A DNA stretch of 64,000 nucleotides from Granulibacter bethesdensis (lineage in GTDB: Bacteria; Pseudomonadota; Alphaproteobacteria; Acetobacterales; Acetobacteraceae). The DNA is taken from contig NZ_CP018194.1 of NCBI RefSeq assembly GCF_001889545.1, forward strand, positions 842,501 to 906,500, read 5' to 3'. The position numbers and the translations under genes were made by a program. Shown piece after piece: positions 1 to 64,000 of this stretch (the first letter of the stretch is position 1; each line of letters opens with the position of its first letter). The notes below the pieces were generated by a model. The model was not told the DNA's origin and ran no database searches. It saw only the letters and a program-made list of their open reading frames with translations.

Positions 1-64
1 CAGCTGGGAGAGCACCTGCTTTGCAAGCAGGGGGTCGTCGGTTCGAACCCGATCACCTCCACCA
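1..64 (+). tRNA. tRNA-Ala (TGC), 5' end cut by window
   Basis: The anticodon arm CCTGC-TTTGCAA-GCAGG carries anticodon TGC, and a canonical T arm (GGTTCGAACCC) and encoded CCA end follow at 62-64. The acceptor 5' strand and part of the D arm lie before the window. A tRNA-Ala between 16S and 23S rRNA is the usual arrangement in alphaproteobacterial rRNA operons, usually with tRNA-Ile just upstream (outside this window). Confidence 0.95.
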
Positions 65-432
65 TTGCGTGGAGCACATGATGTGTGTGGTGGTTGGCGG
101 TTTGCCGATCTCTTCCCTATCGTCGCATGGGTTAAAAGTTTCCGGTGATTGTCTGGACCCGGTTGGGTCTGGATGTCATGCGGGATGGGCCTTCTTCTGG
201 AAGGCTCTGCTATTTGTTCTTTGTTATGGTGAATATGTTCTGGTGCGCCTCTGCGCATGCCTTTACCGGTTGTCTGACCGGATTGACGGGGAGACCTGTC
301 GTCCACGGTAAAGGGTATCATGATCAGAGGCGTTTAAGATGTGCTGAGTAAAATCACGCAGAAGCGTTGCGCCGCGAGGTGTGGATGTCTTCTGTGCATG
401 ATGAGCACAGATTGGTTGACCGATCTGTGTTA
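65..432 (+). other. Internal transcribed spacer between tRNA-Ala and 23S rRNA
   Basis: This 368-base spacer holds no credible gene; the short reading frames here have no family features. Its 3' part contains the left arm of the 23S processing stem (380-403). The rest is transcribed spacer in which I recognise no further element. Confidence 0.8.
380..403 (+). other. Left arm of the pre-23S processing stem (partner 3176-3199)
   Basis: The 24 bases here are the reverse complement of 3176-3199 with a single mismatch, so the two ends of the 23S transcript can form a long helix. Such stems flank bacterial 23S rRNA and are the usual RNase III substrate. The helix brackets the mature 23S ends proposed here. 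Confidence 0.8.
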
Positions 433-3172
<2,740 letters not shown>

Positions 3173-3273
3173 TTCCATCATGCACAGAAGTCATCCACAC
3201 ATGACACACAGCACATCATAAAAAAAACACCAGAACATCCCATCACAACACACCCCAAAAGGTGGGTTGGACG

Positions 3274-3389
3274 ACCTGGTGGCTATGGCGGGGAAACTAC
3301 ACCCGATCCCATCCCGAACTCGGACGTGAAATGCCCCAGCGCCCATGGTACTGCATCTCAAGATGCGGGAGAGTAGGTCGCCGCCAGGT
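3274..3389 (+). rRNA. 5S ribosomal RNA
   Basis: The gene shows the typical alphaproteobacterial 5S core, including CCGAACTCGGACGTGAAA and GGGAGAGTAGG, closed by the pairing ACCTGG / CCAGGT. An outer 11-base perfect stem (3261-3271 with 3392-3402) extends the terminal helix and is probably a processing stem. It lies about 100 bases after the 23S end, as expected for the operon. Confidence 0.95.
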
Positions 3390-3417
3390 CTTCCAACCCA
3401 CCTTTTGCTATTACCAC

Positions 3418-3494
<77 letters not shown>

Positions 3495-3508
3495 TATACC
3501 AATGTATA

Positions 3509-3535
3509 AAGCCGCCTCAATCAGGCGGCTTTTTT
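3509..3535 (+). terminator. Rho-independent terminator of the rRNA operon
   Basis: The stem AGCCGCCT / AGGCGGCT with a five-base loop is followed by a run of six T, 16 bases after tRNA-fMet. It is a clear intrinsic terminator. Confidence 0.9.
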
Positions 3536-3648
3536 GCGTCAACCATGATTCAATATAAGAAGCCACCACGCAGCGCATATACGCGCTGAAATGTGACGTA
3601 TTGCAACGACTACTCCCCATCCTAAAACAAGATGATTACAGTCGTGGC

Positions 3649-4368
3649 ATGGAAATAGTGCCGCATATTCTGATCGTTGACGATGACCGGGAAATCAGGG
3701 AGCTCCTGGCCAGATTTCTGGAGAAGAACCGTTTTCGCGTGACCGCAGTCCGCGATAGCCGCGAGGCGCGTCGGGCCTGGGTCAACGGGCATTTTCAGTT
3801 GCTTGTTCTTGACCTGATGTTGCCAGGGGAAGGTGGTCTTGATCTGGCTCGCTGGGTCAGATCCCAATCTGTGGTTCCAATCGTTATGCTGACAGCTATG
3901 GGTGAAGAGACGGATCGCATTGTTGGCCTTGAGATCGGGGCTGATGATTATGTGGCCAAACCTTTTAATCCCCGGGAATTGCTTGCCCGTATCCGTGCAG
4001 TTCTCAGGCGGACGGAAGGGGAATTGAGAACCGTTGAGACAGCCAATCAGAAGAGCAGGCGTTTTGCCGGATGGATATTGGAGCCAGCCCGCAGGCGCCT
4101 GATCAATCCGGAAGGGGCGGAAGTTCCGTTGACCGGAGGAGAGTATGATTTGCTGAGCGCGCTGGTGGATCGTCCCAATCGTGTTTTGACCCGTGATATG
4201 CTGCTTGATCTGTTGCGGGGGCGTCAGGCTGGCCCGTTTGATCGGGCCATTGATGTGGCAATCAGCCGCCTGCGCCGTAAGCTGGAAGATGATGGTCGCC
4301 AGTCGCAACTGATCAAGACGGTTCGGGGTGGTGGATACGTGCTGGCTGCTACAGTTGAAGTGATTTGA
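3649..4368 (+). CDS. OmpR-family response regulator
   Basis: This 239-residue transcription factor has an N-terminal receiver domain (about 1-120) and a C-terminal winged-helix DNA-binding domain (about 140-238). The receiver shows the acidic pocket (VDDD near residue 10), the phospho-acceptor Asp55 in LVLDLMLPGEGG, and the conserved Lys in DDYVAKPF. The effector domain ends with the OmpR-type recognition region (RAIDVAISRLRRKLEDD, then VRGGGYVL). I chose ATG 3649 because the receiver fold begins right after it; an in-frame TTG at 3601 would add 16 residues without homology. The kinase gene begins 25 bases downstream, so the two form an operon. The signal and target genes cannot be told from sequence. 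Confidence 0.93.
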   Translation: MEIVPHILIVDDDREIRELLARFLEKNRFRVTAVRDSREARRAWVNGHFQLLVLDLMLPGEGGLDLARWVRSQSVVPIVMLTAMGEETDRIVGLEIGADDYVAKPFNPRELLARIRAVLRRTEGELRTVETANQKSRRFAGWILEPARRRLINPEGAEVPLTGGEYDLLSALVDRPNRVLTRDMLLDLLRGRQAGPFDRAIDVAISRLRRKLEDDGRQSQLIKTVRGGGYVLAATVEVI

Positions 4369-4393
4369 TGGCCCCCATCGCGGAGCTTCAGTC

Positions 4394-5830
4394 ATGATGA
4401 GGTTCCGATTATGGCCACGTAGCCTCGCAAATCGCACGGCGCTGGTTTTGACCAGTGTTCTGGTCATTGTTCAGTTAGCGGGGTTGGCCATTCATGCTTT
4501 GGATCGCATTGATCTTCAGCAACTGGCTCAGGCAAGGTATGCAGGAAGTCGCATATCGCTGATTTATCGCAGCGTTATGTCGGTTCCTCCGGAAGAGCGC
4601 CCGGAGTTGATCAGGCGTATGGATCTGCCGCCAGGTTATCGTCTGGCTCTGAGCGAAGCGCCTCCTCTGGGTGATTCCCAGCCCGTTCCACAGACCTGGA
4701 TGCAGTTGCTGCGGGCTGGGATAAGTTTCGGGCCGCCAATGCAGGATATGCATCCGGTCAGTGTCATTGTCAGGTTGGACAGGGCCAGGCGGATGCTGCT
4801 GGTTAGTCTGGAGATGCCGCCGGGTACCCATGAAACAGATAGTAAGATGCATGATCATCTATCCGGTGAGCCTGCAGGGAGGTCTCTTTCCTGGCATTCT
4901 TTGGTTGGAGAAACGGGGAAAAATTGGCTGACGCTGCACATTCCTCTCCCACCTGTTGAGCCATGGCATTCACCAACATTTCTGGCAGCTTTTATCCTGA
5001 TGACGTTAACCGCTGCATGTCTGAGCATCTGGGCAACTCGTCGTCTGATTGCCCCTGTGCGTACCCTGTCTCATGCTGCGGAGGCATTGGGGCGGGATGT
5101 GAATGCACCACCGCTGGAGGAAAAGGGGCCTCGTGAAATTGTTCAGGCGGCGCAGATCTTTAATGTTATGGCAGCCCGTCTCCGTCGTTTCGTGCAGGAC
5201 CGGACTTTCATTCTGTCCGCCATCGGTCATGATCTGCGGACGCCAATCACGCGTCTTAAATTACGGGCGGAATTTATTGATGATGAGGAACTGCGCCGCC
5301 GCATTATCGCCGATCTGGATGAGCTTGAAGAAATGGTCAGTGCCACTCTGGCATTCGGGCGAGATGCCGATATGCAGGAGCCGATGGTGCTGCTTGATTT
5401 ACCGGAACTGGCAAAGACGATCCTTGATGAAGCTGCCGATGCGCGTCCGGAATATACCGAGCGGCTTCATTATGCAGGGCCAGACCATTTGCCTGTGCGT
5501 GGAAGAACGTTGCCACTGAAGCGTGCGATTACGAATCTGCTAAATAATGCGCTCGCCTATGGGGGCAGCGCGACCATACGGATCAGCCTGCCTGTGAATG
5601 GAATGGTCAGGTTGGATATTGAAGATGAGGGACCGGGTATTCCGCCTGAGGATATGGACAGGGTTTTTGACCCTTATCAAAGGCTGGAAGCCAGTCGTAA
5701 CAGGGAAACCGGTGGTTTTGGTCTGGGGCTGCCTATTGCCCGCAATATTCTACGCGCCCATGGCGGTGATGTTGTGCTCAGCAATCGCCGGGAGGGAGGA
5801 GCCTGTGCCTCGGTCACCTTGCCTGCCTAA
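4394..5830 (+). CDS. EnvZ-type membrane sensor histidine kinase
   Basis: The 478-residue protein has a first membrane segment at about 13-35, a periplasmic sensor region of about 160 residues, and a second membrane segment near 195-215. HAMP, HisKA and HATPase_c domains follow. The phospho-acceptor is His279 in SAIGHDLRTPITRL. The ATP-binding N box (NLLNNALAYGG), the G1 box (DEGPGIPPED) and G2 box (GFGLGLPIA) are intact, so it should be active. It is the cognate partner of the regulator just upstream. EnvZ-like kinases often sense envelope or osmotic stress; the ligand here is unknown. The gene is convergent with ilvE, and a long hairpin spans its stop codon. Confidence 0.93.
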   Translation: MMRFRLWPRSLANRTALVLTSVLVIVQLAGLAIHALDRIDLQQLAQARYAGSRISLIYRSVMSVPPEERPELIRRMDLPPGYRLALSEAPPLGDSQPVPQTWMQLLRAGISFGPPMQDMHPVSVIVRLDRARRMLLVSLEMPPGTHETDSKMHDHLSGEPAGRSLSWHSLVGETGKNWLTLHIPLPPVEPWHSPTFLAAFILMTLTAACLSIWATRRLIAPVRTLSHAAEALGRDVNAPPLEEKGPREIVQAAQIFNVMAARLRRFVQDRTFILSAIGHDLRTPITRLKLRAEFIDDEELRRRIIADLDELEEMVSATLAFGRDADMQEPMVLLDLPELAKTILDEAADARPEYTERLHYAGPDHLPVRGRTLPLKRAITNLLNNALAYGGSATIRISLPVNGMVRLDIEDEGPGIPPEDMDRVFDPYQRLEASRNRETGGFGLGLPIARNILRAHGGDVVLSNRREGGACASVTLPA

Positions 5831-5846
5831 GGAGGCGTGACCGAGG
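5808..5846. terminator. Hairpin spanning the kinase stop codon, between convergent genes
   Basis: A perfect 10-base inverted repeat (CCTCGGTCAC at 5808-5817 and GTGACCGAGG at 5837-5846) flanks the stop codon of the histidine kinase and lies 20 bases before the ilvE stop on the other strand. It has no T run. It is placed where a bidirectional terminator or 3'-end stabilising stem would be expected. Confidence 0.45.
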
Positions 5847-5866
5847 AGAAGAGACAGAACGGAACT

Positions 5867-6958
5867 TTATGCAGCTGCGGAAGCAGGCTCCTTGACGACG
5901 ATACGGGTCCATCCATGGGTGTCAGCCACGGTGCCATACTGGATACCAATGATGGTGTCATAGAGTCGCTGGGTCAGATCACCAATCTTTCCCCCATTGA
6001 TAATGATCTTCTGTCCGCGATAGCCAAGCTCTCCGATCGGAGAAATCACAGCGGCCGTGCCTGTCCCCCACATTTCGGCAAGATCGCCACGCTCTGCCGC
6101 TGCCATGACCTCATGGATGGAAATGGGGCGCTCATTGACCGTCATGCCCCATTCACGCATCAGGGTCAGGACAGAATCCCGCGTAACTCCGGCCAGGATT
6201 GTCCCGGAACTGAGGGGAGGGGTGATCACTTCATTTCCGATGCGCAGCATGATGTTCATTGTGCCGACTTCATCGAGATATTCACGATGAACGCCATCCA
6301 GCCACAGAACCTGCGTATACCCCTCGGCCTGGGCATCGCGGGCAGCCTGCAAGCTGGCTGCATAGTTTCCGGCTGTTTTGGCGGCACCCAGTCCCCCCTG
6401 GACGGCGCGGACATGCGTATCGGTGGCCAGAATTTTCACCGGGTTCAATCCCTCCGCATAATATGCGCCGACAGGGGAAAGAATAACGAAATAGATATAG
6501 CTATGAGAGGGATGCACCCCCAGGAACGTTTCTGATGCAATGACGGTCGGGCGAATGTAGAGAGAGGTTCCGGGCTTGCCGGGAACCCAAACCTGATCCA
6601 CCTGCACCAGCGCCGCGATTGACTCTTCAATCAGGGCCGGGTCCAGCTGGGGGATACACAGCTTTTCACAGGACTGGTTCAGGCGCTCGGCATGGCGGGA
6701 GGGCCTGAAAATACGAATGGCGCCATCTGCGCCCCGGAAGGCCTTCAGCCCATCGAAAACGGATTGGGCATAGTGCAGGACACAGCAGGCCGGATCGAAG
6801 GTGAACGGAGCGTACGGTACAATACGCGGGTCGTGCCAACCTTGCCCCTCATCATAGTTCATAATGAACATGTGGTCCGAGAACGTCCGACCGAAGCGTA
6901 AATCATCATCATGAGGACGCTGTTTCGGAGATGTCGTTCGTGTGACCGGAAAAGACAT
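5867..6958 (-). CDS. ilvE: Branched-chain amino acid aminotransferase
   Basis: This fold-type IV PLP enzyme exchanges the amino group between glutamate and the 2-oxo acids of Leu, Ile and Val, the last step of their synthesis and first of their breakdown. It is the longer class II type (363 residues), with the PLP-binding Lys194 in GAAKTAGNYA, YIRPTVIAS at about 134-142, and the C-terminal GTAAVISPIG region. Start ATG 6958 is supported by AGGAG ten bases upstream; an upstream in-frame start at 7018 would add 20 residues with no homology. It is a single gene, convergent with the two-component operon. Confidence 0.93.
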   Translation of the reverse strand: MSFPVTRTTSPKQRPHDDDLRFGRTFSDHMFIMNYDEGQGWHDPRIVPYAPFTFDPACCVLHYAQSVFDGLKAFRGADGAIRIFRPSRHAERLNQSCEKLCIPQLDPALIEESIAALVQVDQVWVPGKPGTSLYIRPTVIASETFLGVHPSHSYIYFVILSPVGAYYAEGLNPVKILATDTHVRAVQGGLGAAKTAGNYAASLQAARDAQAEGYTQVLWLDGVHREYLDEVGTMNIMLRIGNEVITPPLSSGTILAGVTRDSVLTLMREWGMTVNERPISIHEVMAAAERGDLAEMWGTGTAAVISPIGELGYRGQKIIINGGKIGDLTQRLYDTIIGIQYGTVADTHGWTRIVVKEPASAAA

Positions 6959-7393
6959 TAGCCGGAGACTCCTGGGCAGTAGGGCCGAATCAGCACGGTA
7001 GGCAGGTATAGCCGCCACCGATCAAGAAACCTCTCAGTACAACGACCAAGCGATCTGCCCCATATGTAAGGCGATGGTGCCGTGATGCACAGCTTAAATG
7101 TTCAGAGATAGCCGCCATGCTGCCGTGCAGCATTGGCGGGGCACTCAAGCATGATGAGTGGAAAAGCAAGACAAAAATGAAATCATCGGTTTTTATCGTT
7201 GATTGAAAATCATAATAAATGTTTCAATCAAAATAATAATAAACACAACTAAAGGTTGATTTATAGTTTTTAAAATAAATAATAAGTATATAAATTATAT
7301 TTGATTGAATATTTATTTATAAAAACAGGGAAATTGCTTGAAAGAAATCTATTTGATCGTCTAACAGAACGTTGGGAAGCGGAGGTTTATTCC
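6959..7393. promoter_or_regulatory. AT-rich intergenic region with TTGATTGAA repeats
   Basis: No gene is visible in these 435 bases. The ilvE-proximal half has normal composition and carries an imperfect hairpin (7111-7139; GCTGC-CGT-GCAGC core) without a T run. From about 7150 to 7390 the sequence is extremely AT-rich compared with the GC-rich surroundings. This part holds a perfect inverted repeat, TTGATTGAAA at 7199-7208 and TTTCAATCAA at 7222-7231, and a third copy of TTGATTGAA at 7311-7319. The spacing suggests a regulator-binding array controlling the RTX-like gene. A nucleoid-protein target (H-NS- or MucR-like silencing) is an alternative. Confidence 0.55.
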
Positions 7394-8749
7394 ATGTCCA
7401 GCGTTGTCACTGTTCCAGGTGCCAGTGGTACCGACGCCTATAATACAAACTTCACGATTAATTATTATTCCAACCTTGGGTTGCTTTCGAAGCAGCTTCT
7501 GGATAGCGTTCTGCCGCAGAATTATTCAGCCAATGCGCCGAATACTTCTATTAATCCGCTATCTTCGACAAATATGCCGTATAGTGTGGCTATCTTTGAG
7601 CCAGGCTCCAATGCAAGCGTCAGTATCCCGCAAGGATACGAGGTCTCAGTCCTTGCACCATTAGCAAGCGGAAGTGTCTCCAATACAGTTTATTTCAATC
7701 AGAATACTCTCGACAATCAGCTTATCTTCTTTGGGCAAGCAGGTAACTTTCTGCAGCTTGCACAAGGGTCTGGCACGGTTGTGGGGGCTCTGGGCGATAA
7801 TACAATCGCTGGTGGAACAACGGGTGCATGGTCTGTCATGACTGATGGCGCGGCCAGTACTTCCGGTACTCCTGGAAGTCTGGTTTTCGGCAACGGTTCT
7901 TCCATGCAGGTTTCCTCTCTGGGAACGGACACTTTTGTAGGCGGCACTGGAGCTGCGACCGTTGCAACCTATGGTAATGGTTCTGAAATCTGGGGTGGAC
8001 AAAGTGGTTCCTCCCTCAGCTTCACCAGCCATTCTGACGGTATTGATACGTATATGGGCGGTGCTGGCTCTGATACGGTATTTGCCGAAAGCAGCGGTGG
8101 TTTTTACCAGGGTGGGTCCGGTAACCTTACTTTCGTCAATGATACAGGTAGCCCCACCCTGTTTGGTGGTTCCGGTTCGGAAACGCTGTTTAGTGGCAGT
8201 GGTAATGGTCTCTATATGCAGGGCAGTGGTTCGTTCTCGCTCACCAATGGTGGCGGCACGCAACATGTCTTCGGTAGCTCTGTCAGCGGCGTTTACTATA
8301 GCGGTACAGGCGGTGAAATTGACGTTATCGGATCCAGCGCCAGCAATACCTTCTTTGCAGGCGCTGGTAATGTAACCCTGTCCAGCGCTTTCTCTTCCGG
8401 AGATAATCTGTTTGTAGGCGGAACAGGGCGTCAGTCGATCTTCGGCGGTTCCGGGAACGACACCTTCTTTGGTGGTGCTGGTACTTCCACGATCTTTGGC
8501 GGTGGTGGCCAGGATGTCTTTGCCGTGGTCAATGGTCAGGCTGGTGGAAACCTCAGCATCTATGGGTTCGAAGCGAACTCTGACCTGGCCATCCTCGGAT
8601 ACGGTCAGACCGCTCAGGATGTTCTCAATGCTGCTCAGTCCACCGTTGTCGGCGGGGCATCCAGCCTGCAGATTACCTTGTCTGACTCGACCACAATCAC
8701 GCTGGTCGGGGTTAATCAGCTGAACCAGAATCAGATCGCGACGACCTGA
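7394..8749 (+). CDS. RTX-like Gly-rich beta-roll protein, probably secreted
   Basis: The 451-residue product is rich in Gly, Ser and Thr and has no cysteine. After about 130 non-repetitive residues it consists of irregular repeats of the form GG-x-G-x-x-T-x-F/Y. Some match the Ca2+-binding RTX nonapeptide (GGAGSDTVF, GGSGNDTFFGGAG, GGGGQDVF); many have lost the Asp. The last 60 residues resemble the C-terminal end of RTX proteins that use type I secretion. No N-terminal signal peptide is seen, which fits that route. ATG 7394 has GGAGG eight bases upstream. Function is unknown; surface adhesin, biofilm or S-layer-like roles are possible. No type I secretion genes lie in the window. It is preceded by an unusually AT-rich control region. 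Confidence 0.75.
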   Translation: MSSVVTVPGASGTDAYNTNFTINYYSNLGLLSKQLLDSVLPQNYSANAPNTSINPLSSTNMPYSVAIFEPGSNASVSIPQGYEVSVLAPLASGSVSNTVYFNQNTLDNQLIFFGQAGNFLQLAQGSGTVVGALGDNTIAGGTTGAWSVMTDGAASTSGTPGSLVFGNGSSMQVSSLGTDTFVGGTGAATVATYGNGSEIWGGQSGSSLSFTSHSDGIDTYMGGAGSDTVFAESSGGFYQGGSGNLTFVNDTGSPTLFGGSGSETLFSGSGNGLYMQGSGSFSLTNGGGTQHVFGSSVSGVYYSGTGGEIDVIGSSASNTFFAGAGNVTLSSAFSSGDNLFVGGTGRQSIFGGSGNDTFFGGAGTSTIFGGGGQDVFAVVNGQAGGNLSIYGFEANSDLAILGYGQTAQDVLNAAQSTVVGGASSLQITLSDSTTITLVGVNQLNQNQIATT

Positions 8750-8764
8750 TTTTTGAAGATGCTG

Positions 8765-8801
8765 AAAAAAAGCCGCCAGAGAAATCTGGCGGCTTTTTTT
8801 T
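8765..8801. terminator. Bidirectional rho-independent terminator
   Basis: A perfect 10-base stem AGCCGCCAGA / TCTGGCGGCT with a GAAA tetraloop is preceded by a run of A and followed by seven T. It can therefore terminate both the RTX-like gene and the convergent membrane-protein gene that stops at 8816. Confidence 0.93.
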
Positions 8802-8815
8802 ATCAATGGGCCAAG

Positions 8816-10129
8816 CTATTTTTTCTGAAGCCACATATTCCATCCGGGCGGTCTTATCGGAAAGGAGATCACCTTACCCGGCGCCGCATTTTGAAAACGG
8901 GCAACACTGTCGGAAAAACCCGCGGGAGAAACGATCAGCATATCTGGATAACGCCAATCCAGGACAATACCGATCAGGCTTGTACTGAGCAGCAGCATGC
9001 CAACCAGACGGATCAACCGCTGTCTGGCTTGCAAGGCAACCACAAGAAGAGCCGCAAACCAGGCCAGAATCGGCATCATATAATATCTGCCTCCTATCCC
9101 CGGCCGGGCCAGTGCCTGCCACTGCGGTTCCACCTTTGCCGCCAGAGGGGATATTATCGCCACTGTCAGCATGAGAATGGCAAATGCCAGAAGCTTTCTG
9201 AAAGTGGGACTCCCTGCCTTGGCCGCGATTGCAAGCAAAAACAGGCCAGAGACTGTCACGATAAAGGGTAGCAGAGAGCTATCTGCCCACCATGCCTGTC
9301 TGGATATCCATACAGCCCCGTGAAAACCGGCAAGCCCACCAATAAAAATCTGCACCGAGACAATTTTGAAAAAACCGGAAATGGAAGCCCCGAGTGGTGC
9401 GGGGAGCGTGCGCGTATGGTGAAACACCATCAGGAACCCGAACTGGATCAGTGCGGATGCCCCTATGATGATGAGACGCCTTCGCGCCGCTGTGTCTTTT
9501 CTTTGCCACCGCTCATAAGCGGCAAATGGTGTCAGCAGGATTGAAAAGGGGCCGCTCAATCCTGCAATGGCCAGACAGCAGGATTCCACAAGGCCTCCGC
9601 TGGTCGTCACGGTGGGGGGGGCGATGACGATCAGAAAGCTCAGCAGTGCAAGATGCCATTGGGTGTTTGTGAGAATGACGAATTCCTCAAACCCGTAAGG
9701 CATCGTGATCAGGAAGCCGCCCAGCAGAAAGCGAATTCGCCAGTCAGGCACAAGCGGCGCAAAACGGGATGAGGCTACATATATTGCGGGGGCTGCCTGT
9801 ATCAGCAGAGCAATCACGGCAAAGAAAAACGGCACATTTCCCAGTGGCAGGGGTTGAGCCAGCAAGGCCCCAATCCGTGACGCGGTTTGCAGATAGCCTA
9901 CATGAGGCAGCAATAAGCTCGACCATCCGTACTGGTAAGCGTTCTGATACCAGATGCCATCTTCAGCCCACAAAGTGGCATGATGCAGACCAAGCGGATA
10001 ACGGACAGCCAGCGTCACCAAACAGCAGGCGGAAAATACAAGCCAATAAAACTGTTGGTGTTTCCACAGAATGGGAGAAAGGAAATCGGAGGAGGAATGC
10101 TGGTCCGTATGCTCAGGGGGCATTTGCAA
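8816..10129 (-). CDS. Polytopic membrane protein, possible GT-C-like glycosyltransferase
   Basis: The 437-residue protein is strongly hydrophobic, with roughly ten predicted membrane segments. The motif TLWAEDGIWYQNAY follows the first membrane helix. An acidic pair in the first external loop is a feature of GT-C glycosyltransferases that use lipid-linked sugar donors, which makes that class my best guess. I do not recognise the family with confidence. Its start overlaps the end of the acyltransferase gene by 17 bases, and both follow the giant methyltransferase/glycosyltransferase gene on the same strand. This points to a shared role in a surface glycan. A flippase or polymerase-like function is the alternative. 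Confidence 0.55.
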   Translation of the reverse strand: MQMPPEHTDQHSSSDFLSPILWKHQQFYWLVFSACCLVTLAVRYPLGLHHATLWAEDGIWYQNAYQYGWSSLLLPHVGYLQTASRIGALLAQPLPLGNVPFFFAVIALLIQAAPAIYVASSRFAPLVPDWRIRFLLGGFLITMPYGFEEFVILTNTQWHLALLSFLIVIAPPTVTTSGGLVESCCLAIAGLSGPFSILLTPFAAYERWQRKDTAARRRLIIIGASALIQFGFLMVFHHTRTLPAPLGASISGFFKIVSVQIFIGGLAGFHGAVWISRQAWWADSSLLPFIVTVSGLFLLAIAAKAGSPTFRKLLAFAILMLTVAIISPLAAKVEPQWQALARPGIGGRYYMMPILAWFAALLVVALQARQRLIRLVGMLLLSTSLIGIVLDWRYPDMLIVSPAGFSDSVARFQNAAPGKVISFPIRPPGWNMWLQKK

Positions 10130-11222
10130 ATCTTTGTTTTGGTCTCAATGACAGCAAAGGCATCTCGAAATATCGGAAAGAAGCCCATGATAAAACAAGA
10201 GGCAGGGTCATGATGATGATTGTGCCGGTCCAGCGACCGATTTTGTCCTCCAGAACCCAGATATTAACAAGTTCCAGAATGGGAAGATGGAAAAGATATA
10301 GCCCGTAAGCCTGATTGCTGAGTGCTTTGACAGGCTTACCCAGCAGGCCGGGCAGATGGCGGATCTGAAGCATGGCGGGAAGGCATAGGCAGGCACCGAT
10401 CTGATACAAAGTCAGGATATAGGTCCGAAAATAGCGGCCTGGCAGAGGCGTTGGAAACAGGAGCAGATGAATGATCAGCCCCAGCCCCATCAGAAAAAAC
10501 AGATTAGGGTATCTGAAGAGCAGACTGTTATGCCGGGACAGGACAGCAAGCAAAACACCCAACGCGATGCCATCCAGGCGATGAATGACAATGGTGCCGG
10601 ATGCCTGAGCAAATAACTCAGGCGTCAGAAAAAACCAGCGCGCCAAATGAGGGGCGATGATCATCATACAAAGGGCAAGACCAACCGCCCAGCCTTTACG
10701 GATCAGAAGACTTCCTAAAATGGCAATGCTGCCAAAGATAACATAAAACCACTCTTCGATCGCCAGAGACCATGTGACGGCATACCAGTTCTGGGATGGC
10801 AGCGGCGTCAGGAGATTCTGGGTGAATGTCGCATATTGCAGCAGCGTCCTCACTGGATGATCGGTCGGCGGATAAATGACCGCCAGCACCAGCATTACTG
10901 CATAGTACAGCGGAAGTGTCCGCATCCAGCGTCGCAATAAAAAAATGCGCCAATTGGCGATACTCGGGCCTTTGTCAATGATGTCGAGTATCAGCCCGCC
11001 CACAAGAAAACCACTGAGGGCAAAAAAAAGGTCGACCCCCAGAAGGCCGAAATTAAACAACCAGTTCTTTACCGGTATGCCGAACCAGTGAGAAAATGTA
11101 CTCAGGTAATGGATGAACAGGACGCATAAAATGGCGCAGGCCCGGAAAATATCCAGACCTGCACAGCGTGTATGATAGCCTCCCGCATGACCATATGCGG
11201 AGGTAGCCGATACTTGGGACAT
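10113..11222 (-). CDS. Acyltransferase 3 (OafA/YrhL-type) membrane protein
   Basis: The 369-residue protein has about ten membrane segments and the N-terminal signature of membrane O-acyltransferases (GLDIFRACAILCVLFIHY), with the conserved Arg and His. WSLAIEEWFYVIFG matches the W-S-L-x-x-E-x-x-F/Y motif typical of this family. Members transfer acetyl or other acyl groups to sugars of O-antigen, exopolysaccharide or other glycans at the inner membrane. It lies four bases after the giant glycosyltransferase gene and overlaps the next membrane protein gene, so it probably decorates the glycan built by those enzymes. The acceptor is unknown. Confidence 0.85.
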   Translation of the reverse strand: MSQVSATSAYGHAGGYHTRCAGLDIFRACAILCVLFIHYLSTFSHWFGIPVKNWLFNFGLLGVDLFFALSGFLVGGLILDIIDKGPSIANWRIFLLRRWMRTLPLYYAVMLVLAVIYPPTDHPVRTLLQYATFTQNLLTPLPSQNWYAVTWSLAIEEWFYVIFGSIAILGSLLIRKGWAVGLALCMMIIAPHLARWFFLTPELFAQASGTIVIHRLDGIALGVLLAVLSRHNSLLFRYPNLFFLMGLGLIIHLLLFPTPLPGRYFRTYILTLYQIGACLCLPAMLQIRHLPGLLGKPVKALSNQAYGLYLFHLPILELVNIWVLEDKIGRWTGTIIIMTLPLVLSWASFRYFEMPLLSLRPKQRFANAP

Positions 11223-11226
11223 TCTC

Positions 11227-14200
11227 TTATGGTTCAGCCGGCAATGGCAAAATCAGCCCACCCGGTTCATCACTGTCAGCAGAAATACCGTCCAGAATCC
11301 AAGGATGGCGCGTACGCATGTCGTTGATCAGATCTTCCTGATTCCGGCTTTTGTTCGTCGTCGTACGAAGCATGGATTCGCCATGCACCCGATAAAACCC
11401 AAGAATTTTATCCAGATGCTTCCCATACCAGCCATATTCAGCCATCCGGCACCATAGATCATAATCTTCCCAGCCCAGTGGCATGCGCTTATAGCCACCG
11501 ATATGGGCCCATGCGGACAGCCTGATCAGGGCTGTTGCATCAATGAAATTGCCGGGTCGGAAGATGGCGGGATTATAATCCCGCGTACTGAAGATCCCGT
11601 CACTATCATCGAATTCCTGCAGGGATGGATAGACATAGGCTGCATCCGTATCCTTGATAGCCTCATAAAGTCGTACCGCGGCTTCCGGCATCAGCTTGTT
11701 GTCGGCATCCAATGGCAGCACGAACAGCGTTTCCGCTGCGTTAAAGCCGGCATTGCGCGTCAGGCTCAGGCCTTGATTCGTCCTGTTTTTCAGGAGCACT
11801 GCCCGACCGAACCGGGCGGCATTGGTTTCCATCCAGTAACGCACGACTTCAAGAGAATCATCGGTTGAACAGTCATCAATGACAACCAGATGCAACTGCT
11901 CGACCGTCTGGTCGCGCACAGATTCGAGTGCTTCCAGTACGTACTGACGGTAATTGTAGACGGGAATGATAACCGTCATTTCCGCATCCCGCAGGCTGTC
12001 ATGGAAGAAGACAGTTTCTGTTTCAGGAATTTCAGGAAGCGGATGCGGCGATGCCTGCCGATGTTTTATTTCGCGCTCAAAGGCCCATGCTGCCGCACGG
12101 CCTGGACGCAGCATCTGGTCAAGCCAGCCCGCGACAAGTTCGGTGCGCCCATCAGGGCCATAGCGCCAGAGCACATCATGATATGCCGCCCGGGCCATAT
12201 CCCGACGCGCTTCGGGATTGTTGAGCAGATGATCCAGCGCATCAGCCCATTCCTGTGGGCTGTCTGCCAGCATACCGGTGACTCCATGACGGATGGCGTC
12301 ACGATATGGAACAGTCGGGGAGGCAATGGTTGGCACCCCGACAAGAGCCGCTTCGAAATACTTCAGCTCGCTTTTGGCCTCACAAAAAACATTTCCGACT
12401 TCCAAGGGGGCCAGATTGATGTCGAAGCGCGCTATTTCTGTGGGGAGGTTTTCAAGCGGCACCAGCTCGCGCCATTCAATCTGATGCTCCATGGCATGCA
12501 GATCGGGGAATTCCTCAATATCCATGGCAGGCCACGGACCTCGCCGGAACAGAACCAGACGGCGATCCGGATCAGCCTTCAGGGCTGCCGCAACGATGGG
12601 GGCAATCTGGGCAAAATCTTTCTGGTGAGTGCGGCTTCCCCCTGCATAGCCGATGCGGACCATCGGCGTCCGCCCGTGTATATGACGCGTACGAACGGCA
12701 TTGCGGGATGTGCTCCACGTCGATTCCACAAAGCCATTCGGGATCAGGAAGGTGGCCTTCTGGCGACGGTGCATTCTGGCGGCCATTGGCAGGGTGGGTG
12801 CGGTGCAGAAATCGGCAATGCGCATCATCTGCTGCACGCGGGAGAAAAGCCGCTTGACGTCTTTTTCAGCGTAATTCTGTGAGCGGATTCCGTCGATAAT
12901 GGTCTTTTCCGCAAAAGCAGGCTCAAACATCAGATCGTCACAGTCGAATACGATCGGCAGCTTGCGACCATTGGCACGATGGAAAATAATTTCCGTATCA
13001 GGCGTCCATTGGCTACGCCAGATATAGATAATATCAGCTTCGGCCATTTCGTGGCCGTCTCTGGCTTCGGGAATGGTGCAAATGGTAGCCCTGCCGCCCG
13101 CAGCACGAATAGCTTCGGCAAAGTAAACGACGCGATAGAAATGCCCCGCCGTATGTGGCTCACCGGAGATACACAGAACGTAGGGCTTACGTTTGTCGTC
13201 TGCAGTCAAGACTGGCGGCTGAATGACTTCGTCCGCTTCGGGGGGGCTGTCTGCGTCTGTGTCGTAGTCCGTGAGGACTGGTTCCGGCTCTGTGACCGGC
13301 GCTTCGGCATGAGAGGAGGGCGCGATCTGGCGCTGTTCGCTTCTGCCATGCAGCTCATAATGCTCCAGCGCCGTCAAACCGGCACTGATCGAATCCGGAT
13401 ACCGCCGGATATAGAATGTGGTAGAGAAATCTGGTCCGGGATCCCGTTCTTCCTGGGTTCCGTACAGAATATAATGGATAACCGGATCAATTTTACTGCT
13501 ATCCAGATCCTGATACGTATCCAGATACCAGCGCGCATCGAACAGAGGACTATCCTTGATGATGCGATAGGCACGTTTGATCCGTTTTCTGTTGCGATAT
13601 CGGACCGCTAATGAGGAAGGTACGATTTTTTGCACAACAGTTGAGAATAACGAGCGCTGAGGCTGTTGCTGGGCGATGGCCAGGCGCATCCGCAGCAGGC
13701 CGGCTTCCTCCAGATGCAGATCCCGTTCGCGCTGCAATGCCTGTGTATGGTTGACGGCATCGGCAAGCTGTAGATGAGCATGGGCAATCTGGTGGTGGGC
13801 GTTATCCAACTGCTGACGGATATTCTCGGATTGCTGGCCGGCATTCTGCAGGGCATTCCAGGTCTGACGAAGCTCATGCTCCACCACGGCAAGTGTCTGC
13901 CGGGTATTGATCAGGGCAGCCCGTGTGGTGCCCCGTTCCTGTTCAACCCATTTCAGACGCCGATACTGTTCGGCAATAATCTGATGATCTTTGGCGAAGC
14001 CGGCCTGAATATTCGCGACCTCTGCTTCCCGATGTTCCTTGAGCGCCTTCAACTCGTCAAGCTGGGCATAGATTTTCCTGTCCAGATCGCTGGTATGGAT
14101 AAAAAGACTTTCGGGCGTTTCGGGGAGCGGCGCATCCGAAGCAATGGCCAGCAGGTAGGTCGCCCGCGGCAGGCCGTTGGATGCTTCAGCATGCATGTCG

Positions 14201-14862
14201 CCACGATGCTCGATCACCAGCGGCAGCGAACTGGCGGGCATGGCCAGCCCCGGCAAAGCCGGAATCTGTTCGGCTGCAATCGCGCTGCCAATGAAGGCGC
14301 GTTGTCCCATGGAGCGGACATGGCTGAAGTTCGATAACAGCAGGGAGTGAAATTCAAGCCGCGTCAGTTCGTGTACATGGTGCGGATTGGAGCCTTGGTC
14401 AGGGGGGGAATAAATATCGCGTTCGGGGCTGGACATAATCAACAGACCGCCCGGGCGGAGCACCCTGCGCAGTTCGGCCATAAAAGATTGATGGTCGTAT
14501 AAATGCTCTATGGTTTCAAAAGAAACTATTCTATCAACTGAATGGTCAGGTAATGGAATGGCAGTTCCGCTGCCTTCTACGAAAGTGAGGTTGGGGCGAT
14601 GGTAGTGCAAACGAGCATGGGCAATTGCATCCTGAGCGATGTCTACCCCGGTGACGGAGCGTGCCACCTGAGCCAGAATAGCCGCCCCATATCCTTCGCC
14701 AGAGGCAATATCGAGCACATCCAACCCACGGCAGAAATGCCGGGCCAGATAATAGCGGTGCAAATGTTCAATCTCGATGCGGCCAGATACGGTTGAGGTA
14801 AAGCGCTCACCGGTAAATTCGAGACCATCGCTGGCTCGTTCCTGGCGGAAGATTTCTCCCAA
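11227..14862 (-). CDS. Giant methyltransferase / coiled-coil / two-glycosyltransferase protein
   Basis: This 1211-residue protein joins four parts. Residues 1-200 form a class I SAM methyltransferase (motif I VLDIASGEGYGAA; later RVLRPGGLLIMSSPERD). Residues about 260-405 are a long coiled coil rich in Gln, His and Ala. A linker around 440-520 contains FDARWYLDTYQDLD and FYIRRYPD, motifs recurrent in large glycan-synthesis proteins. About 560-890 is a GT4-like transferase (FDCDDLMFEP; later FCEAKSELKYFEAALVGVP). About 930-1150 is a GT2 domain (MTVIIPVYNYRQYVLEALES, DDCSTDDS, LPLDADN). No signal peptide is present, so it should act in the cytoplasm on a lipid-linked glycan. It could extend and methyl-cap a chain with length set by the coiled coil; that is inference by analogy with chain-terminating methyltransferases. 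Confidence 0.8.
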   Translation of the reverse strand: MGEIFRQERASDGLEFTGERFTSTVSGRIEIEHLHRYYLARHFCRGLDVLDIASGEGYGAAILAQVARSVTGVDIAQDAIAHARLHYHRPNLTFVEGSGTAIPLPDHSVDRIVSFETIEHLYDHQSFMAELRRVLRPGGLLIMSSPERDIYSPPDQGSNPHHVHELTRLEFHSLLLSNFSHVRSMGQRAFIGSAIAAEQIPALPGLAMPASSLPLVIEHRGDMHAEASNGLPRATYLLAIASDAPLPETPESLFIHTSDLDRKIYAQLDELKALKEHREAEVANIQAGFAKDHQIIAEQYRRLKWVEQERGTTRAALINTRQTLAVVEHELRQTWNALQNAGQQSENIRQQLDNAHHQIAHAHLQLADAVNHTQALQRERDLHLEEAGLLRMRLAIAQQQPQRSLFSTVVQKIVPSSLAVRYRNRKRIKRAYRIIKDSPLFDARWYLDTYQDLDSSKIDPVIHYILYGTQEERDPGPDFSTTFYIRRYPDSISAGLTALEHYELHGRSEQRQIAPSSHAEAPVTEPEPVLTDYDTDADSPPEADEVIQPPVLTADDKRKPYVLCISGEPHTAGHFYRVVYFAEAIRAAGGRATICTIPEARDGHEMAEADIIYIWRSQWTPDTEIIFHRANGRKLPIVFDCDDLMFEPAFAEKTIIDGIRSQNYAEKDVKRLFSRVQQMMRIADFCTAPTLPMAARMHRRQKATFLIPNGFVESTWSTSRNAVRTRHIHGRTPMVRIGYAGGSRTHQKDFAQIAPIVAAALKADPDRRLVLFRRGPWPAMDIEEFPDLHAMEHQIEWRELVPLENLPTEIARFDINLAPLEVGNVFCEAKSELKYFEAALVGVPTIASPTVPYRDAIRHGVTGMLADSPQEWADALDHLLNNPEARRDMARAAYHDVLWRYGPDGRTELVAGWLDQMLRPGRAAAWAFEREIKHRQASPHPLPEIPETETVFFHDSLRDAEMTVIIPVYNYRQYVLEALESVRDQTVEQLHLVVIDDCSTDDSLEVVRYWMETNAARFGRAVLLKNRTNQGLSLTRNAGFNAAETLFVLPLDADNKLMPEAAVRLYEAIKDTDAAYVYPSLQEFDDSDGIFSTRDYNPAIFRPGNFIDATALIRLSAWAHIGGYKRMPLGWEDYDLWCRMAEYGWYGKHLDKILGFYRVHGESMLRTTTNKSRNQEDLINDMRTRHPWILDGISADSDEPGGLILPLPAEP

Positions 14863-14974
14863 CCGTTTTCTCCTCTTAAAGATGCTTTGTTATTAAATAT
14901 CCAGGCCTGCAAACCTGTATATTCCTGCCGTGACATGCGATCATGTGCAAGTGCAGTTCCTCTGACCATCCTGT

Positions 14975-17900
14975 TTGTTGGCGGATATAAACATTAAGGG
15001 CTTTTACATTTTGTCTGGCCAGCGATCGACTGAAGCAGAACTTGACCTTTTACGCGAAGAGCTGGCTCAGGCCAGGCTTTCAGAGGCTGAGTTAAGGGGG
15101 CAGGTGGCCGTCCTGACGGCCCAACTGGATATGGCCCGGATATCAGGGCTGGCCCGTCAGCAGGATAGCAGGCCGGATTGGGGGCGACTGCACAGAAAAA
15201 TATCAAGGGATTTAAAGCGTTCAGTCAGCAGGCTACTGGGCAAATCGCCCTCTCCATCGTCGACAGGGCCTGATGTGCCCATTCTTCGGATCGACAAAGA
15301 CACTTTCCGCGAACAGGCGCGGCAGGAACTGGAAAGTTTTCTGGATTCGGATGAGCGTCTGATTTTCTATGGCGGCGAGACTCCGGACATCTCGATTTTG
15401 CTGGTGCTTTATAACCAGGCCCCCCTGACCTACCGATGCCTGCGTTCGATCATGCAGTACGCTGCCCCTCTACAGGTGCGAGTCGTCATTGCAGATAATG
15501 CGTCGTCTGATGAGACATCGCGTCTGCTGGACCGTATTGATGGGGCGGTGATCCTCAGGAACAAGGATAACCTCCATTTCCTGCGCGGGGTCAATCTGGC
15601 CGCGGACCATGCGGCGGGCCCGGGGCTGCTGTTGCTCAACAATGATGCCATGCTGCGGCCGGGCACGTTGCAGGCGGCATGGAATGCGCTGAACGCCGCG
15701 CCGGATATCGGTGCGGTTGGCGGGCCCATCATTCTGCCGGATGGTACCTTGCAGGAGGCCGGCAGCATTATCTGGAGCGATGGCACCTGCCTTGGCTATG
15801 GAAGGGGGCGGAGCCCTCTGGAGGCGGAGTTCCAGTTCAGGCGGGACGTGGATTATTGCTCCGGTGCTTTCCTGCTGGTGCGGAGAAAGGCGTTCGAGGC
15901 GCTGGGCAGGCTGGATACGGCCTTTGTACCTGCTTATTACGAGGAAACTGATTTCTGCATGCGGTTGCGGGCAGCCGGATACAGAATCGTCTATGAGCCT
16001 GATGCCGCGATTGATCACTTTGAGTTTGCCAGTGCGACCTCTTCCGCCTCGGCACTGGCATTGCAGGCAACGAACTACGAACGTTTCAGAACCCGCCATA
16101 AGGAGACATTGAAGCGCGAGCATCATGCGCCCGGAACTGATCCCCTGTTTGCCCGCGCGCGGAACAGTGGAAAGGGCCGTGTGCTGGTTATTGACGATCG
16201 GGTTCCGTTTCCGTCCCTCGGCGCAGGTTATCCCCGTGCGGCAGAACTGACTCTGGCTCTGGTCGCGGAGGGCTGGTCGGTTACCTATTATCCGCTTCTG
16301 ACCCCCAACGATTCCTGGGACGAGATCTACACTCTGTTTCCAAGGGAGGTGGAGGTTGTCCTGAATGAAGGGGTGGATGGGCTGCACCGTCTGATTGATG
16401 CAAGGGATGGCTATTACGACACGATTTTCGTCAGCCGCCCGCATAATATGCGGCTGTTTCTGGACCATATTTCCGCCCGCCCGTCTGCCCGCCTGATTTA
16501 TGATGCGGAGGCAGTTTTCGCGCAGCGCAGCATCCTCCAGATGATGCTGGAAGGTAATCCTCCCAGTGCCGCCAGACGAAAGGAGATGCTGGAGGCGGAA
16601 ATGAGCATGGCCCGTCTGGCGGACCGTATTGTCACCGTCTCTCCGCATGAAAAAATTCTGTTCGCGCAGGGAGGCTGTGCAGATGTCCATGTGCTGGGCC
16701 ATGCACAGGCACCGGCCCCTACCAGGAACGGCTTCAATCAGAGATCGGGTTATCTGTTCGTCGGTGCGCTTGATGACGATCCATCCCCAAATCTGGACAG
16801 CCTGTTGTGGTTTGCCAGCGATGTCATGCCGTTATTGGTCAGAGCGATGCCGGAGAGCTGGACCCTGCAGGTGGCTGGCAGGGCAGGCGCACGCCGTGCC
16901 AAGGCGCTTCAGGGGCCCCATATTGTCATATTGGGCAGAGTCGAGGATCTGGACGCGCTGTACGAGACGGCCAGGGTTTTTATTGCGCCCACCCGCTATG
17001 CGGCCGGTATTCCCTTAAAAGTCTGTGAAGCAGCGGCACGCGGGGTTCCTGTGGTGGCCACAGGCCTTCTGGCCCGCCAGCTCGGCTGGACGCATGAGAC
17101 AGAGTTGCTGGTTGCCGATAATGCGGAGGAATTTGCAGAAGCCTGCGCTCGTCTGTATCGGGATCAGGCTCTGTGGGAGCGGCTTCGTCAGGCCGCAATG
17201 AAGCGTGTTGAGCAGGAATACAGCCCGGATTTCTTCAGAAACCGGGTGGCGGAGATCATGTCCACTGCCATAGAGAGCCATGCCCAGCGGCATGTGCCGG
17301 ATGCATGGCCTGTGACGGCTTCCTCTGCACTGGTCAGCACGGTGGCTGCGGATGGCAGGCAAGCGCCAAGCCGAATGGCAGTCGCCCGTTATCAGGTGCA
17401 TCGTGTTCTGAGGCTTGTAAGGGGGGCCAGGCAGTATGCGGCGCGTCATGGCCTGTCGAAAACGATCCAGCGGGTGTGGCTTGAGATTCTGAAACGCGCC
17501 GGGAAGCGTAACTTCAGCCTCTGGAGCCAGTTTTACGATACGCTGGATGACAAGGATATTGCGGCCATCCATCGGCATATGGACAAGTTGGTGGAGCGCC
17601 CGACCTTCGATGTGCGTATACGCTGGGATGGTGATGAGGCTGCGCTGCGGGCTTGCGTTACGTCACTGCAGGAGCAGTCATATCAACGCTGGACGATGAC
17701 GCTGTTGCCAGCATCCGGAGCTTCTCCACTCCCTGACTGGTGGCAGGCGCTGGCACAGGAAGACAGTCGATTCTCGTCATTGCTGCCCACCGGAAAAATA
17801 AGGCGGCGTTTTTACACGGTGCTGCTGGAGCCGGGGGACCAGTTACGCTCCCACGCCCTGTATCTGCTGGCGGCTGAAGCGGATCAGGCGCCGGGCGCCG

Positions 17901-19135
17901 TCATGCTCTACACGGATGATGAGATTGCCGGGGCAGAGGTTCAACCGCATTTCTATCCGGAATGGTCCGAGGAAAGCCTGCGTGATCCCTGCGCGCTGGA
18001 TGGTCTGGTGGCCATCAGAAGTGATCTTCTTCCTGATGGCGATTTGCTGACGGGGGCACTGTGGCGGCATCGTGTGTGGACACAGGCTGTGGCTGGTTCT
18101 GAACCGGCGGATGTGCGCCACATAGCCTATATCGCCATCCAGAGAAGGGTTCGGGCGACACCTGACCGGGTGGAATGGCTCGAAACCCTGCAGGCGCAAT
18201 GCCCGGATGGTGCACACATTGTCGACGCACCGCATGGGCCGCGTATTGTCTATCCGCTGCCCGCTCAGCCGCCACTGGTGAGTATCATTATTCCTACCAA
18301 GGATCAGGCGGCACTGGTGCGACAATGCGTCGAAGGGCTGCTTTACAGGACGGACTATCCTGCGATCGAGGTGATCATCGTCGATAACGGCAGTGTTGAG
18401 CCTGCGACGGCCCGTGTTCTGAAAGATCTTCAGAGCGATGATGATCGCGTCTCGGTTCTGCGTGATGATGGCCCCTTCAATTATTCAGCCCTCAACAACA
18501 AGGCAGCCAGGCTGACGAAAGGCGAGATAATCGCTCTGGTCAATAACGACATCGTGGTGAGGGAGCCGGGCTGGCTGCGGGAGATGGTGTCACAACTGCT
18601 GCGACCGAATGTCGGTGTGGTGGGGGCCAAGCTGCTCTATGGCAATGGCACGGTGCAGCATGCTGGCGTGATCACTGGCCTGCATGGCGGTGTGGCATCC
18701 CATGTCTTCCGGCAAAGCCCCCCCGATGCCGAAGGCTATGATCGCCGGCTTGTCCGTGTGCAGGATATGTCCTGCGTAACGGCGGCCTGCATGCTCATCA
18801 GGCGCGATGTGTTCGAAACTGTGGGCGGGCTGGATGAGAAGAACCTGCCTGTTTCCTACAATGACGTAGATTTCTGCCTGCGTGTGAAACAGGCTGGCTG
18901 GCGTATCCTGTGGACCCCTTATGCGGTGCTGGATCATCTGGAATCCATCAGCCGTGGCGAGGACACACAGCAATCCAACGCCGAGCGTGCGCATCGGGAG
19001 TATCTCTATATGCTGCGGCAGTGGGAGCATGTGCTGGGGCAGGATCCCGCCTACAACCCCAATCTGTCATTACAGACGGAGTTCACGCTGTCTTATCCGC
19101 CCCGGATCCGTAAGCCCTGGCATCGCTACAAATAA
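14975..19135 (+). CDS. Giant multi-domain glycosyltransferase (GT2-GT4-GT2)
   Basis: The roughly 1386-residue protein starts with a short coiled coil (about 18-50). A GT2 domain follows at about 125-370 (ISILLVLYNQAPLTYRCLRS, IADNASSDE, LLNNDAML). A GT4-like domain spans about 395-760 (VLVIDDRVPFPSLGAGYPRA; later FIAPTRYAAGIPLKVCEAAA). A degenerate half-GT2 region lies at about 870-1080, and a second full GT2 domain at about 1100-1370 (VSIIIPTKDQAALVRQCVE, VDNGSVEP, NNDIVV). Both full GT2 domains keep the D-x-D-like pocket and the late ED/ND motif (YYEETDFCMRL; SYNDVDFCLRV). The start is uncertain: TTG 14975 lacks a clear ribosome site, while TTG 15011 has AAGGG ten bases upstream. It is divergent from the other giant gene with only about 110 bases between, so one control region may serve both. 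Confidence 0.82.
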   Translation: MLADINIKGFYILSGQRSTEAELDLLREELAQARLSEAELRGQVAVLTAQLDMARISGLARQQDSRPDWGRLHRKISRDLKRSVSRLLGKSPSPSSTGPDVPILRIDKDTFREQARQELESFLDSDERLIFYGGETPDISILLVLYNQAPLTYRCLRSIMQYAAPLQVRVVIADNASSDETSRLLDRIDGAVILRNKDNLHFLRGVNLAADHAAGPGLLLLNNDAMLRPGTLQAAWNALNAAPDIGAVGGPIILPDGTLQEAGSIIWSDGTCLGYGRGRSPLEAEFQFRRDVDYCSGAFLLVRRKAFEALGRLDTAFVPAYYEETDFCMRLRAAGYRIVYEPDAAIDHFEFASATSSASALALQATNYERFRTRHKETLKREHHAPGTDPLFARARNSGKGRVLVIDDRVPFPSLGAGYPRAAELTLALVAEGWSVTYYPLLTPNDSWDEIYTLFPREVEVVLNEGVDGLHRLIDARDGYYDTIFVSRPHNMRLFLDHISARPSARLIYDAEAVFAQRSILQMMLEGNPPSAARRKEMLEAEMSMARLADRIVTVSPHEKILFAQGGCADVHVLGHAQAPAPTRNGFNQRSGYLFVGALDDDPSPNLDSLLWFASDVMPLLVRAMPESWTLQVAGRAGARRAKALQGPHIVILGRVEDLDALYETARVFIAPTRYAAGIPLKVCEAAARGVPVVATGLLARQLGWTHETELLVADNAEEFAEACARLYRDQALWERLRQAAMKRVEQEYSPDFFRNRVAEIMSTAIESHAQRHVPDAWPVTASSALVSTVAADGRQAPSRMAVARYQVHRVLRLVRGARQYAARHGLSKTIQRVWLEILKRAGKRNFSLWSQFYDTLDDKDIAAIHRHMDKLVERPTFDVRIRWDGDEAALRACVTSLQEQSYQRWTMTLLPASGASPLPDWWQALAQEDSRFSSLLPTGKIRRRFYTVLLEPGDQLRSHALYLLAAEADQAPGAVMLYTDDEIAGAEVQPHFYPEWSEESLRDPCALDGLVAIRSDLLPDGDLLTGALWRHRVWTQAVAGSEPADVRHIAYIAIQRRVRATPDRVEWLETLQAQCPDGAHIVDAPHGPRIVYPLPAQPPLVSIIIPTKDQAALVRQCVEGLLYRTDYPAIEVIIVDNGSVEPATARVLKDLQSDDDRVSVLRDDGPFNYSALNNKAARLTKGEIIALVNNDIVVREPGWLREMVSQLLRPNVGVVGAKLLYGNGTVQHAGVITGLHGGVASHVFRQSPPDAEGYDRRLVRVQDMSCVTAACMLIRRDVFETVGGLDEKNLPVSYNDVDFCLRVKQAGWRILWTPYAVLDHLESISRGEDTQQSNAERAHREYLYMLRQWEHVLGQDPAYNPNLSLQTEFTLSYPPRIRKPWHRYK

Positions 19136-19142
19136 GCGAGGC

Positions 19143-20966
19143 TCAGCCCTGCTCAAGCTGTTCCTTGAGCAGGGCAATGTTCAGCCAGCGCTCTTCCGTC
19201 TCAGCCAGCGCTGCCTCGGCGGTGGCCAGTGCTTCAGATGTTTTCGAGAAGGTGGCCGGGTCTTTCCGGAACAGATCAGCATCCTCCAGCCTGCCTCGCA
19301 GCCGGGCGATCTCCTCCTCCAGCGCGGCAATTTTGGCGGGCAGCGTATCGAAGGCATGCTGATCTTTATAGGATAGCCTGCCCTTTGGTGACGGCGCTCT
19401 GGCGGCAGCCTGCGCTGGTTTGGTGCGGGGAGCAGCCGGTTTTCCGGTCGTGCCGGATATAGGGGCATCGCCAACGCCCTGACCGCGCTGCGCCACCATA
19501 TCGCTGTAGCCACCGGCATATTCTGTCCAGACGCCGTTGCCTTCGGCGACCACGACGCTGCCGACGGTACGATCCAGAAAATCACGGTCATGGCTGACGA
19601 TGATGACGGTGCCGGGATGATCGGCGATGATCTCCTGCAGCAGTTCCAGCGTTTCCAGGTCGAGATCGTTGGTGGGTTCATCCAGCACCAGCAAATTGCA
19701 GGGCTTTGCCAGCGCCCTGGCCAGCATGAGCCGCCCGCGTTCTCCGCCTGACAGCACCCCGACCGGTGTGCGGGCCTGTTCCGGTTTGAACAGGAAATCC
19801 TTCATATAGCCGATGACATGGCGGTTTTGACCGTTGACGATGACCTGATCGCCGCGCCCTTCCGTGAGCGTATCGGCGAGGGTGCGGCTATCATCCAGAC
19901 TGGCGCGGCGCTGGTCGAGCGTTTCGACCACCAGATTGGTGCCCAGCTTGATCGTGCCGGTATCGGGTTCGAGCGTACCGGTCAGCAGGGAAAGGAGAGT
20001 GGTTTTGCCGGCCCCGTTGCGCCCGACGATGCCGATTCGGTCCCCACGCAGCACGCGCAGGGTCAGATGGTCGATGACAGGCTTGCCGGAGAAGCTTTTG
20101 GAGATTGTCTCGGCATCGATCACGATCTTCCCCGAAAGCTGAGCATCCGCGGCGTTCATCTTGAGGGCGGAGTGACCAGGCCTGGTCTCCCTGAACCGCG
20201 CTCGCAGGGAGTGCAGATCACCCAGCCGTTTCTGGTTTCGTTTGCGCCGGGCCGTTACACCGTAGCGAAGCCAGTCTTCTTCCATGGCGATCTTGCGGCC
20301 GAGCTTGTGGTGATCGCGCTCTTCCTGCTCCAGCACCTGATCACGCCATTCCTCGAAATGGGAAAAGCCCTGATCCAGCCGGCGGGTGATGCCGCCATCA
20401 ATCCAGACGATGGAACGGGAGAGATCGGTGAGCAGCTTCCGGTCATGGCTGATCAATACCAATGCACCCCGCATGGATTTCAGCTCGGCTTCCAGCCATT
20501 CGATAGCGGGGAGATCAAGATGGTTGGTCGGCTCATCCAGCAGCAGAATGTCGGGATCAGGGGCAAGCGCCCGTGCCAACGCGGCTCGGCGTACCTCCCC
20601 ACCGGAGAGGTTGACGGGCGCGCGCTCACCATCCAGCCCCAGCTGCTCCAGCAGATAGGCGGCGCGATACGGATCGTCGGAAGGGCCTTGCCCGGCTGTC
20701 ACATAATCCAGCAGCGTAGCATGGCCGCTCAGGTCGGGTTCCTGCGGCAGATAGCGCACAGTCGTGCCCGGCTGAACGAAACAGGTTCCGCTATCCGGCT
20801 TCAGCAATCCGGCGGCGACCTTCAGAAATGTGGATTTGCCAGAGCCGTTGCGCCCGACCAGACACAACCGGTCGCCGGCAGAAACATTGAGTTCCGCCCC
20901 GGTCAGCAGCGGTGCGCTGCCCAGAGACAGATGAATATCACTCAGAAGAAGAAGGGGAGGGGCCAT
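19143..20966 (-). CDS. uup: ABC-F family ATPase (Uup-like)
   Basis: Two ATP-binding cassettes lie in one 607-residue chain without membrane segments. Walker A motifs are GRNGSGKST and GRNGAGKTT, signatures are LSGGEVRRA and LSGGERGRL, and both Walker B motifs run into LLDEPTNHLDL and VLDEPTNDLDL. A basic, Pro/Ala-rich linker and a C-terminal coiled coil (about 545-600) are typical of Uup. ABC-F proteins act on ribosomes; Uup has been linked to ribosome assembly and transposon excision. ATG 20966 begins right before the first cassette; an upstream in-frame TTG at 21017 would add 17 unlike residues. It is convergent with the glycosyltransferase gene and shares a 3' hairpin with it. Confidence 0.9.
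   Translation of the reverse strand: MAPPLLLLSDIHLSLGSAPLLTGAELNVSAGDRLCLVGRNGSGKSTFLKVAAGLLKPDSGTCFVQPGTTVRYLPQEPDLSGHATLLDYVTAGQGPSDDPYRAAYLLEQLGLDGERAPVNLSGGEVRRAALARALAPDPDILLLDEPTNHLDLPAIEWLEAELKSMRGALVLISHDRKLLTDLSRSIVWIDGGITRRLDQGFSHFEEWRDQVLEQEERDHHKLGRKIAMEEDWLRYGVTARRKRNQKRLGDLHSLRARFRETRPGHSALKMNAADAQLSGKIVIDAETISKSFSGKPVIDHLTLRVLRGDRIGIVGRNGAGKTTLLSLLTGTLEPDTGTIKLGTNLVVETLDQRRASLDDSRTLADTLTEGRGDQVIVNGQNRHVIGYMKDFLFKPEQARTPVGVLSGGERGRLMLARALAKPCNLLVLDEPTNDLDLETLELLQEIIADHPGTVIIVSHDRDFLDRTVGSVVVAEGNGVWTEYAGGYSDMVAQRGQGVGDAPISGTTGKPAAPRTKPAQAAARAPSPKGRLSYKDQHAFDTLPAKIAALEEEIARLRGRLEDADLFRKDPATFSKTSEALATAEAALAETEERWLNIALLKEQLEQG
19146..19175. terminator. Perfect hairpin inside the 3' end of uup
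   Basis: A perfect 12-base stem (GCCCTGCTCAAG / CTTGAGCAGGGC) with a six-base loop lies within the last codons of uup and 11 bases after the stop of the convergent glycosyltransferase gene. It has no T run. Placement suggests a shared 3' end or terminator built into coding sequence. Confidence 0.45.
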
Positions 20967-20993
20967 GGCCCCGCTTTTACGCCCTGTATCAGC

Positions 20994-21020
20994 CGGTTGG
21001 CGAGAGGGGGCCGCCAACCG
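20994..21020 (-). terminator. Hairpin downstream of otsA
   Basis: A perfect nine-base inverted repeat (CGGTTGGCG / CGCCAACCG) lies between the otsA stop and the uup start. It has no following T run, so it may attenuate, stabilise or only partly terminate the trehalose transcript before uup. Confidence 0.4.
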
Positions 21021-21031
21021 TATTCAGTCAT

Positions 21032-22525
21032 TTAATGATGGGAGATGTTTTTGGAAGCACCATGCTCCTGGACGCCAGCTGACCGGGATCCGGCCCGGAT
21101 GATGGGGGCATGGGAATGGGGCAGTCTATTCATTGATATAGGCGGGGCAGGATAGTGCGTAGAGCGCATGAGGGAGGCAAGGAAAGACCGCCCCCATTTG
21201 ACGGGATCTTCCTGCTGCAATCTATGCCATAATGCCTCCCATCGCTCCCGGCGCTCGGGCAAGGGCATGGAGAGAGCCCGTTCGATCGTCTCGGCAAGTG
21301 AATCATGATCGTGAGGATTGACGATGAGTGCTTCCTCCAGATGATCCGCGGCACCGGCGAAGCGGGAAAGAATCAGCACGCCGGGGTCTTCCGGACGCTG
21401 GGCGGCGATAAACTCCTTGGCAACCAGATTCATGCCGTCCCGCACCGGCGTCACCAGCGCAACCTTGGCCAGCCGCATATAACCCGCGATGACATCCCTC
21501 CGACCAGCCTGCGTGACAAGGCGCAGAGGCTGCCAGTGGGGTGTGCCCATCTCGGCATTAATGGCCCCCGCTTCCCGCGTTACATCTTCTTTCAGCCGAC
21601 GATAGGCCTCGACTTCCTGACGGGAGGCAGCGGCGATCTGTAACAGGCTGGTCTGTTCGTGCCATTCCGGATGGCGGAGCAGAAACTGGCGATAGGCCCC
21701 GATTTTCTGACGCAGGCCTTTGGTGGGATCGAGCCGGTCAACACCCAGAAGCAGGGATTGTGTGCCCAGACTTTCCTGAAGGGCGCGATATTCCGGCCCT
21801 TCCATCGCTATGCTGGCGGTCTGTGCAAAGCCGCGAGCATCAATGGCTGCAGGAAAGACACCCAGTCTGATGCGGTGCCCCTGCATGGTTTCAAGGGTGG
21901 GGGGCAAACCTTTTACAAGACCGGCCTGATGGGCAGCCTGGCTGAAATGTTCCATATCGGAGGTGCTCTGGAAACCGATCAGATCGGCTTGCAGCATCTC
22001 TTGTACCAGCCCGTCCATGCCAGGCACGGTCTGAAGGGTCTCATGCATGCAGAACGGAATATGCAGGAAAAAGCCGATCGGATTACGCAACCCTTTCTGA
22101 CGCAGCATGCTGGCCAGTGGCAGGAAATGATAATCGTGAATCCAGATGAAATCGTCGGGTTTCAGAAGTGTGGATACAAGGTCGGCGAAACGCTGGTTGA
22201 CCGCCCGGTAAGTGGCTGCATCCTGCTGACGGAAGCGAACCAGATCGGGCATGCCGTGCAGCAACGGCCAGAGAGTGCCGTTAGCGAAGCGATTATAGAA
22301 TCCGTCATGCTCATGACGGCGCAGGTCGATGGTCGCGTAATCCACCTGCCCGTCAGTCTGATGGTGGATGATATCGTCCCTATCGTCACTGATCCGGCCA
22401 CTCCAGCCGAACCATAATCCTCCCCGGCTTTGCAGCAGGCCCGACAAGGCGACAGCAAGCCCACCGGCATGCGAATCGTTGCCTGGCAGCGGGACGCGGT
22501 TGGATATGACGACCAGACGACTCAT
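21032..22525 (-). CDS. otsA: Trehalose-6-phosphate synthase
   Basis: This GT20 enzyme makes trehalose 6-phosphate from UDP-glucose and glucose 6-phosphate in the cytoplasm. The 497-residue product has the family landmarks: SNRVPLPG then AGGLAVAL at the N-terminus, the [15 protein letters not shown] and GFFLHIPFC segments, the sugar-nucleotide motif [10 protein letters not shown], and [13 protein letters not shown]. Start ATG 22525 overlaps the treY stop as ATGA and follows GGAGG; longer upstream frames have no homology. It is the last gene of the trehalose/glucan block. The matching phosphatase OtsB is not in this window. Confidence 0.94.
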
Positions 22526-25386
22526 CCTGCCTCCAGCAAAGCGACAGGGAGGATATTGAACAGATCCTCTGCCCTGATCCGGGCAGGCAAAGCGTTCATT
22601 ACCATCCCATCCAGCAGATTTTTGACCTTCCGGCCCTGAAACTGACGCGGTACGTGGATGAAAGTTCCTTTCCATGACGTTGCCGGAACGGTCCACAATT
22701 CCGCCAGTGCCGGCGCTGCCTGCGCCGCAAGGGGCAGGGGAGCGCTGCTGTCAGAGGAAAGCTGAGCCAGGGAAACGGAAAAATCATCTTCATTTCGCAG
22801 CCGCACCGTCAGCCTTGTCACGGCTGTCAGAGCAGCACGGCCCTCATGCGCCCGAACAAAGGCAAGAATATGGCTGGATTGAGGTCCTTCCACCTTTAGC
22901 GGCAGATAGGTTCCTTCTTCGAACAGGCCCGGCGCCCGGTGGCGCAAGCGTAAAGCAGCCGCCAGAATGGCCTGCTTGATATGTCCATCATGCCAGTGCC
23001 TGGCCAGATTTGCTGCCTCTGCCTCATTTCCCTCCTGCAAGGCGGCAATGCGGGATGGAAAATCAACCGGTCGGCGGTTATCCGGATCGACCAGACTGAG
23101 ATCCCAGAATTCTGCCCCCTGATAAAGATCGGGGATGCCGGGGGATGTTGCTTTCAGCAGAGTCTGCGACAGGCTGTTGCAGGCACCTGCCGCCATGATA
23201 CCGGATGCGAAAGCGGCCATGTCCTGCGCTACTTTCGCGGGGCGGTCCGGATTGAGCAGATCAGACAGAAAACTGTGGCAGGCGGATTCATACGCCTCAT
23301 TGGGTGCAGCCCATTCGGAGTGACGCTTGGCCTCCCGCAATGCCTTTTCCTGCCATGCCGCGATACGCTCGATGAAAACGGCCATGCCTTCCTTGTCGTC
23401 AGGTGACAGGCCAAAGGGCCATGCGCCGATCAGCATCTGATACAGCATGACCTCATCGGCTGCGTCAGGTGCCGGATGATGCTCGATTTCCCGTCGCAAG
23501 GGCGCGTTCAGGCGGCTCCATCGCGTGACGGCATTCTCCCAGAGTTCTGGAAGTTCGGACAGGACCGCGATGCGGGCACGGGTATCCTCGCCGCGTTTGT
23601 GATCATGGGTAGCGGTGGCCAGCAGGCCGCGGGGCCAGCGTTTACGACGCTCGGTATTGGCGCCATGGAATGCGGCCGGCGTCAGCGCGAATTGCTGGGG
23701 TTCGGCCCCGACTTCATTGCGCGACAGCAGGCGTCCATAACGATAGAATGCCGTATCCTCGACTGATTTGGCATTGGTCGGGGCGGAAAGCTGCTGGAAT
23801 CGTACCATGGCGCGCAACCATTCCTGACGCCTCGCCCCTGCCGGTACCTGTCGCAGCCCATTGCCTGCAAGCCATCTCCCGACCAGATCAAGCAGGCCGA
23901 GATCGGCAGAGCGTACGGTTTTCCGGGCCCCGGCAATCGCCCAGTCCAACTCCCGCTCATCAGGTTCCGCCATTCCTCCAAGCCCGGCATAGATACGATA
24001 AACGTGGAAATGGACCAGAATTTCGACCAGCACCCGTCTGATGGCGGTCAGCGTATAATCCCGTGTATGCGGGTCACGGCGGGCGAGGCGATGCAGGGCG
24101 GCAGCCGTGGCAAAAGTCTCGCTGGACAGACTTTCGCGCAGAATCTGCCGCCTGGCTGCCTTGGCCTCATCCTCGAAATCGCCGGGCCGATGGGTAAAGC
24201 TGGTCCAGAAATGCGTCAGCGGCGCTTCTCCGGACGGATCATGCAGCAGGGCAGAGACCTGACTCATGAAATCATAGCCGGTGGTACCATCGGTCAGCCA
24301 GTCGACAGGCAATCTCTCATGGGGGGCAAGGATTTTCTCAACCCAGATTACCGGCCTGATATGCCGTAACTCCACCGGCCTGCTTCCTGTTGCGGCTTCA
24401 AGCCTGCGGCGCAGCTTCCGGCAATAGCCGCGAGGATCTGCCAGCCCGTCTACATGGTCGATCCGGAGCCCATCGATCAGCCCGCGTGCGTAAAGAGAAA
24501 GCGTATACGCATGGGTCGCATCGAACACATGAGGTACTTCGACGCGAACACCGGCAAGACCGTTGATATCAAAAAATCGCCTCCAATTGATCTCGTCGGA
24601 GGCTGCCCGCCAGAAGCTCAGCCGGTAATGCTGCCGTTCCAGCAAGCGGTGCAGGCGTTCCCGCCCCTCCGGCTGACGAGGATCGAAGGCGCTCAGGGCA
24701 TGATCGATTCCGGCCCGCACGGAAGGCTCGCACAATTGCTGCCGCAAGGCTTCAACCTGCCGTCTGGTGCTGTCGCGGCCTGCAGGAAGCTCCGCGATGT
24801 CGCGGGTGATTTCCTCCAGCCGGCCACCTTCGGCGGATAAAATCGTGACGTATTCCCGCGGGGCCACGGGAAAGCGGTGCGATCCATAGCAACTGATGAA
24901 CAGCCGCCCGTCCTGATCATCGAAATGGAGAGTAATGTCGCCCTGATCGAGAGCATCGCCGTAGGGGCTGCCGAGAAACGGTGCCAGTATACGACCGCGC
25001 AGGGATGAATCCGGTGGATCCCAGTCAATGTCGAAAAACTCGGCGTAGGGGCTGGAGCGTCCCCATTCAAGCACGTCGAGCCACCAGAGATTATCGCTGC
25101 CGCCGACCCCCATATGGTTGGGCACGATATCGAGGATCAAACCCATATCGTGTTGTCGCAAGGCAGCGACCAGCGTTTGCAACGCTGCCTCATCCCCGAT
25201 TTCGGGGTTTAGCTGAGTGTGATCGACAATGTCGTAGCCGTGAGTTGACCCGGGACGGGCTTTCAGCAAAGGGGAGGCATAGAGATGGCTGATACCCAGA
25301 CTGGCCAGATAGGGGACCAGTTTTGTGCCATCGGCGAGGGTGAAATTCTTGTGGAATTGCAGTCTGGCCGTGGCGCTGATGCTCAT
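22522..25386 (-). CDS. treY: Malto-oligosyltrehalose synthase
   Basis: This GH13 enzyme turns the reducing-end glucose of a maltodextrin into an alpha,alpha-1,1 linkage by intramolecular transfer. The 954-residue length is at the upper end for TreY. It shows YASPLLKARPGSTHGYDIVDH at the N-terminus (in two halves, the usual TreY block), the nucleophile Asp in LRIDHVDGLADP, the acid Glu in VIWVEKILAPHE, and the third acidic residue in ATHDHKRGEDTRAR, a TreY hallmark. ATGA overlaps link it to malQ upstream and otsA downstream, so translation is probably coupled. TreZ, its partner, is two genes upstream. Confidence 0.94.
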   Translation of the reverse strand: MSISATARLQFHKNFTLADGTKLVPYLASLGISHLYASPLLKARPGSTHGYDIVDHTQLNPEIGDEAALQTLVAALRQHDMGLILDIVPNHMGVGGSDNLWWLDVLEWGRSSPYAEFFDIDWDPPDSSLRGRILAPFLGSPYGDALDQGDITLHFDDQDGRLFISCYGSHRFPVAPREYVTILSAEGGRLEEITRDIAELPAGRDSTRRQVEALRQQLCEPSVRAGIDHALSAFDPRQPEGRERLHRLLERQHYRLSFWRAASDEINWRRFFDINGLAGVRVEVPHVFDATHAYTLSLYARGLIDGLRIDHVDGLADPRGYCRKLRRRLEAATGSRPVELRHIRPVIWVEKILAPHERLPVDWLTDGTTGYDFMSQVSALLHDPSGEAPLTHFWTSFTHRPGDFEDEAKAARRQILRESLSSETFATAAALHRLARRDPHTRDYTLTAIRRVLVEILVHFHVYRIYAGLGGMAEPDERELDWAIAGARKTVRSADLGLLDLVGRWLAGNGLRQVPAGARRQEWLRAMVRFQQLSAPTNAKSVEDTAFYRYGRLLSRNEVGAEPQQFALTPAAFHGANTERRKRWPRGLLATATHDHKRGEDTRARIAVLSELPELWENAVTRWSRLNAPLRREIEHHPAPDAADEVMLYQMLIGAWPFGLSPDDKEGMAVFIERIAAWQEKALREAKRHSEWAAPNEAYESACHSFLSDLLNPDRPAKVAQDMAAFASGIMAAGACNSLSQTLLKATSPGIPDLYQGAEFWDLSLVDPDNRRPVDFPSRIAALQEGNEAEAANLARHWHDGHIKQAILAAALRLRHRAPGLFEEGTYLPLKVEGPQSSHILAFVRAHEGRAALTAVTRLTVRLRNEDDFSVSLAQLSSDSSAPLPLAAQAAPALAELWTVPATSWKGTFIHVPRQFQGRKVKNLLDGMVMNALPARIRAEDLFNILPVALLEAG

Positions 25387-27395
25387 GAGGGGCGGCTTTT
25401 TTCCAATTCCTGCAGGCGGTGCGACACGTCCGGGGAGTCGAACAATGCTTCCGCTGCTCCATTGAAACGACGGCGCCAGTTCGGATGTTCCCTGTAAGTC
25501 CCCGGAAGATTTGGCTGTTCACGTAATCCGAGCGCATCTTCCATTGGTAACAGCACGAGGGTCGAGTTCGCACGGCCGATATGACGGATCGCTGCATCTA
25601 CGGCAGGGCCGGTATTATGTGCCTCCGGCGCATCGCCCTGTGCCGCTCCTGATGCCTGCATGGCGCCCCACAGGCGTTGCCTGTCACGCTCGCGTTCTTC
25701 ATAGCTGAGCCAGATAGCTGTATCGTCACCCAGCAACCCGAGTGATTTCCTGGTTTCCAGATCATGGCCGCTCCACCATCCCGCGACAGGGGCGAGGTCG
25801 TGCGTGCTGGTCATGGCGACGGCGGTGCGGGAGTAATGTCCGGGCGCTTTGAAGCTGTGTTCTCCGCGTTCGAAGTATAAAACGCGCAGTCCATGCAAGG
25901 CACGGGCCTGAAGCGCATCGCCGAATCCTTCCGGCACGGTCCCCAGATCCTCGCCCAGGATCAGTGCCTGATGCGCATGGCTTTCCAGTGCGATCAGGCG
26001 CAGCATATCCTGCAACGGAAAGCGCAGATAAGCGCCTTCGGTCGCGCGCGCGCCTTCCGGCAACACCCAGAGCCGGGCGATGCCCATCACATGATCGATC
26101 CGCACCCCACCTGCATGGCGCAGGGCGGCGCGCAACATTTCAATGAAAGCGCTGAATCCATGCTCCATCAGACCGACGGGGGAGAAAGCCGTCAGCCCCC
26201 AATCCTGCCCCTGCGGGCTGAGCAGATCGGGCGGTGCGCCTACAGACAGGCCAATCAGCGTTTCTTTCTGCCGGCTCCAGCAATGGCTGCCCCCTCCATC
26301 CGTGCCGACGGCAAGATCGGTGATCAGGCCGATCTCCATCCCGCTTTCCAGCGCAGCGCGCTGGGCATGGGCCAGCCCGCGCTCGGCCAGAAATTGCAGG
26401 AAGGCATGGAAATCGACTTCTTTGGCATGCTCGGCTGCAAAACGCTGCACGCTGACGGAGTCAGGATGCCGATACTCCTCCGGCCAGCTCCGCCAGTTCC
26501 AGCGGGACGGGGCGGTTCCGAAGAAATGCCCGTGCAGGGCTTCAAAACGGGCATGATCCTCTACCACCCTGCCCGGACCGGCCCGCCATGCGGTGAAGTC
26601 GGGATGTGTGCCGCCCAGCGCATTGAACAAAGCGCGATAGCGGCGCAGGCGCAGGCGCGTGGCGGCGGCCCAGTCGATCAGGCTGAGGCTTTCCAGATGC
26701 TGGCGCTCGGCTTCTCCTTCCGGGAAAGAAAACCCGTCCAGAAGGCCGGCATCGTCGCCATGCAGCACATTGAGCGCAATGCGGCTGGAGGGAGAATACG
26801 GGCTGAACCGGTCCGGATCGGCGCTGAACTGGGCATGAACCGGGCTTATGCCGATCGCTTGCGCGCCATGCCGGGCGGCGGCAGGAGCAAAGCGGGCAAG
26901 AGCGGCAAAATCACCAATGCCGCCATCTCCTTCGCGGCGCAGTGCATAAAGCTGTGCCGCCACACCCCAGCTTCCATGACGGGGGTGTTTGCACTCGGCT
27001 GGAGCATTGGCAATGGTGATGCGCTGCCCGGCTATTTCCAGGCTGTGATAACCGGGTTCTTCAATCGGTGGCAGGCTTTCGCCAGGATTGAGTGTCCCGC
27101 TGCGGCGTGTGCCGTTCTCCAGCGTCAGTTCCCACGCCCCTTCCTGCCGCCCGAGCGAAATGGGCTGCCCCGCATCGGCGGTGATCAGGGGAGGAAGATG
27201 CCATCCGTCTTCCCGGGCCTGAAGAATGGCAAGGCTGTCCGCAATCTGGGCTGGACTGTCGCCCGGCAGCCCGATTGCCCGCAATACGGCCCGCAATGTA
27301 TCCAGGGAGACAGCATTGTCGTGCCCAAAAGCATCTCTGTACCATGTAGATACTCCGGCACGGTCGGCAAGGCGATGGAGGTCTTCATCGATCAC
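25383..27395 (-). CDS. malQ: 4-alpha-glucanotransferase (amylomaltase)
   Basis: This GH77 disproportionating enzyme moves alpha-1,4-glucan segments between maltodextrins and can supply chains long enough for TreY. It shows the GH77 catalytic set: Asp in GVRIDHVMGIAR, Glu in LILGEDLGTVPEG, and Asp in TSTHDLAPVAGWW. The start is most likely GTG 27395, which overlaps the treZ stop as GTGA like the neighbouring junctions and has GAGGA eight bases upstream. ATG 27428 is an alternative adding 11 residues. An N-terminal region of about 150 residues before the catalytic domain is typical of longer MalQ forms. Confidence 0.92.
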   Translation of the reverse strand: MIDEDLHRLADRAGVSTWYRDAFGHDNAVSLDTLRAVLRAIGLPGDSPAQIADSLAILQAREDGWHLPPLITADAGQPISLGRQEGAWELTLENGTRRSGTLNPGESLPPIEEPGYHSLEIAGQRITIANAPAECKHPRHGSWGVAAQLYALRREGDGGIGDFAALARFAPAAARHGAQAIGISPVHAQFSADPDRFSPYSPSSRIALNVLHGDDAGLLDGFSFPEGEAERQHLESLSLIDWAAATRLRLRRYRALFNALGGTHPDFTAWRAGPGRVVEDHARFEALHGHFFGTAPSRWNWRSWPEEYRHPDSVSVQRFAAEHAKEVDFHAFLQFLAERGLAHAQRAALESGMEIGLITDLAVGTDGGGSHCWSRQKETLIGLSVGAPPDLLSPQGQDWGLTAFSPVGLMEHGFSAFIEMLRAALRHAGGVRIDHVMGIARLWVLPEGARATEGAYLRFPLQDMLRLIALESHAHQALILGEDLGTVPEGFGDALQARALHGLRVLYFERGEHSFKAPGHYSRTAVAMTSTHDLAPVAGWWSGHDLETRKSLGLLGDDTAIWLSYEERERDRQRLWGAMQASGAAQGDAPEAHNTGPAVDAAIRHIGRANSTLVLLPMEDALGLREQPNLPGTYREHPNWRRRFNGAAEALFDSPDVSHRLQELEKSRPS

Positions 27396-29182
27396 GGAAC
27401 ATCCTCGGTGCTGGCTTCCTTGAACCATAGCGCGGTGGTGGCGACCGGCAACAGGGTATGATTGGAGGATGGGTCGCGCGTACTGAAAACGGCTTTTCCG
27501 GCTATCGGAGGCAGGGGAACCGGTTCGGTGCCGAGATTGAGGCCGATACTCATCAGCGCACCATCTCCCAGCGTCCAGCGTGCCAGCAGGGCGCCCTGAC
27601 CGAGAATATCCACCCCTGCGCTGCGTGTTCCAACCAGACGGGGCAGCAACAGCGTATGACGCAGCGACAGCAGCATCTGACGGAATGCCAGCGCATCCTG
27701 CCCTTGATCTGTCTGAGCAGCGGTAAAATCGGGGATCGAGCGGGTAAAGGTAGTCTCGGCATTGGGGTCGGGAATATGGTCCCGTTTTTCCGGATCCTGA
27801 AAGGCGGAGAAATGTTTGAACTCGGCCCGCCGTCCTTCTCTGACAGCGTCGGCAAGTTCGTTGTGATGGTCAGTAAAAAACAGGAATGGTGTGCGTGATT
27901 CCCATTCTTCGCCCATGTAAAGCAGAGGTATCTGCGGCATGAGAATCTGCAACGCAGTTGCCGCCCGTAAGGCGTCATGATCCGTCAGGGTGATCAGACG
28001 TTCCCCCATGGCACGATTGCCGATCTGGTCATGATTTTGCAGGCAGATGATGAAAGCGGTGGTAGGCAGCCCATCGGCGGGATGGCCACGATGCTTGCCG
28101 CTGTGGCGTGATACTTCTCCCTGATAGGCGAAGCCGTCACTCAGACAACGTGCCAGCAGGTTGGTGGCATCCTCAAAATCTTCATAATATCCTTCGGTTT
28201 CTCCGGTCAGCAGCACATGGAGACAGTGATGGAAATCGTCAGTCCATTGCGCGTCGTAATATGCGCCGTTCCTGGCCGGGCGGAGCAGGGGGGAAACATT
28301 GCCCTCATGTTCCAGCATCAGATGCACATGACGGTCTGATGGCGTGATTTGTTCCCGAATCAGGCGCGCCATATCCGGCAGAAAAGATTGTGGTTCTATG
28401 GCATGGGTGGCATCGAAGCGAAGTCCGTCGAAACGGAATTCGTTCAGCCAGTAAAGCGCATTGTCGACGAAATAATCCTGAACCTCCGACCGCGTAAAAT
28501 CGATGGCCGCGCCCCAAGGTGTATGTTTGCTTTCGTCAAAAAAATCTCTGGCATAAACATGAGCATAGGCACCATCAGGCCCGAAATGATTGTAGACCAC
28601 ATCCAGATAGACCATCAGGCCAAGCCCGTGCGCAGTATCGATCAAAGCTTTCAGATCGTCCGGGCTGCCATACGCCGTATCGGGTGCATAGGGTAGAACG
28701 CCGTCATATCCCCAGTTTCTTGCTCCCGGAAAATCAGCCAACGGCATGAGTTCAACAGCGGTGATCCCGATAGCTTTAAGGGAAGGCAGATAATCGACGA
28801 TGCCCTTGAATCCACCGAAAGCGCCCGGATGAAGCTCGTAGAGAATGGCTTCATGCCATGGCCGGCCTTTCCATTCGGTATGCTTCCAGACATAGGTGCC
28901 GGGATCGGTGACGATGCTCCAGCCATGCACATCTCCATCCTGACAGCGAGAGGCAGGGTCGGGAACGGCCAGGCCATCAGGCAGGATGAATTTGTATCGG
29001 GTTCCGGCAGGTACACTCTGCTCATGTTCATGCCAGCCGCCATCAAGGGCCTGCATCGGTACAGGATCATCACCCTGAATCTGGAGCGACATGAGGGCGA
29101 TATCCGGTGCCCAGATGCGGAAACGGGTGATGTTGTCCTTTCGCGTCACGCCATGTCTGGTAGCCCATTCATACAGCGCCAT
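27392..29182 (-). CDS. treZ: Malto-oligosyltrehalose trehalohydrolase
   Basis: This GH13 enzyme releases trehalose from the maltooligosyl trehalose made by TreY. The 596-residue product has an N-terminal CBM48-like domain (FRIWAPDIALMSLQIQ) and a catalytic barrel with Asp in FDGLRFDATHAI, Glu in LMLEHEGN and Asp in LQNHDQIGNRA. The segment NHFGPDGAYAHVYARDFF is diagnostic of TreZ. It starts five bases after the glgB stop and overlaps malQ at its end. Confidence 0.94.
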   Translation of the reverse strand: MALYEWATRHGVTRKDNITRFRIWAPDIALMSLQIQGDDPVPMQALDGGWHEHEQSVPAGTRYKFILPDGLAVPDPASRCQDGDVHGWSIVTDPGTYVWKHTEWKGRPWHEAILYELHPGAFGGFKGIVDYLPSLKAIGITAVELMPLADFPGARNWGYDGVLPYAPDTAYGSPDDLKALIDTAHGLGLMVYLDVVYNHFGPDGAYAHVYARDFFDESKHTPWGAAIDFTRSEVQDYFVDNALYWLNEFRFDGLRFDATHAIEPQSFLPDMARLIREQITPSDRHVHLMLEHEGNVSPLLRPARNGAYYDAQWTDDFHHCLHVLLTGETEGYYEDFEDATNLLARCLSDGFAYQGEVSRHSGKHRGHPADGLPTTAFIICLQNHDQIGNRAMGERLITLTDHDALRAATALQILMPQIPLLYMGEEWESRTPFLFFTDHHNELADAVREGRRAEFKHFSAFQDPEKRDHIPDPNAETTFTRSIPDFTAAQTDQGQDALAFRQMLLSLRHTLLLPRLVGTRSAGVDILGQGALLARWTLGDGALMSIGLNLGTEPVPLPPIAGKAVFSTRDPSSNHTLLPVATTALWFKEASTEDVP

Positions 29183-29187
29183 TGCAA

Positions 29188-31392
29188 TCAGCTTTCCGGT
29201 TTCAGAATGATGGTTGCCAGTGGTGGCAGCGTCAGTTGCAGTGAGACGGGATGGTGATGGCTGGGCGTTGCATCCGCCATGCGTCCACCGCCATTCCCGG
29301 TATTGGAGCCGCCATAAATCCCTGCATCCGTGTTAAGAATTTCCCGCCAATATCCACCATGTGGCACGCCAATCCGGTAATCATGACGTGGTACAGGCGT
29401 CAGATTGCAGACCACCAGAACCGGAGCATCGGAATCTGTTCCGTACCGCAGATAGGCGAAAACGCTCTGCGCCCTGTCGTCGATCACGACCCATGAAAAA
29501 CCATCCCACACGCAATCCTTGCGATACAGCGCCGGTTCCGCGCGATACAGCGTGTTCAGATCGGCCACCAGACGTTGAACACCCTGATGGTTCGGGCGGT
29601 CCAGAAGATACCAGTCGGTACCATGGCCTTCGCTCCATTCCTGTTCCTGGGCGATCTCGCCGCCCATAAACAGCAGCTTTTTGCCGGGATGTGTCCACAT
29701 GAAGCCGTAATAGGCACGCAGATTGGCAAAACGCTGCCATTCATCGCCCGGCATACGCCCAAGCAAGGAACGTTTCCCATGCACGACTTCATCATGTGAA
29801 AGCGGAAGGATGAATTTTTCGCTGAAGGCATAGACCAGCCCGAACGTCATCTGATCATGATGCCAGCTGCGATTGACGGGGTCTTCCTGCATGTAATGCA
29901 GCGTGTCATGCATCCACCCCATGTTCCATTTATAGTCAAAGCCCAACCCACCTTCATGGGCTGGTCTGGTGACACCAGGCCATGCAGTACTTTCCTCGGC
30001 GATCAGGACGGCACCCGGTGCACGGGATTTCACAACAGTGCTGAGATGTTGAAGAAAACTGACGGATTCCAGATTTTCCCGACCACCATGCATATTCGGT
30101 ATCCATTCACCATGCTTGCGGCTGTAATCCCGATACAGCATGGAGGCGACGGCATCGACGCGCAGCGCATCGGCATGAAAATAAGTGAGCCAGTGAACCG
30201 CGCTTGAAATCAGGAAGGCCCGTACTTCATTGCGGCCCAGATTATAGATGTAGGTATTCCAGTCGTAGTGATATCCCTCGCGCGGGTCTTCATGTTCATA
30301 AAGCGCGGTACCGTCAAAGCGGGCAAGGCCATGCTCATCGGTGGGAAAATGGGCTGGCACCCAATCAAGAATAACGCCGATACCCGCCTCATGCAGTCGG
30401 TTGACCAGAGAAGCGAAGGATTCCGGTGTGCCGAGACGTGCCATCGGCGCAAACTGCCCGAGCGGTTGATAGCCCCATGAACCGCCGAACGGATGCTCCA
30501 TGACCGGCAGAAATTCGACATGGGTAAAGCCCAGCGACTGCACATAGGGGATCAGCCGATCGGCAAGAGTGCTCCAGTCCCCACATTCCGCCGGCATCCA
30601 GGAGGTTGGATGGACTTCATAAATCGAAATCGGCTGGTCAGCCGCCTGTAATTTGCCGCGCTGCTGCATCCACTGTTCGTCTGTCCACTGAAACGGAGCA
30701 GGGGAGGCAACGATCGAAGCCGTGGCAGGAGGAATTTCCGCATACCATGCCACTGGATCGGCTTTCAAAGGTAAAAGCTCCCCGTTGGGGCCGAGTAATT
30801 CGTATTTATAAAGTGTTCCTGCTGTCAGACCGGGAATGAACAATTCCCACACTCCTGCCTCCACACGTTTGCGCATGGGGTGGCAGCGGCCGTCCCAATG
30901 GTTGAAGTTGCCAATTACAGAGGCACGGGTGGCGTTTGGTGCCCATACCGCGAAACGGACACCTTCAACCTCCCGCCCGTCCGGACTGCGCATGGTGGTG
31001 ACATGGGCCCCCAGAATGCGTCCCAGATCTTCATGCCGTCCTTCAGCCAGAAGATAGACATCGAGATCGCCGAGAAGATTGGGAAAAACATAGGGATCAT
31101 CTATGATATCCGTCCCGGTCGCGGTCACGATTTTCAGGCGATAACCTGTCCTGCCTGGCAGACGGGCGGCGAAAAGCCCGTCGCCATGCACACGTTTCAG
31201 TGTAGCGATCTCCTGTCCACTGTCCGGGCTTATCGCCACCACGCTGGTGGCGTGAGGTTGGAAACTGCGCAGGACTACACCGTCACGGGTGGCATGGACG
31301 CCCAGTACGCTGAACGGATCACCATGCCGGCCATGCATGATTGCGGCGGCTACATCGGGATGGATGAGGGTATCTGGGTCCAGCGCGTTCAT
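29188..31392 (-). CDS. glgB: 1,4-alpha-glucan branching enzyme
   Basis: This GH13 enzyme adds alpha-1,6 branches to linear alpha-1,4-glucan. It is a full-length 734-residue form with an N-terminal GlgB extra domain, a CBM48 ([20 protein letters not shown]) and a catalytic domain with Asp in [14 protein letters not shown], Glu in [13 protein letters not shown] and Asp in [12 protein letters not shown]. The start codon directly follows the treS stop. No glycogen synthase (glgA) or ADP-glucose pyrophosphorylase (glgC) is present here, so in this operon GlgB most likely branches the polymer made by GlgE. Confidence 0.95.
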
Positions 31393-34300
31393 TCAGGAAT
31401 GTCCTTCATCGGTGGCAGGAGAGGAGGCGGATGCACCGAAAACGAGATGGTAGAGCCCCGCCACCGGAATGCCGATCCAGCCCGGCCTGTTGGCAGCTTC
31501 GTAGCGTATTTCGTAGGCAGCTTTTTCAATCAGGAACAGCGTCAGCAGCGGTTCGATCCCTTCCGGCTGAACCCAAGGCGTATCCGCTGAACGCAGAACT
31601 TCCAGATAGGCATCAAGGAAACTGCGTGTTGCGCTCTGCCGGAACTGTTGCAACAAATGATCCCGCCGTTCTGTCATCTGTGCAGCGCCGGCGATGGTCA
31701 GGGACATGCCGCCCGAAGAAGCTGCATAGTCAAAACTGCGCAGCAATCCTGCAACGTCCCGTAAACCATTGCCTTTGGCGCGACGCTGTTCCAGCGGACG
31801 GGCAGGCTCGCCCTCGAAATCGATCAGATAGGCATCATCCTGCACGACCAGCACTTGTCCAAGATGGAAATCCCCGTGAATCCTTGTCTGTATTGCGCCT
31901 GCTCCTTTTGTCGCGAGGGCATTGAGGCGTTCCAGTATCTCGGCCTCCTGATCCAGGAGTGCTCTGACCTGATTAGCTGTTTCAGTAGAAGCGAACTCCG
32001 TCATGTCATGCAGAAGACGGAACGCATCGCGCAACTGTTCACGCGCGCTTTCGGCCCAGCCCTGTAAGTCATGGACATTGGCGGGAACAGGGCTGAAATC
32101 AGGGTTATCGTCAGGCCATGTCAGGATCGCATGCATTTCCGCAAGACGACGCCCGATCGCAGCGGCCAGCACGTTATAGCCGCCGAAGAGATCGCTTTCC
32201 GTGGTGCCATTGCGGCCGGTGACAGCATATTCCTCCACCGCGCGGCTGAGGAAATCCAGTGTCCATTGCCACGCATCCCCCTGATTACGCACAAAGCCCT
32301 GTGCCAGCGCCAGCGTATGAGGTGTGCCATCGGGGCTGATCCGCACCATCTCGCCATAAAGCGGTGCTGTGTTGGCAAAGCCGCGTTCAGTCAGCACACG
32401 TGTCATCTCACCTTCTGGATGGATGCCACTGCTGACACGACGGATCAGCTTAAATACGATCGTTTCACCCAAGATCAGCGAAGAATTCGACTGTTCGGCT
32501 GACAGCCGTCGGATTTCCGGCTCTGGCGGCAATGTAACCTCCGCCAGAAGGGCGGTCGGACGGAATTCTATCGTGCCATCCTCAACCCTCAATGAGCTGT
32601 GATTATTGGCGGCGCGGCGCAGGCTGGTCATCAGCGCAGCCGTCAGGCTGTCCACCGCGAATGCGTCGGTCAGATAGCCGACCCTTCGCCCCCGTCGTAC
32701 ACGGGCCAGTGCAAGCTGTGCGACCAGCGGACTGCTGATGTCATCCTCCCACACAATGCCGAGTGGAAGCGTATAACGTTCGGTGCGTGAGCCGAGTTGA
32801 ACTTCGACTTCACCCAGCAGCACCGGATCACCCTCATGGCCTCCGAGACGGGCCATGTAGGCAAAGCGTGCGGCTTTGACCATTTCGCCTTTCGCGCCGA
32901 ACCAGCGCCGTTTTGGCAGATAGGCGGGAAGGCTTTCAGTTTCCAGCATCTTGCGGTTCTGCGCTTCCAGAACCTCGCTGATGTCGGAACGGATCACCAC
33001 CGTTGCATAATCCGGCAGGGATTCGGAAGGGGGCGTATACCAGTGTGGCAGATGCTCACTCTGGGCCAGCACGAACCAGAAGAAACCATAAGGGGGCAGC
33101 GTCAACAGATACGGCAATTGTCCGACCGGTGGGAAAGCAGAGCCACCAACCATGTCCACCGGGACGCGCCCACTGAAGGCGCTGATGTCCAGCTCGACTG
33201 CCTGTGCCGAGCGCGACAGATTGCAGATACAGAGAATGGTCTGCTCATTGCCGCCATCCTCATATTCACGCAGATAGGCAAGAACTTTACGGTTCTCCGG
33301 ATACAGGAAACGCAGCGTTCCGCGCCCAAAAGCCGTGAACTGCCTGCGTACTGCCAGCATGCGGCGCATCCAGTTCAGCAGGGAATGCTGGTCTGCTGCC
33401 TGTGCTTCCACATTGACGGCCTGAAATCCATAAACCGGGTCCATGATCGTCGGCAGAACCAGTGCTGCCGGATTGGCACGGGAAAAACCGCCATTCCGGT
33501 CACTGGACCATTGCATCGGTGTGCGTACCCCGTCACGGTCACCGAGATGAATATTATCCCCCATGCCGATTTCATCGCCGTAATAAATAACCGGTGTTCC
33601 CGGCATGGAGAGCAGCAGCCCGTTCATCAATTCGATACGGCGGCGGTCATGTTCCAGCAGCGGTGCCAGACGGCGGCGAATGCCCAGATTGATGCGCGCC
33701 CTGCGATCAGCGGCGTAAGTGCTCCATAGATAATCTCGTTCGCTATCCGTGACCATTTCCAGCGTCAGCTCGTCATGGTTGCGGAGAAACACCGCCCACT
33801 GGCAGATGGCTGGAATTTCAGGTGTCTGCCGCATGATGTCGGTGACCGGGAAGCGGTCTTCCCGGGCAATGGCCATATACATCCGTGGCATCAGCGGAAA
33901 ATGGAACGACATGTGGCATTCATCGCCATCGCCGAAATATTGCTGAGCGTCTTCCGGCCATTGATTAGCCTCTGCCAGCAGCATTCTGCCTGGCGCATGC
34001 GCATCAAGTTCAGCGCGAATGCGCTTCAGAATATCATGCGTTTCAGGAAGGTTTTCATTATTGGTGCCCTCGCGTTCCACCAGATAAGGCACGGCATCAA
34101 GGCGCAATCCATCAACACCGATATCCAGCCAGAACCGCATCACCGACAGAACTTCCTGCAAGACGCGGGGATTGTCGAAATTCAGGTCCGGCTGGTGGGA
34201 GTAGAAACGGTGCCAGAAATAGGCTTTGGCCGTTTCATCCCATGTCCAGTTGGATTTCTCGGTATCCAGAAAGATAATTCTGGTTCCGCTATATTTTTTG

Positions 34301-34728
34301 TCGTCATCAGACCAGACATAAAAATTGCGTGCCGCTGATCCGGGCTTGCTTTCGCGGGCTTTCCTGAACCATGGGTGCTGGTCGGACGTATGATTGACCA
34401 CCAGCTCTGTAATGACCCTCAGCCCGCGTGCATGGGCTTCGGCTACAAAGCGGCGGAAATCCGCCAGTGATCCGTAATCTTTATGAACGCCCCGATAATC
34501 AGCAATATCATATCCGTCATCGCGCCGGGGGGAAGGGTAGAAAGGCAGCAGCCATATGGCCGTGACACCAAGCTCGGCAATATAGTCGAGTTTCGAGAGC
34601 AGTCCTTTAAAGTCACCAATTCCGTCATTGTCACCATCGAAGAATGATTTGACATGCAGCTGGTAGATAATGGCATCTTTATACCAGAGCGGATCTTCAA
34701 TCGGTGACAGTGCCGTGTTTTTGCTCAT
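31393..34728 (-). CDS. treS: Trehalose synthase-maltokinase fusion
   Basis: The 1111-residue fusion joins two successive steps of the GlgE pathway. Residues 1 to about 560 are TreS (GH13), which interconverts trehalose and maltose: Asp in VDGLRLDAVPYLVER, Glu in LLAEANQWPED, Asp in LRNHDELTLEMV. After a beta-sandwich, about 610-1105 is a maltokinase that makes maltose 1-phosphate with ATP; its N-terminal cap begins around LPAYLPKRRWFGAKG. The kinase active site is IHGDFHLGQVLV and LIDFEGEPARP. ATG 34728 has GGAG seven bases upstream; a longer frame to 34854 runs over unlike sequence. Fused TreS-Mak proteins are known in many bacteria. Confidence 0.95.
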   Translation of the reverse strand: MSKNTALSPIEDPLWYKDAIIYQLHVKSFFDGDNDGIGDFKGLLSKLDYIAELGVTAIWLLPFYPSPRRDDGYDIADYRGVHKDYGSLADFRRFVAEAHARGLRVITELVVNHTSDQHPWFRKARESKPGSAARNFYVWSDDDKKYSGTRIIFLDTEKSNWTWDETAKAYFWHRFYSHQPDLNFDNPRVLQEVLSVMRFWLDIGVDGLRLDAVPYLVEREGTNNENLPETHDILKRIRAELDAHAPGRMLLAEANQWPEDAQQYFGDGDECHMSFHFPLMPRMYMAIAREDRFPVTDIMRQTPEIPAICQWAVFLRNHDELTLEMVTDSERDYLWSTYAADRRARINLGIRRRLAPLLEHDRRRIELMNGLLLSMPGTPVIYYGDEIGMGDNIHLGDRDGVRTPMQWSSDRNGGFSRANPAALVLPTIMDPVYGFQAVNVEAQAADQHSLLNWMRRMLAVRRQFTAFGRGTLRFLYPENRKVLAYLREYEDGGNEQTILCICNLSRSAQAVELDISAFSGRVPVDMVGGSAFPPVGQLPYLLTLPPYGFFWFVLAQSEHLPHWYTPPSESLPDYATVVIRSDISEVLEAQNRKMLETESLPAYLPKRRWFGAKGEMVKAARFAYMARLGGHEGDPVLLGEVEVQLGSRTERYTLPLGIVWEDDISSPLVAQLALARVRRGRRVGYLTDAFAVDSLTAALMTSLRRAANNHSSLRVEDGTIEFRPTALLAEVTLPPEPEIRRLSAEQSNSSLILGETIVFKLIRRVSSGIHPEGEMTRVLTERGFANTAPLYGEMVRISPDGTPHTLALAQGFVRNQGDAWQWTLDFLSRAVEEYAVTGRNGTTESDLFGGYNVLAAAIGRRLAEMHAILTWPDDNPDFSPVPANVHDLQGWAESAREQLRDAFRLLHDMTEFASTETANQVRALLDQEAEILERLNALATKGAGAIQTRIHGDFHLGQVLVVQDDAYLIDFEGEPARPLEQRRAKGNGLRDVAGLLRSFDYAASSGGMSLTIAGAAQMTERRDHLLQQFRQSATRSFLDAYLEVLRSADTPWVQPEGIEPLLTLFLIEKAAYEIRYEAANRPGWIGIPVAGLYHLVFGASASSPATDEGHS

Positions 34729-34808
34729 GTGAACTCCAATCAACTTGGTCTTCAGGCCAGTCAAAGCACAAGAAAAAATCTGGTCATGCTTATCCGCCAG
34801 CAGCGTCG

Positions 34809-37766
34809 TCAGGTGGCGGGTCTGGCACGCCAGATGGCATAGGGGCGTGTCCATGGATCAAGCCGGATATGCTGGATTTTTCCGGTCCAGAGGAAATCAT
34901 CGCCGGAGATGAGATCCTCCATCGCAAGTGAACCGTGATCTGGCAGATTCCAGAGCCAAAGGGGTAATTCGATGTCTGTCTCCTGAGCATTGAAAGGATC
35001 AACGGTCACCGCAATCAGCAGAACGTTTTTCCGGTCGGGAGTGGCCTTTTCGTAGAACAGGACAGCATCATTCCATGCAGTCAGAAACCGCACCGTCAAA
35101 TGGGATTGAAGGGCCGGATTGTCGCGTCGCAGACGGTTGAGCAGGCGAATATCCTCGACGATATTGCCGGGGCGATCCCAGTCCCATGCCTTGATCTCAT
35201 ATTTTTCGGAATCGGCATATTCTTCCTTGCCGGGCAGGGCACGGCCCTCGCAGAGTTCAAATCCACTATAGACGCCCCACAATCCCGACAATGTTGCCGC
35301 CAGTGCAGCGCGGATACGAAAACCCGGACGCCCAGATGTCTGGAGAAAAATGGGGTTGATGTCCGGCGTATTGACGAAAAAATTGGGCCTCAAAAATTCC
35401 CGTGCTGATGTGCCGGTCAGTTCCTGCAGATACTCTGTCAGCTCTGCTTTTCCATTGCGCCAGGTAAAGTAAGTGTAGGACTGGGAGAAACCGATTTTCG
35501 CCAGACGATACATGATTTTGGGCCGGGTAAATGCCTCGGCCAGAAACAGCGTGTCGGGGTGGGTCTTGCGTATTTCGGCAATCAACCATTGCCAGAACGG
35601 GAACGGTTTCGTGTGTGGATTATCCACACGGAAGATCCGCACACCCTCCGTGACCCACATCATCACCACATTATAGAGGGCAACCCATAAATCAGGTACC
35701 GCCTTGTCGCTGTAAAAATCGACATTGACGATGTCCTGATATTTTTTGGGTGGATTTTCAGCATATTTGATCGTGCCATCCGGGCGCCATGCAAACCAGC
35801 CGGGGTGCTGTTTCAGCCATGGATGATCGGGGGAGCACTGCACCGCGAAATCCAACGCCAATTCCAGCCCGTGCCGTGTGGCCTCGTCGCGCAGATGCCG
35901 GAAATCCTCCAGCGTTCCCAGTTCGGGATGAAGGGCATCATGGCCGCCCACCTCTGATCCGATGGCATAGGGGCTGCCCGGATCGGTATCGGAAGGCGTC
36001 AGGGTATTGTTGCGCCCTTTGCGATTTTGCCGACCAATAGGATGGATCGGAGGGAAATACAGCACATCGAAGCCCATGTCGCGGATACGGGGCAGATGTT
36101 TTTCTACATCCCGGAAGGTGCCATGGCGCTCCGGATCATCGCTCATGGAGCGTGGGAATATTTCGTACCAGCTCGCAAAACGTGCCGCCTGTCGTTCTGC
36201 TTCGACAGGATAAAAAGCTGAGCGTGTCCGGAATGGACGAGGATCAAGGGAGGCCAGGTGTTCTGCTGTTCCCGGCGCCAGCAGCGCAGCCCGTGTGGCT
36301 TGATCATCGGCAGAGGTCAGGGCTTTCAGGCCATCCGGCACATTATCCTGCCCCTTGATCAGACGCTCGACCAGCAATCTTCCTTCCTGAAGCTCCAGCG
36401 TGATGTCGTTTCCGGCCTCGTATTTTTTGCGCAGTTCCTCGCGATAGGTGCCGAATTCATCCCGCCATGCCTCGATACAGAAGACGTGGTCTCCCAGCCT
36501 GGTCAGGGGAAAGGAACCCTGCCACCGGTCATTGCCCAGCGGCTGCATCCGGCTTTCATGCCAGCCGGTTTCGTCCTTTGCGCGCCACAATACGCTGACT
36601 GCCTGAACGTCATGGCCTTCGCAGAGAATATCCGCTTCCACCGTGACGATTTCGCCGACGATGCGTCGGGCGGGAAAGTCTCCGTCATCCACAGCCGGGC
36701 TGACATTCTCAATGGCAATCCGTGCCCAATGGCTGGCATTCAGTGCTGAATCGGTGATGGAAAGAGATGCACCCTCGATAATTGGAGGAGCGGGCGAAAC
36801 CTCAATTTCCACCGTGCCGAGCGGGCTGATGATGATCGGAACCGGATTGCGCAGGGAAAGCGCTGTGCGGGATGCGGCCAGCAGATCAGCCGGAGGGGCG
36901 ACACTGGATGTTGTGCTCGTATTCGCCAGCATGAGACGGCCCGACCCATCGGTTCCAATGCGCAGGCACGCGATCAATTCCGCACCGGGAGCATTCATCA
37001 GAACGGCGCTGCGACTGAAGCTGGCCAGAAAATGCGCCCGATCATTGGCATGACGGAGGGCGGTCGCTCGGGCAGAAGCCTGATGATCCGCCTGCCCCCA
37101 TGAAGCCGTAACCGACAGGCCGGTGCCCAGGATGGCCGCCAGTTCAGCCTGAAAAATAAAGTGGGCGTCATCGCCATGCTCCGGCAGCGGATGAATGACC
37201 GCGGCAATCCGTTGCAGGGCAGCCAGTTCCCGCCAGAACCATATCCCGGCTCCATCCCACCAGGGATAGGATGAAAGAACATGGGTCAGGCCTGTCTGCT
37301 CGAAATCCGGCAGACGATGGATGGGTGTTCCGGCCATATCCCCGATCAGAAGGATGCCTTCCCGGGATGCCATGTCGGTGAAATGACGGATTGCTGCCGG
37401 TGAGGTGTTCTGCAATCCGCCAATCAGGAGGCCGTCCAGCGTGTCCAGAATGGGAGCAAGGGATGGCAGAGTATCCAGATCAACAGTCTCGATCCCAAGG
37501 ATGACGCCGATTTCCACCGCACGCGCCTGTCGTATCAGACTACTGAGCAGGGGAGCACTGATCCCGCCCGCATCTGCCGCAAAGCGGGCGGTCACTACGA
37601 CATGGGTCAATCCATCCTGCCTGAATTGGGTCATCCGGTGCAGGATGGTCTGCCAGTCCTCCTCCCGCTCCAGCGCGGGCAGAGCTGGGAGGCGAGCAAG
37701 AGTGACGGCTTTTGTCCCTGTCATATATTGACTGGCTGGCTTGGCGATCTGATCCAGAACTTGCAT
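34809..37766 (-). CDS. glgE: Alpha-1,4-glucan:maltose-1-phosphate maltosyltransferase
   Basis: GlgE extends alpha-1,4-glucan by maltosyl units from maltose 1-phosphate. The C-terminal about 660 residues match GlgE: WYEIFPRSMSDDPERHGTF, PIHPIGRQNRKGRNN, the nucleophile Asp in IFRVDNPHTKPFPFW and the acid Glu in LFLAEAFTRPKIM. The 985-residue length exceeds the actinobacterial form by over 300 residues. The extra N-terminal part (about 1-330) resembles a truncated alpha-amylase barrel without an obvious catalytic triad. It is the first gene of the block, followed 80 bases later by treS-mak. A candidate EcfG-type promoter lies 59 bases before the start codon. Confidence 0.94.
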   Translation of the reverse strand: MQVLDQIAKPASQYMTGTKAVTLARLPALPALEREEDWQTILHRMTQFRQDGLTHVVVTARFAADAGGISAPLLSSLIRQARAVEIGVILGIETVDLDTLPSLAPILDTLDGLLIGGLQNTSPAAIRHFTDMASREGILLIGDMAGTPIHRLPDFEQTGLTHVLSSYPWWDGAGIWFWRELAALQRIAAVIHPLPEHGDDAHFIFQAELAAILGTGLSVTASWGQADHQASARATALRHANDRAHFLASFSRSAVLMNAPGAELIACLRIGTDGSGRLMLANTSTTSSVAPPADLLAASRTALSLRNPVPIIISPLGTVEIEVSPAPPIIEGASLSITDSALNASHWARIAIENVSPAVDDGDFPARRIVGEIVTVEADILCEGHDVQAVSVLWRAKDETGWHESRMQPLGNDRWQGSFPLTRLGDHVFCIEAWRDEFGTYREELRKKYEAGNDITLELQEGRLLVERLIKGQDNVPDGLKALTSADDQATRAALLAPGTAEHLASLDPRPFRTRSAFYPVEAERQAARFASWYEIFPRSMSDDPERHGTFRDVEKHLPRIRDMGFDVLYFPPIHPIGRQNRKGRNNTLTPSDTDPGSPYAIGSEVGGHDALHPELGTLEDFRHLRDEATRHGLELALDFAVQCSPDHPWLKQHPGWFAWRPDGTIKYAENPPKKYQDIVNVDFYSDKAVPDLWVALYNVVMMWVTEGVRIFRVDNPHTKPFPFWQWLIAEIRKTHPDTLFLAEAFTRPKIMYRLAKIGFSQSYTYFTWRNGKAELTEYLQELTGTSAREFLRPNFFVNTPDINPIFLQTSGRPGFRIRAALAATLSGLWGVYSGFELCEGRALPGKEEYADSEKYEIKAWDWDRPGNIVEDIRLLNRLRRDNPALQSHLTVRFLTAWNDAVLFYEKATPDRKNVLLIAVTVDPFNAQETDIELPLWLWNLPDHGSLAMEDLISGDDFLWTGKIQHIRLDPWTRPYAIWRARPAT

Positions 37767-37824
37767 GGATACGGTGTCTGCTCCGAAAAGAGGGACGTCG
37801 ATCCTGTCGACACTTCTCCCCAGA

Positions 37825-37850
37825 AAGCGCCTCGCAGCGGAATGGGTTCC
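37825..37850 (-). promoter_or_regulatory. Candidate EcfG-type promoter for glgE
   Basis: Reading the minus strand, GGAAC (37850-37846) is followed after 17 bases by GCTT (37828-37825). The alphaproteobacterial general-stress consensus is GGAAC-N16/17-CGTT, so the -35 element is perfect and the -10 differs in two bases. The site leaves a 5' leader of about 50 bases to glgE, next to the stress-sigma locus. Found by eye; the start site is not known. Confidence 0.45.
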
Positions 37851-37905
37851 TCACCGGAAGCTCAGTGTGGGGGAAGGCGCCGTGCTTATTGACCGAGGTA
37901 CGCCT

Positions 37906-38649
37906 TCAACCCAATGATACACCACCTGTCACCGCCTGATAGGTCGTAATGGCGAGTGTCATCGGTTCGAAAGGCTTGGTGATGACAAAAGCCGGTTCCG
38001 TATGCTCTCCGGTCAACAGACGCTCCGGATAGGCCGTCACGAAAATCACCGGTGCCTGATGGTGCGCCAGAATACGGGAGACAGCCTGCATGCCGTCTCC
38101 TCCCTTGCCAAGATTGATATCGGCCAGAATCAGGCCGGGGCGGTGTTTCAGGGCCATCTCCACGGCTTCCTGCTCCGAGGCTGCCAGCCCGACGACATGA
38201 TGGCCGCAGCTTTGCACCAGCTCCTCAATATCCATCGCGATAATCGGCTCATCCTCGATAATCAGAACATTGGCCGAAGCAGCATTACGTAGATTGCTGC
38301 GCGCATCCGCCAACAGGGAGGCCGCCTGATCCTTGCTCAGGCCCATAATGGGTCCGATCGCCTCCGCCGGGACTTCTTCCAGATGGGAAAGAAGAAGACT
38401 CTGCCGCTGCTGGATCGAAAGAGGTCCATGATCTGATGGGGCTTCAACAGAAAACTGCTGTGTGACCCAATGATACAGCGCGAAACGGGCACTATCCTGT
38501 GGATAACGCGACTCTGTAGCGGTCAGTGCCTGCCGCAGGCTGGAGGCAACCAGGGCATCGCCTTTTTCCTGATTTCCAGCCAGTGCTCTGGCGTAACGGC
38601 GTGCATAGGGCAGGGCTTGAAGCAGTTCATCGCGGGACAGGCTCTGCAT
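37906..38649 (-). CDS. phyR: PhyR-type general stress response regulator
   Basis: PhyR is the anti-anti-sigma factor of the alphaproteobacterial general stress response. When phosphorylated, its sigma-like domain binds NepR and frees EcfG. The 247-residue product has the sigma-like domain first (about 5-122) and a receiver last (about 128-245), with acidic residues in LIIEDEPI, phospho-acceptor Asp177 in LILADINLGKGGDG, and Lys in FVITKPFEP. ATG 38649 is preferred because AAGGA lies nine bases upstream; the ATG at 38658 directly abuts that site. The gene is divergent from the first sigma gene with 58 bases between starts, as in many GSR loci. Confidence 0.92.
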   Translation of the reverse strand: MQSLSRDELLQALPYARRYARALAGNQEKGDALVASSLRQALTATESRYPQDSARFALYHWVTQQFSVEAPSDHGPLSIQQRQSLLLSHLEEVPAEAIGPIMGLSKDQAASLLADARSNLRNAASANVLIIEDEPIIAMDIEELVQSCGHHVVGLAASEQEAVEMALKHRPGLILADINLGKGGDGMQAVSRILAHHQAPVIFVTAYPERLLTGEHTEPAFVITKPFEPMTLAITTYQAVTGGVSLG

Positions 38650-38707
38650 CCGTGTCATTCCTTGGCTCTGCGCTTGCGCATGCGCGCGCCGCTGTTACTG
38701 TGCCCCC

Positions 38708-39349
38708 ATGACACGACAACCGCGTCACGCGGGTTCTCCTTTATCATCCGCTTCTGATTCGCCTGCCTTGAAACCTGCTCCAGAACCGGGGGAGGAGGAG
38801 AATCAGGCGTCGCTGTCGGATGCTGGCCAACAGCATGGCGCGGCTGAACTCCGCGTGCAAATCGCAACCTTATTGCCGGAGCTGCGTGGCTATGCGCGTT
38901 TTCTGGCCAGGGACCGTCATGCCGCGGATGATCTGGTGCAGGATGCTGTCCTGCGGGCGCTGGGTGCGCTTGATCAGTTTCAGCCTGATACCAGCCTGAG
39001 AGCATGGATTTTCACTATTCTGCGGAATGTTTTTTACGAGCAGGCGCGCCACCTCAGGACAGAGCGCAGGGTGCTGGAAGATGTCGGGCAGGCTGGAGAG
39101 GGCATGGGAGATGCCTTTAATATAACGGAACAGGATCAGCGTCAGGATCTGAAAGATATCGAAAAGCTGATCTGGTCGTTATCCCCACTGCTGCGGGAAG
39201 CATTGATGCTGATCGGGGCCCATGGAATGGAGTATGAGGAAGCCGCCAGAATCTGTGGAGTTTCGGCCGGGACCATGAAGGTGCGTGTCTCTCGTGCTAG
39301 GCGGATTTTGAGCCAGGCGGCAGAATATGAGGGTAGTGAGGATAATTAA
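38708..39349 (+). CDS. ECF sigma factor (EcfG-like), copy 1
   Basis: The 213-residue sigma-70 family protein has region 2 (RFLARDRHAADDLVQDAVL, LRAWIFTILRNVFYEQAR) and region 4 (LREALMLIGAHGMEYEEAA, GTMKVRVSRARRIL). It belongs to the short RNA-polymerase sigma factors that recognise GGAAC-type promoters in the general stress response. The first about 45 residues are Pro/Glu/Ser-rich and unlike other members. The start codon has no visible Shine-Dalgarno sequence, so it may be translated from a short or leaderless transcript. It shares a divergent promoter region with phyR. Either this or the next gene could be the main EcfG. Confidence 0.85.
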   Translation: MTRQPRHAGSPLSSASDSPALKPAPEPGEEENQASLSDAGQQHGAAELRVQIATLLPELRGYARFLARDRHAADDLVQDAVLRALGALDQFQPDTSLRAWIFTILRNVFYEQARHLRTERRVLEDVGQAGEGMGDAFNITEQDQRQDLKDIEKLIWSLSPLLREALMLIGAHGMEYEEAARICGVSAGTMKVRVSRARRILSQAAEYEGSEDN

Positions 39350-39467
39350 GTCTTTGAAAAATATACTTTAAAAATAAAAAAGGGAGGGTCGGGATTTTTT
39401 TGTACCTGCCGATGTAACCTTTTTTCTCCTGCTTCATTGTCCTTATGAAGACAGAAGGAAAAACCCT

Positions 39468-40046
39468 ATGGCGACCGAGAGCTTCCACGATCAGGTGATA
39501 GCTATTCTGCCGAAACTGCGGGTTCAGGCATTGTTTCTGACCAGGAATCGGGCAGTGGCTGAGGATCTGGTGCAGGATGCGGTTTGTAATGCACTGTCCG
39601 CCAGCGAGAGCTTCGTTCCAGGAACCAATTTTGCAGCCTGGATGCACCGGATCCTGCGCAACCGGTTTATTTCCAATCTACGCAAACGCCGCGATATCAC
39701 TGATATTGATGATGTGCCGGCGTCATTTTTTGCAACAGACGCAGCCCATGAGGACCGTCTGGCGCTGAAGGAGCTTGGTAAGGCAATGGAACGCCTTCCG
39801 GTTGATCAGCGGGAGGCGCTTGTCATGGTTGTCATCCATGGCATGAGCTATGAAGACCTCGCCGAGGCAACCGGCTGCGCTGTGGGCACCGCTAAAAGTC
39901 GCGTTTTCCGGGCTCGCCGCCAGCTGGAAGCCTGGCTGATGGGTGAAGACCGCATCGAAGCCGCCCGCGACGGGAAAGTATCCCGTATCGCGACGAAAAA
40001 GACGGCCGCGGCACAACATGATTTGCGTGGTTTACAGGCACAATGA
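39468..40046 (+). CDS. ECF sigma factor (EcfG-like), copy 2
   Basis: This 192-residue paralogue of the preceding sigma factor aligns over the whole core (FLTRNRAVAEDLVQDAV, FAAWMHRILRNRFISNLR; LVMVVIHGMSYEDLAEATG, GTAKSRVFRARRQLEAW). A C-terminal tail of about 25 basic residues is extra. AAGGA precedes ATG 39468 by several bases. A 118-base AT-rich gap with poly-A and poly-T tracts and a CTTCAT/ATGAAG hairpin separates it from copy 1, so it may have its own promoter. nepR follows 128 bases downstream, making this the copy in closest association with the anti-sigma gene. Confidence 0.87.
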   Translation: MATESFHDQVIAILPKLRVQALFLTRNRAVAEDLVQDAVCNALSASESFVPGTNFAAWMHRILRNRFISNLRKRRDITDIDDVPASFFATDAAHEDRLALKELGKAMERLPVDQREALVMVVIHGMSYEDLAEATGCAVGTAKSRVFRARRQLEAWLMGEDRIEAARDGKVSRIATKKTAAAQHDLRGLQAQ

Positions 40047-40052
40047 ACGGCC

Positions 40053-40129
40053 GGGCATCAACCTGTAGGTTGATGCCCATTGGCTAAGTCCATGTCGGTG
40101 CAGTATGCTCATCCCAGCCGATAGGCTGG
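40053..40129 (+). promoter_or_regulatory. Two hairpins between sigma factor copy 2 and nepR
   Basis: A perfect 11-base stem (GGGCATCAACC / GGTTGATGCCC, loop TGTA, 40053-40078) begins six bases after the sigma gene stop. A second stem (CCAGCC / GGCTGG, loop GATA, 40114-40129) lies 45 bases before nepR. Neither has a T run. They could terminate, stabilise or process the transcript so that sigma and anti-sigma amounts differ. Confidence 0.45.
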
Positions 40130-40174
40130 TCGGTGATCATTTGCCAGCCGCATAAACTAAGAAATATTGTGTCG

Positions 40175-40345
40175 ATGAAAAAGCGGAAGGATGACAGGCC
40201 TGCATCAGAATCCGGTTCCGCGAAGACCGATGGTGCCTTTGATCTTTGGCTCCAGCGTAGTCTGCATCAGATTTTTGACGATATCGCAAAAGAGCCAATA
40301 CCGGAGGAGTTGCTGCGTCTGATTGAGAAGGATCGTGCAAAATAA
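40175..40345 (+). CDS. nepR: NepR anti-sigma factor
   Basis: The 56-residue protein has a basic, Ser-rich N-terminus and the NepR core LQRSLHQIFDDIAKEP followed by IPEELLRLIEKD. This matches the family pattern of two short helices with the L-x-x-x-F/Y-D-D/E-x-x-x-E-P-(I/V)-P sequence. NepR binds EcfG and blocks it until phosphorylated PhyR takes NepR away. ATG 40175 is chosen; GTG 40133 would add 14 unlike residues. It is immediately upstream of a sensor kinase gene, completing a partner-switch set with phyR and the sigma genes. Confidence 0.87.
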   Translation: MKKRKDDRPASESGSAKTDGAFDLWLQRSLHQIFDDIAKEPIPEELLRLIEKDRAK

Positions 40346-40403
40346 GGCATGTTCGGCAGACGGCCAGCTTCATCTGTTTTCTTTTCGAAGATTATGGCTG
40401 TCA

Positions 40404-42113
40404 ATGAGGGGTTCTTTCAGAATCCGTCTCATAGGGCTTGTTCTGCTTGCGGTTGCTCCTGTTTTTTTGCGTGCGGTCTCTATTGAATGGTCGAATTACC
40501 GGCATTCTTCTTATCATGCGGAATTGGCTGCCCTGGATGATGTCACCGAATATCAGCACTCTTTTCTTCGCCAGATAAACGGTACGCAGGAGGTTCTGAA
40601 AACCTTGTCTCCGGCCGTGCTGGAGTTCGTGCAGCATGATATTGCCTGCTCTACTTTACTTGAGACCGTCAGAGCTCTGAAAAAAGGAAGCATTCTCTGG
40701 CTGGCTGTTTTTCAGCCGGGTCGGGGTAATTTGTGTGACAGTGTCACAGAAGATCAGCCCCCTCCGTCACAGAGCCTGCTTGATGGCATGATCAAAAATG
40801 AGTTTGTGCCGGCTTATGAGGAAAAAAATTCCCCCCAGAATGCACGCCAATGGCATGTCATCATCCGATATGCTCTTGCCGGCCAGAATGGTGGTCCATG
40901 GCTTTTGAGCAATATGCATTTGCACATTGCTCCCAGATTTGCAGATGCCCATGTCTGGTTGATCCACAAAGGCAAATGGGCAGCGGGGGACCCTGAAAAT
41001 GGTCTTCCCCGATCTGTGCCGCTGCTATCGTTGCATGACAGACAGAACACTGTCTTTTCCGATGTGTCATGGAGCGGGGAACATTTCGCATACGGGTATG
41101 TTCCGTTGGCAGATCAAACCGGTTTTCTGCTCGGTCTGTCAGAGGAAAAAAATGAATTGGCCGCCTATCGGGCTTTCATGTCACGAGTAGGAGAATTTCT
41201 GCTGCTGGTGCTGTGTGGTCTGCTGGCTGTCTGGATTGCCACCGATCTGAGCGTTACCAGGCCCCTGCGACGGTTCACACATCGCGTGATGCAATGGCGC
41301 ACCATGGCTATCGAGGATGCCAGCAAAGATGTTTCGCTTCCTTCTGAGCTCCGTGCCTTGTCGGACACATTTGATCAGGCGGTGATCGCCGTCAGACAAA
41401 GGGAAAATGAGCTGACCACAGTTCATAAACAGCAGGAATTGCTGATGATGGAAATTCATCATCGGGTCAAAAATAACCTGCAAATCATTGCCTCCCTGCT
41501 TAATCTCCAGTCATCCCGCATTCGCCTGCCACAGGCGAAGGCGGAGTTTCAATCGGCGCGTGATCGCGTAAGGGCGCTCGCGACATTACACCGGCATCTT
41601 TATACGCAGGGAGAATTACAGGCGATCAATATGCGCAGCTTCCTGAATGAGCTGTGCGAGCAGCTGTTTCAGGCATTCGGGGAAGTGCCGGGTGAGCGCA
41701 TCATCCTGCATATCGAGGCGCCGGAAGTGCGTATGACCAGTGATCAGGCTGTGCCTCTGGCCCTGATTGTCACTGAAGTTGTCAGCAATGCGGTCAAATA
41801 TGCTTTTCCTGACCAGCGGAAAGGGAGCGTGATGGTGCGTCTGACAGTCGAGAATGACGATGTCTGTCTGGTCATTCAGGATGATGGGGTTGGCCTCAAC
41901 ACTGCACCCATCAAAGCGGAGGCAGACATGCGCGATGGGCTGGGACGACAGTTGATAAAGGGTTTTTCCCGTCAGCTTGGTGCTGCTCTGGATGTCTCGG
42001 CAGACAACGGCACACGCTACGAGTTGCGGGTCAGGCTACGCAATCACGGGCGCAGGCCCTCTGCCTCGGAAGAGGCTGATCTGTCGGTAGAGGATGATGA
42101 GAGCCAAGGCTAA
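40404..42113 (+). CDS. Membrane sensor histidine kinase, HWE/HisKA_2 type
   Basis: The protein of about 569 residues has two membrane segments (about 8-25 and 256-275) enclosing a periplasmic sensor region of about 230 residues. A HAMP-like region, a HisKA_2 dimerisation domain (MMEIHHRVKNNLQIIASLLNL in two halves, His as phospho-acceptor) and a HATPase domain (EVVSNAVKYAFP, IQDDGVGLN) follow. HWE/HisKA_2 kinases adjacent to phyR-nepR-ecfG (PhyK type) phosphorylate PhyR, so that is its likely role. The start is uncertain: ATG 40404 lacks a good ribosome site, and an in-frame GTG at 40335 overlapping nepR is possible. Its stop overlaps that of convergent panC. Confidence 0.87.
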   Translation: MRGSFRIRLIGLVLLAVAPVFLRAVSIEWSNYRHSSYHAELAALDDVTEYQHSFLRQINGTQEVLKTLSPAVLEFVQHDIACSTLLETVRALKKGSILWLAVFQPGRGNLCDSVTEDQPPPSQSLLDGMIKNEFVPAYEEKNSPQNARQWHVIIRYALAGQNGGPWLLSNMHLHIAPRFADAHVWLIHKGKWAAGDPENGLPRSVPLLSLHDRQNTVFSDVSWSGEHFAYGYVPLADQTGFLLGLSEEKNELAAYRAFMSRVGEFLLLVLCGLLAVWIATDLSVTRPLRRFTHRVMQWRTMAIEDASKDVSLPSELRALSDTFDQAVIAVRQRENELTTVHKQQELLMMEIHHRVKNNLQIIASLLNLQSSRIRLPQAKAEFQSARDRVRALATLHRHLYTQGELQAINMRSFLNELCEQLFQAFGEVPGERIILHIEAPEVRMTSDQAVPLALIVTEVVSNAVKYAFPDQRKGSVMVRLTVENDDVCLVIQDDGVGLNTAPIKAEADMRDGLGRQLIKGFSRQLGAALDVSADNGTRYELRVRLRNHGRRPSASEEADLSVEDDESQG

Positions 42114-42973
42114 GCCCTGAAGCGCTCCAGTTCAGCCTGACCGAGATTGTCCAGCAGCCGGACGGAGCCAAGACGCGCAGCGGTGATCAGCCGCCAGTCA
42201 TGTCCCTCCGGCAAAGTGGCGATGGAAGAGAGGGTGCTTCCCTCAATCAGGGCAAAATAATCGACCTCGAAGCCCTGTCCGTTCAGCGCCGTAATGGCCT
42301 TCTGGCAGATTTTCTCTGCTTCAGGGAAGGAGGATAAGTCATGGCCTGCCTGCAACAATGTCCTGAACAGCAAGGGGGCAAGTGCGCGTTGTGCAGGAGA
42401 AAGAAAGCGGTTGCGCGATGACATGGCCAGCCCATCATCTTCCCGCTGTGTCGGTACGCCATGGATCGCAACCGGCAGCAGAAGATCAGCGGTCAGGCGA
42501 CGGATCACCTGTAATTGCTGCCAGTCTTTTTCGCCGAAAAAAGCGGCGTCCGGGCGCACCTGACCGAACAGCTTCGTGACAACTTGCGCGACCCCGTTGA
42601 AATGGCCGGGGCGTCTGGCACCTTCCCATCCCAAAGCAGGGCCGCTCATGACAAAACCGGTCGCATCTCCGGGCGGGTACATGGTGTCCACATCCGGCAG
42701 CCATGCGACCGAGCAGCCCGTGCGCTCCAGTATGGCCACATCGCCTTCCTCATCGCGGGGATAGCGTGCCAGATCCTCTGATGGTCCGAACTGTGTCGGA
42801 TTTACAAAGACGGAGGTGACAACCGCATAATTCTGCGCGATTGCGGCCCGGACCAGTGATTGATGGCCTTCATGGAGCGCCCCCATGGTTGGCACGAAAG
42901 CGATGCGTTTTCCGGCATGGCGCAACTCATGGACAGCCTGCTGCAAGGCGGGCAGGGTGCGGGCAAGATGCAT
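42110..42973 (-). CDS. panC: Pantothenate synthetase
   Basis: PanC joins pantoate and beta-alanine with ATP to form pantothenate, a precursor of coenzyme A. The 287-residue length is usual. Motifs are FVPTMGALHEGHQSLV (nucleotide HIGH-like site), FVNPTQFGPSEDLARYP, FFGEKDWQQLQVIRRL and MSSRNRFLSP. It follows the phosphatase-like gene by 14 bases, so they are probably cotranscribed. panB is not nearby. Confidence 0.96.
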   Translation of the reverse strand: MHLARTLPALQQAVHELRHAGKRIAFVPTMGALHEGHQSLVRAAIAQNYAVVTSVFVNPTQFGPSEDLARYPRDEEGDVAILERTGCSVAWLPDVDTMYPPGDATGFVMSGPALGWEGARRPGHFNGVAQVVTKLFGQVRPDAAFFGEKDWQQLQVIRRLTADLLLPVAIHGVPTQREDDGLAMSSRNRFLSPAQRALAPLLFRTLLQAGHDLSSFPEAEKICQKAITALNGQGFEVDYFALIEGSTLSSIATLPEGHDWRLITAARLGSVRLLDNLGQAELERFRA

Positions 42974-42987
42974 GTGCTTATGATCGG

Positions 42988-43752
42988 TCAGGAAACCAGA
43001 AGATCGCAGAGTTTTTCGCGGCTGAGGGCGGTCAGGCCCAGCGCACGCTCGAAATATCGCTCGATAGAGCCATATTCCAGACGAATGGCCTCGAAAGCGG
43101 CGTGCAGCATCTCTTCATGGGCGTTGAGAAGGGTGGCGCGGGCATGACGTGGAACACGGTCCAGTAATTGCTGGTCAGGCTCCCATAGCTGGTTGGTGGC
43201 GAGGTAATCTTCCAGAATATCGTCCCAGCGGACCCCGACAGCGCGGAGGATCAGCGCGGCGCCAAAGCCGGTGCGGTCCTTGCCGATGCTGCAATGAAGC
43301 AGCAGGGGAATATCATTCTGCAACAGCAGGTCGAACATGCCGCGATAGCTGGGGCCCCATTCCAGCGCGTAGGCGATATAGGCCCGGCGCAGAAGGTGGC
43401 TGATATCCTCGCCTGTCTGTGCCCCGCGCGTCAGAAGCTCGATAATCGACCCTCCGACGGCCGGTTCGATGGGCAGGCGATGCACGGTAACACCTGGCAG
43501 GTGTGTAAAAACCGAATCGGAGACCGCGCTTTCTTTCTCGCTGCGGAAGTCGCAGACAGCTTTCAGGTTCAGCGCCGCGATCTGGGGGGCAACATTGTCC
43601 CGATCGGCGGGAATGGCGGCTGAGCGGAAGACGCGTCCGAAACGGACTTTCCCGCCCAGGCGGGTCGACCATCCTCCCAGATCACGAAAATTATGGGCTG
43701 CTTCCACGCTCACCTGACGCGGAAGTGTGCCGACCTGTTGGTGTGCGTACAT
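42988..43752 (-). CDS. Tyrosine-protein phosphatase-like protein
   Basis: The 254-residue protein has the P-loop motif HCSIGKDRTGFG (C-x5-R), near residue 145, with the preceding LLL strand typical of the bacterial Tyr/Ser phosphatase family 3. The N-terminal segment HNFRDLGGWST is also characteristic of that family. Members dephosphorylate proteins or phosphoinositides; the substrate here is unknown. No signal peptide is seen. It is upstream of and probably cotranscribed with panC, with no evident functional link. Confidence 0.85.
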   Translation of the reverse strand: MYAHQQVGTLPRQVSVEAAHNFRDLGGWSTRLGGKVRFGRVFRSAAIPADRDNVAPQIAALNLKAVCDFRSEKESAVSDSVFTHLPGVTVHRLPIEPAVGGSIIELLTRGAQTGEDISHLLRRAYIAYALEWGPSYRGMFDLLLQNDIPLLLHCSIGKDRTGFGAALILRAVGVRWDDILEDYLATNQLWEPDQQLLDRVPRHARATLLNAHEEMLHAAFEAIRLEYGSIERYFERALGLTALSREKLCDLLVS

Positions 43753-44039
43753 TCGGCCCTCCTGCTGTTTCCGGTGTGGGGTATCCGGAAAACCCGAAAC
43801 CTGAAGCTACGGATCGCCGAGGGAAATGCCAGACCGGATGACGCGGGGCAGGCTTACGTCCGGATCGGGGCAGGGCAGGGTGGCGTGGGACGCGGGGATG
43901 GAGTTCATCACCGGCCTTATCTTCCGGGGTGACGGCGGCATTCTGTCATGATAGGGACAACCCGACCCTGCAGTGCCTGAGACGCGCGGAAGGGTTGAGT
44001 TTCACGCAAAGCGACCGTCTGGCACTGGAGCGGCCCGCG
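43753..44039. other. Divergent intergenic region before pabAB
   Basis: These 287 bases separate the phosphatase gene from pabAB and probably contain both promoters. In-frame codons extend pabAB upstream to 43929 but carry no family homology. I see no convincing gene or motif. Confidence 0.4.
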
Positions 44040-46106
44040 ATGAGGACGCTCATCGTCGATAATTACGACTCATTTACCCATAATATTCTCCATCTGTTTG
44101 CCCGTGTGACCGGGCAGGAACCCGTGATCGTACGCAACGATGCTGGCGCATGGGATGGTGCGCTGTGGCGTGATCTGCGCCAGCAGGGTTTCGATGCGGT
44201 GGTCATCGGGCCGGGGCCGGGCCATCCGGGCCGGGATGGTGATTTCGGCGTTTCCGCTGATGTGATCCGCAGCGGGGAATGGCCTCTGCTGGGTATCTGC
44301 CTGGGCCATCAGGGCATCGCCGCCCTTGCCGGGGCGCAGGTGGCAGCCGGGCCGGAGCCGGTGCATGGCAAAGTCTCGCTGGTTCATCATACAGGGAGTG
44401 GCCTGTTTGCCGGTCTGCCCAACCCGTTTCCGGTCGGGCGCTACCATTCTCTGGTTGCGCGCCGCCCGTTGCCGCAGGGGCTGGAGGAAACCGCCTGGAC
44501 AGATCAGGATCATCTGGTGATGGGGCTTGCCGCCCGCTCTGCGCCTGTCTGGGGCGTTCAGTTTCACCCTGAATCTATCCTGACCCCGGATGGGGAGAGG
44601 CTGATCGCGAATTTCAGGGATCTTGCGTTGGCGGCGCGGTCGTCTCGTCCGGTGTTTCAGCCGCCTGTGGCGGCGGGGCCGGAATGCGTGGCTTCTCCGG
44701 TACTGGACTCCAGCCATAACCGGCGCATCATCAGCCAGTGCCTGCCGGTAGAAATCGATACTGAGGCCGCATTTCTGACCTTGTTCGGTGCTGCCCCCCA
44801 TGCCTTCTGGCTTGACGGAGCCTTGAGCGAGCGCAGCCGTTCGCGCTGGTCCTATCTGGGGGAAGCAGAAAATGCGCTCACCTCCGATGCGTTCCATCAT
44901 CCCGATCATGCGGAGCATATTCTCTACACTCTGGCGCGTTCGGTTCCGGAGGGAACGGGAGGAACAGAGCCTCCGGTGCCATTCGGCGGCGGTTATGTCG
45001 GCTGGTTCGGTTATGAATTCGCGCAGGCAGTCGGAGGCCCGGTGCATCGTGCTTCTCCGACACCGGACGCGCTGCTGATGCGGGCGGAGCGGCTGATCGC
45101 GGTGGATCACCAGACTGGCCAGACCTGGCTGATCGCCCCTGCCGGAGAGGAGGACTGGATCGAACAAACCCGACAGGCTCTGGTGCAGTTGCCCACTCCG
45201 CCTCCGCCAGAGACAGGGGAGGCGTCTTCTGTTGTTTTCACGGCGGATCGCGGACGTGCCACTTATCTTGCGGATGTGGCGCAGTGTCTGGAATGGATCA
45301 GGCAGGGCGAGACCTATCAGGTCTGTCTGACCAATGAGATCAGCTGCCAGCTTCAGCTTGATCCGCTGACCCTGTATCGGATCGTGCGGCGGCAGAATGC
45401 GGCCCCTTATGCGGCCTATCTGAAATGGCCCGGTGGCGCGGTGCTCAGTGCTTCCCCCGAGCGGTTTCTGCAAGTGGACCGTCATGGTGGCGTCGAGACC
45501 AAACCGATCAAGGGAACGGCACCCCGCGGCACCAACCCGGCCCATGATGCGGCGCTGGCCGAGGCATTGCGTGACAATGTGAAGGAACGCGCTGAAAACA
45601 CCATGATCGTGGATTTGCTGCGCAACGACCTTTCCCGCGTCTGTCTGCCGGGCAGTGTGACGGTACCGGCGCTGTGCGCGATCGAGACTTATGCCACGGT
45701 GCATCAACTGGTCAGTACGGTGCGGGGACGTCTGCGACCGGGAGAAGGGATTGCCGGGCTGATCCGGGCGACTTTCCCCGGCGGGTCGATGACCGGTTGT
45801 CCGAAACATCGCACGCTCGACCTGATCGACCGTCTGGAGCAACGTCCGCGCGGGATTTACTCCGGTGCCCTGGGGTGGATCGGCGATGACGGAGCGGCTG
45901 ATCTCAGCATCGTCATCCGTACCATCGTGATGCAGGGGGATCATCTGTCTATTGGCGTGGGGGGCGGGATCGTCGCGCAATCCGTGCCGGCGCGGGAATA
46001 TGCGGAGATGTTGCTGAAGGCGCAGGCCCCGATGCGGGCCATCGTCACTGCTGCAACCGGCGGGTGGAGCGAGGAACGCTGTATTCTGGAAGAGCGCATG
46101 CCATGA
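44040..46106 (+). CDS. pabB: Aminodeoxychorismate synthase, fused PabA-PabB
   Basis: This 688-residue fusion makes 4-amino-4-deoxychorismate from chorismate and glutamine. Residues 1-195 are the glutamine amidotransferase with Cys87 in LLGICLGHQGIAAL and the His-x-Glu in VQFHPESI. Residues about 230-685 are the chorismate-binding part (ETYQVCLTNEIS, FPGGSMTGCPKHRTLDLIDR). The motif PIKGT, with Lys, marks PabB rather than anthranilate synthase, which has PIAGT. ATG 44040 has GGAG upstream. Its stop overlaps the pabC start as ATGA. p-Aminobenzoate is needed for folate and is also the substrate of MptG, so its position leading the H4MPT genes is meaningful. Confidence 0.93.
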   Translation: MRTLIVDNYDSFTHNILHLFARVTGQEPVIVRNDAGAWDGALWRDLRQQGFDAVVIGPGPGHPGRDGDFGVSADVIRSGEWPLLGICLGHQGIAALAGAQVAAGPEPVHGKVSLVHHTGSGLFAGLPNPFPVGRYHSLVARRPLPQGLEETAWTDQDHLVMGLAARSAPVWGVQFHPESILTPDGERLIANFRDLALAARSSRPVFQPPVAAGPECVASPVLDSSHNRRIISQCLPVEIDTEAAFLTLFGAAPHAFWLDGALSERSRSRWSYLGEAENALTSDAFHHPDHAEHILYTLARSVPEGTGGTEPPVPFGGGYVGWFGYEFAQAVGGPVHRASPTPDALLMRAERLIAVDHQTGQTWLIAPAGEEDWIEQTRQALVQLPTPPPPETGEASSVVFTADRGRATYLADVAQCLEWIRQGETYQVCLTNEISCQLQLDPLTLYRIVRRQNAAPYAAYLKWPGGAVLSASPERFLQVDRHGGVETKPIKGTAPRGTNPAHDAALAEALRDNVKERAENTMIVDLLRNDLSRVCLPGSVTVPALCAIETYATVHQLVSTVRGRLRPGEGIAGLIRATFPGGSMTGCPKHRTLDLIDRLEQRPRGIYSGALGWIGDDGAADLSIVIRTIVMQGDHLSIGVGGGIVAQSVPAREYAEMLLKAQAPMRAIVTAATGGWSEERCILEERMP

Positions 46107-46942
46107 CACAGCCCGTCTGCTGGATCAACGGGCAGGTTCTGCCACTCTCCGAAGCCAGACTTTCGCCGATGGATCGTGGCGCGATGCTGGGCGATGGCGT
46201 GTTCGAGACCATTCTGATGAGGCATGGACGTCTGATCTGGGCCGGCGATCACCTGCGCCGCCTGAGGGAAGGGGCGCAGGTGCTGTCCATCCCGGTGCCG
46301 ATGGAGGAGAAGGTGATGCGCTCCGGTCTGATCGCTCTGGCCGGAGCAGCCGGGCTGACAGATGCCGCGTTGCGTCTGACTCTGACACGGGGCGAGGCCG
46401 CAAAGCGTGGCATCTGGCCGCCGGGGGAGCCGGTTCGTCCGGTTCTCTATGCCACCATTGCCGCCAAAGCTGCTGATACGCTTGTGCTGCCCTCCGTCCG
46501 GGTGGCGGTGTGTGCCACAACCCGGCGTAACGCTGATTCACCGCTCTCCCGCATCAAATCGCTTGCATATGGTGATGCCATTCTGGCCCGGCAGGAAGCG
46601 GAGCGTCGGGGCGCTCAGGATGCCGTGCTGCTGAATACCAGAGGAGACGTGGCCTGTGCTTCGGCCGGGAACGTGTTCATCGGGCTTGCGAATGGCGCAT
46701 GGGTCACGCCCGCGCTGGAATGCGGAATCCTTCCCGGTCTGACTCGCGCCCGTTTGATCCCGCTGCTGAAAGCACGGGAGGAAATCGTGTCCGTGGAGAC
46801 GCTTCGCCATGCGTCCCGGCTGCTGATCGTGAACAGTCTGGGATGCACGATGGCGGCCTCCATAATGGATGGAAACGGTGAAAGCCTCTTGGCGACGGAG
46901 CTTCCCTTCGATACGGACCTCCTTTACCGATGCATGAATTGA
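46103..46942 (+). CDS. pabC: Class IV aminotransferase, likely aminodeoxychorismate lyase
   Basis: The 279-residue fold-type IV PLP enzyme has WINGQVLPLSEARLSPMDRG at the N-terminus and the PLP Lys in SRIKSLAYGDAILAR, followed by ACASAGNVFI. Coupling to pabAB by ATGA argues for PabC, which splits aminodeoxychorismate into p-aminobenzoate and pyruvate. D-amino acid or branched-chain aminotransferase activity cannot be excluded from sequence. It is 13 bases from the MfnB-FolB gene. Since no separate MfnC-type aminotransferase is seen, an extra role in methylofuran synthesis is conceivable but unsupported. Confidence 0.82.
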   Translation: MTQPVCWINGQVLPLSEARLSPMDRGAMLGDGVFETILMRHGRLIWAGDHLRRLREGAQVLSIPVPMEEKVMRSGLIALAGAAGLTDAALRLTLTRGEAAKRGIWPPGEPVRPVLYATIAAKAADTLVLPSVRVAVCATTRRNADSPLSRIKSLAYGDAILARQEAERRGAQDAVLLNTRGDVACASAGNVFIGLANGAWVTPALECGILPGLTRARLIPLLKAREEIVSVETLRHASRLLIVNSLGCTMAASIMDGNGESLLATELPFDTDLLYRCMN

Positions 46943-46955
46943 GCGGGAGGCGCGG

Positions 46956-48134
46956 ATGACACGCATGCTGACCAGCGTCACCGGGCCAGAAGAGGCGGAA
47001 ATCGCGCTTGCCGGCGGTGCTGATATTATCGATCTGAAAGACCCGTCCTTCGGGGCGCTGGGTGCTGTTGCGCCGGAGGTGGTGCGGCGTACGGTCGATG
47101 CCGTGGCACGTTGGGATGCTGCGCATAACCATTCTGGTCACAAGGTCAGCGCCGTGACCGGCGATCTGCCGATGGATCCGGCCCTGATCGTTCAGGCTGT
47201 TGAAGCCATGGTGGAGACGGGTGTTCACTATGTCAAAATCGGCTTTTTCGAGGGCGATGCCCGGAAGGTGCTGGACGCGCTGCTTCCTCTCTCCAGCCGT
47301 GTGAGGCTGGTCGCGGTGCTGTTTGCTGACCGGAAGCCCGATCTGGCCATTCTGCCCGCCCTGAAAGACGCCGGTTTTTATGGCGCAATGCTCGATACCG
47401 CCGATAAGGGCGCGGGGGGCTTGCTCGGCCATATGAAGGCGCCGGCCTTGCTGGATTTCACCCGTGCCTGCCGCCGGCTCGGGCTGGAGCCGGGGCTGGC
47501 CGGATCGCTGGAAGAACCGGATGTGCCACGCCTGCTGCTGTTGGCCCCTGCTTTTCTCGGTTTCCGCCGGGCCTTGACGGAGGGCGTGCGCGCCGGTGCG
47601 GTGACGCTGGAGCGTGTGCGTACGGTGCGGGCGCTGATCCCGCGCGTGGCCGAGCCGAATGGGGCCGGAGTGGTCGATTACCGCGTGCTGGCGACCCGTG
47701 GTTACACGCCTGATCCACAAGGGGACATGTCGCTGGCGGATCGTATTTTCGTGCGCGATCTGGTGCTGCCGGTGCGGATTGGTACCTATGAGCGGGAGCG
47801 GGAGAAACCGCAGAAAGTCCGCTTCACAGTGGAGGTTCTGGTGGCGCATCCGCGTTACCAGACCGACGATATGCAGAATGTGTTTTCTTATGACGTCATC
47901 ACCGATGGCATCGCCATGCTGGTGGAGCACGGCCATGTCGGGCTGGTGGAAACGCTGGCCGAGCGTATCGCTGCTTTCGTGATTGTGCACCCGCGTGTGA
48001 TGAAGGCTACCGTCACGGTCGAAAAACTGGAAGTCGGGACCGGCATCGTTGGCGTGACCATTGAGCGCACGCGTGAAACCGCTTACAGCGCCGCGGCTGA
48101 TACGCTGTTCGCCTATGGTGGTGCCGCCGGATGA
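46956..48134 (+). CDS. MfnB-FolB fusion: furan phosphate synthase plus dihydroneopterin aldolase domain
   Basis: The 392-residue protein has two complete parts. Residues 1 to about 235 match MfnB (DUF556), which makes the furan phosphate precursor of methanofuran from two glyceraldehyde 3-phosphates; the two catalytic lysines are likely Lys28 in IIDLKDPSFGALG and Lys151 in DTADKGAGGLLGH. Residues about 260-380 match FolB-type dihydroneopterin aldolase (RIFVRDLVLPVRIGTYERE; VTVEKLEVGTGIVGVTIERT). FolB yields 6-hydroxymethyl-dihydropterin, used for folate and possibly H4MPT here. GGGAGG precedes ATG 46956, and its end overlaps mfnE by ATGA. I know these as separate proteins; the fusion links furan and pterin cofactor synthesis. 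Confidence 0.88.
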   Translation: MTRMLTSVTGPEEAEIALAGGADIIDLKDPSFGALGAVAPEVVRRTVDAVARWDAAHNHSGHKVSAVTGDLPMDPALIVQAVEAMVETGVHYVKIGFFEGDARKVLDALLPLSSRVRLVAVLFADRKPDLAILPALKDAGFYGAMLDTADKGAGGLLGHMKAPALLDFTRACRRLGLEPGLAGSLEEPDVPRLLLLAPAFLGFRRALTEGVRAGAVTLERVRTVRALIPRVAEPNGAGVVDYRVLATRGYTPDPQGDMSLADRIFVRDLVLPVRIGTYEREREKPQKVRFTVEVLVAHPRYQTDDMQNVFSYDVITDGIAMLVEHGHVGLVETLAERIAAFVIVHPRVMKATVTVEKLEVGTGIVGVTIERTRETAYSAAADTLFAYGGAAG

Positions 48135-48712
48135 CGCTGGTCGTCAAATTCGGCGGCAGCCATGCGGATACGCCTTTGCTACGGGACTGGTTGCTGGCGA
48201 TTGGCCGTGGTGCCGGGCGGATTGTGCTGGTGCCCGGGGGTGGGCCTTTTGCGGATACTGTGCGGGTGATGCAACCTGTGATCGGCTTCCACGATGCGGC
48301 GGCGCATGAAATGGCGCTGCTGGCGATGGCCCAGTTCGGTCTTGCCCTGTGTGGCACCGAGGCCGGGCGTGAAGCCCGCCTTGTTCCGGCGGCTTCCGTG
48401 GCGGAGATTGAAACGGCGCTTGGTGATGCTCTGGTGCCAGTCTGGATGCCGTTGGCGATGTTGCGGGGCGCTCCGGATATTGAGGAAACATGGGATGTGA
48501 CCTCGGACAGTCTTGCCATCTGGCTGGCAAACCGGCTGGGGGCGGAGGCGGCGCTGATTATCAAGCGGGATTCAGCCGGGAGCGTGGATGCCGCTTTTCA
48601 GGCCATGCGGGCGCGCTACCAGGGGCGGGTGCTGATCGCCGGGCCGGAGGATATTCCCGTATCCGGACTGGATGCAGCCCATCCGCCGGGACATGAAAGG
48701 GTCGTGGTATGA
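48131..48712 (+). CDS. Amino acid kinase family protein, MfnE-like
   Basis: The 193-residue protein begins VVKFGGSHADTPLL, has VLVPGGGPFADTVR, and near the end ALIIKRDSAGSVD, the nucleotide-binding pattern of the amino acid kinase superfamily. In methanogens the family member MfnE phosphorylates the aminomethylfuran phosphate to a diphosphate. Position between the mfnB fusion and other cofactor genes, with ATGA overlaps at both ends, supports that role. It is shorter than most carbamate or aspartate kinases. Role inferred from family and context. Confidence 0.8.
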   Translation: MTLVVKFGGSHADTPLLRDWLLAIGRGAGRIVLVPGGGPFADTVRVMQPVIGFHDAAAHEMALLAMAQFGLALCGTEAGREARLVPAASVAEIETALGDALVPVWMPLAMLRGAPDIEETWDVTSDSLAIWLANRLGAEAALIIKRDSAGSVDAAFQAMRARYQGRVLIAGPEDIPVSGLDAAHPPGHERVVV

Positions 48713-49305
48713 GCGGATCGCTCAAGGAAGAAATGGACGCGTTAGCCGAGGAAAGCCGCCATATCGTCAAACCGCGCTGGGGTTGGGCCCTGACCGGATC
48801 GGGGCATTACTTCACCGAATGTCTGGATTTGATCCGCAGTCTGGATCATGTCGATCTGTTCGTCAGCAAAGCGGCGGCGGAAGTGGTCAGGATGTACCAC
48901 AAGGATCTGAAACTGCCGGATAATATCCGCATTTTCCGTGATACGACTGCCAGTGCGGCGCCGGTCGGTAATTTCTATTTCGGCGTTTATCACACGCTGG
49001 TCGTCGCGCCGGCAACATCCAATACGGTTGCAAAATGCGTGGTTGGAATCTCGGATAATCTGGCCACCAACGTGTTTGCGCAGGCCGGAAAATGCCGTGT
49101 GCCAACCATCGTGTTTGCCTGTGATACCGCACCGGAAATGGATACGGAGGCTCCGTCCGGCATGGTGAAAGTCTATCCGCGGCGGATCGATCTTCAGAAC
49201 ACCGAGCGTTTGCGTGATTTCGAAGCGACAACCGTTGTCGAAACATATGAGGATTTGCAGGCCGCGATTGACGGTCGCCGCAGCGCGTTCGCTCAAGCCC
49301 GGTAA
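48709..49305 (+). CDS. HFCD-type flavoprotein, dihydromethanopterin reductase-like
   Basis: The 198-residue protein has the flavoprotein fold: ALTGSGHYFTECLDLI near the N-terminus, LVVAPATSNTVAKCVVGI (the P-A-T-x-N-T-x-A-K flavin-binding motif) and VPTIVFACDTAP. Archaeal homologues include AfpA-like proteins and DmrB, which reduces dihydromethanopterin to H4MPT. In this operon DmrB-like activity is the best guess, replacing the NAD(P)H-dependent DmrA of Methylorubrum. A decarboxylase of the same fold is the alternative. ATGA overlap joins it to mfnE. Confidence 0.75.
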   Translation: MSGSLKEEMDALAEESRHIVKPRWGWALTGSGHYFTECLDLIRSLDHVDLFVSKAAAEVVRMYHKDLKLPDNIRIFRDTTASAAPVGNFYFGVYHTLVVAPATSNTVAKCVVGISDNLATNVFAQAGKCRVPTIVFACDTAPEMDTEAPSGMVKVYPRRIDLQNTERLRDFEATTVVETYEDLQAAIDGRRSAFAQAR

Positions 49306-49314
49306 ATCAGCGCC

Positions 49315-50793
49315 ATGGCCGATGCCTCTGCTGAACACATCGTTTTTCTGACCGGCCATCTGGCAGAAACCAGACTGCGCGATGTACTGCAAGGATTGGG
49401 ACAGACCTCCTTTACCTGGGAGGTGGCCAATGTCGGCGTGAAGGTTGCGGCGTTGATGACCGGAGCCATCGTGCAGCGCCGTCTGAAAACACCGGTGAAG
49501 GCAGATCGGGTTATCTTCCCTGGTCGGGCCGGGATTGATCCGGATGAAATGCAGGCCCATTTCGGGGTGCGTTTCGAACGCGGGCCGGAGGAGTTGGCCG
49601 ATCTTCCGCGTTTCCTGGGGCGGAAAGGTGGTGCTCCTGATTTATCAAAGCATGATCTGAGAATTTTCGCAGAGATCGTCACAGCGATTGATCTTTCCCC
49701 CGATGCGATTGTCGAGCGTGCGCGCTGGCTTGCCGCGGATGGGGCGGATGTCATTGATGTCGGCTGCAAGCCGGGCCGTCATTTTGCGCATCTGGAAGAT
49801 CAGATCCGTGCCTTGAAACAGGCTGGTTTCAAGGTCAGCGTGGATAGTGGCGATCCGGAGGAATTGCGGCGTGGCGCGTTGGCGGGAGCGGATTTTCTGC
49901 TGAGTCTGAATGAAGATACGCTCGATGTGGTCGATGGCACGGCGGCGGTGCCGGTGCTGCTGTCCAAACCACATGGCGATCTGGACAGTCTGGTGCGGGC
50001 GGCCAGAAAAGCGGATGCCAAGGGCATCGACTATATGCTTGATCCGGTGCTCGATCCGATCAATTTCGGCTTTACAGAATCGCTGATGCGCTATGTGCGG
50101 ATCAGGGAAATGCTGCCGGAAGCTGAAATCATGATGGGCACTGGCAATCTGACCGAGCTGACCGATGCCGATACATCCGGCATCACGGCCACTCTGGTCG
50201 GTATCTGCACCGAACTGCGTATCCGCAATGTGCTGATCGTGCATGTCAGTCCGCATACGCGTCGCACGGTGGCGGAACATGATGTCGCGCGCCGTATGAT
50301 GTTCGCAGCCCGTGCCCATGCGGAGCTGCCACGCAATTATACCAGTGCGCTGCTGCATGTTCATGATCGTTGGCCTTATGCGCAGTCATCGGAAGACATT
50401 GCCGGTCTTGCCAGCGAAATACGCGATTCCAATTTTCGGATTGCCGTGGCGGAAGACGGTATTCACGTTTTTAACGGCTCACTGCATCAGGTTTCAGACA
50501 CGGCCTTTCCGTTCTTCCCGCATCTGGGGGTGGAGCAGGACGGGGCGCATGGATTTTATCTCGGTGCGGAATTGATGAAGGCGGAAATCGCCTATGCTTT
50601 AGGCAAACGCTATACGCAGGACGAGCCACTGGATTGGGGCTGCGCCGTGCGTCCGGGGGCAGCGACGGATCGCACCCGTCTTGCGGATGCCGGGCATACG
50701 CTGAAATCGAAGCAGGAGCGGGAAGAGAGAAAACGTGCATCCGACACGACACCAGATGCCTCTCCGCCGACCGCGCAGGATGACACTCCATGA
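49315..50793 (+). CDS. Dihydropteroate synthase-like DUF6513 protein
   Basis: This 492-residue protein is part of the conserved set of unknown genes in bacterial H4MPT clusters. The central part (about 115-330) resembles a dihydropteroate synthase barrel (ADVIDVGCKPGRHF, FKVSVDSGDPEELR, MLDPVLDPINFGF, MMGTGNLTELTDAD). Flanking regions are specific to the family. Dihydropteroate synthase-like proteins could join the pterin to the MptG product, the step that needs a special enzyme in H4MPT synthesis; this is inference. Nine bases separate it from the flavoprotein gene, and its stop overlaps the DUF447 start by ATGA. Confidence 0.78.
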   Translation: MADASAEHIVFLTGHLAETRLRDVLQGLGQTSFTWEVANVGVKVAALMTGAIVQRRLKTPVKADRVIFPGRAGIDPDEMQAHFGVRFERGPEELADLPRFLGRKGGAPDLSKHDLRIFAEIVTAIDLSPDAIVERARWLAADGADVIDVGCKPGRHFAHLEDQIRALKQAGFKVSVDSGDPEELRRGALAGADFLLSLNEDTLDVVDGTAAVPVLLSKPHGDLDSLVRAARKADAKGIDYMLDPVLDPINFGFTESLMRYVRIREMLPEAEIMMGTGNLTELTDADTSGITATLVGICTELRIRNVLIVHVSPHTRRTVAEHDVARRMMFAARAHAELPRNYTSALLHVHDRWPYAQSSEDIAGLASEIRDSNFRIAVAEDGIHVFNGSLHQVSDTAFPFFPHLGVEQDGAHGFYLGAELMKAEIAYALGKRYTQDEPLDWGCAVRPGAATDRTRLADAGHTLKSKQEREERKRASDTTPDASPPTAQDDTP

Positions 50794-51383
50794 TTCGTGA
50801 AACGATTGTGACGACTCTGTCAGCGGATGGCGTGCCGCATCTGGCTCCGCTCGGGCTGATCCGTGATGGCAATGACTGGATCGTGGCGCCGTTTCATCCA
50901 TCCACGACACTTGCCAATCTGCGCGCGCGGGGACAGGCAACGGCCAGCCATACCGATGATGTGCGTGTTTTCGCAGGCTGTCTCACCGGCCGACGGGATT
51001 GGCAACTGGCGCCGTCCGTCTCTGTCGCACCGCCCCGTCTCGCATCGGCTCTGGCTCATGAGGAGTTGGAGGTGATCGCGGTGGAGGAGGACGATCTGCG
51101 CCCCCGTTTTCGCTGCCGCGTGAAGACGGTGCAAACGCATGCGCCGTTTCTGGGCTTCAACCGTGCTCAGTCCGCGGTGATCGAGGCTGCCATTCTCGCC
51201 AGTCGCCTGCATATGCTGCCAGCGGACAAGGTGAGGGCGGAGGTCGATTACCTCACCATCGCCATCATCAAGACCGCTGGCCCGAGGGAGCAGGAAGCAT
51301 GGGAATGGCTGCTGGAGAAAATACGCGTCGTTCACCCGGACATCGGCGTCTCCAAACCCGCTGTCAGTTTGCGGGACAACTGA
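50790..51383 (+). CDS. DUF447 family protein
   Basis: The 197-residue protein matches DUF447, a family found in methanogens and H4MPT-using bacteria and related to flavin-binding split-barrel proteins. Visible features are the N-terminal beta-strand VTTLSADGVPHLAPLGLI and the central NRAQSAVIEAAILASRLHML. Biochemical role is not known to me. It ends the plus-strand operon from pabAB and its 3' end overlaps the convergent lprI-like gene by 20 bases. A partner for the DmrB-like flavoprotein is one possibility. Confidence 0.75.
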   Translation: MIRETIVTTLSADGVPHLAPLGLIRDGNDWIVAPFHPSTTLANLRARGQATASHTDDVRVFAGCLTGRRDWQLAPSVSVAPPRLASALAHEELEVIAVEEDDLRPRFRCRVKTVQTHAPFLGFNRAQSAVIEAAILASRLHMLPADKVRAEVDYLTIAIIKTAGPREQEAWEWLLEKIRVVHPDIGVSKPAVSLRDN

Positions 51384-51765
51384 GATCCCAGCTCTGGCAT
51401 TTCAATTGTGCAGCCAGATCGTGATTGCGGCTGTCCGTCAGGGTCTGGAGGCATTGCGCATTGATCATCGGCCAGATGCTGCCTCCCTGATCGGGGCCTC
51501 CACCAGTGCGGAACAAGCATTCCCGGTCGCGATATGCAATCCACGCTCTTTGCGCTGCTCGCAGCCTTTGCTGACTGTCCGGATCGATTTTTTTCAGAAG
51601 CTGCTGATACAGCGTATTCATCGTCCTGTCTGCGCTGGAAGCCGCTTGTGCAGCGCATTGAGAAAGCTGCATCTGGTTGCCATCGGTGCAGTCCGCGGCA
51701 AAACCTGGCCGGCAGAACACAACAAGCAGGCCCGTCAGGCAACTGGCGAGAAGGATGGTGCGCAT
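51364..51765 (-). CDS. LprI-like (DUF1311) periplasmic protein
   Basis: The 133-residue protein has a signal peptide (about 1-23, ending PGFAADC) and a mature domain with the family pattern of conserved Cys (DCTDGNQMQLSQCAAQ, RECLFRTGG, AQCLQTLTDSR, KCQSW) and the RLRAAQRAWIAYRDREC motif. Family members include the lysozyme inhibitor LprI of mycobacteria; most are unstudied. It lies between two H4MPT operon ends with no evident link to C1 metabolism. It starts 27 bases after the mfnF stop and may be cotranscribed. Confidence 0.85.
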   Translation of the reverse strand: MRTILLASCLTGLLVVFCRPGFAADCTDGNQMQLSQCAAQAASSADRTMNTLYQQLLKKIDPDSQQRLRAAQRAWIAYRDRECLFRTGGGPDQGGSIWPMINAQCLQTLTDSRNHDLAAQLKCQSWDLSCPAN

Positions 51766-51791
51766 GATGGTCCGGCTTTCCTGTTTCTGCG

Positions 51792-52790
51792 TCAGGGCAG
51801 CAGCATGGCAACAGCAATGGCGGGTGCGAAGCTGCCATCGCCGCCCAGTCCGGGCAGGCTGCCGAAACGCTGAAAAGGCCGCCCGAGCCGCGCCGCCAGC
51901 TTTTCCAGCGGTCTGATCCCGATACCGGCCCCTATGACCGGAGCATCCTCAGGCAAGGGGCCGTTGGATAACAGCAGCATGGCTGCATCCTGAATCCGCC
52001 GCAGTTGTAATTCATGCAGCCATTCGGCAAAGCCACGTATGGCGGTATCGGAAAAATCCCCGGCATCCGCCCCGGCCATTCGTGCCAGCCGCCGATGCGA
52101 GCCTTCCCGGTTTTTCGCTCCGCCATCCGCCGAGGGATATTGATCCGCGGTCTCGTCGAGCCATCCGAGAATGCGGTAGATGTCGGCGGCCGTGGCGAAA
52201 TATTCGGCAGTCAGAGCAGTGATTCGGCCATTCAACGGAGCATGAGTGGCGATGGCCATGACCGGCGTGCGCACCATGCCAGTATAGACGAGCTCCCCGC
52301 TCTCCAGCCGTCCCGCATCGGCGTAGCCGATATCGGCGATCTTTCCATCACGCAGCAGGATCAGATCGGTGGTGGTAGACCCCATATCGACCAGCAGCCC
52401 GTCCCGCACATGGCGTGCGGCAAGGCTTGCGCTTGCATGCCAGTTGGCGGAGGCGATGTCGTCCGTGTGCTGCCCTGCATGTTCCGGCAGAACCCATCCC
52501 GCCCGCCCGCCATACAGTTTCAGACGGGGCAGAGACTGCGCCAGGCGGGCTGACAGGGTGGTCACACCATCGGCACGGGATGAAAAAATATCCGCCAGCT
52601 CCCCTGTCATGGTGGCGGCATGGCAGGGCGCATCGCCGAGATCGGCCAGAGCCTGTGCAATGGCTGCATCCAGATGCTCCAGCCCACGCCAGAGCGGACA
52701 GGGATATTGATGGGCGGCCACGATTTGCCCCTGTTGACGCAGCACCGCCTTTACATGGGCACCGCCAATGTCCCACCCGATGACCGTCAT
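51792..52790 (-). CDS. Hydantoinase/oxoprolinase-fold protein, MfnF-like
   Basis: The 332-residue ASKHA-fold protein shows VIGWDIGGAHVKAVL at the N-terminus, LLVDMGSTTTDLILL in the middle and PVIGAGIGIRPLEKLA near the end, the two phosphate-binding loops and a C-terminal adenosine-like motif. It belongs to the family long noted as H4MPT-linked C1 transfer protein. The methanogen member MfnF couples aminomethylfuran diphosphate to gamma-glutamyltyramine to form the core of methanofuran. ATG 52790 has GGAG six bases upstream; an ATG at 52805 is alternative. It is divergent from the HisA-like gene. Confidence 0.85.
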   Translation of the reverse strand: MTVIGWDIGGAHVKAVLRQQGQIVAAHQYPCPLWRGLEHLDAAIAQALADLGDAPCHAATMTGELADIFSSRADGVTTLSARLAQSLPRLKLYGGRAGWVLPEHAGQHTDDIASANWHASASLAARHVRDGLLVDMGSTTTDLILLRDGKIADIGYADAGRLESGELVYTGMVRTPVMAIATHAPLNGRITALTAEYFATAADIYRILGWLDETADQYPSADGGAKNREGSHRRLARMAGADAGDFSDTAIRGFAEWLHELQLRRIQDAAMLLLSNGPLPEDAPVIGAGIGIRPLEKLAARLGRPFQRFGSLPGLGGDGSFAPAIAVAMLLP

Positions 52791-52861
52791 GTTGCTCTCC
52801 ATCATGTCTGGGTATTCATATCCCGTGTGTGCATCGACAGAAATTCCTTTATAATCGGGGT

Positions 52862-53557
52862 GTGGACATTATACCCGTCATTGATCTGAAGCAGGGACAG
52901 GTGGTGCATGCCCGGCACGGCCAGCGCGACCTGTACCGGCCTATCCAGACCCCACTTTGCGCGGGCAGCGCGCCGCGAGATGTGGTGGCTGGGCTGCTGA
53001 AGCTGCACCCGTTCCGCTCTCTTTATATTGCTGATCTCGATGCAATCGAGGGTCAGGGCAGTGCTGCCCCGATCCTGCGGGCGCTGCGACAGGATTTTCC
53101 GGATCTCGATGTCTGGGTTGATGCCGGCATGCGGGCTGAGGATGCGCGCGACTGGCTGGATCGTCATACGCATGACCGTCTGGTGCTGGGCAGTGAGTCG
53201 CAGAATGATGCGGAAGCCATGTTGTCCCTGACCGGAGAGTCGCGTGTCTGCCTGTCGCTGGATTTCAGGGGGGATACGTTTCAGGGACCGCACCTGTTGT
53301 GGGAAGATGTGGCTTTCTGGCCGACCAGACTGGTTGCCATGACCTTGGCGCGGGTTGGATCGGAAACGGGGCCGGATTTGAGCCGTGTGGAAGGGATCGT
53401 GGCGCGTGCGGGCCGTGCGCGGCGGGTCTATGCAGCGGGCGGAGTACGCAATATCGCCGATCTGGAGCGGCTGAAACAGGCTGGGGCCAGCGGGGTACTG
53501 GTTGCAACTGCCTTGCATGGCGGAACCATCACGAAGGATGATCTGCGAGGTTTCTGA
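52862..53557 (+). CDS. HisA-like barrel protein of H4MPT clusters
   Basis: The roughly 231-residue TIM barrel is related to the phosphoribosylformimino-carboxamide isomerase HisA (start DIIPVIDLKQGQVVHA; LYIADLDAIEG; DVWVDAGMR; YAAGGVRNIADL; GVLVATALHGG). No other histidine gene is nearby, and HisA-like proteins recur in methanogens and bacterial H4MPT clusters. A role in cofactor synthesis, acting on a phosphosugar-type intermediate, is possible but untested. I chose GTG 52862, which puts the barrel strand at the N-terminus; GTG 52829 adds 11 residues. It is divergent from mfnF and convergent with fae. Confidence 0.75.
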   Translation: MDIIPVIDLKQGQVVHARHGQRDLYRPIQTPLCAGSAPRDVVAGLLKLHPFRSLYIADLDAIEGQGSAAPILRALRQDFPDLDVWVDAGMRAEDARDWLDRHTHDRLVLGSESQNDAEAMLSLTGESRVCLSLDFRGDTFQGPHLLWEDVAFWPTRLVAMTLARVGSETGPDLSRVEGIVARAGRARRVYAAGGVRNIADLERLKQAGASGVLVATALHGGTITKDDLRGF

Positions 53558-53583
53558 GGGTGCTGGTGAACGGCTGAAACGAA

Positions 53584-53610
53584 AAACGCCCGGCCAGAGG
53601 CCGGGCGTTT
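53584..53610. terminator. Hairpin terminator between hisA-like and fae
   Basis: A perfect 12-base stem (AAACGCCCGGCC / GGCCGGGCGTTT) with an AGA loop has T or A residues at both feet. It is well placed to end both convergent genes. Confidence 0.85.
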
Positions 53611-53637
53611 CCCTGTGCGCAAAAGTGCGCGCGCCAA

Positions 53638-54147
53638 TTAGTTGGCGGCGAACGGATGCTTCACGCTCTTGTACTGAGAGACGACCTCAGAGGCCTTCGG
53701 CTCACCGCGAACGGCGCGGACGAGGGCTTCCTTGGTGGCCTTGTAGTTGTATTCCTGGATCTTCTTGTCGTCTTCGGCCAGCCAGTGGATGAAGACGCCA
53801 ACGGAGATGAACAGGTCATCGGCTTCGGCTTCCGGGATGATGCCTTCGGCAACGGCTTCGGCAACTGCCAGAGCCACGCCGTGCTGGGCCGGGCCGAACA
53901 TCTGGACGGCCTGCTTGGCGCCCTTGATGGTGACCTTGTTGAACAGGATTGTGTTCGGCTTCACCATCAGGTTCGGGGCAACCACCGCGAGCAGGGTGGA
54001 GAAGCCGTCCTTGTTGTTGGTGAGGGCGTTGGCAAACGCGGTTTCGGCAGCGCTGCCGCGCGGGCCAATGATCAGGTCGATGTGAGCGACTTCGTTACCG
54101 TCGCCAACCAGTGACTCGCCAACCAGGGTCTTCGTGATGACCGCCAT
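53638..54147 (-). CDS. fae: Formaldehyde-activating enzyme
   Basis: Fae catalyses condensation of formaldehyde with H4MPT to methylene-H4MPT in the cytoplasm, the entry step of the pathway. The 169-residue protein is close to the Methylorubrum form along its length: [16 protein letters not shown] with the catalytic His22, [49 protein letters not shown] and a C-terminal KHPFAAN. GGAGG lies nine bases before ATG 54147. A 121-base gap separates it from the CitG-like stop, so it may have its own promoter as well. Confidence 0.97.
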
Positions 54148-54268
54148 GGTGTGTTCCTCCGAAAAAATGGCAGGATAGGCTTTTCCTATTACCGCAGCGG
54201 GTGCAGTATCAGGAAAACCCGCAACGCCGAGGCCTTGAGGACCACGGCAAGCGCGCGAATATCAACCA

Positions 54269-55117
54269 TTATCGGCGCGATCCTGCAAGGTGCGCAGAGA
54301 GTGAATAGGCGAATATTGTCGCCACAGTGAGGTCTGCGCTGGTGCCTGGGTTGATCCCGGCGGCTTTCAGTGCGGAATCGAAGGCCAGAATTTCGGTCAA
54401 CAGCGCCTGTGGATGTCCGGCTGTGGCGATTCGATTGCTCAGCGCCTCTGCCTGCTGGCGGGTCGTCTCGGCGGTTTTCGCATCAAAATTGCGGACGATA
54501 TGGCTGTCAGGCCCGGTCGAAAGGAAATGCAGGAACACTGCCAGAGCCGCCCACTGGCGGTCCGGCCAGCGTTTTCTGGCCTCGGTATAGATTGGCAGGG
54601 CCTGCCCCAGGATGTCCTGAAATCCGCTGCTCCATTGCCGGGCGATCATGTCATGCCCGGCGGCGGCTTGCATGGCGGTCAAGATTGGCACGGTTGCGGG
54701 GGCGCGTACATCGTGCTCGGCGGCTTCCCCCAGCCCGCCGGGAGAGAGGATGACGATTCCATGAAATATGGCGCTGGTATCCTCCAGACCGGTCTGCGCG
54801 ATGATGTCGTGCAGGGCGGAGGACGAAACCTCCCCTGACTCGAACGCCATGGCGAGAGGGGCGCAGAGCAGCAGGATGCCGATATTGGTGTTCCGCTGAA
54901 CCGCATCCCACGTCGCCTGAGCAGCATCGCGGATGCGGGGGCCGAGGCTGGTGCCGCTGCGACAAAGGGCAGGGGCGGCGGCACGGGCGCTGCGGATGAA
55001 ATCATCCATGGTGGCGCCATGACCATCCGCATAAGCATGGATATTGCCCGGTTTGGGGGCTTCCAGCTCTGCCAGACAGGCATCAATAAAGGCTTCGGCG
55101 GCAAAAGCGGCGTTCAT
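54269..55117 (-). CDS. CitG-like triphosphoribosyl-dephospho-CoA synthase family protein
   Basis: The 282-residue protein belongs to the CitG/MdcB family, which attaches a triphosphoribosyl group to dephospho-CoA for citrate or malonate lyase. Motifs are ELEAPKPGNIHAYADG near the N-terminus, a TNIGILLLCAPLA helix and, at the C-terminus, KAAGINPGTSADLTVATIF. No lyase genes are near, and this family is found recurrently beside bacterial H4MPT genes. It may instead move a phosphoribosyl group in H4MPT synthesis. ATG 55117 follows the ATP-grasp stop by 13 bases; an in-frame upstream start adds 25 unlike residues. Confidence 0.82.
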   Translation of the reverse strand: MNAAFAAEAFIDACLAELEAPKPGNIHAYADGHGATMDDFIRSARAAAPALCRSGTSLGPRIRDAAQATWDAVQRNTNIGILLLCAPLAMAFESGEVSSSALHDIIAQTGLEDTSAIFHGIVILSPGGLGEAAEHDVRAPATVPILTAMQAAAGHDMIARQWSSGFQDILGQALPIYTEARKRWPDRQWAALAVFLHFLSTGPDSHIVRNFDAKTAETTRQQAEALSNRIATAGHPQALLTEILAFDSALKAAGINPGTSADLTVATIFAYSLSAHLAGSRR

Positions 55118-55130
55118 GGCGTCAAAACCG

Positions 55131-56036
55131 TCAGCGGCGCAGGCTGGCCAGCATGCGGGAGACCAGTTGCTCGGCGATGGGATAGGAAACAACCTGCTGC
55201 AAACCGCGCCAGCCGGGCATGCTGTTGACTTCCAGCACCAGATATTGCCCGTCCGGGTCGCGGATCAGATCAACCCCGGCATAAGCGGCCCCGACAGCCT
55301 GAGCAGCACGCCGGGCCAGATCGCACATTTCCGCATCAGGGTTGAGGGCAGAGGGGACGGCCCCCTGACGGATATTGGTGATCCAGTCCTCAGCCCGGCG
55401 GATCATGGCGGCAATCACTTCGCCGTCGCAGACGAACAGCCGGTAATCCTCGTAACCTCGCCCATGCGCGGGGATAAAGCGTTGCAGGTAATAGACGTCG
55501 TTGACCTCCTCCGGCGGTGGCAGATCCTCCGCCCGGGTGATCATGGTCAGGCCCTTGCCCTGAGAACCGAACAGGGGCTTCAGCACCAGCCTTTCCTGAG
55601 CGAGCTCACGACGGGCAATGGCAAGGGCGGCATCGCGACCGGGAACGGTCCAGCTTGACGGAGTCGGAAGCCCTGAATGGTGCAGCAGGAAACTGGTCAT
55701 GGATTTATCGACGCAGCGTTCGATCGCGCCGACAGAATTCCAGACCGGCACCCCCATCGCGTGCAGAGCATGCAGCACACCCAGCCGGATGGTCACGGAT
55801 TCGAAGCTGCCCCCTGCGACGGCGCGCACCAGCACGCCATCCGGCAATCTGCCGTCCAGCCCGGGGATCAGCAGCCCGTGAGGCCGGGTGGTGTCCAGCC
55901 CGCAATCGCTCAGACGCACTGGCAGCAGCGTGGCTCCCGCGACGGAAAAAGCCGCGCGGAGCATACGCAGATGCCAGTCCTGATCGTCGATGAACACGAC
56001 GATCAGGGGGGAGGAGCCGTTCACGGGCCGGGACAC
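55131..56036 (-). CDS. RimK-type ATP-grasp ligase, MptN-like
   Basis: The 301-residue ATP-grasp protein resembles RimK-family glutamate ligases: NSVGAIERCVDKSMTSFLL, VLKPLFGSQGKGLTMI (ATP-binding glycine loop), YLQRFIPAHGRGYEDYRLFV and LVLEVNSMPGWRGLQ (metal site). The methanogen enzyme MptN adds glutamate to H4MPT, and polyglutamyl tails occur on bacterial methylofuran, so either cofactor may be the substrate. It begins with GTG 56036, 16 bases after mch; a GTG four codons later is possible. It sits inside the mptG to citG-like minus-strand operon. Confidence 0.82.
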   Translation of the reverse strand: MSRPVNGSSPLIVVFIDDQDWHLRMLRAAFSVAGATLLPVRLSDCGLDTTRPHGLLIPGLDGRLPDGVLVRAVAGGSFESVTIRLGVLHALHAMGVPVWNSVGAIERCVDKSMTSFLLHHSGLPTPSSWTVPGRDAALAIARRELAQERLVLKPLFGSQGKGLTMITRAEDLPPPEEVNDVYYLQRFIPAHGRGYEDYRLFVCDGEVIAAMIRRAEDWITNIRQGAVPSALNPDAEMCDLARRAAQAVGAAYAGVDLIRDPDGQYLVLEVNSMPGWRGLQQVVSYPIAEQLVSRMLASLRR

Positions 56037-56052
56037 GGTCGCAGGCTCGGGG

Positions 56053-57024
56053 TCAGTTGAAGGATGCGTCCAGCAGGGCCTGATCGCGCTTGCCGGCGCG
56101 GAAGGTCTCGCCGGTCTCGATGGCCGTCACCAGCACTTCCGCCGGGCTGAACAGGGACGGATCGATTTTGTAGAAATCGCCTTTCACCGCTGCGAAGATA
56201 TCCTTGAACGGCTTGCCGTAATCGCGGGAGGTCGAGGCAGGCAGCTGTTCGGCCAGCTTGCGGGCTTCCTCGGCGGAGCCTTTGACGAACAGATGCACCC
56301 GGCCCGCGAAGATGATGGCGTCGTTGGTGCGGCCCATGGCGGTCACGAAATCCGGGTGCGGTGGCGGCAGCGGGGCGGAGGCAATGCCGTCCACGACGTT
56401 TTCCAGCGGGAAATGCAGCTCATGCGTCTTGTGCAGGGCGACTTCCAGCACGCGTCCCACCACCTGCACGGATCCGGCCAGGCTCTGGGTCGGGGCATAG
56501 ATGATGCCGAGATTTTCCGGGACGACGCGGCATTCCCGCGCCACGCGCTCGACAATGGCGGCCGGCGGCGGTTTGGCGGCTTCCAGCACCAGCACGGCAT
56601 GGGTGCTTTCATCGCGGTAGGTCAATTCCTCGAACAGCTTTTCACCCCGTGCCAGCGCACGGGCCGGGCCGGAGCCGAGCGCGAAGAAGGAGCCGTTCTC
56701 GTCCTTATGGTGCAGGCTCCAGCCTGCATACTGGCTGGCAAGGCAGGAGGTGACCGGGTTGGAGGACGCGACGGAGACGCTGAACGGCCAGTTCTCCAGA
56801 GTCTGATCCGGCAGCAGCGTGACGGTGCCGAGACCGCCCATGCAGATGCGGGCCAGTTGCAGGCCGGCGGCGATGCTGCCCGGCACGGCAGAGCCGGCGT
56901 CAATCAGCGTCTCGCCCAGAGAACCGGTGGACACGCCGATTTTCAGTTCCTCGGCATTGTTGATCATGTCCTGCAGCAAGGCCCATGCGCGGGCATTGAC
57001 GCTGACGGGGGAAGCGTTGCTCAT
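56053..57024 (-). CDS. mch: Methenyl-H4MPT cyclohydrolase
   Basis: Mch hydrolyses methenyl-H4MPT to 5-formyl-H4MPT, the step between MtdB and the Fhc complex. The 323-residue product has the family segments VNARAWALLQDMINNAEEL, GSAVPGSIAAGLQLARICMG, SSNPVTSCLASQYAGW, SGPARALARGEKLFEEL and DAAIFAGRVHLFVKG-like (NDAIIFAGRVHLFV). ATG 57024 overlaps the stop of the upstream ATP-grasp gene by ATGA; the frame continues to 57156 but that part overlaps the neighbour. Confidence 0.95.
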   Translation of the reverse strand: MSNASPVSVNARAWALLQDMINNAEELKIGVSTGSLGETLIDAGSAVPGSIAAGLQLARICMGGLGTVTLLPDQTLENWPFSVSVASSNPVTSCLASQYAGWSLHHKDENGSFFALGSGPARALARGEKLFEELTYRDESTHAVLVLEAAKPPPAAIVERVARECRVVPENLGIIYAPTQSLAGSVQVVGRVLEVALHKTHELHFPLENVVDGIASAPLPPPHPDFVTAMGRTNDAIIFAGRVHLFVKGSAEEARKLAEQLPASTSRDYGKPFKDIFAAVKGDFYKIDPSLFSPAEVLVTAIETGETFRAGKRDQALLDASFN

Positions 57025-58181
57025 GATGACGTCTCCAGGCGCTGAAGAATCTCGTTTGTGCGATCCTCTGCCAGTGCTTTGGCGGAGGTGGCATCTGCCG
57101 CTTCGGTCAGGACCGTGCAGACAGGCGCGCCGCGTGGAATAAGGGTATGCGTCCACGAGCGATCCGCCGTCCAGTCCGGCCAGACAAAATCCTCGGGAAT
57201 TTTGATCGGATGCGGGGCATAGACCACCGCACAGGCCCTTGATCCGGCCATCGGAGCGAGCGGAATGACTGGCTCGACCGGCTCCGCGACCGCCTCACCA
57301 CTTGTCTGCAGGTGCAGGGTAATGAGTGGCTGCTCCGGAAACACGTCCAGCGTGGCTCCGGGGCGGGGATTGATTTCCAGCAGGTGAAAACCGTCCTCCT
57401 GAACCAGAAAGTCCAGACTCCCCAGCCCGACCAGGCCACTGGCCCGCGTCAGATCGAGCGCCGCGTGCTGGAGAGCAGGAGAGAGGAGGCCATTCTCCCG
57501 TTCCGTCAGACGTGCAGCGCCGCCGAAACGGAACGGTGTACAGGGAGAGGGTGCGGTCCATTGCCGGCTCCACCCGATCAGCAGAGGCGTCTGCAAGGGA
57601 CGCCCCAGCACCAGAGCCGAGATGGATATGCCCTCGATGCGTTGCTGGTAGTAGCGACCGGGCTTTGCAGAGCCGGGGCCGCGCACCGGGTGGATATGGC
57701 TGCCGCCGGAACCACCGATTCGCCTGGTCAGCCAGGGCTGGTCGACAAATGCTTCTCGCGGTGGCGGAGACAGGCTGATGGCAGGGAATGGAATGGCGCA
57801 TTCCCGGCATAGAGTGGCCAGAAAAAGCGGATTTTTCAGATCCGTGATGCGGTGGGGAGGCGTCCCCTGCAAGGCATGGTGCTTTTGCAAACGCGCCAGA
57901 ATGTCGGTCTGATCCTCGAACCCGCTTCCCCAGATCAGTGGAGGGCGCTTTCCGGCACAAAGTGTATTGAGCACGCAATGCAGTGTCTGCGCATCGATAC
58001 CGTGATCCGGACGGCAAGGGAGCAAGCTGTGCCGTTCGGCAAGAGCGATGGTGTCGCTGTCACCGAACAGATCGCACACCAGCGGCACAAATCCCTCCCG
58101 CCGGGCGGCAGAGGCGAGCGCGCGCCCGGACAGGGCGACAATCAGAATGGGACTGCCCGGCTTTACTGCTTCTGCCGCCAT
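57021..58181 (-). CDS. ATP-grasp protein, MfnD-like ligase
   Basis: The 386-residue protein shows a pre-ATP-grasp fold (ILIVALSGRALASAARREG), WLTRRIGGSGGSHI as the glycine-rich loop and FLVQEDGFHLLEINPRPGA as the metal-binding end. The methanogen MfnD is an ATP-grasp ligase joining glutamate to tyramine; bacterial methylofuran carries tyrosine instead, so a tyrosine-glutamate ligase is my inference. The name is by class and context. It overlaps mch by four bases and follows mtdB by 36 bases. Confidence 0.75.
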   Translation of the reverse strand: MAAEAVKPGSPILIVALSGRALASAARREGFVPLVCDLFGDSDTIALAERHSLLPCRPDHGIDAQTLHCVLNTLCAGKRPPLIWGSGFEDQTDILARLQKHHALQGTPPHRITDLKNPLFLATLCRECAIPFPAISLSPPPREAFVDQPWLTRRIGGSGGSHIHPVRGPGSAKPGRYYQQRIEGISISALVLGRPLQTPLLIGWSRQWTAPSPCTPFRFGGAARLTERENGLLSPALQHAALDLTRASGLVGLGSLDFLVQEDGFHLLEINPRPGATLDVFPEQPLITLHLQTSGEAVAEPVEPVIPLAPMAGSRACAVVYAPHPIKIPEDFVWPDWTADRSWTHTLIPRGAPVCTVLTEAADATSAKALAEDRTNEILQRLETSS

Positions 58182-58217
58182 GATCAGCGATGCCGGTCAG
58201 TCCCTGTTCTGTGTGGC

Positions 58218-59117
58218 TCAGCCGGCTGAAGTGATCTCACGCGCCAGATGGAACGCGTCGCGGAAGTCGAAGGAGACGAGCTTGTCGCTCTCCAGCATTT
58301 TTTTGAACAGTTCGAACTGTGCCCGATACTTGGTATGACCGATGGCCAGTGCGCCGATGCCGATGGTTTTTCCGCCCAGCTGGACCCGGCCGGAATTCAC
58401 ATCCAGCCCGGCCACGCCCAGCGGCGGCACGGCATTGACGTCCGCCACGACCAGCAGATGCGGCGCGTCTTTCAGCAGCAGGGAGCTGATGACCTGCACA
58501 CCAGCCTTGGCGGCGGTCATCGCGACATCGACCCGCTTCAGCAGATCGCCTTTCAGCTCCTCGGTGCTGGCATCCACGGCCTCGACGGTGACGCCGAAGC
58601 GTTCCTGCATTTCCCTGGCCGATTCGCTGACCTGCTTGGCGCCGTTATGCCCGGCGAGAATCACATGCGCGCCTTCCAGTGCGGCGATGACGCCGGATGC
58701 ATAGCCAACCACCCCCGTCGCACCGAACACGGCAACTTTCAGCCCCTTCAGACTCTGGTTGAACTCCTTGCGCAGCATGGTGTCCACATGGGCGACCATC
58801 GCGGCGGCGGTGGTGAAGGAACCGGCCGGATCGGCATAAACCGAACAGCCGAAGGGGGGCACCAATGCCTTTTGGGCTTCGTCGATCCAGTCCAGCGCCT
58901 GACCGGCATTGCGCCCGGCGATGAAAATCCCGGTTTTCGGGCCGAGCCGCGGCGGGCGGGAAAAAATTGCATCCTGAACCAGACCGTTCACCTGATCGTT
59001 GGTGACGTCCACATACGGGATGACGGCGTCAAATCCCGCATCCAGCGCCATGTTCACGTCGAACGGGCTCATCTGCTTCAGTGGCGTGAGCATGTGCAGG
59101 ATGGTCTTGTCAGCCAT
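58218..59117 (-). CDS. mtdB: NAD(P)-dependent methylene-H4MPT dehydrogenase
   Basis: MtdB oxidises methylene-H4MPT to methenyl-H4MPT with NAD or NADP. The 299-residue protein has an N-terminal substrate domain (MSPFDVNMALDAGFDAVIPY, SVYADPAGSFTTAAAM) and a Rossmann domain with VAVFGATGVVGYASGVIAA followed by HVILAGHNGAKQ. The C-terminal ends ALAIGHTKYRAQFELFKKML. It is close to the Methylorubrum MtdB rather than the methylene-H4F-specific MtdA by length and motifs. GGAG lies upstream of ATG 59117. Confidence 0.95.
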   Translation of the reverse strand: MADKTILHMLTPLKQMSPFDVNMALDAGFDAVIPYVDVTNDQVNGLVQDAIFSRPPRLGPKTGIFIAGRNAGQALDWIDEAQKALVPPFGCSVYADPAGSFTTAAAMVAHVDTMLRKEFNQSLKGLKVAVFGATGVVGYASGVIAALEGAHVILAGHNGAKQVSESAREMQERFGVTVEAVDASTEELKGDLLKRVDVAMTAAKAGVQVISSLLLKDAPHLLVVADVNAVPPLGVAGLDVNSGRVQLGGKTIGIGALAIGHTKYRAQFELFKKMLESDKLVSFDFRDAFHLAREITSAG

Positions 59118-59148
59118 GAGAGCTGCTCTCCTGTGTCGTGGGTCTTGA

Positions 59149-59337
59149 TCAATCCGCCCGGATCGCGCGGACCATGATCGGCATCATGGTGACGGACCAG
59201 AGGACAGACCTATCCAGCCGCGCGCGATGATGATGGTGTTGTTTCTCTATCCGATCCGCATCGTCCTGCAAATCGGTATGGTCAATAATGCAGATTGGTG
59301 TCTCCGATTCAGAGACATTTCCGTGGCAGTGCGTCAC
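59149..59337 (-). CDS. Possible small ORF between mptG and mtdB
   Basis: A 62-codon frame starts with GTG that overlaps the mptG stop as GTGA and ends 31 bases before mtdB. The product would be His-rich (HHHH near residue 36) with no recognised family. Overlap-coupled starts are the norm in this operon, which is the only support. The same 216-base gap may simply be an untranslated leader with the mtdB promoter. Confidence 0.25.
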   Translation of the reverse strand: MTHCHGNVSESETPICIIDHTDLQDDADRIEKQHHHHRARLDRSVLWSVTMMPIMVRAIRAD

Positions 59338-60266
59338 CCGGCTTCCACTTGAGCGCCCTGATTGAGCGCCCGTTGCACCGAGACTTTCAGCGACGGCATC
59401 CGCTGGCGCAGCAGGCTGGCCAGACGCTCTGCTTCCTGTGCATTCGGCATGATGCCGAAACCGGCAGGCCCCCAGGAGCTTTGCCCGACCCCGGCAGCCC
59501 CCCAGCCCTGCAACAGATCAAGCGCCTTGGCCACGTGCGGGCTCGCAAAGCGTCCTCCCTGCGCGGGGGCGAAATAATCGCCGATCAGGCGCTGTACCTG
59601 AGTGATGGCGGCTCCGAAGGGTGTGATGGCGCCTTCCGCCAGCGCGGGCAGCACCCCCATGGCGACCTGGCGGCATATCTGTCCGGAGATTTCTTCTGTC
59701 ATCGGGGGCAGGTCGGCAAACGCCGCCAGTTCAGCCGATCCGGCGAGGCCGGACTGATCGTCATCCAGAATCAGGATGAAGCGCCAATCATCCGGTACTG
59801 GCATGCGCAACAGCATTGGCGGCACATCGGTAGTGGAACCACGTCCACCATCCATGACGAAACCGCCCTGTTCGAACAGGGCCACGCCAATGCCGGAGCG
59901 TGCACCACGATCCAGCAGCGCTGCATCTTCCCGTGGATTGGCGGGACGGTTTTCGATTTTGCGCAGGGCTGCACTCAGGGCAAGCGCAAGCTGCGTGCCG
60001 GAGCCGAGACCCGAATGGGATGGAATCGCGCTTTCGATCCTGATGGTATAAGAGGTTTTGACATTCATCCGATCGAGATATCGAATGATGCGATCCCGCT
60101 CCGGACCTTCGACATGCATTGTATCGGCATGTTGAATGCTGAGCGTTGTTATGGGCGAATCCAGCGCCAGTCCAATACTGCCGAACTGTCTGCCAAGACC
60201 GCCGTGCAGATCGAGAAAACCGAGATGCAGTCTGGCCGCGCATCGAACGCGTACTGAACGTGTCAT
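59334..60266 (-). CDS. mptG: Beta-ribofuranosylaminobenzene 5'-phosphate synthase
   Basis: MptG (beta-RFAP synthase) condenses p-aminobenzoate with PRPP, losing CO2 and pyrophosphate, in the first committed step of H4MPT. The 310-residue protein has the GHMP-kinase-like fold: VRCAARLHLGFLDLHGGLGR at the N-terminus, SHSGLGSGTQLALALSAAL as the glycine-rich loop, and GAAGVGQSSWGPAGFGIM near the end. It is the first gene of the minus-strand operon and divergent from the pterin dehydratase gene, with 187 bases between. pabAB and pabC in the same region would provide its substrate. Confidence 0.93.
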   Translation of the reverse strand: MTRSVRVRCAARLHLGFLDLHGGLGRQFGSIGLALDSPITTLSIQHADTMHVEGPERDRIIRYLDRMNVKTSYTIRIESAIPSHSGLGSGTQLALALSAALRKIENRPANPREDAALLDRGARSGIGVALFEQGGFVMDGGRGSTTDVPPMLLRMPVPDDWRFILILDDDQSGLAGSAELAAFADLPPMTEEISGQICRQVAMGVLPALAEGAITPFGAAITQVQRLIGDYFAPAQGGRFASPHVAKALDLLQGWGAAGVGQSSWGPAGFGIMPNAQEAERLASLLRQRMPSLKVSVQRALNQGAQVEAG

Positions 60267-60453
60267 CGTTTCGCAGTGGCGTAAGAGTGATAATCGGAAT
60301 TAGTAAAACCGGTCTTGCAGCGAAGACGTGGATCGGATGGGATGGACGGAACAGCGTGCATGACGCATGTTCCACTTTCACCGGGCGGGGGGCAAGACCA
60401 CGCCCGCTTTTCCTGCGCCTGTCTGATGGGGCGGGGAGGCTAACCGGAAGGAG

Positions 60454-60837
60454 ATGCCGATGACGGCGCGTGAAACCGCCTTGACAGAGGCCGAAATACA
60501 GCAGCGCCTGCAGGATGGCCTCTCCCACTGGCGATACGAGAATGGCTGGATTCGCAGGACCTACCGGACGGCAAGCTGGAAAGCGACCCTGATGGTTATC
60601 AACACGGTCGGCCATCTGGCGGAAGCGGCGTGGCATCATCCTGATATCACGGCATCCTACGCCTGGGTCGAGGTGCGCTTGCAGACCCACACTGCAAAGG
60701 GCATCACTGAAAAAGACTTCGCTCTGGCTCGCATGATCGAACAGGTTGTGCAATGGCAGCCGGGCAAGGATGGCGGCCCGCTGGAAGGGACACCATCCGG
60801 TGACCAGCGTTTTGCTTATGTGAAATACGATACCTGA
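60454..60837 (+). CDS. Pterin-4a-carbinolamine dehydratase family protein
   Basis: The 127-residue protein has the active-site pattern AEAAWHHPDITASYAWVEV with the two consecutive His and the preceding AE, typical of pterin-4a-carbinolamine dehydratase. No phenylalanine hydroxylase is nearby. Family members often accompany molybdopterin or H4MPT genes, so a role in pterin metabolism of this module is likely, but the reaction is unknown. It precedes fhcB by six bases in the plus-strand operon. Confidence 0.82.
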   Translation: MPMTARETALTEAEIQQRLQDGLSHWRYENGWIRRTYRTASWKATLMVINTVGHLAEAAWHHPDITASYAWVEVRLQTHTAKGITEKDFALARMIEQVVQWQPGKDGGPLEGTPSGDQRFAYVKYDT

Positions 60838-60843
60838 ACCGTT

Positions 60844-61953
60844 GTGAGCGCGATGGCGATACGTGACACGGGGGACGCTGCGGGCGCCCTGGCCTGGATT
60901 GACGGCCGCGAGGCCAGTTTGGATGACGCGGTGGACGCTGCCGTCGAATTGCTGCGCGAAGGGCGCAGCCCGGCGATTGGAGGGCTGGCGACCGACCTGA
61001 AAGGGCTGGAAGCTGCGGTGGCGCTGGCGGAGGCTGTCGGCGGCACGCTTGACCATGCTGCGTCGGAAGCCGCTTTGAGGGATCTCGACCTGCTGCGGGA
61101 AACCGGGCTGGTGACGGTCACGCCGTTGCAGGTCCGCGCTCAGGCGCAGACTGTGGTGCTGGTCGGGGACGGGGTGGAGGCCATCTGGCCGAATTTCGCC
61201 GCTGATCTGGCTCTGGACAAGGTGCCAACCATCGCCACTCATCGCGGGGAGCGCCAGATCATCCGTATCGGGGCAGCTTCCGGCAGCGACCTGAAAGTGG
61301 ATGAGGAAGAGCTTCCCGTCATTCTCGGCGCGCTGCGTGCCGCAGTGGCGGGACGGACCGTGCGTCTGCCGGCAGCGCGGCTGAAAGCCGTGCAGGCGCT
61401 GGCGGAAACGCTGAAGGGGTCGTCCTATGGTGTGATCCTGTGGTCTTCCGAGACACTCGATGCGCTGTCGGTGGAGATGCTGGGTGGCCTTGTCAACGAT
61501 CTGAATGCTGCGACGCGTTTTGCCGCTCTGCCGGTGGCGGGCCCCGGTAATGTGCAGGGCGCCATCCAGACCGTGGCCGGGATCACCGGACTGCCGCCGC
61601 GTCTCGGTTTCGGTCGCGGGCGGCCTGAGCATGATCCATGGCGCTTCGACCTGCTGCGGCTGATCGACGAGGATGAGACGGATTGCCTCCTCTGGATCGA
61701 CGCGCTCGATTATGAATTGCCGCCCGATACCCCCGTTCCGGTCATCGCCCTCACCAGCGGTGACGAAGCGCCGGAACAGGCGGCGGTTGCCTTTGCCGTC
61801 GGACGGCCCGGTGTGGATCATGATGCGATCCTGTTCGCCGGGGCTGTGGGCGGGCAGATCGACCATCCGGCTTCTTCCGCTGCAACGCGGAGCGCGCGTC
61901 CGGATGTAGCCACTATTCTGGGCCGCCTGCGCGCGGCATATGAGGCAGGCTGA
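60844..61953 (+). CDS. fhcB: Formyltransferase/hydrolase complex subunit FhcB
   Basis: FhcB resembles the B subunit of formylmethanofuran dehydrogenase but in bacteria has no redox role. The 369-residue protein has GLATDLKGLEAAVALAEAVGG and RLGFGRGRPEHDPWRFDLL, matching the family. Only one cysteine is present in the whole chain (near ETDCLLW), so the Fe-S cysteines and metal-pterin ligand of the archaeal enzyme are missing. This agrees with the known hydrolytic complex that releases formate from formylmethylofuran. GTG 60844 start; stop and fhcA start overlap by one base. Confidence 0.92.
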   Translation: MSAMAIRDTGDAAGALAWIDGREASLDDAVDAAVELLREGRSPAIGGLATDLKGLEAAVALAEAVGGTLDHAASEAALRDLDLLRETGLVTVTPLQVRAQAQTVVLVGDGVEAIWPNFAADLALDKVPTIATHRGERQIIRIGAASGSDLKVDEEELPVILGALRAAVAGRTVRLPAARLKAVQALAETLKGSSYGVILWSSETLDALSVEMLGGLVNDLNAATRFAALPVAGPGNVQGAIQTVAGITGLPPRLGFGRGRPEHDPWRFDLLRLIDEDETDCLLWIDALDYELPPDTPVPVIALTSGDEAPEQAAVAFAVGRPGVDHDAILFAGAVGGQIDHPASSAATRSARPDVATILGRLRAAYEAG

Positions 61954-63554
61954 TGCTGACAGTTCTGAAAGGCGGACGGATCGTCGATCCGGCGCGTGAT
62001 CGTGATGAAGTGGCCGATCTGTGGCTTCAGGATGGCCGGATTGTCGATGCTCCGGCCAATGGTCGGGCCGATGAGGTGGTGGATGTCAGCGGCTGCGTGG
62101 TGATGGCGGGGGGTATCGATATCCACTCCCACATCGCCGGCACCAATGTGAATACGGCCAAGTTGCTCCTGCCCGAGCTGATCGGACAGGAAGGCGGCTT
62201 CGATGGCACGCCAATCCCGCATGAGGTCGGGCGTCTGTATGTGCAGATGGGCTTCACCACCGTGGTGGAACCGGCCATTTCCCCGCATGTGGCGGTGCAG
62301 GCCCATGCCGAGCTGTCACGCATTCCCTTCATTGATACCGCGACGCTGACGGTGCTGGGGAATGATGACTACTTCCTGCGGCTGGTGCGTGACGGGGAGA
62401 GTGATGCGGCGCTGGCCGATTATGTTGCCCGCAACATCACGGCTGCCCGCGGGCTGGGTCTGAAGGTCATCAATCCGGGCGGTGCGGCGGCGTTCAAGGA
62501 AAACCTGCGCAGCTTCTCGCTGGATGATGAAGTGCCGAGCTACGGCGTTTCCTCCCGCCAGATTTTCAAGGCAGCGCAACGGGCGCGGGACGTACTTGGT
62601 ATTCCGCATCCGGTGCATCTGCACTGCAACAATCTCGGCATGGCCGGGAATGTGGAAACCGCGATCGCAACGATGGATGCGGCGGAGGGGCTGCCGGTCC
62701 ATTTCGCGCATCTCCAGTTCTATTCCTATGGCACCGAAGGTCCGCGCAAATTCTCCTCGGCTGCGGCTCGGCTGGCGGAGGAAATGAACAGCCGCCCGAA
62801 CGTCACCGCCGATGTCGGGCAGGTCATGTTCGGTCAGACAGTGACCATTTCTTCCGACGTGCTGCGTCAGTTCGATGGCCGTGTGGCCGCTTTCCCGCGT
62901 AAATGGTCGATCCTGGACGGGGACGGCAATGGCGGCGGCGTGGTGCCTTATCGCTACAAGCGCACCAGCTTCGTCAATGCGCTGCAATGGGCGGCAGGGC
63001 TGGAGTTGTTCCTGCTGGTCAATGATCCGTGGCGTTTGTTCTTCACGACTGATCATCCGAACGGTGCACCGTTCACGGCTTACCCGGATCTCATGGCCCT
63101 GCTGATGAGCCGCGATCTGCGTGCGCAGTGGATGGAGACACTGCCGAAAGACGCGCTGGACGCCACCACGCTGCCCTCTCTGAACCGTGAATATGACTGG
63201 CGTGAGATCGCGATCATGACCCGCGCGGCTCCGGCGCGTTTGCTGGGCCTGTCTGATCGCGGTAACCTCTCCATCGGATCGAAGGCGGATGTCTCGGTGT
63301 ATCGTCCGCAGGAAGACAAGGCCGCCATGTTCCGTGAGGCAGCCTATGTTTTCCGTAACGGAGAACTGGTGGTGAGGGATGGCAGGACACAGCGCACGGT
63401 GTTTGGTACCTGCTTCACATTGCAGCCGGAATTCGACAGGGGTGTCGACCGGCGTCTGAAAGGGTACTACGAGCAGGTGTATGGCGTGCCGCATACGCTG
63501 TTCGATGTGCCGGGTCATCTCAAGAGCTTTGAAACAGTGGAATGCGCCCAATGA
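61953..63554 (+). CDS. fhcA: Formyltransferase/hydrolase complex subunit FhcA
   Basis: FhcA is the amidohydrolase subunit that cleaves formylmethylofuran to formate. The 533-residue protein has the metal-site H-x-H (His58 and His60 in GGIDIHSHIAG), a likely carboxylated Lys (Lys171 in GLKVINPGG), His ligands in VHLHCNNLG (222-229) and VHFAHLQFYSYG (about 249-260), and an Asp in FTTDHPNGAPF. It overlaps fhcB by one base and fhcD by ATGA. It is close in length to known bacterial FhcA. Confidence 0.94.
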   Translation: MLTVLKGGRIVDPARDRDEVADLWLQDGRIVDAPANGRADEVVDVSGCVVMAGGIDIHSHIAGTNVNTAKLLLPELIGQEGGFDGTPIPHEVGRLYVQMGFTTVVEPAISPHVAVQAHAELSRIPFIDTATLTVLGNDDYFLRLVRDGESDAALADYVARNITAARGLGLKVINPGGAAAFKENLRSFSLDDEVPSYGVSSRQIFKAAQRARDVLGIPHPVHLHCNNLGMAGNVETAIATMDAAEGLPVHFAHLQFYSYGTEGPRKFSSAAARLAEEMNSRPNVTADVGQVMFGQTVTISSDVLRQFDGRVAAFPRKWSILDGDGNGGGVVPYRYKRTSFVNALQWAAGLELFLLVNDPWRLFFTTDHPNGAPFTAYPDLMALLMSRDLRAQWMETLPKDALDATTLPSLNREYDWREIAIMTRAAPARLLGLSDRGNLSIGSKADVSVYRPQEDKAAMFREAAYVFRNGELVVRDGRTQRTVFGTCFTLQPEFDRGVDRRLKGYYEQVYGVPHTLFDVPGHLKSFETVECAQ

Positions 63555-64000
63555 GTAAAAGCCCGGGCAAAGGGAGCAAGGCGCTTACCAAAGCGCCCAA
63601 TGCTGGCCGTACTGCACGGCCAAAGCGTGTAGAACAGGCTGCAAAGGCAAAAACTCCGGTCGCATCAGCAAAGGCGGCGGCGGTCAAGGCAACGCGTGTT
63701 GCGCGCGTTGCAAAAGTGGTGGTGGACGATACCTTCGCAGAAGCGTTCGACATGCGCGCGACCGGCGTGATCGTGACCGGTCCCAACCGCAAATGGGCAC
63801 GTCAGGCGGCGGAGACGATGACCGGCTTCGCAACCTCGGTGATCGCCTGCGGTATCGAGGCAGGGATCGACCGCGAACTCCGCCCGGATGAGACGCCGGA
63901 TGGACGCCCCGGCGTGCGGGTGCTGATGTTCGGCATGGGCTGGAACGAAATGCAGAAGCAACTGCAAAATCGTGTCGGCCAGTGCGTTCTGACCTGTCCC
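63551..64000 (+). CDS. fhcD: FhcD (formylmethanofuran:H4MPT formyltransferase), 3' end outside window
   Basis: FhcD moves the formyl group from formyl-H4MPT to methylofuran in the complex. The window holds the first 150 codons. Residues about 57-150 match FhcD (DTFAEAFDMRATGVIVTG, MTGFATSVIACGIEAGIDRE, ETPDGRPGVRVLMFGMGWNE in parts, GQCVLTCP). Residues 1-55 are an added tail rich in Lys, Ala, Arg and Pro, not part of the family core. ATG 63551 overlaps fhcA by ATGA. An internal start is not obvious: the first Met after it is residue 69, inside the conserved domain. Confidence 0.92.
   Translation, partial: MSKSPGKGSKALTKAPNAGRTARPKRVEQAAKAKTPVASAKAAAVKATRVARVAKVVVDDTFAEAFDMRATGVIVTGPNRKWARQAAETMTGFATSVIACGIEAGIDRELRPDETPDGRPGVRVLMFGMGWNEMQKQLQNRVGQCVLTCP

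Follow-up and report, generated by a model that had tools for sequence, protein, structure and literature searches.

The DNA analysed here, referred to as the window, is a stretch of 64,000 nucleotides from Granulibacter bethesdensis (contig NZ_CP018194.1, positions 842,501 to 906,500, forward strand). On its plus strand, a single ATG-started open reading frame of 392 amino acids (46956..48134) encodes a fusion of MfnB (4-HFC-P synthase) with FolB (dihydroneopterin aldolase). Specifically, residues 4-224 (46965..47627) match Pfam family PF04476 (E 4.1e-61, 207.1 bits against a cut-off of 22.4) and residues 264-369 (47745..48062) match PF02152 (E 5.8e-21, 75.5 bits against a cut-off of 31.8), in agreement with an earlier note on this DNA, which had read an intact MfnB-like domain and a full FolB domain in one 392-residue frame. 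The FolB half also passes the folB domain model TIGR00526 (61.6 bits against 45.05) and misses the folB equivalog cut-off of TIGR00525 (50.8 bits against 72.15); the MfnB half misses the NCBIfam equivalog cut-off of NF002576 (244.2 bits against 297) and scores lower still with NF002575 and NF002573.

Both lysines that the earlier note expected of an MfnB are in place. In particular, an alignment to structure 4rc1, with its 7-residue tag offset allowed for, sets K28 (plus-strand codon 47037-47039) and K151 (47406-47408) opposite K27 and K155 of MJ1099, and the active-site set of the fusion reads D26, K28, D147 and K151, with K94 in addition; in MJ1099 numbering, we take D25, D151 and K85 to be active-site positions. 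Two glutamates have catalytic roles in FolB, and by alignment the FolB half carries both within the catalytic set E281, Y312, E332 and K357; mutants of the tyrosine and of the lysine are named in the titles of matching PDB entries. According to the accessible part of PMC6604932, MfnB uses glyceraldehyde 3-phosphate, its essential residues are two lysines and two aspartates, and Lys27 forms a Schiff base, and Lys155 is given as essential in the accessible part of PMC11365854. The AlphaFold2 model of the fusion (mean pLDDT 85.8) finds its best structural match in 4rc1_C, that is MJ1099 (TM-score 0.84 by target length), and the solved FolB chains both match the model and align by sequence with the FolB half. 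The inter-domain linker (residues 225-263; 47628..47744, plus strand), delimited by alignments and model, falls below pLDDT 50 at residues 232-255; in alignments of fusions it is conserved around residues 241-250, with D241, L245 and R248 nearly invariant. Both domains are intact, and the protein is likely a bifunctional enzyme. Its C-terminal half is like FolB (PF02152), usually a free-standing protein, in domain, E-Y-E-K set and fold, and its N-terminal half is like the known MfnB (MJ1099, PF04476; Orf22 of Methylorubrum) in domain, D-K-K-D-K set, fold and the presence of an MfnE gene nearby, whereas archaeal MJ1099 is a single domain (chain 242) that lacks the FolB domain added here. Orf22 is named an MfnB homologue in PMC8141765, in the accessible text of which the word FolB is absent.

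The fusion gene is embedded in an H4MPT island. Upstream, on the same strand, are an open reading frame for a fused protein that we name PabA-PabB-like (43929..46106) and, directly before the fusion, a class IV aminotransferase gene, aminodeoxychorismate lyase-like (PabC; 46064..46942). Downstream, the gene for an MfnE-like kinase (AA_kinase; 48131..48712), whose start overlaps the fusion stop by 4 bases, is followed by those for a flavoprotein (AfpA/dihydromethanopterin reductase-like; 48709..49305), a dihydropteroate synthase-like protein (DUF6513/TIGR00284; 49315..50793), a DUF447 protein (50790..51383) and a HisA/HisF-like protein (Orf17-like; 52829..53557), all on the plus strand and, like the aminotransferase, identified by profile matches. 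The minus strand carries the genes of the formaldehyde-activating enzyme (Fae; 53638..54147), with 66-69% identity to the annotated fae of loci L204 and L205, and of methenyl-H4MPT cyclohydrolase (Mch; 56053..57156), matched by PF02289 at G000:898559-899503. A small secreted-looking ORF, presumably DUF1311-like, lies on the minus strand inside the island (51364-51765), between the DUF447 and hydantoinase-like genes. Matches to the PabA-PabB-like and PabC-like genes of the window occur in the available flanks of 2 of 80 loci, namely the best 80 of 515 relatives.

The earlier note had reckoned with a sequencing error that joins two genes. Sequencing error, frameshift and chance are all excluded as the source of the fusion by open frames in relatives: two congeners (97% and 96% identity) and genome G014 (58%) have the frame uninterrupted, and a single ORF spans the two domains at 85 of 85 further loci (the best 80 of the 515 relatives on GTDB contigs and 5 plasmid records). 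Internal stops in the G014 fusion were considered and rejected, since its ORF of 410 amino acids is open and the reported stop must be the terminal one. Long open frames ahead of standalone FolB in several family members were likewise considered as further fusions; on inspection they were judged to be a neighbouring gene read out of frame, a start codon lying close to FolB, and these FolB were counted as standalone.

A search for the domain pair across genomes, as proposed in the earlier note, started from the PF04476 profile and covered four sampled sets, with 5 matches among 60 relatives, 17 among 395 genomes of the order, 20 among 385 of the class and 20 among 398 of the phylum. Pooled, the four samples hold MfnB in 53 different genomes, and inspection of the ORFs finds the fusion in 25 of these, a count that includes G393 (FolB remnant only) and G468 (split over two contigs). 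All 18 MfnB carriers sampled in the window's family, the Acetobacteraceae, have the fusion, most members of this family being without MfnB, as do 7 of 32 MfnB genomes from other Alphaproteobacteria and none of 3 outside the class. The earlier note knew the two families as separate proteins; the pair is not an unusual one. A scan of GTDB contigs with the single protein as query gave 56 pattern stretches and no relatives; with an alignment of 16 fusions it gave 515 relatives in 553 stretches, the best 80 of which are all fusions, from the genera Rhodopila, Mesorhizobium, Phyllobacterium, Pseudaminobacter, Methylocapsa, Jiella, Aurantimonas and others. Of 67 matching records in a plasmid collection, 13 contain at least 80% of the fusion protein. 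Among the best 80, 77 loci have at least 900 nt downstream, and 76 of these show MfnE directly after the fusion; in 15 of the best 80 the ORF continues through MfnE, producing a triple fusion MfnB-FolB-MfnE that occurs also in G884, where Pfam confirms the three domains. The fusion is common in Alphaproteobacteria, and neither an artefact nor unique.

The fusion would have arisen by the joining of adjacent island genes, in the order mfnB-folB-mfnE. Genome G1110 has separate genes in the same order, mfnB-folB-mfnE-flavoprotein-DHPS-like-DUF447. FolB was sought in 15 of the 28 unfused MfnB genomes and is present in 14 of the 15, and in 8 of these 14 it lies within 25 kb of mfnB (G457, G679, G712, G855, G859, G1000, G1002 and G1110). 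In a FolB tree of 81 rows and only 122 columns, the 40 fused rows group with the FolB of G1110 and G057 (42 rows), a set supported by 89/83 only, and a separate group (20 rows, 100/97) unites the standalone folB genes from 18 family members without MfnB with the second FolB that G356 and G136 each have; within the family, the fused and the standalone FolB lineages lie apart. G393, with its truncated FolB, and the near-copy G002 were left out of this tree and of the terminal-branch test described below. Among the unfused genomes, G513 (L051) has an MfnB though neither Mch nor Ftr was found; in G043 (L035; 1.4 Mb) MfnB is present and no FolB match was found.

We consider it quite probable that the fusion is a bifunctional protein of methylofuran and pterin synthesis which would ensure joint supply without channelling, would be needed for folate as well and, after loss of the module, would carry a dead MfnB as a passenger. 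The N-terminal half would combine two molecules of glyceraldehyde 3-phosphate into the methylofuran precursor, a furan phosphate, and the C-terminal half would cleave 7,8-dihydroneopterin to 6-hydroxymethyl-dihydropterin, the FolB product being the pterin intermediate common to folate and methanopterin synthesis. As FolB and the furan-forming enzyme share one chain, the two enzymes needed by the formaldehyde-oxidation module would be present in equal amounts, and its two cofactors could be made in step; the link of methylofuran supply with pterin supply drawn in the earlier note is borne out. No intermediate would be handed from one half to the other. The same note had entertained the channelling of a shared C3 aldehyde and, indeed, two aldolase-type enzymes on one chain invite the idea of substrate channelling or shared-aldehyde coupling, but FolB releases glycolaldehyde, a C2 aldehyde, whereas MfnB takes the C3 units of glyceraldehyde 3-phosphate, and the linker between them is of low model confidence (pLDDT below 50). 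Moreover, the FolB residues are complete in 5 of the 6 genomes whose MfnB residues are lost, which argues that FolB is independent of the MfnB reaction. Such coupling is accordingly highly improbable.

The bearing of the fusion on folate follows from the rest of the genome. In the window's genome (G000, 99.98% complete) the one PF02152 match is the fused FolB, accompanied by FolK and a FolP-type match, and no second PF02152 match turns up in 21 of the 25 fusion genomes, this one among them; the search finds two FolB in G136, G356, G393 and G884. Since most carriers have no FolB besides the fused one, folate too would depend on the fusion gene. Each of the 9 tested genomes has a single FolK, and PF00809 matches occur in all 9, with a strong, free-standing, FolP-size frame (E <1e-70) in 7 (G000, G057, G136, G161, G356, G406 and G946). 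No strong FolP-type match was found in G001 and G393, where, apart from the island's weak PF00809 match in G001, the only match lies inside a frame of more than 1100 amino acids, presumably MetH; G001 is without a strong match, yet its close relative G000 has one. FolB can be bypassed by PTPS, the third type of which (PTPS-III) has a motif with Glu. A homologue search of genome G161 returned no PTPS; G000 has one homologue, with Ser at the position of the PTPS-III Glu, and G406 and G946 have two each, which may be of a type able to bypass FolB. The fused FolB is very probably the folate supplier in G000 and G161 and likely so in the other carriers, for which the case is less complete.

A FolB half specialised for methanopterin, with folate coming from another route, would fit the separation of the fused lineage from the family's standalone folB in the tree, the score below the TIGR00525 equivalog cut-off and the PTPS homologues of G406 and G946, which might provide a bypass. 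This alternative is very unlikely given that 21 of 25 fusion genomes have no other PF02152 match, that G161, G406 and G946 keep a sole FolB with a complete catalytic set without Mch and Ftr, and that G161 has no PTPS. The earlier note's assignment of FolB to the H4MPT module is upheld as regards the pterin link and not as regards a role in methanopterin only: this is the sole FolB of the genome, beside FolK and FolP, and the FolB half is intact in most fusion genomes without Mch and Ftr.

Mch and Ftr are both undetected in 7 of the 25 fusion genomes (G136, G161, G356, G393, G402, G406 and G946). K28 is lost in 6 of these 7 and kept in 18 of 18 fusion genomes that have both enzymes, as it is in 28 of 28 unfused MfnB. 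The lysine is replaced by I in G136, by T in G161, G406 and G946, by Q in G356 and by a gap in G393, and K151 is lost too in G136, G393 and G406; the E-Y-E-K set of FolB is complete in 5 of the 6, the exception being G393. K28 loss goes with Mch/Ftr absence at a Fisher p of 4e-5 with kinship ignored, and at least 3 separate losses fall on supported branches; a kinship-aware independent-pair test, with G393 left out, has only 3 supported pairs and a median p of 0.25. The seventh genome, G402, retains K28 although neither Mch nor Ftr was detected; it is 87% complete, and the fusion lies on a short contig with an intact piece of the island. A search for 17 other window genes in the flanking DNA of the six K28-less fusions found none of them; these flanks extend about 9-10 kb on each side, except for G406 (3.2 kb before, about 0.9 kb after) and G356 (about 0.8 kb after). 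Among the 85 further loci (the best 80 of 515 and 5 plasmid records), 82 keep the whole set and L169, L204 and L205 are without K28. L169 (Rhodopila globiformis DSM 161) is the G356 form, with an identical FolB and the same residue string. L204:10001-11101 and L205:10001-11113 are decayed copies beside fae on two Phyllobacterium plasmids, with K28 changed to P, a gap at K151 and MfnB Pfam scores of 65 and 73 against 214 in an intact copy, the FolB scores being 64 and 62 against 65. As T1293 carries an intact island on another plasmid besides its decayed copy, decay there follows duplication, not loss.

An orphan fusion with all catalytic residues (L203:6001-7122) has no other island gene within about 6 kb on either side and, like G402, counts against the preferred reading. 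Beside the decayed fusion of G161 (L209, about 6000-9000), YVTN beta-propeller and ABC-protein genes were read by eye; similar genes flank the fusion in Phyllobacterium (L206 and L207), so that the G161 relic seems to sit at an old island site. In G057, which has no PF04476 match, a FolB is fused to a degenerate MfnE kinase (L216:9181-10110; MfnE match E 2.4e-10 against local background) 38 bases upstream of folP, itself followed by a gene that we take to be glmM-like. This FolB-MfnE is likely an island relic inside a folate gene cluster, a mirror image of the decayed fusions.

On the preferred reading, once the module has gone the MfnB half would be a catalytically dead passenger on a retained FolB. 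It might instead serve FolB as a structural or regulatory scaffold, a pseudoenzyme in the decayed lineages, and the evolutionary rates of the two halves bear on this choice. Within genus g73, pairs of a decayed and an intact fusion share 50-65% identity in MfnB and 76-88% in FolB, and intact pairs 76-90% and 82-95%, respectively. The median terminal branch ratio MfnB/FolB is 5.1 in 7 decayed rows against 1.7 in 30 intact ones (p 0.009), in a test of 47 rows from which 10 of 40 intact rows with both branches at or below 0.03 were dropped; the outliers are the intact L142 (17.7) and L170 (8.9) and the decayed G946, which is low at 1.16. This acceleration speaks for a passenger and against a scaffold, whereas the decayed halves still being in frame, with 6 of 6 above the PF04476 cut-off, and their pairwise dN/dS below 1 (0.19-0.54) are what a scaffold would predict. 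An open frame is nonetheless expected in any case, because a frameshift would kill the downstream FolB, and erosion affects both halves in G393, a genome with another FolB. On dN/dS values that rest on partly saturated dS, decayed MfnB halves against intact kin give 0.22-0.54 (one pair undefined) and intact pairs 0.10-0.17; the two Phyllobacterium relics (0.19 for MfnB, 0.013 for FolB) add little, since intact Phyllobacterium-type pairs likewise give 0.17 and 0.03. Decayed MfnB evolves faster, yet not neutrally, and it may have a structural role; a scaffold in place of a mere passenger is, on the whole, unlikely.

A broader reading, which we put forward tentatively and with some doubt, is that a methylotrophy island, being mobile, arrives with a FolB that replaces the one of the host, which makes part of the island essential for folate; that the fusion next ties MfnB to this essential enzyme; and that, as the island erodes, the dead MfnB is left behind, possibly as a scaffold. 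If true, the fused FolB would serve as a lock-in device and, at the same time, as a fossil marker of a methylotrophy that has been lost. In many alphaproteobacteria, a gene that RefSeq labels otherwise would account for the FolB step of folate synthesis, and a 'methylofuran' gene is predicted to be essential for folate. The K28-less forms would act as natural knock-outs that separate the two predicted activities, and a dead MfnB on an intact FolB would serve as a sequence marker for lineages in which H4MPT-dependent formaldehyde oxidation has been lost.

No account of an MfnB-FolB fusion was found in the open-access literature, the scope of the search. Specifically, it is not described in the accessible parts of PMC8141765, PMC9088363, PMC3615186, PMC6193120, PMC5041015, PMC3621897, PMC11365854 and PMC6604932. 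As the architecture is visible in databases, the fusion may be known to annotators. RefSeq entries for the same fused protein bear a name that covers one half only, that of one decayed copy being 'dihydroneopterin aldolase'. The same RefSeq name is given at L206:11167-11802 and L207:11170-11805, on two Phyllobacterium plasmids, to the MfnE-like kinase, in which Pfam finds only AA_kinase. In the accessible part of PMC9088363, a Burkholderia island is listed with one gene for MfnB and another for a dihydroneopterin aldolase; the latter label needs checking in the light of this mislabelling. FolB is likewise joined to enzymes of cofactor synthesis in the eukaryotic FolB-FolK-FolP fusion, as the accessible part of PMC4224340 describes it, but that protein joins consecutive steps of one pathway, whereas MfnB-FolB joins steps in the synthesis of two cofactors.
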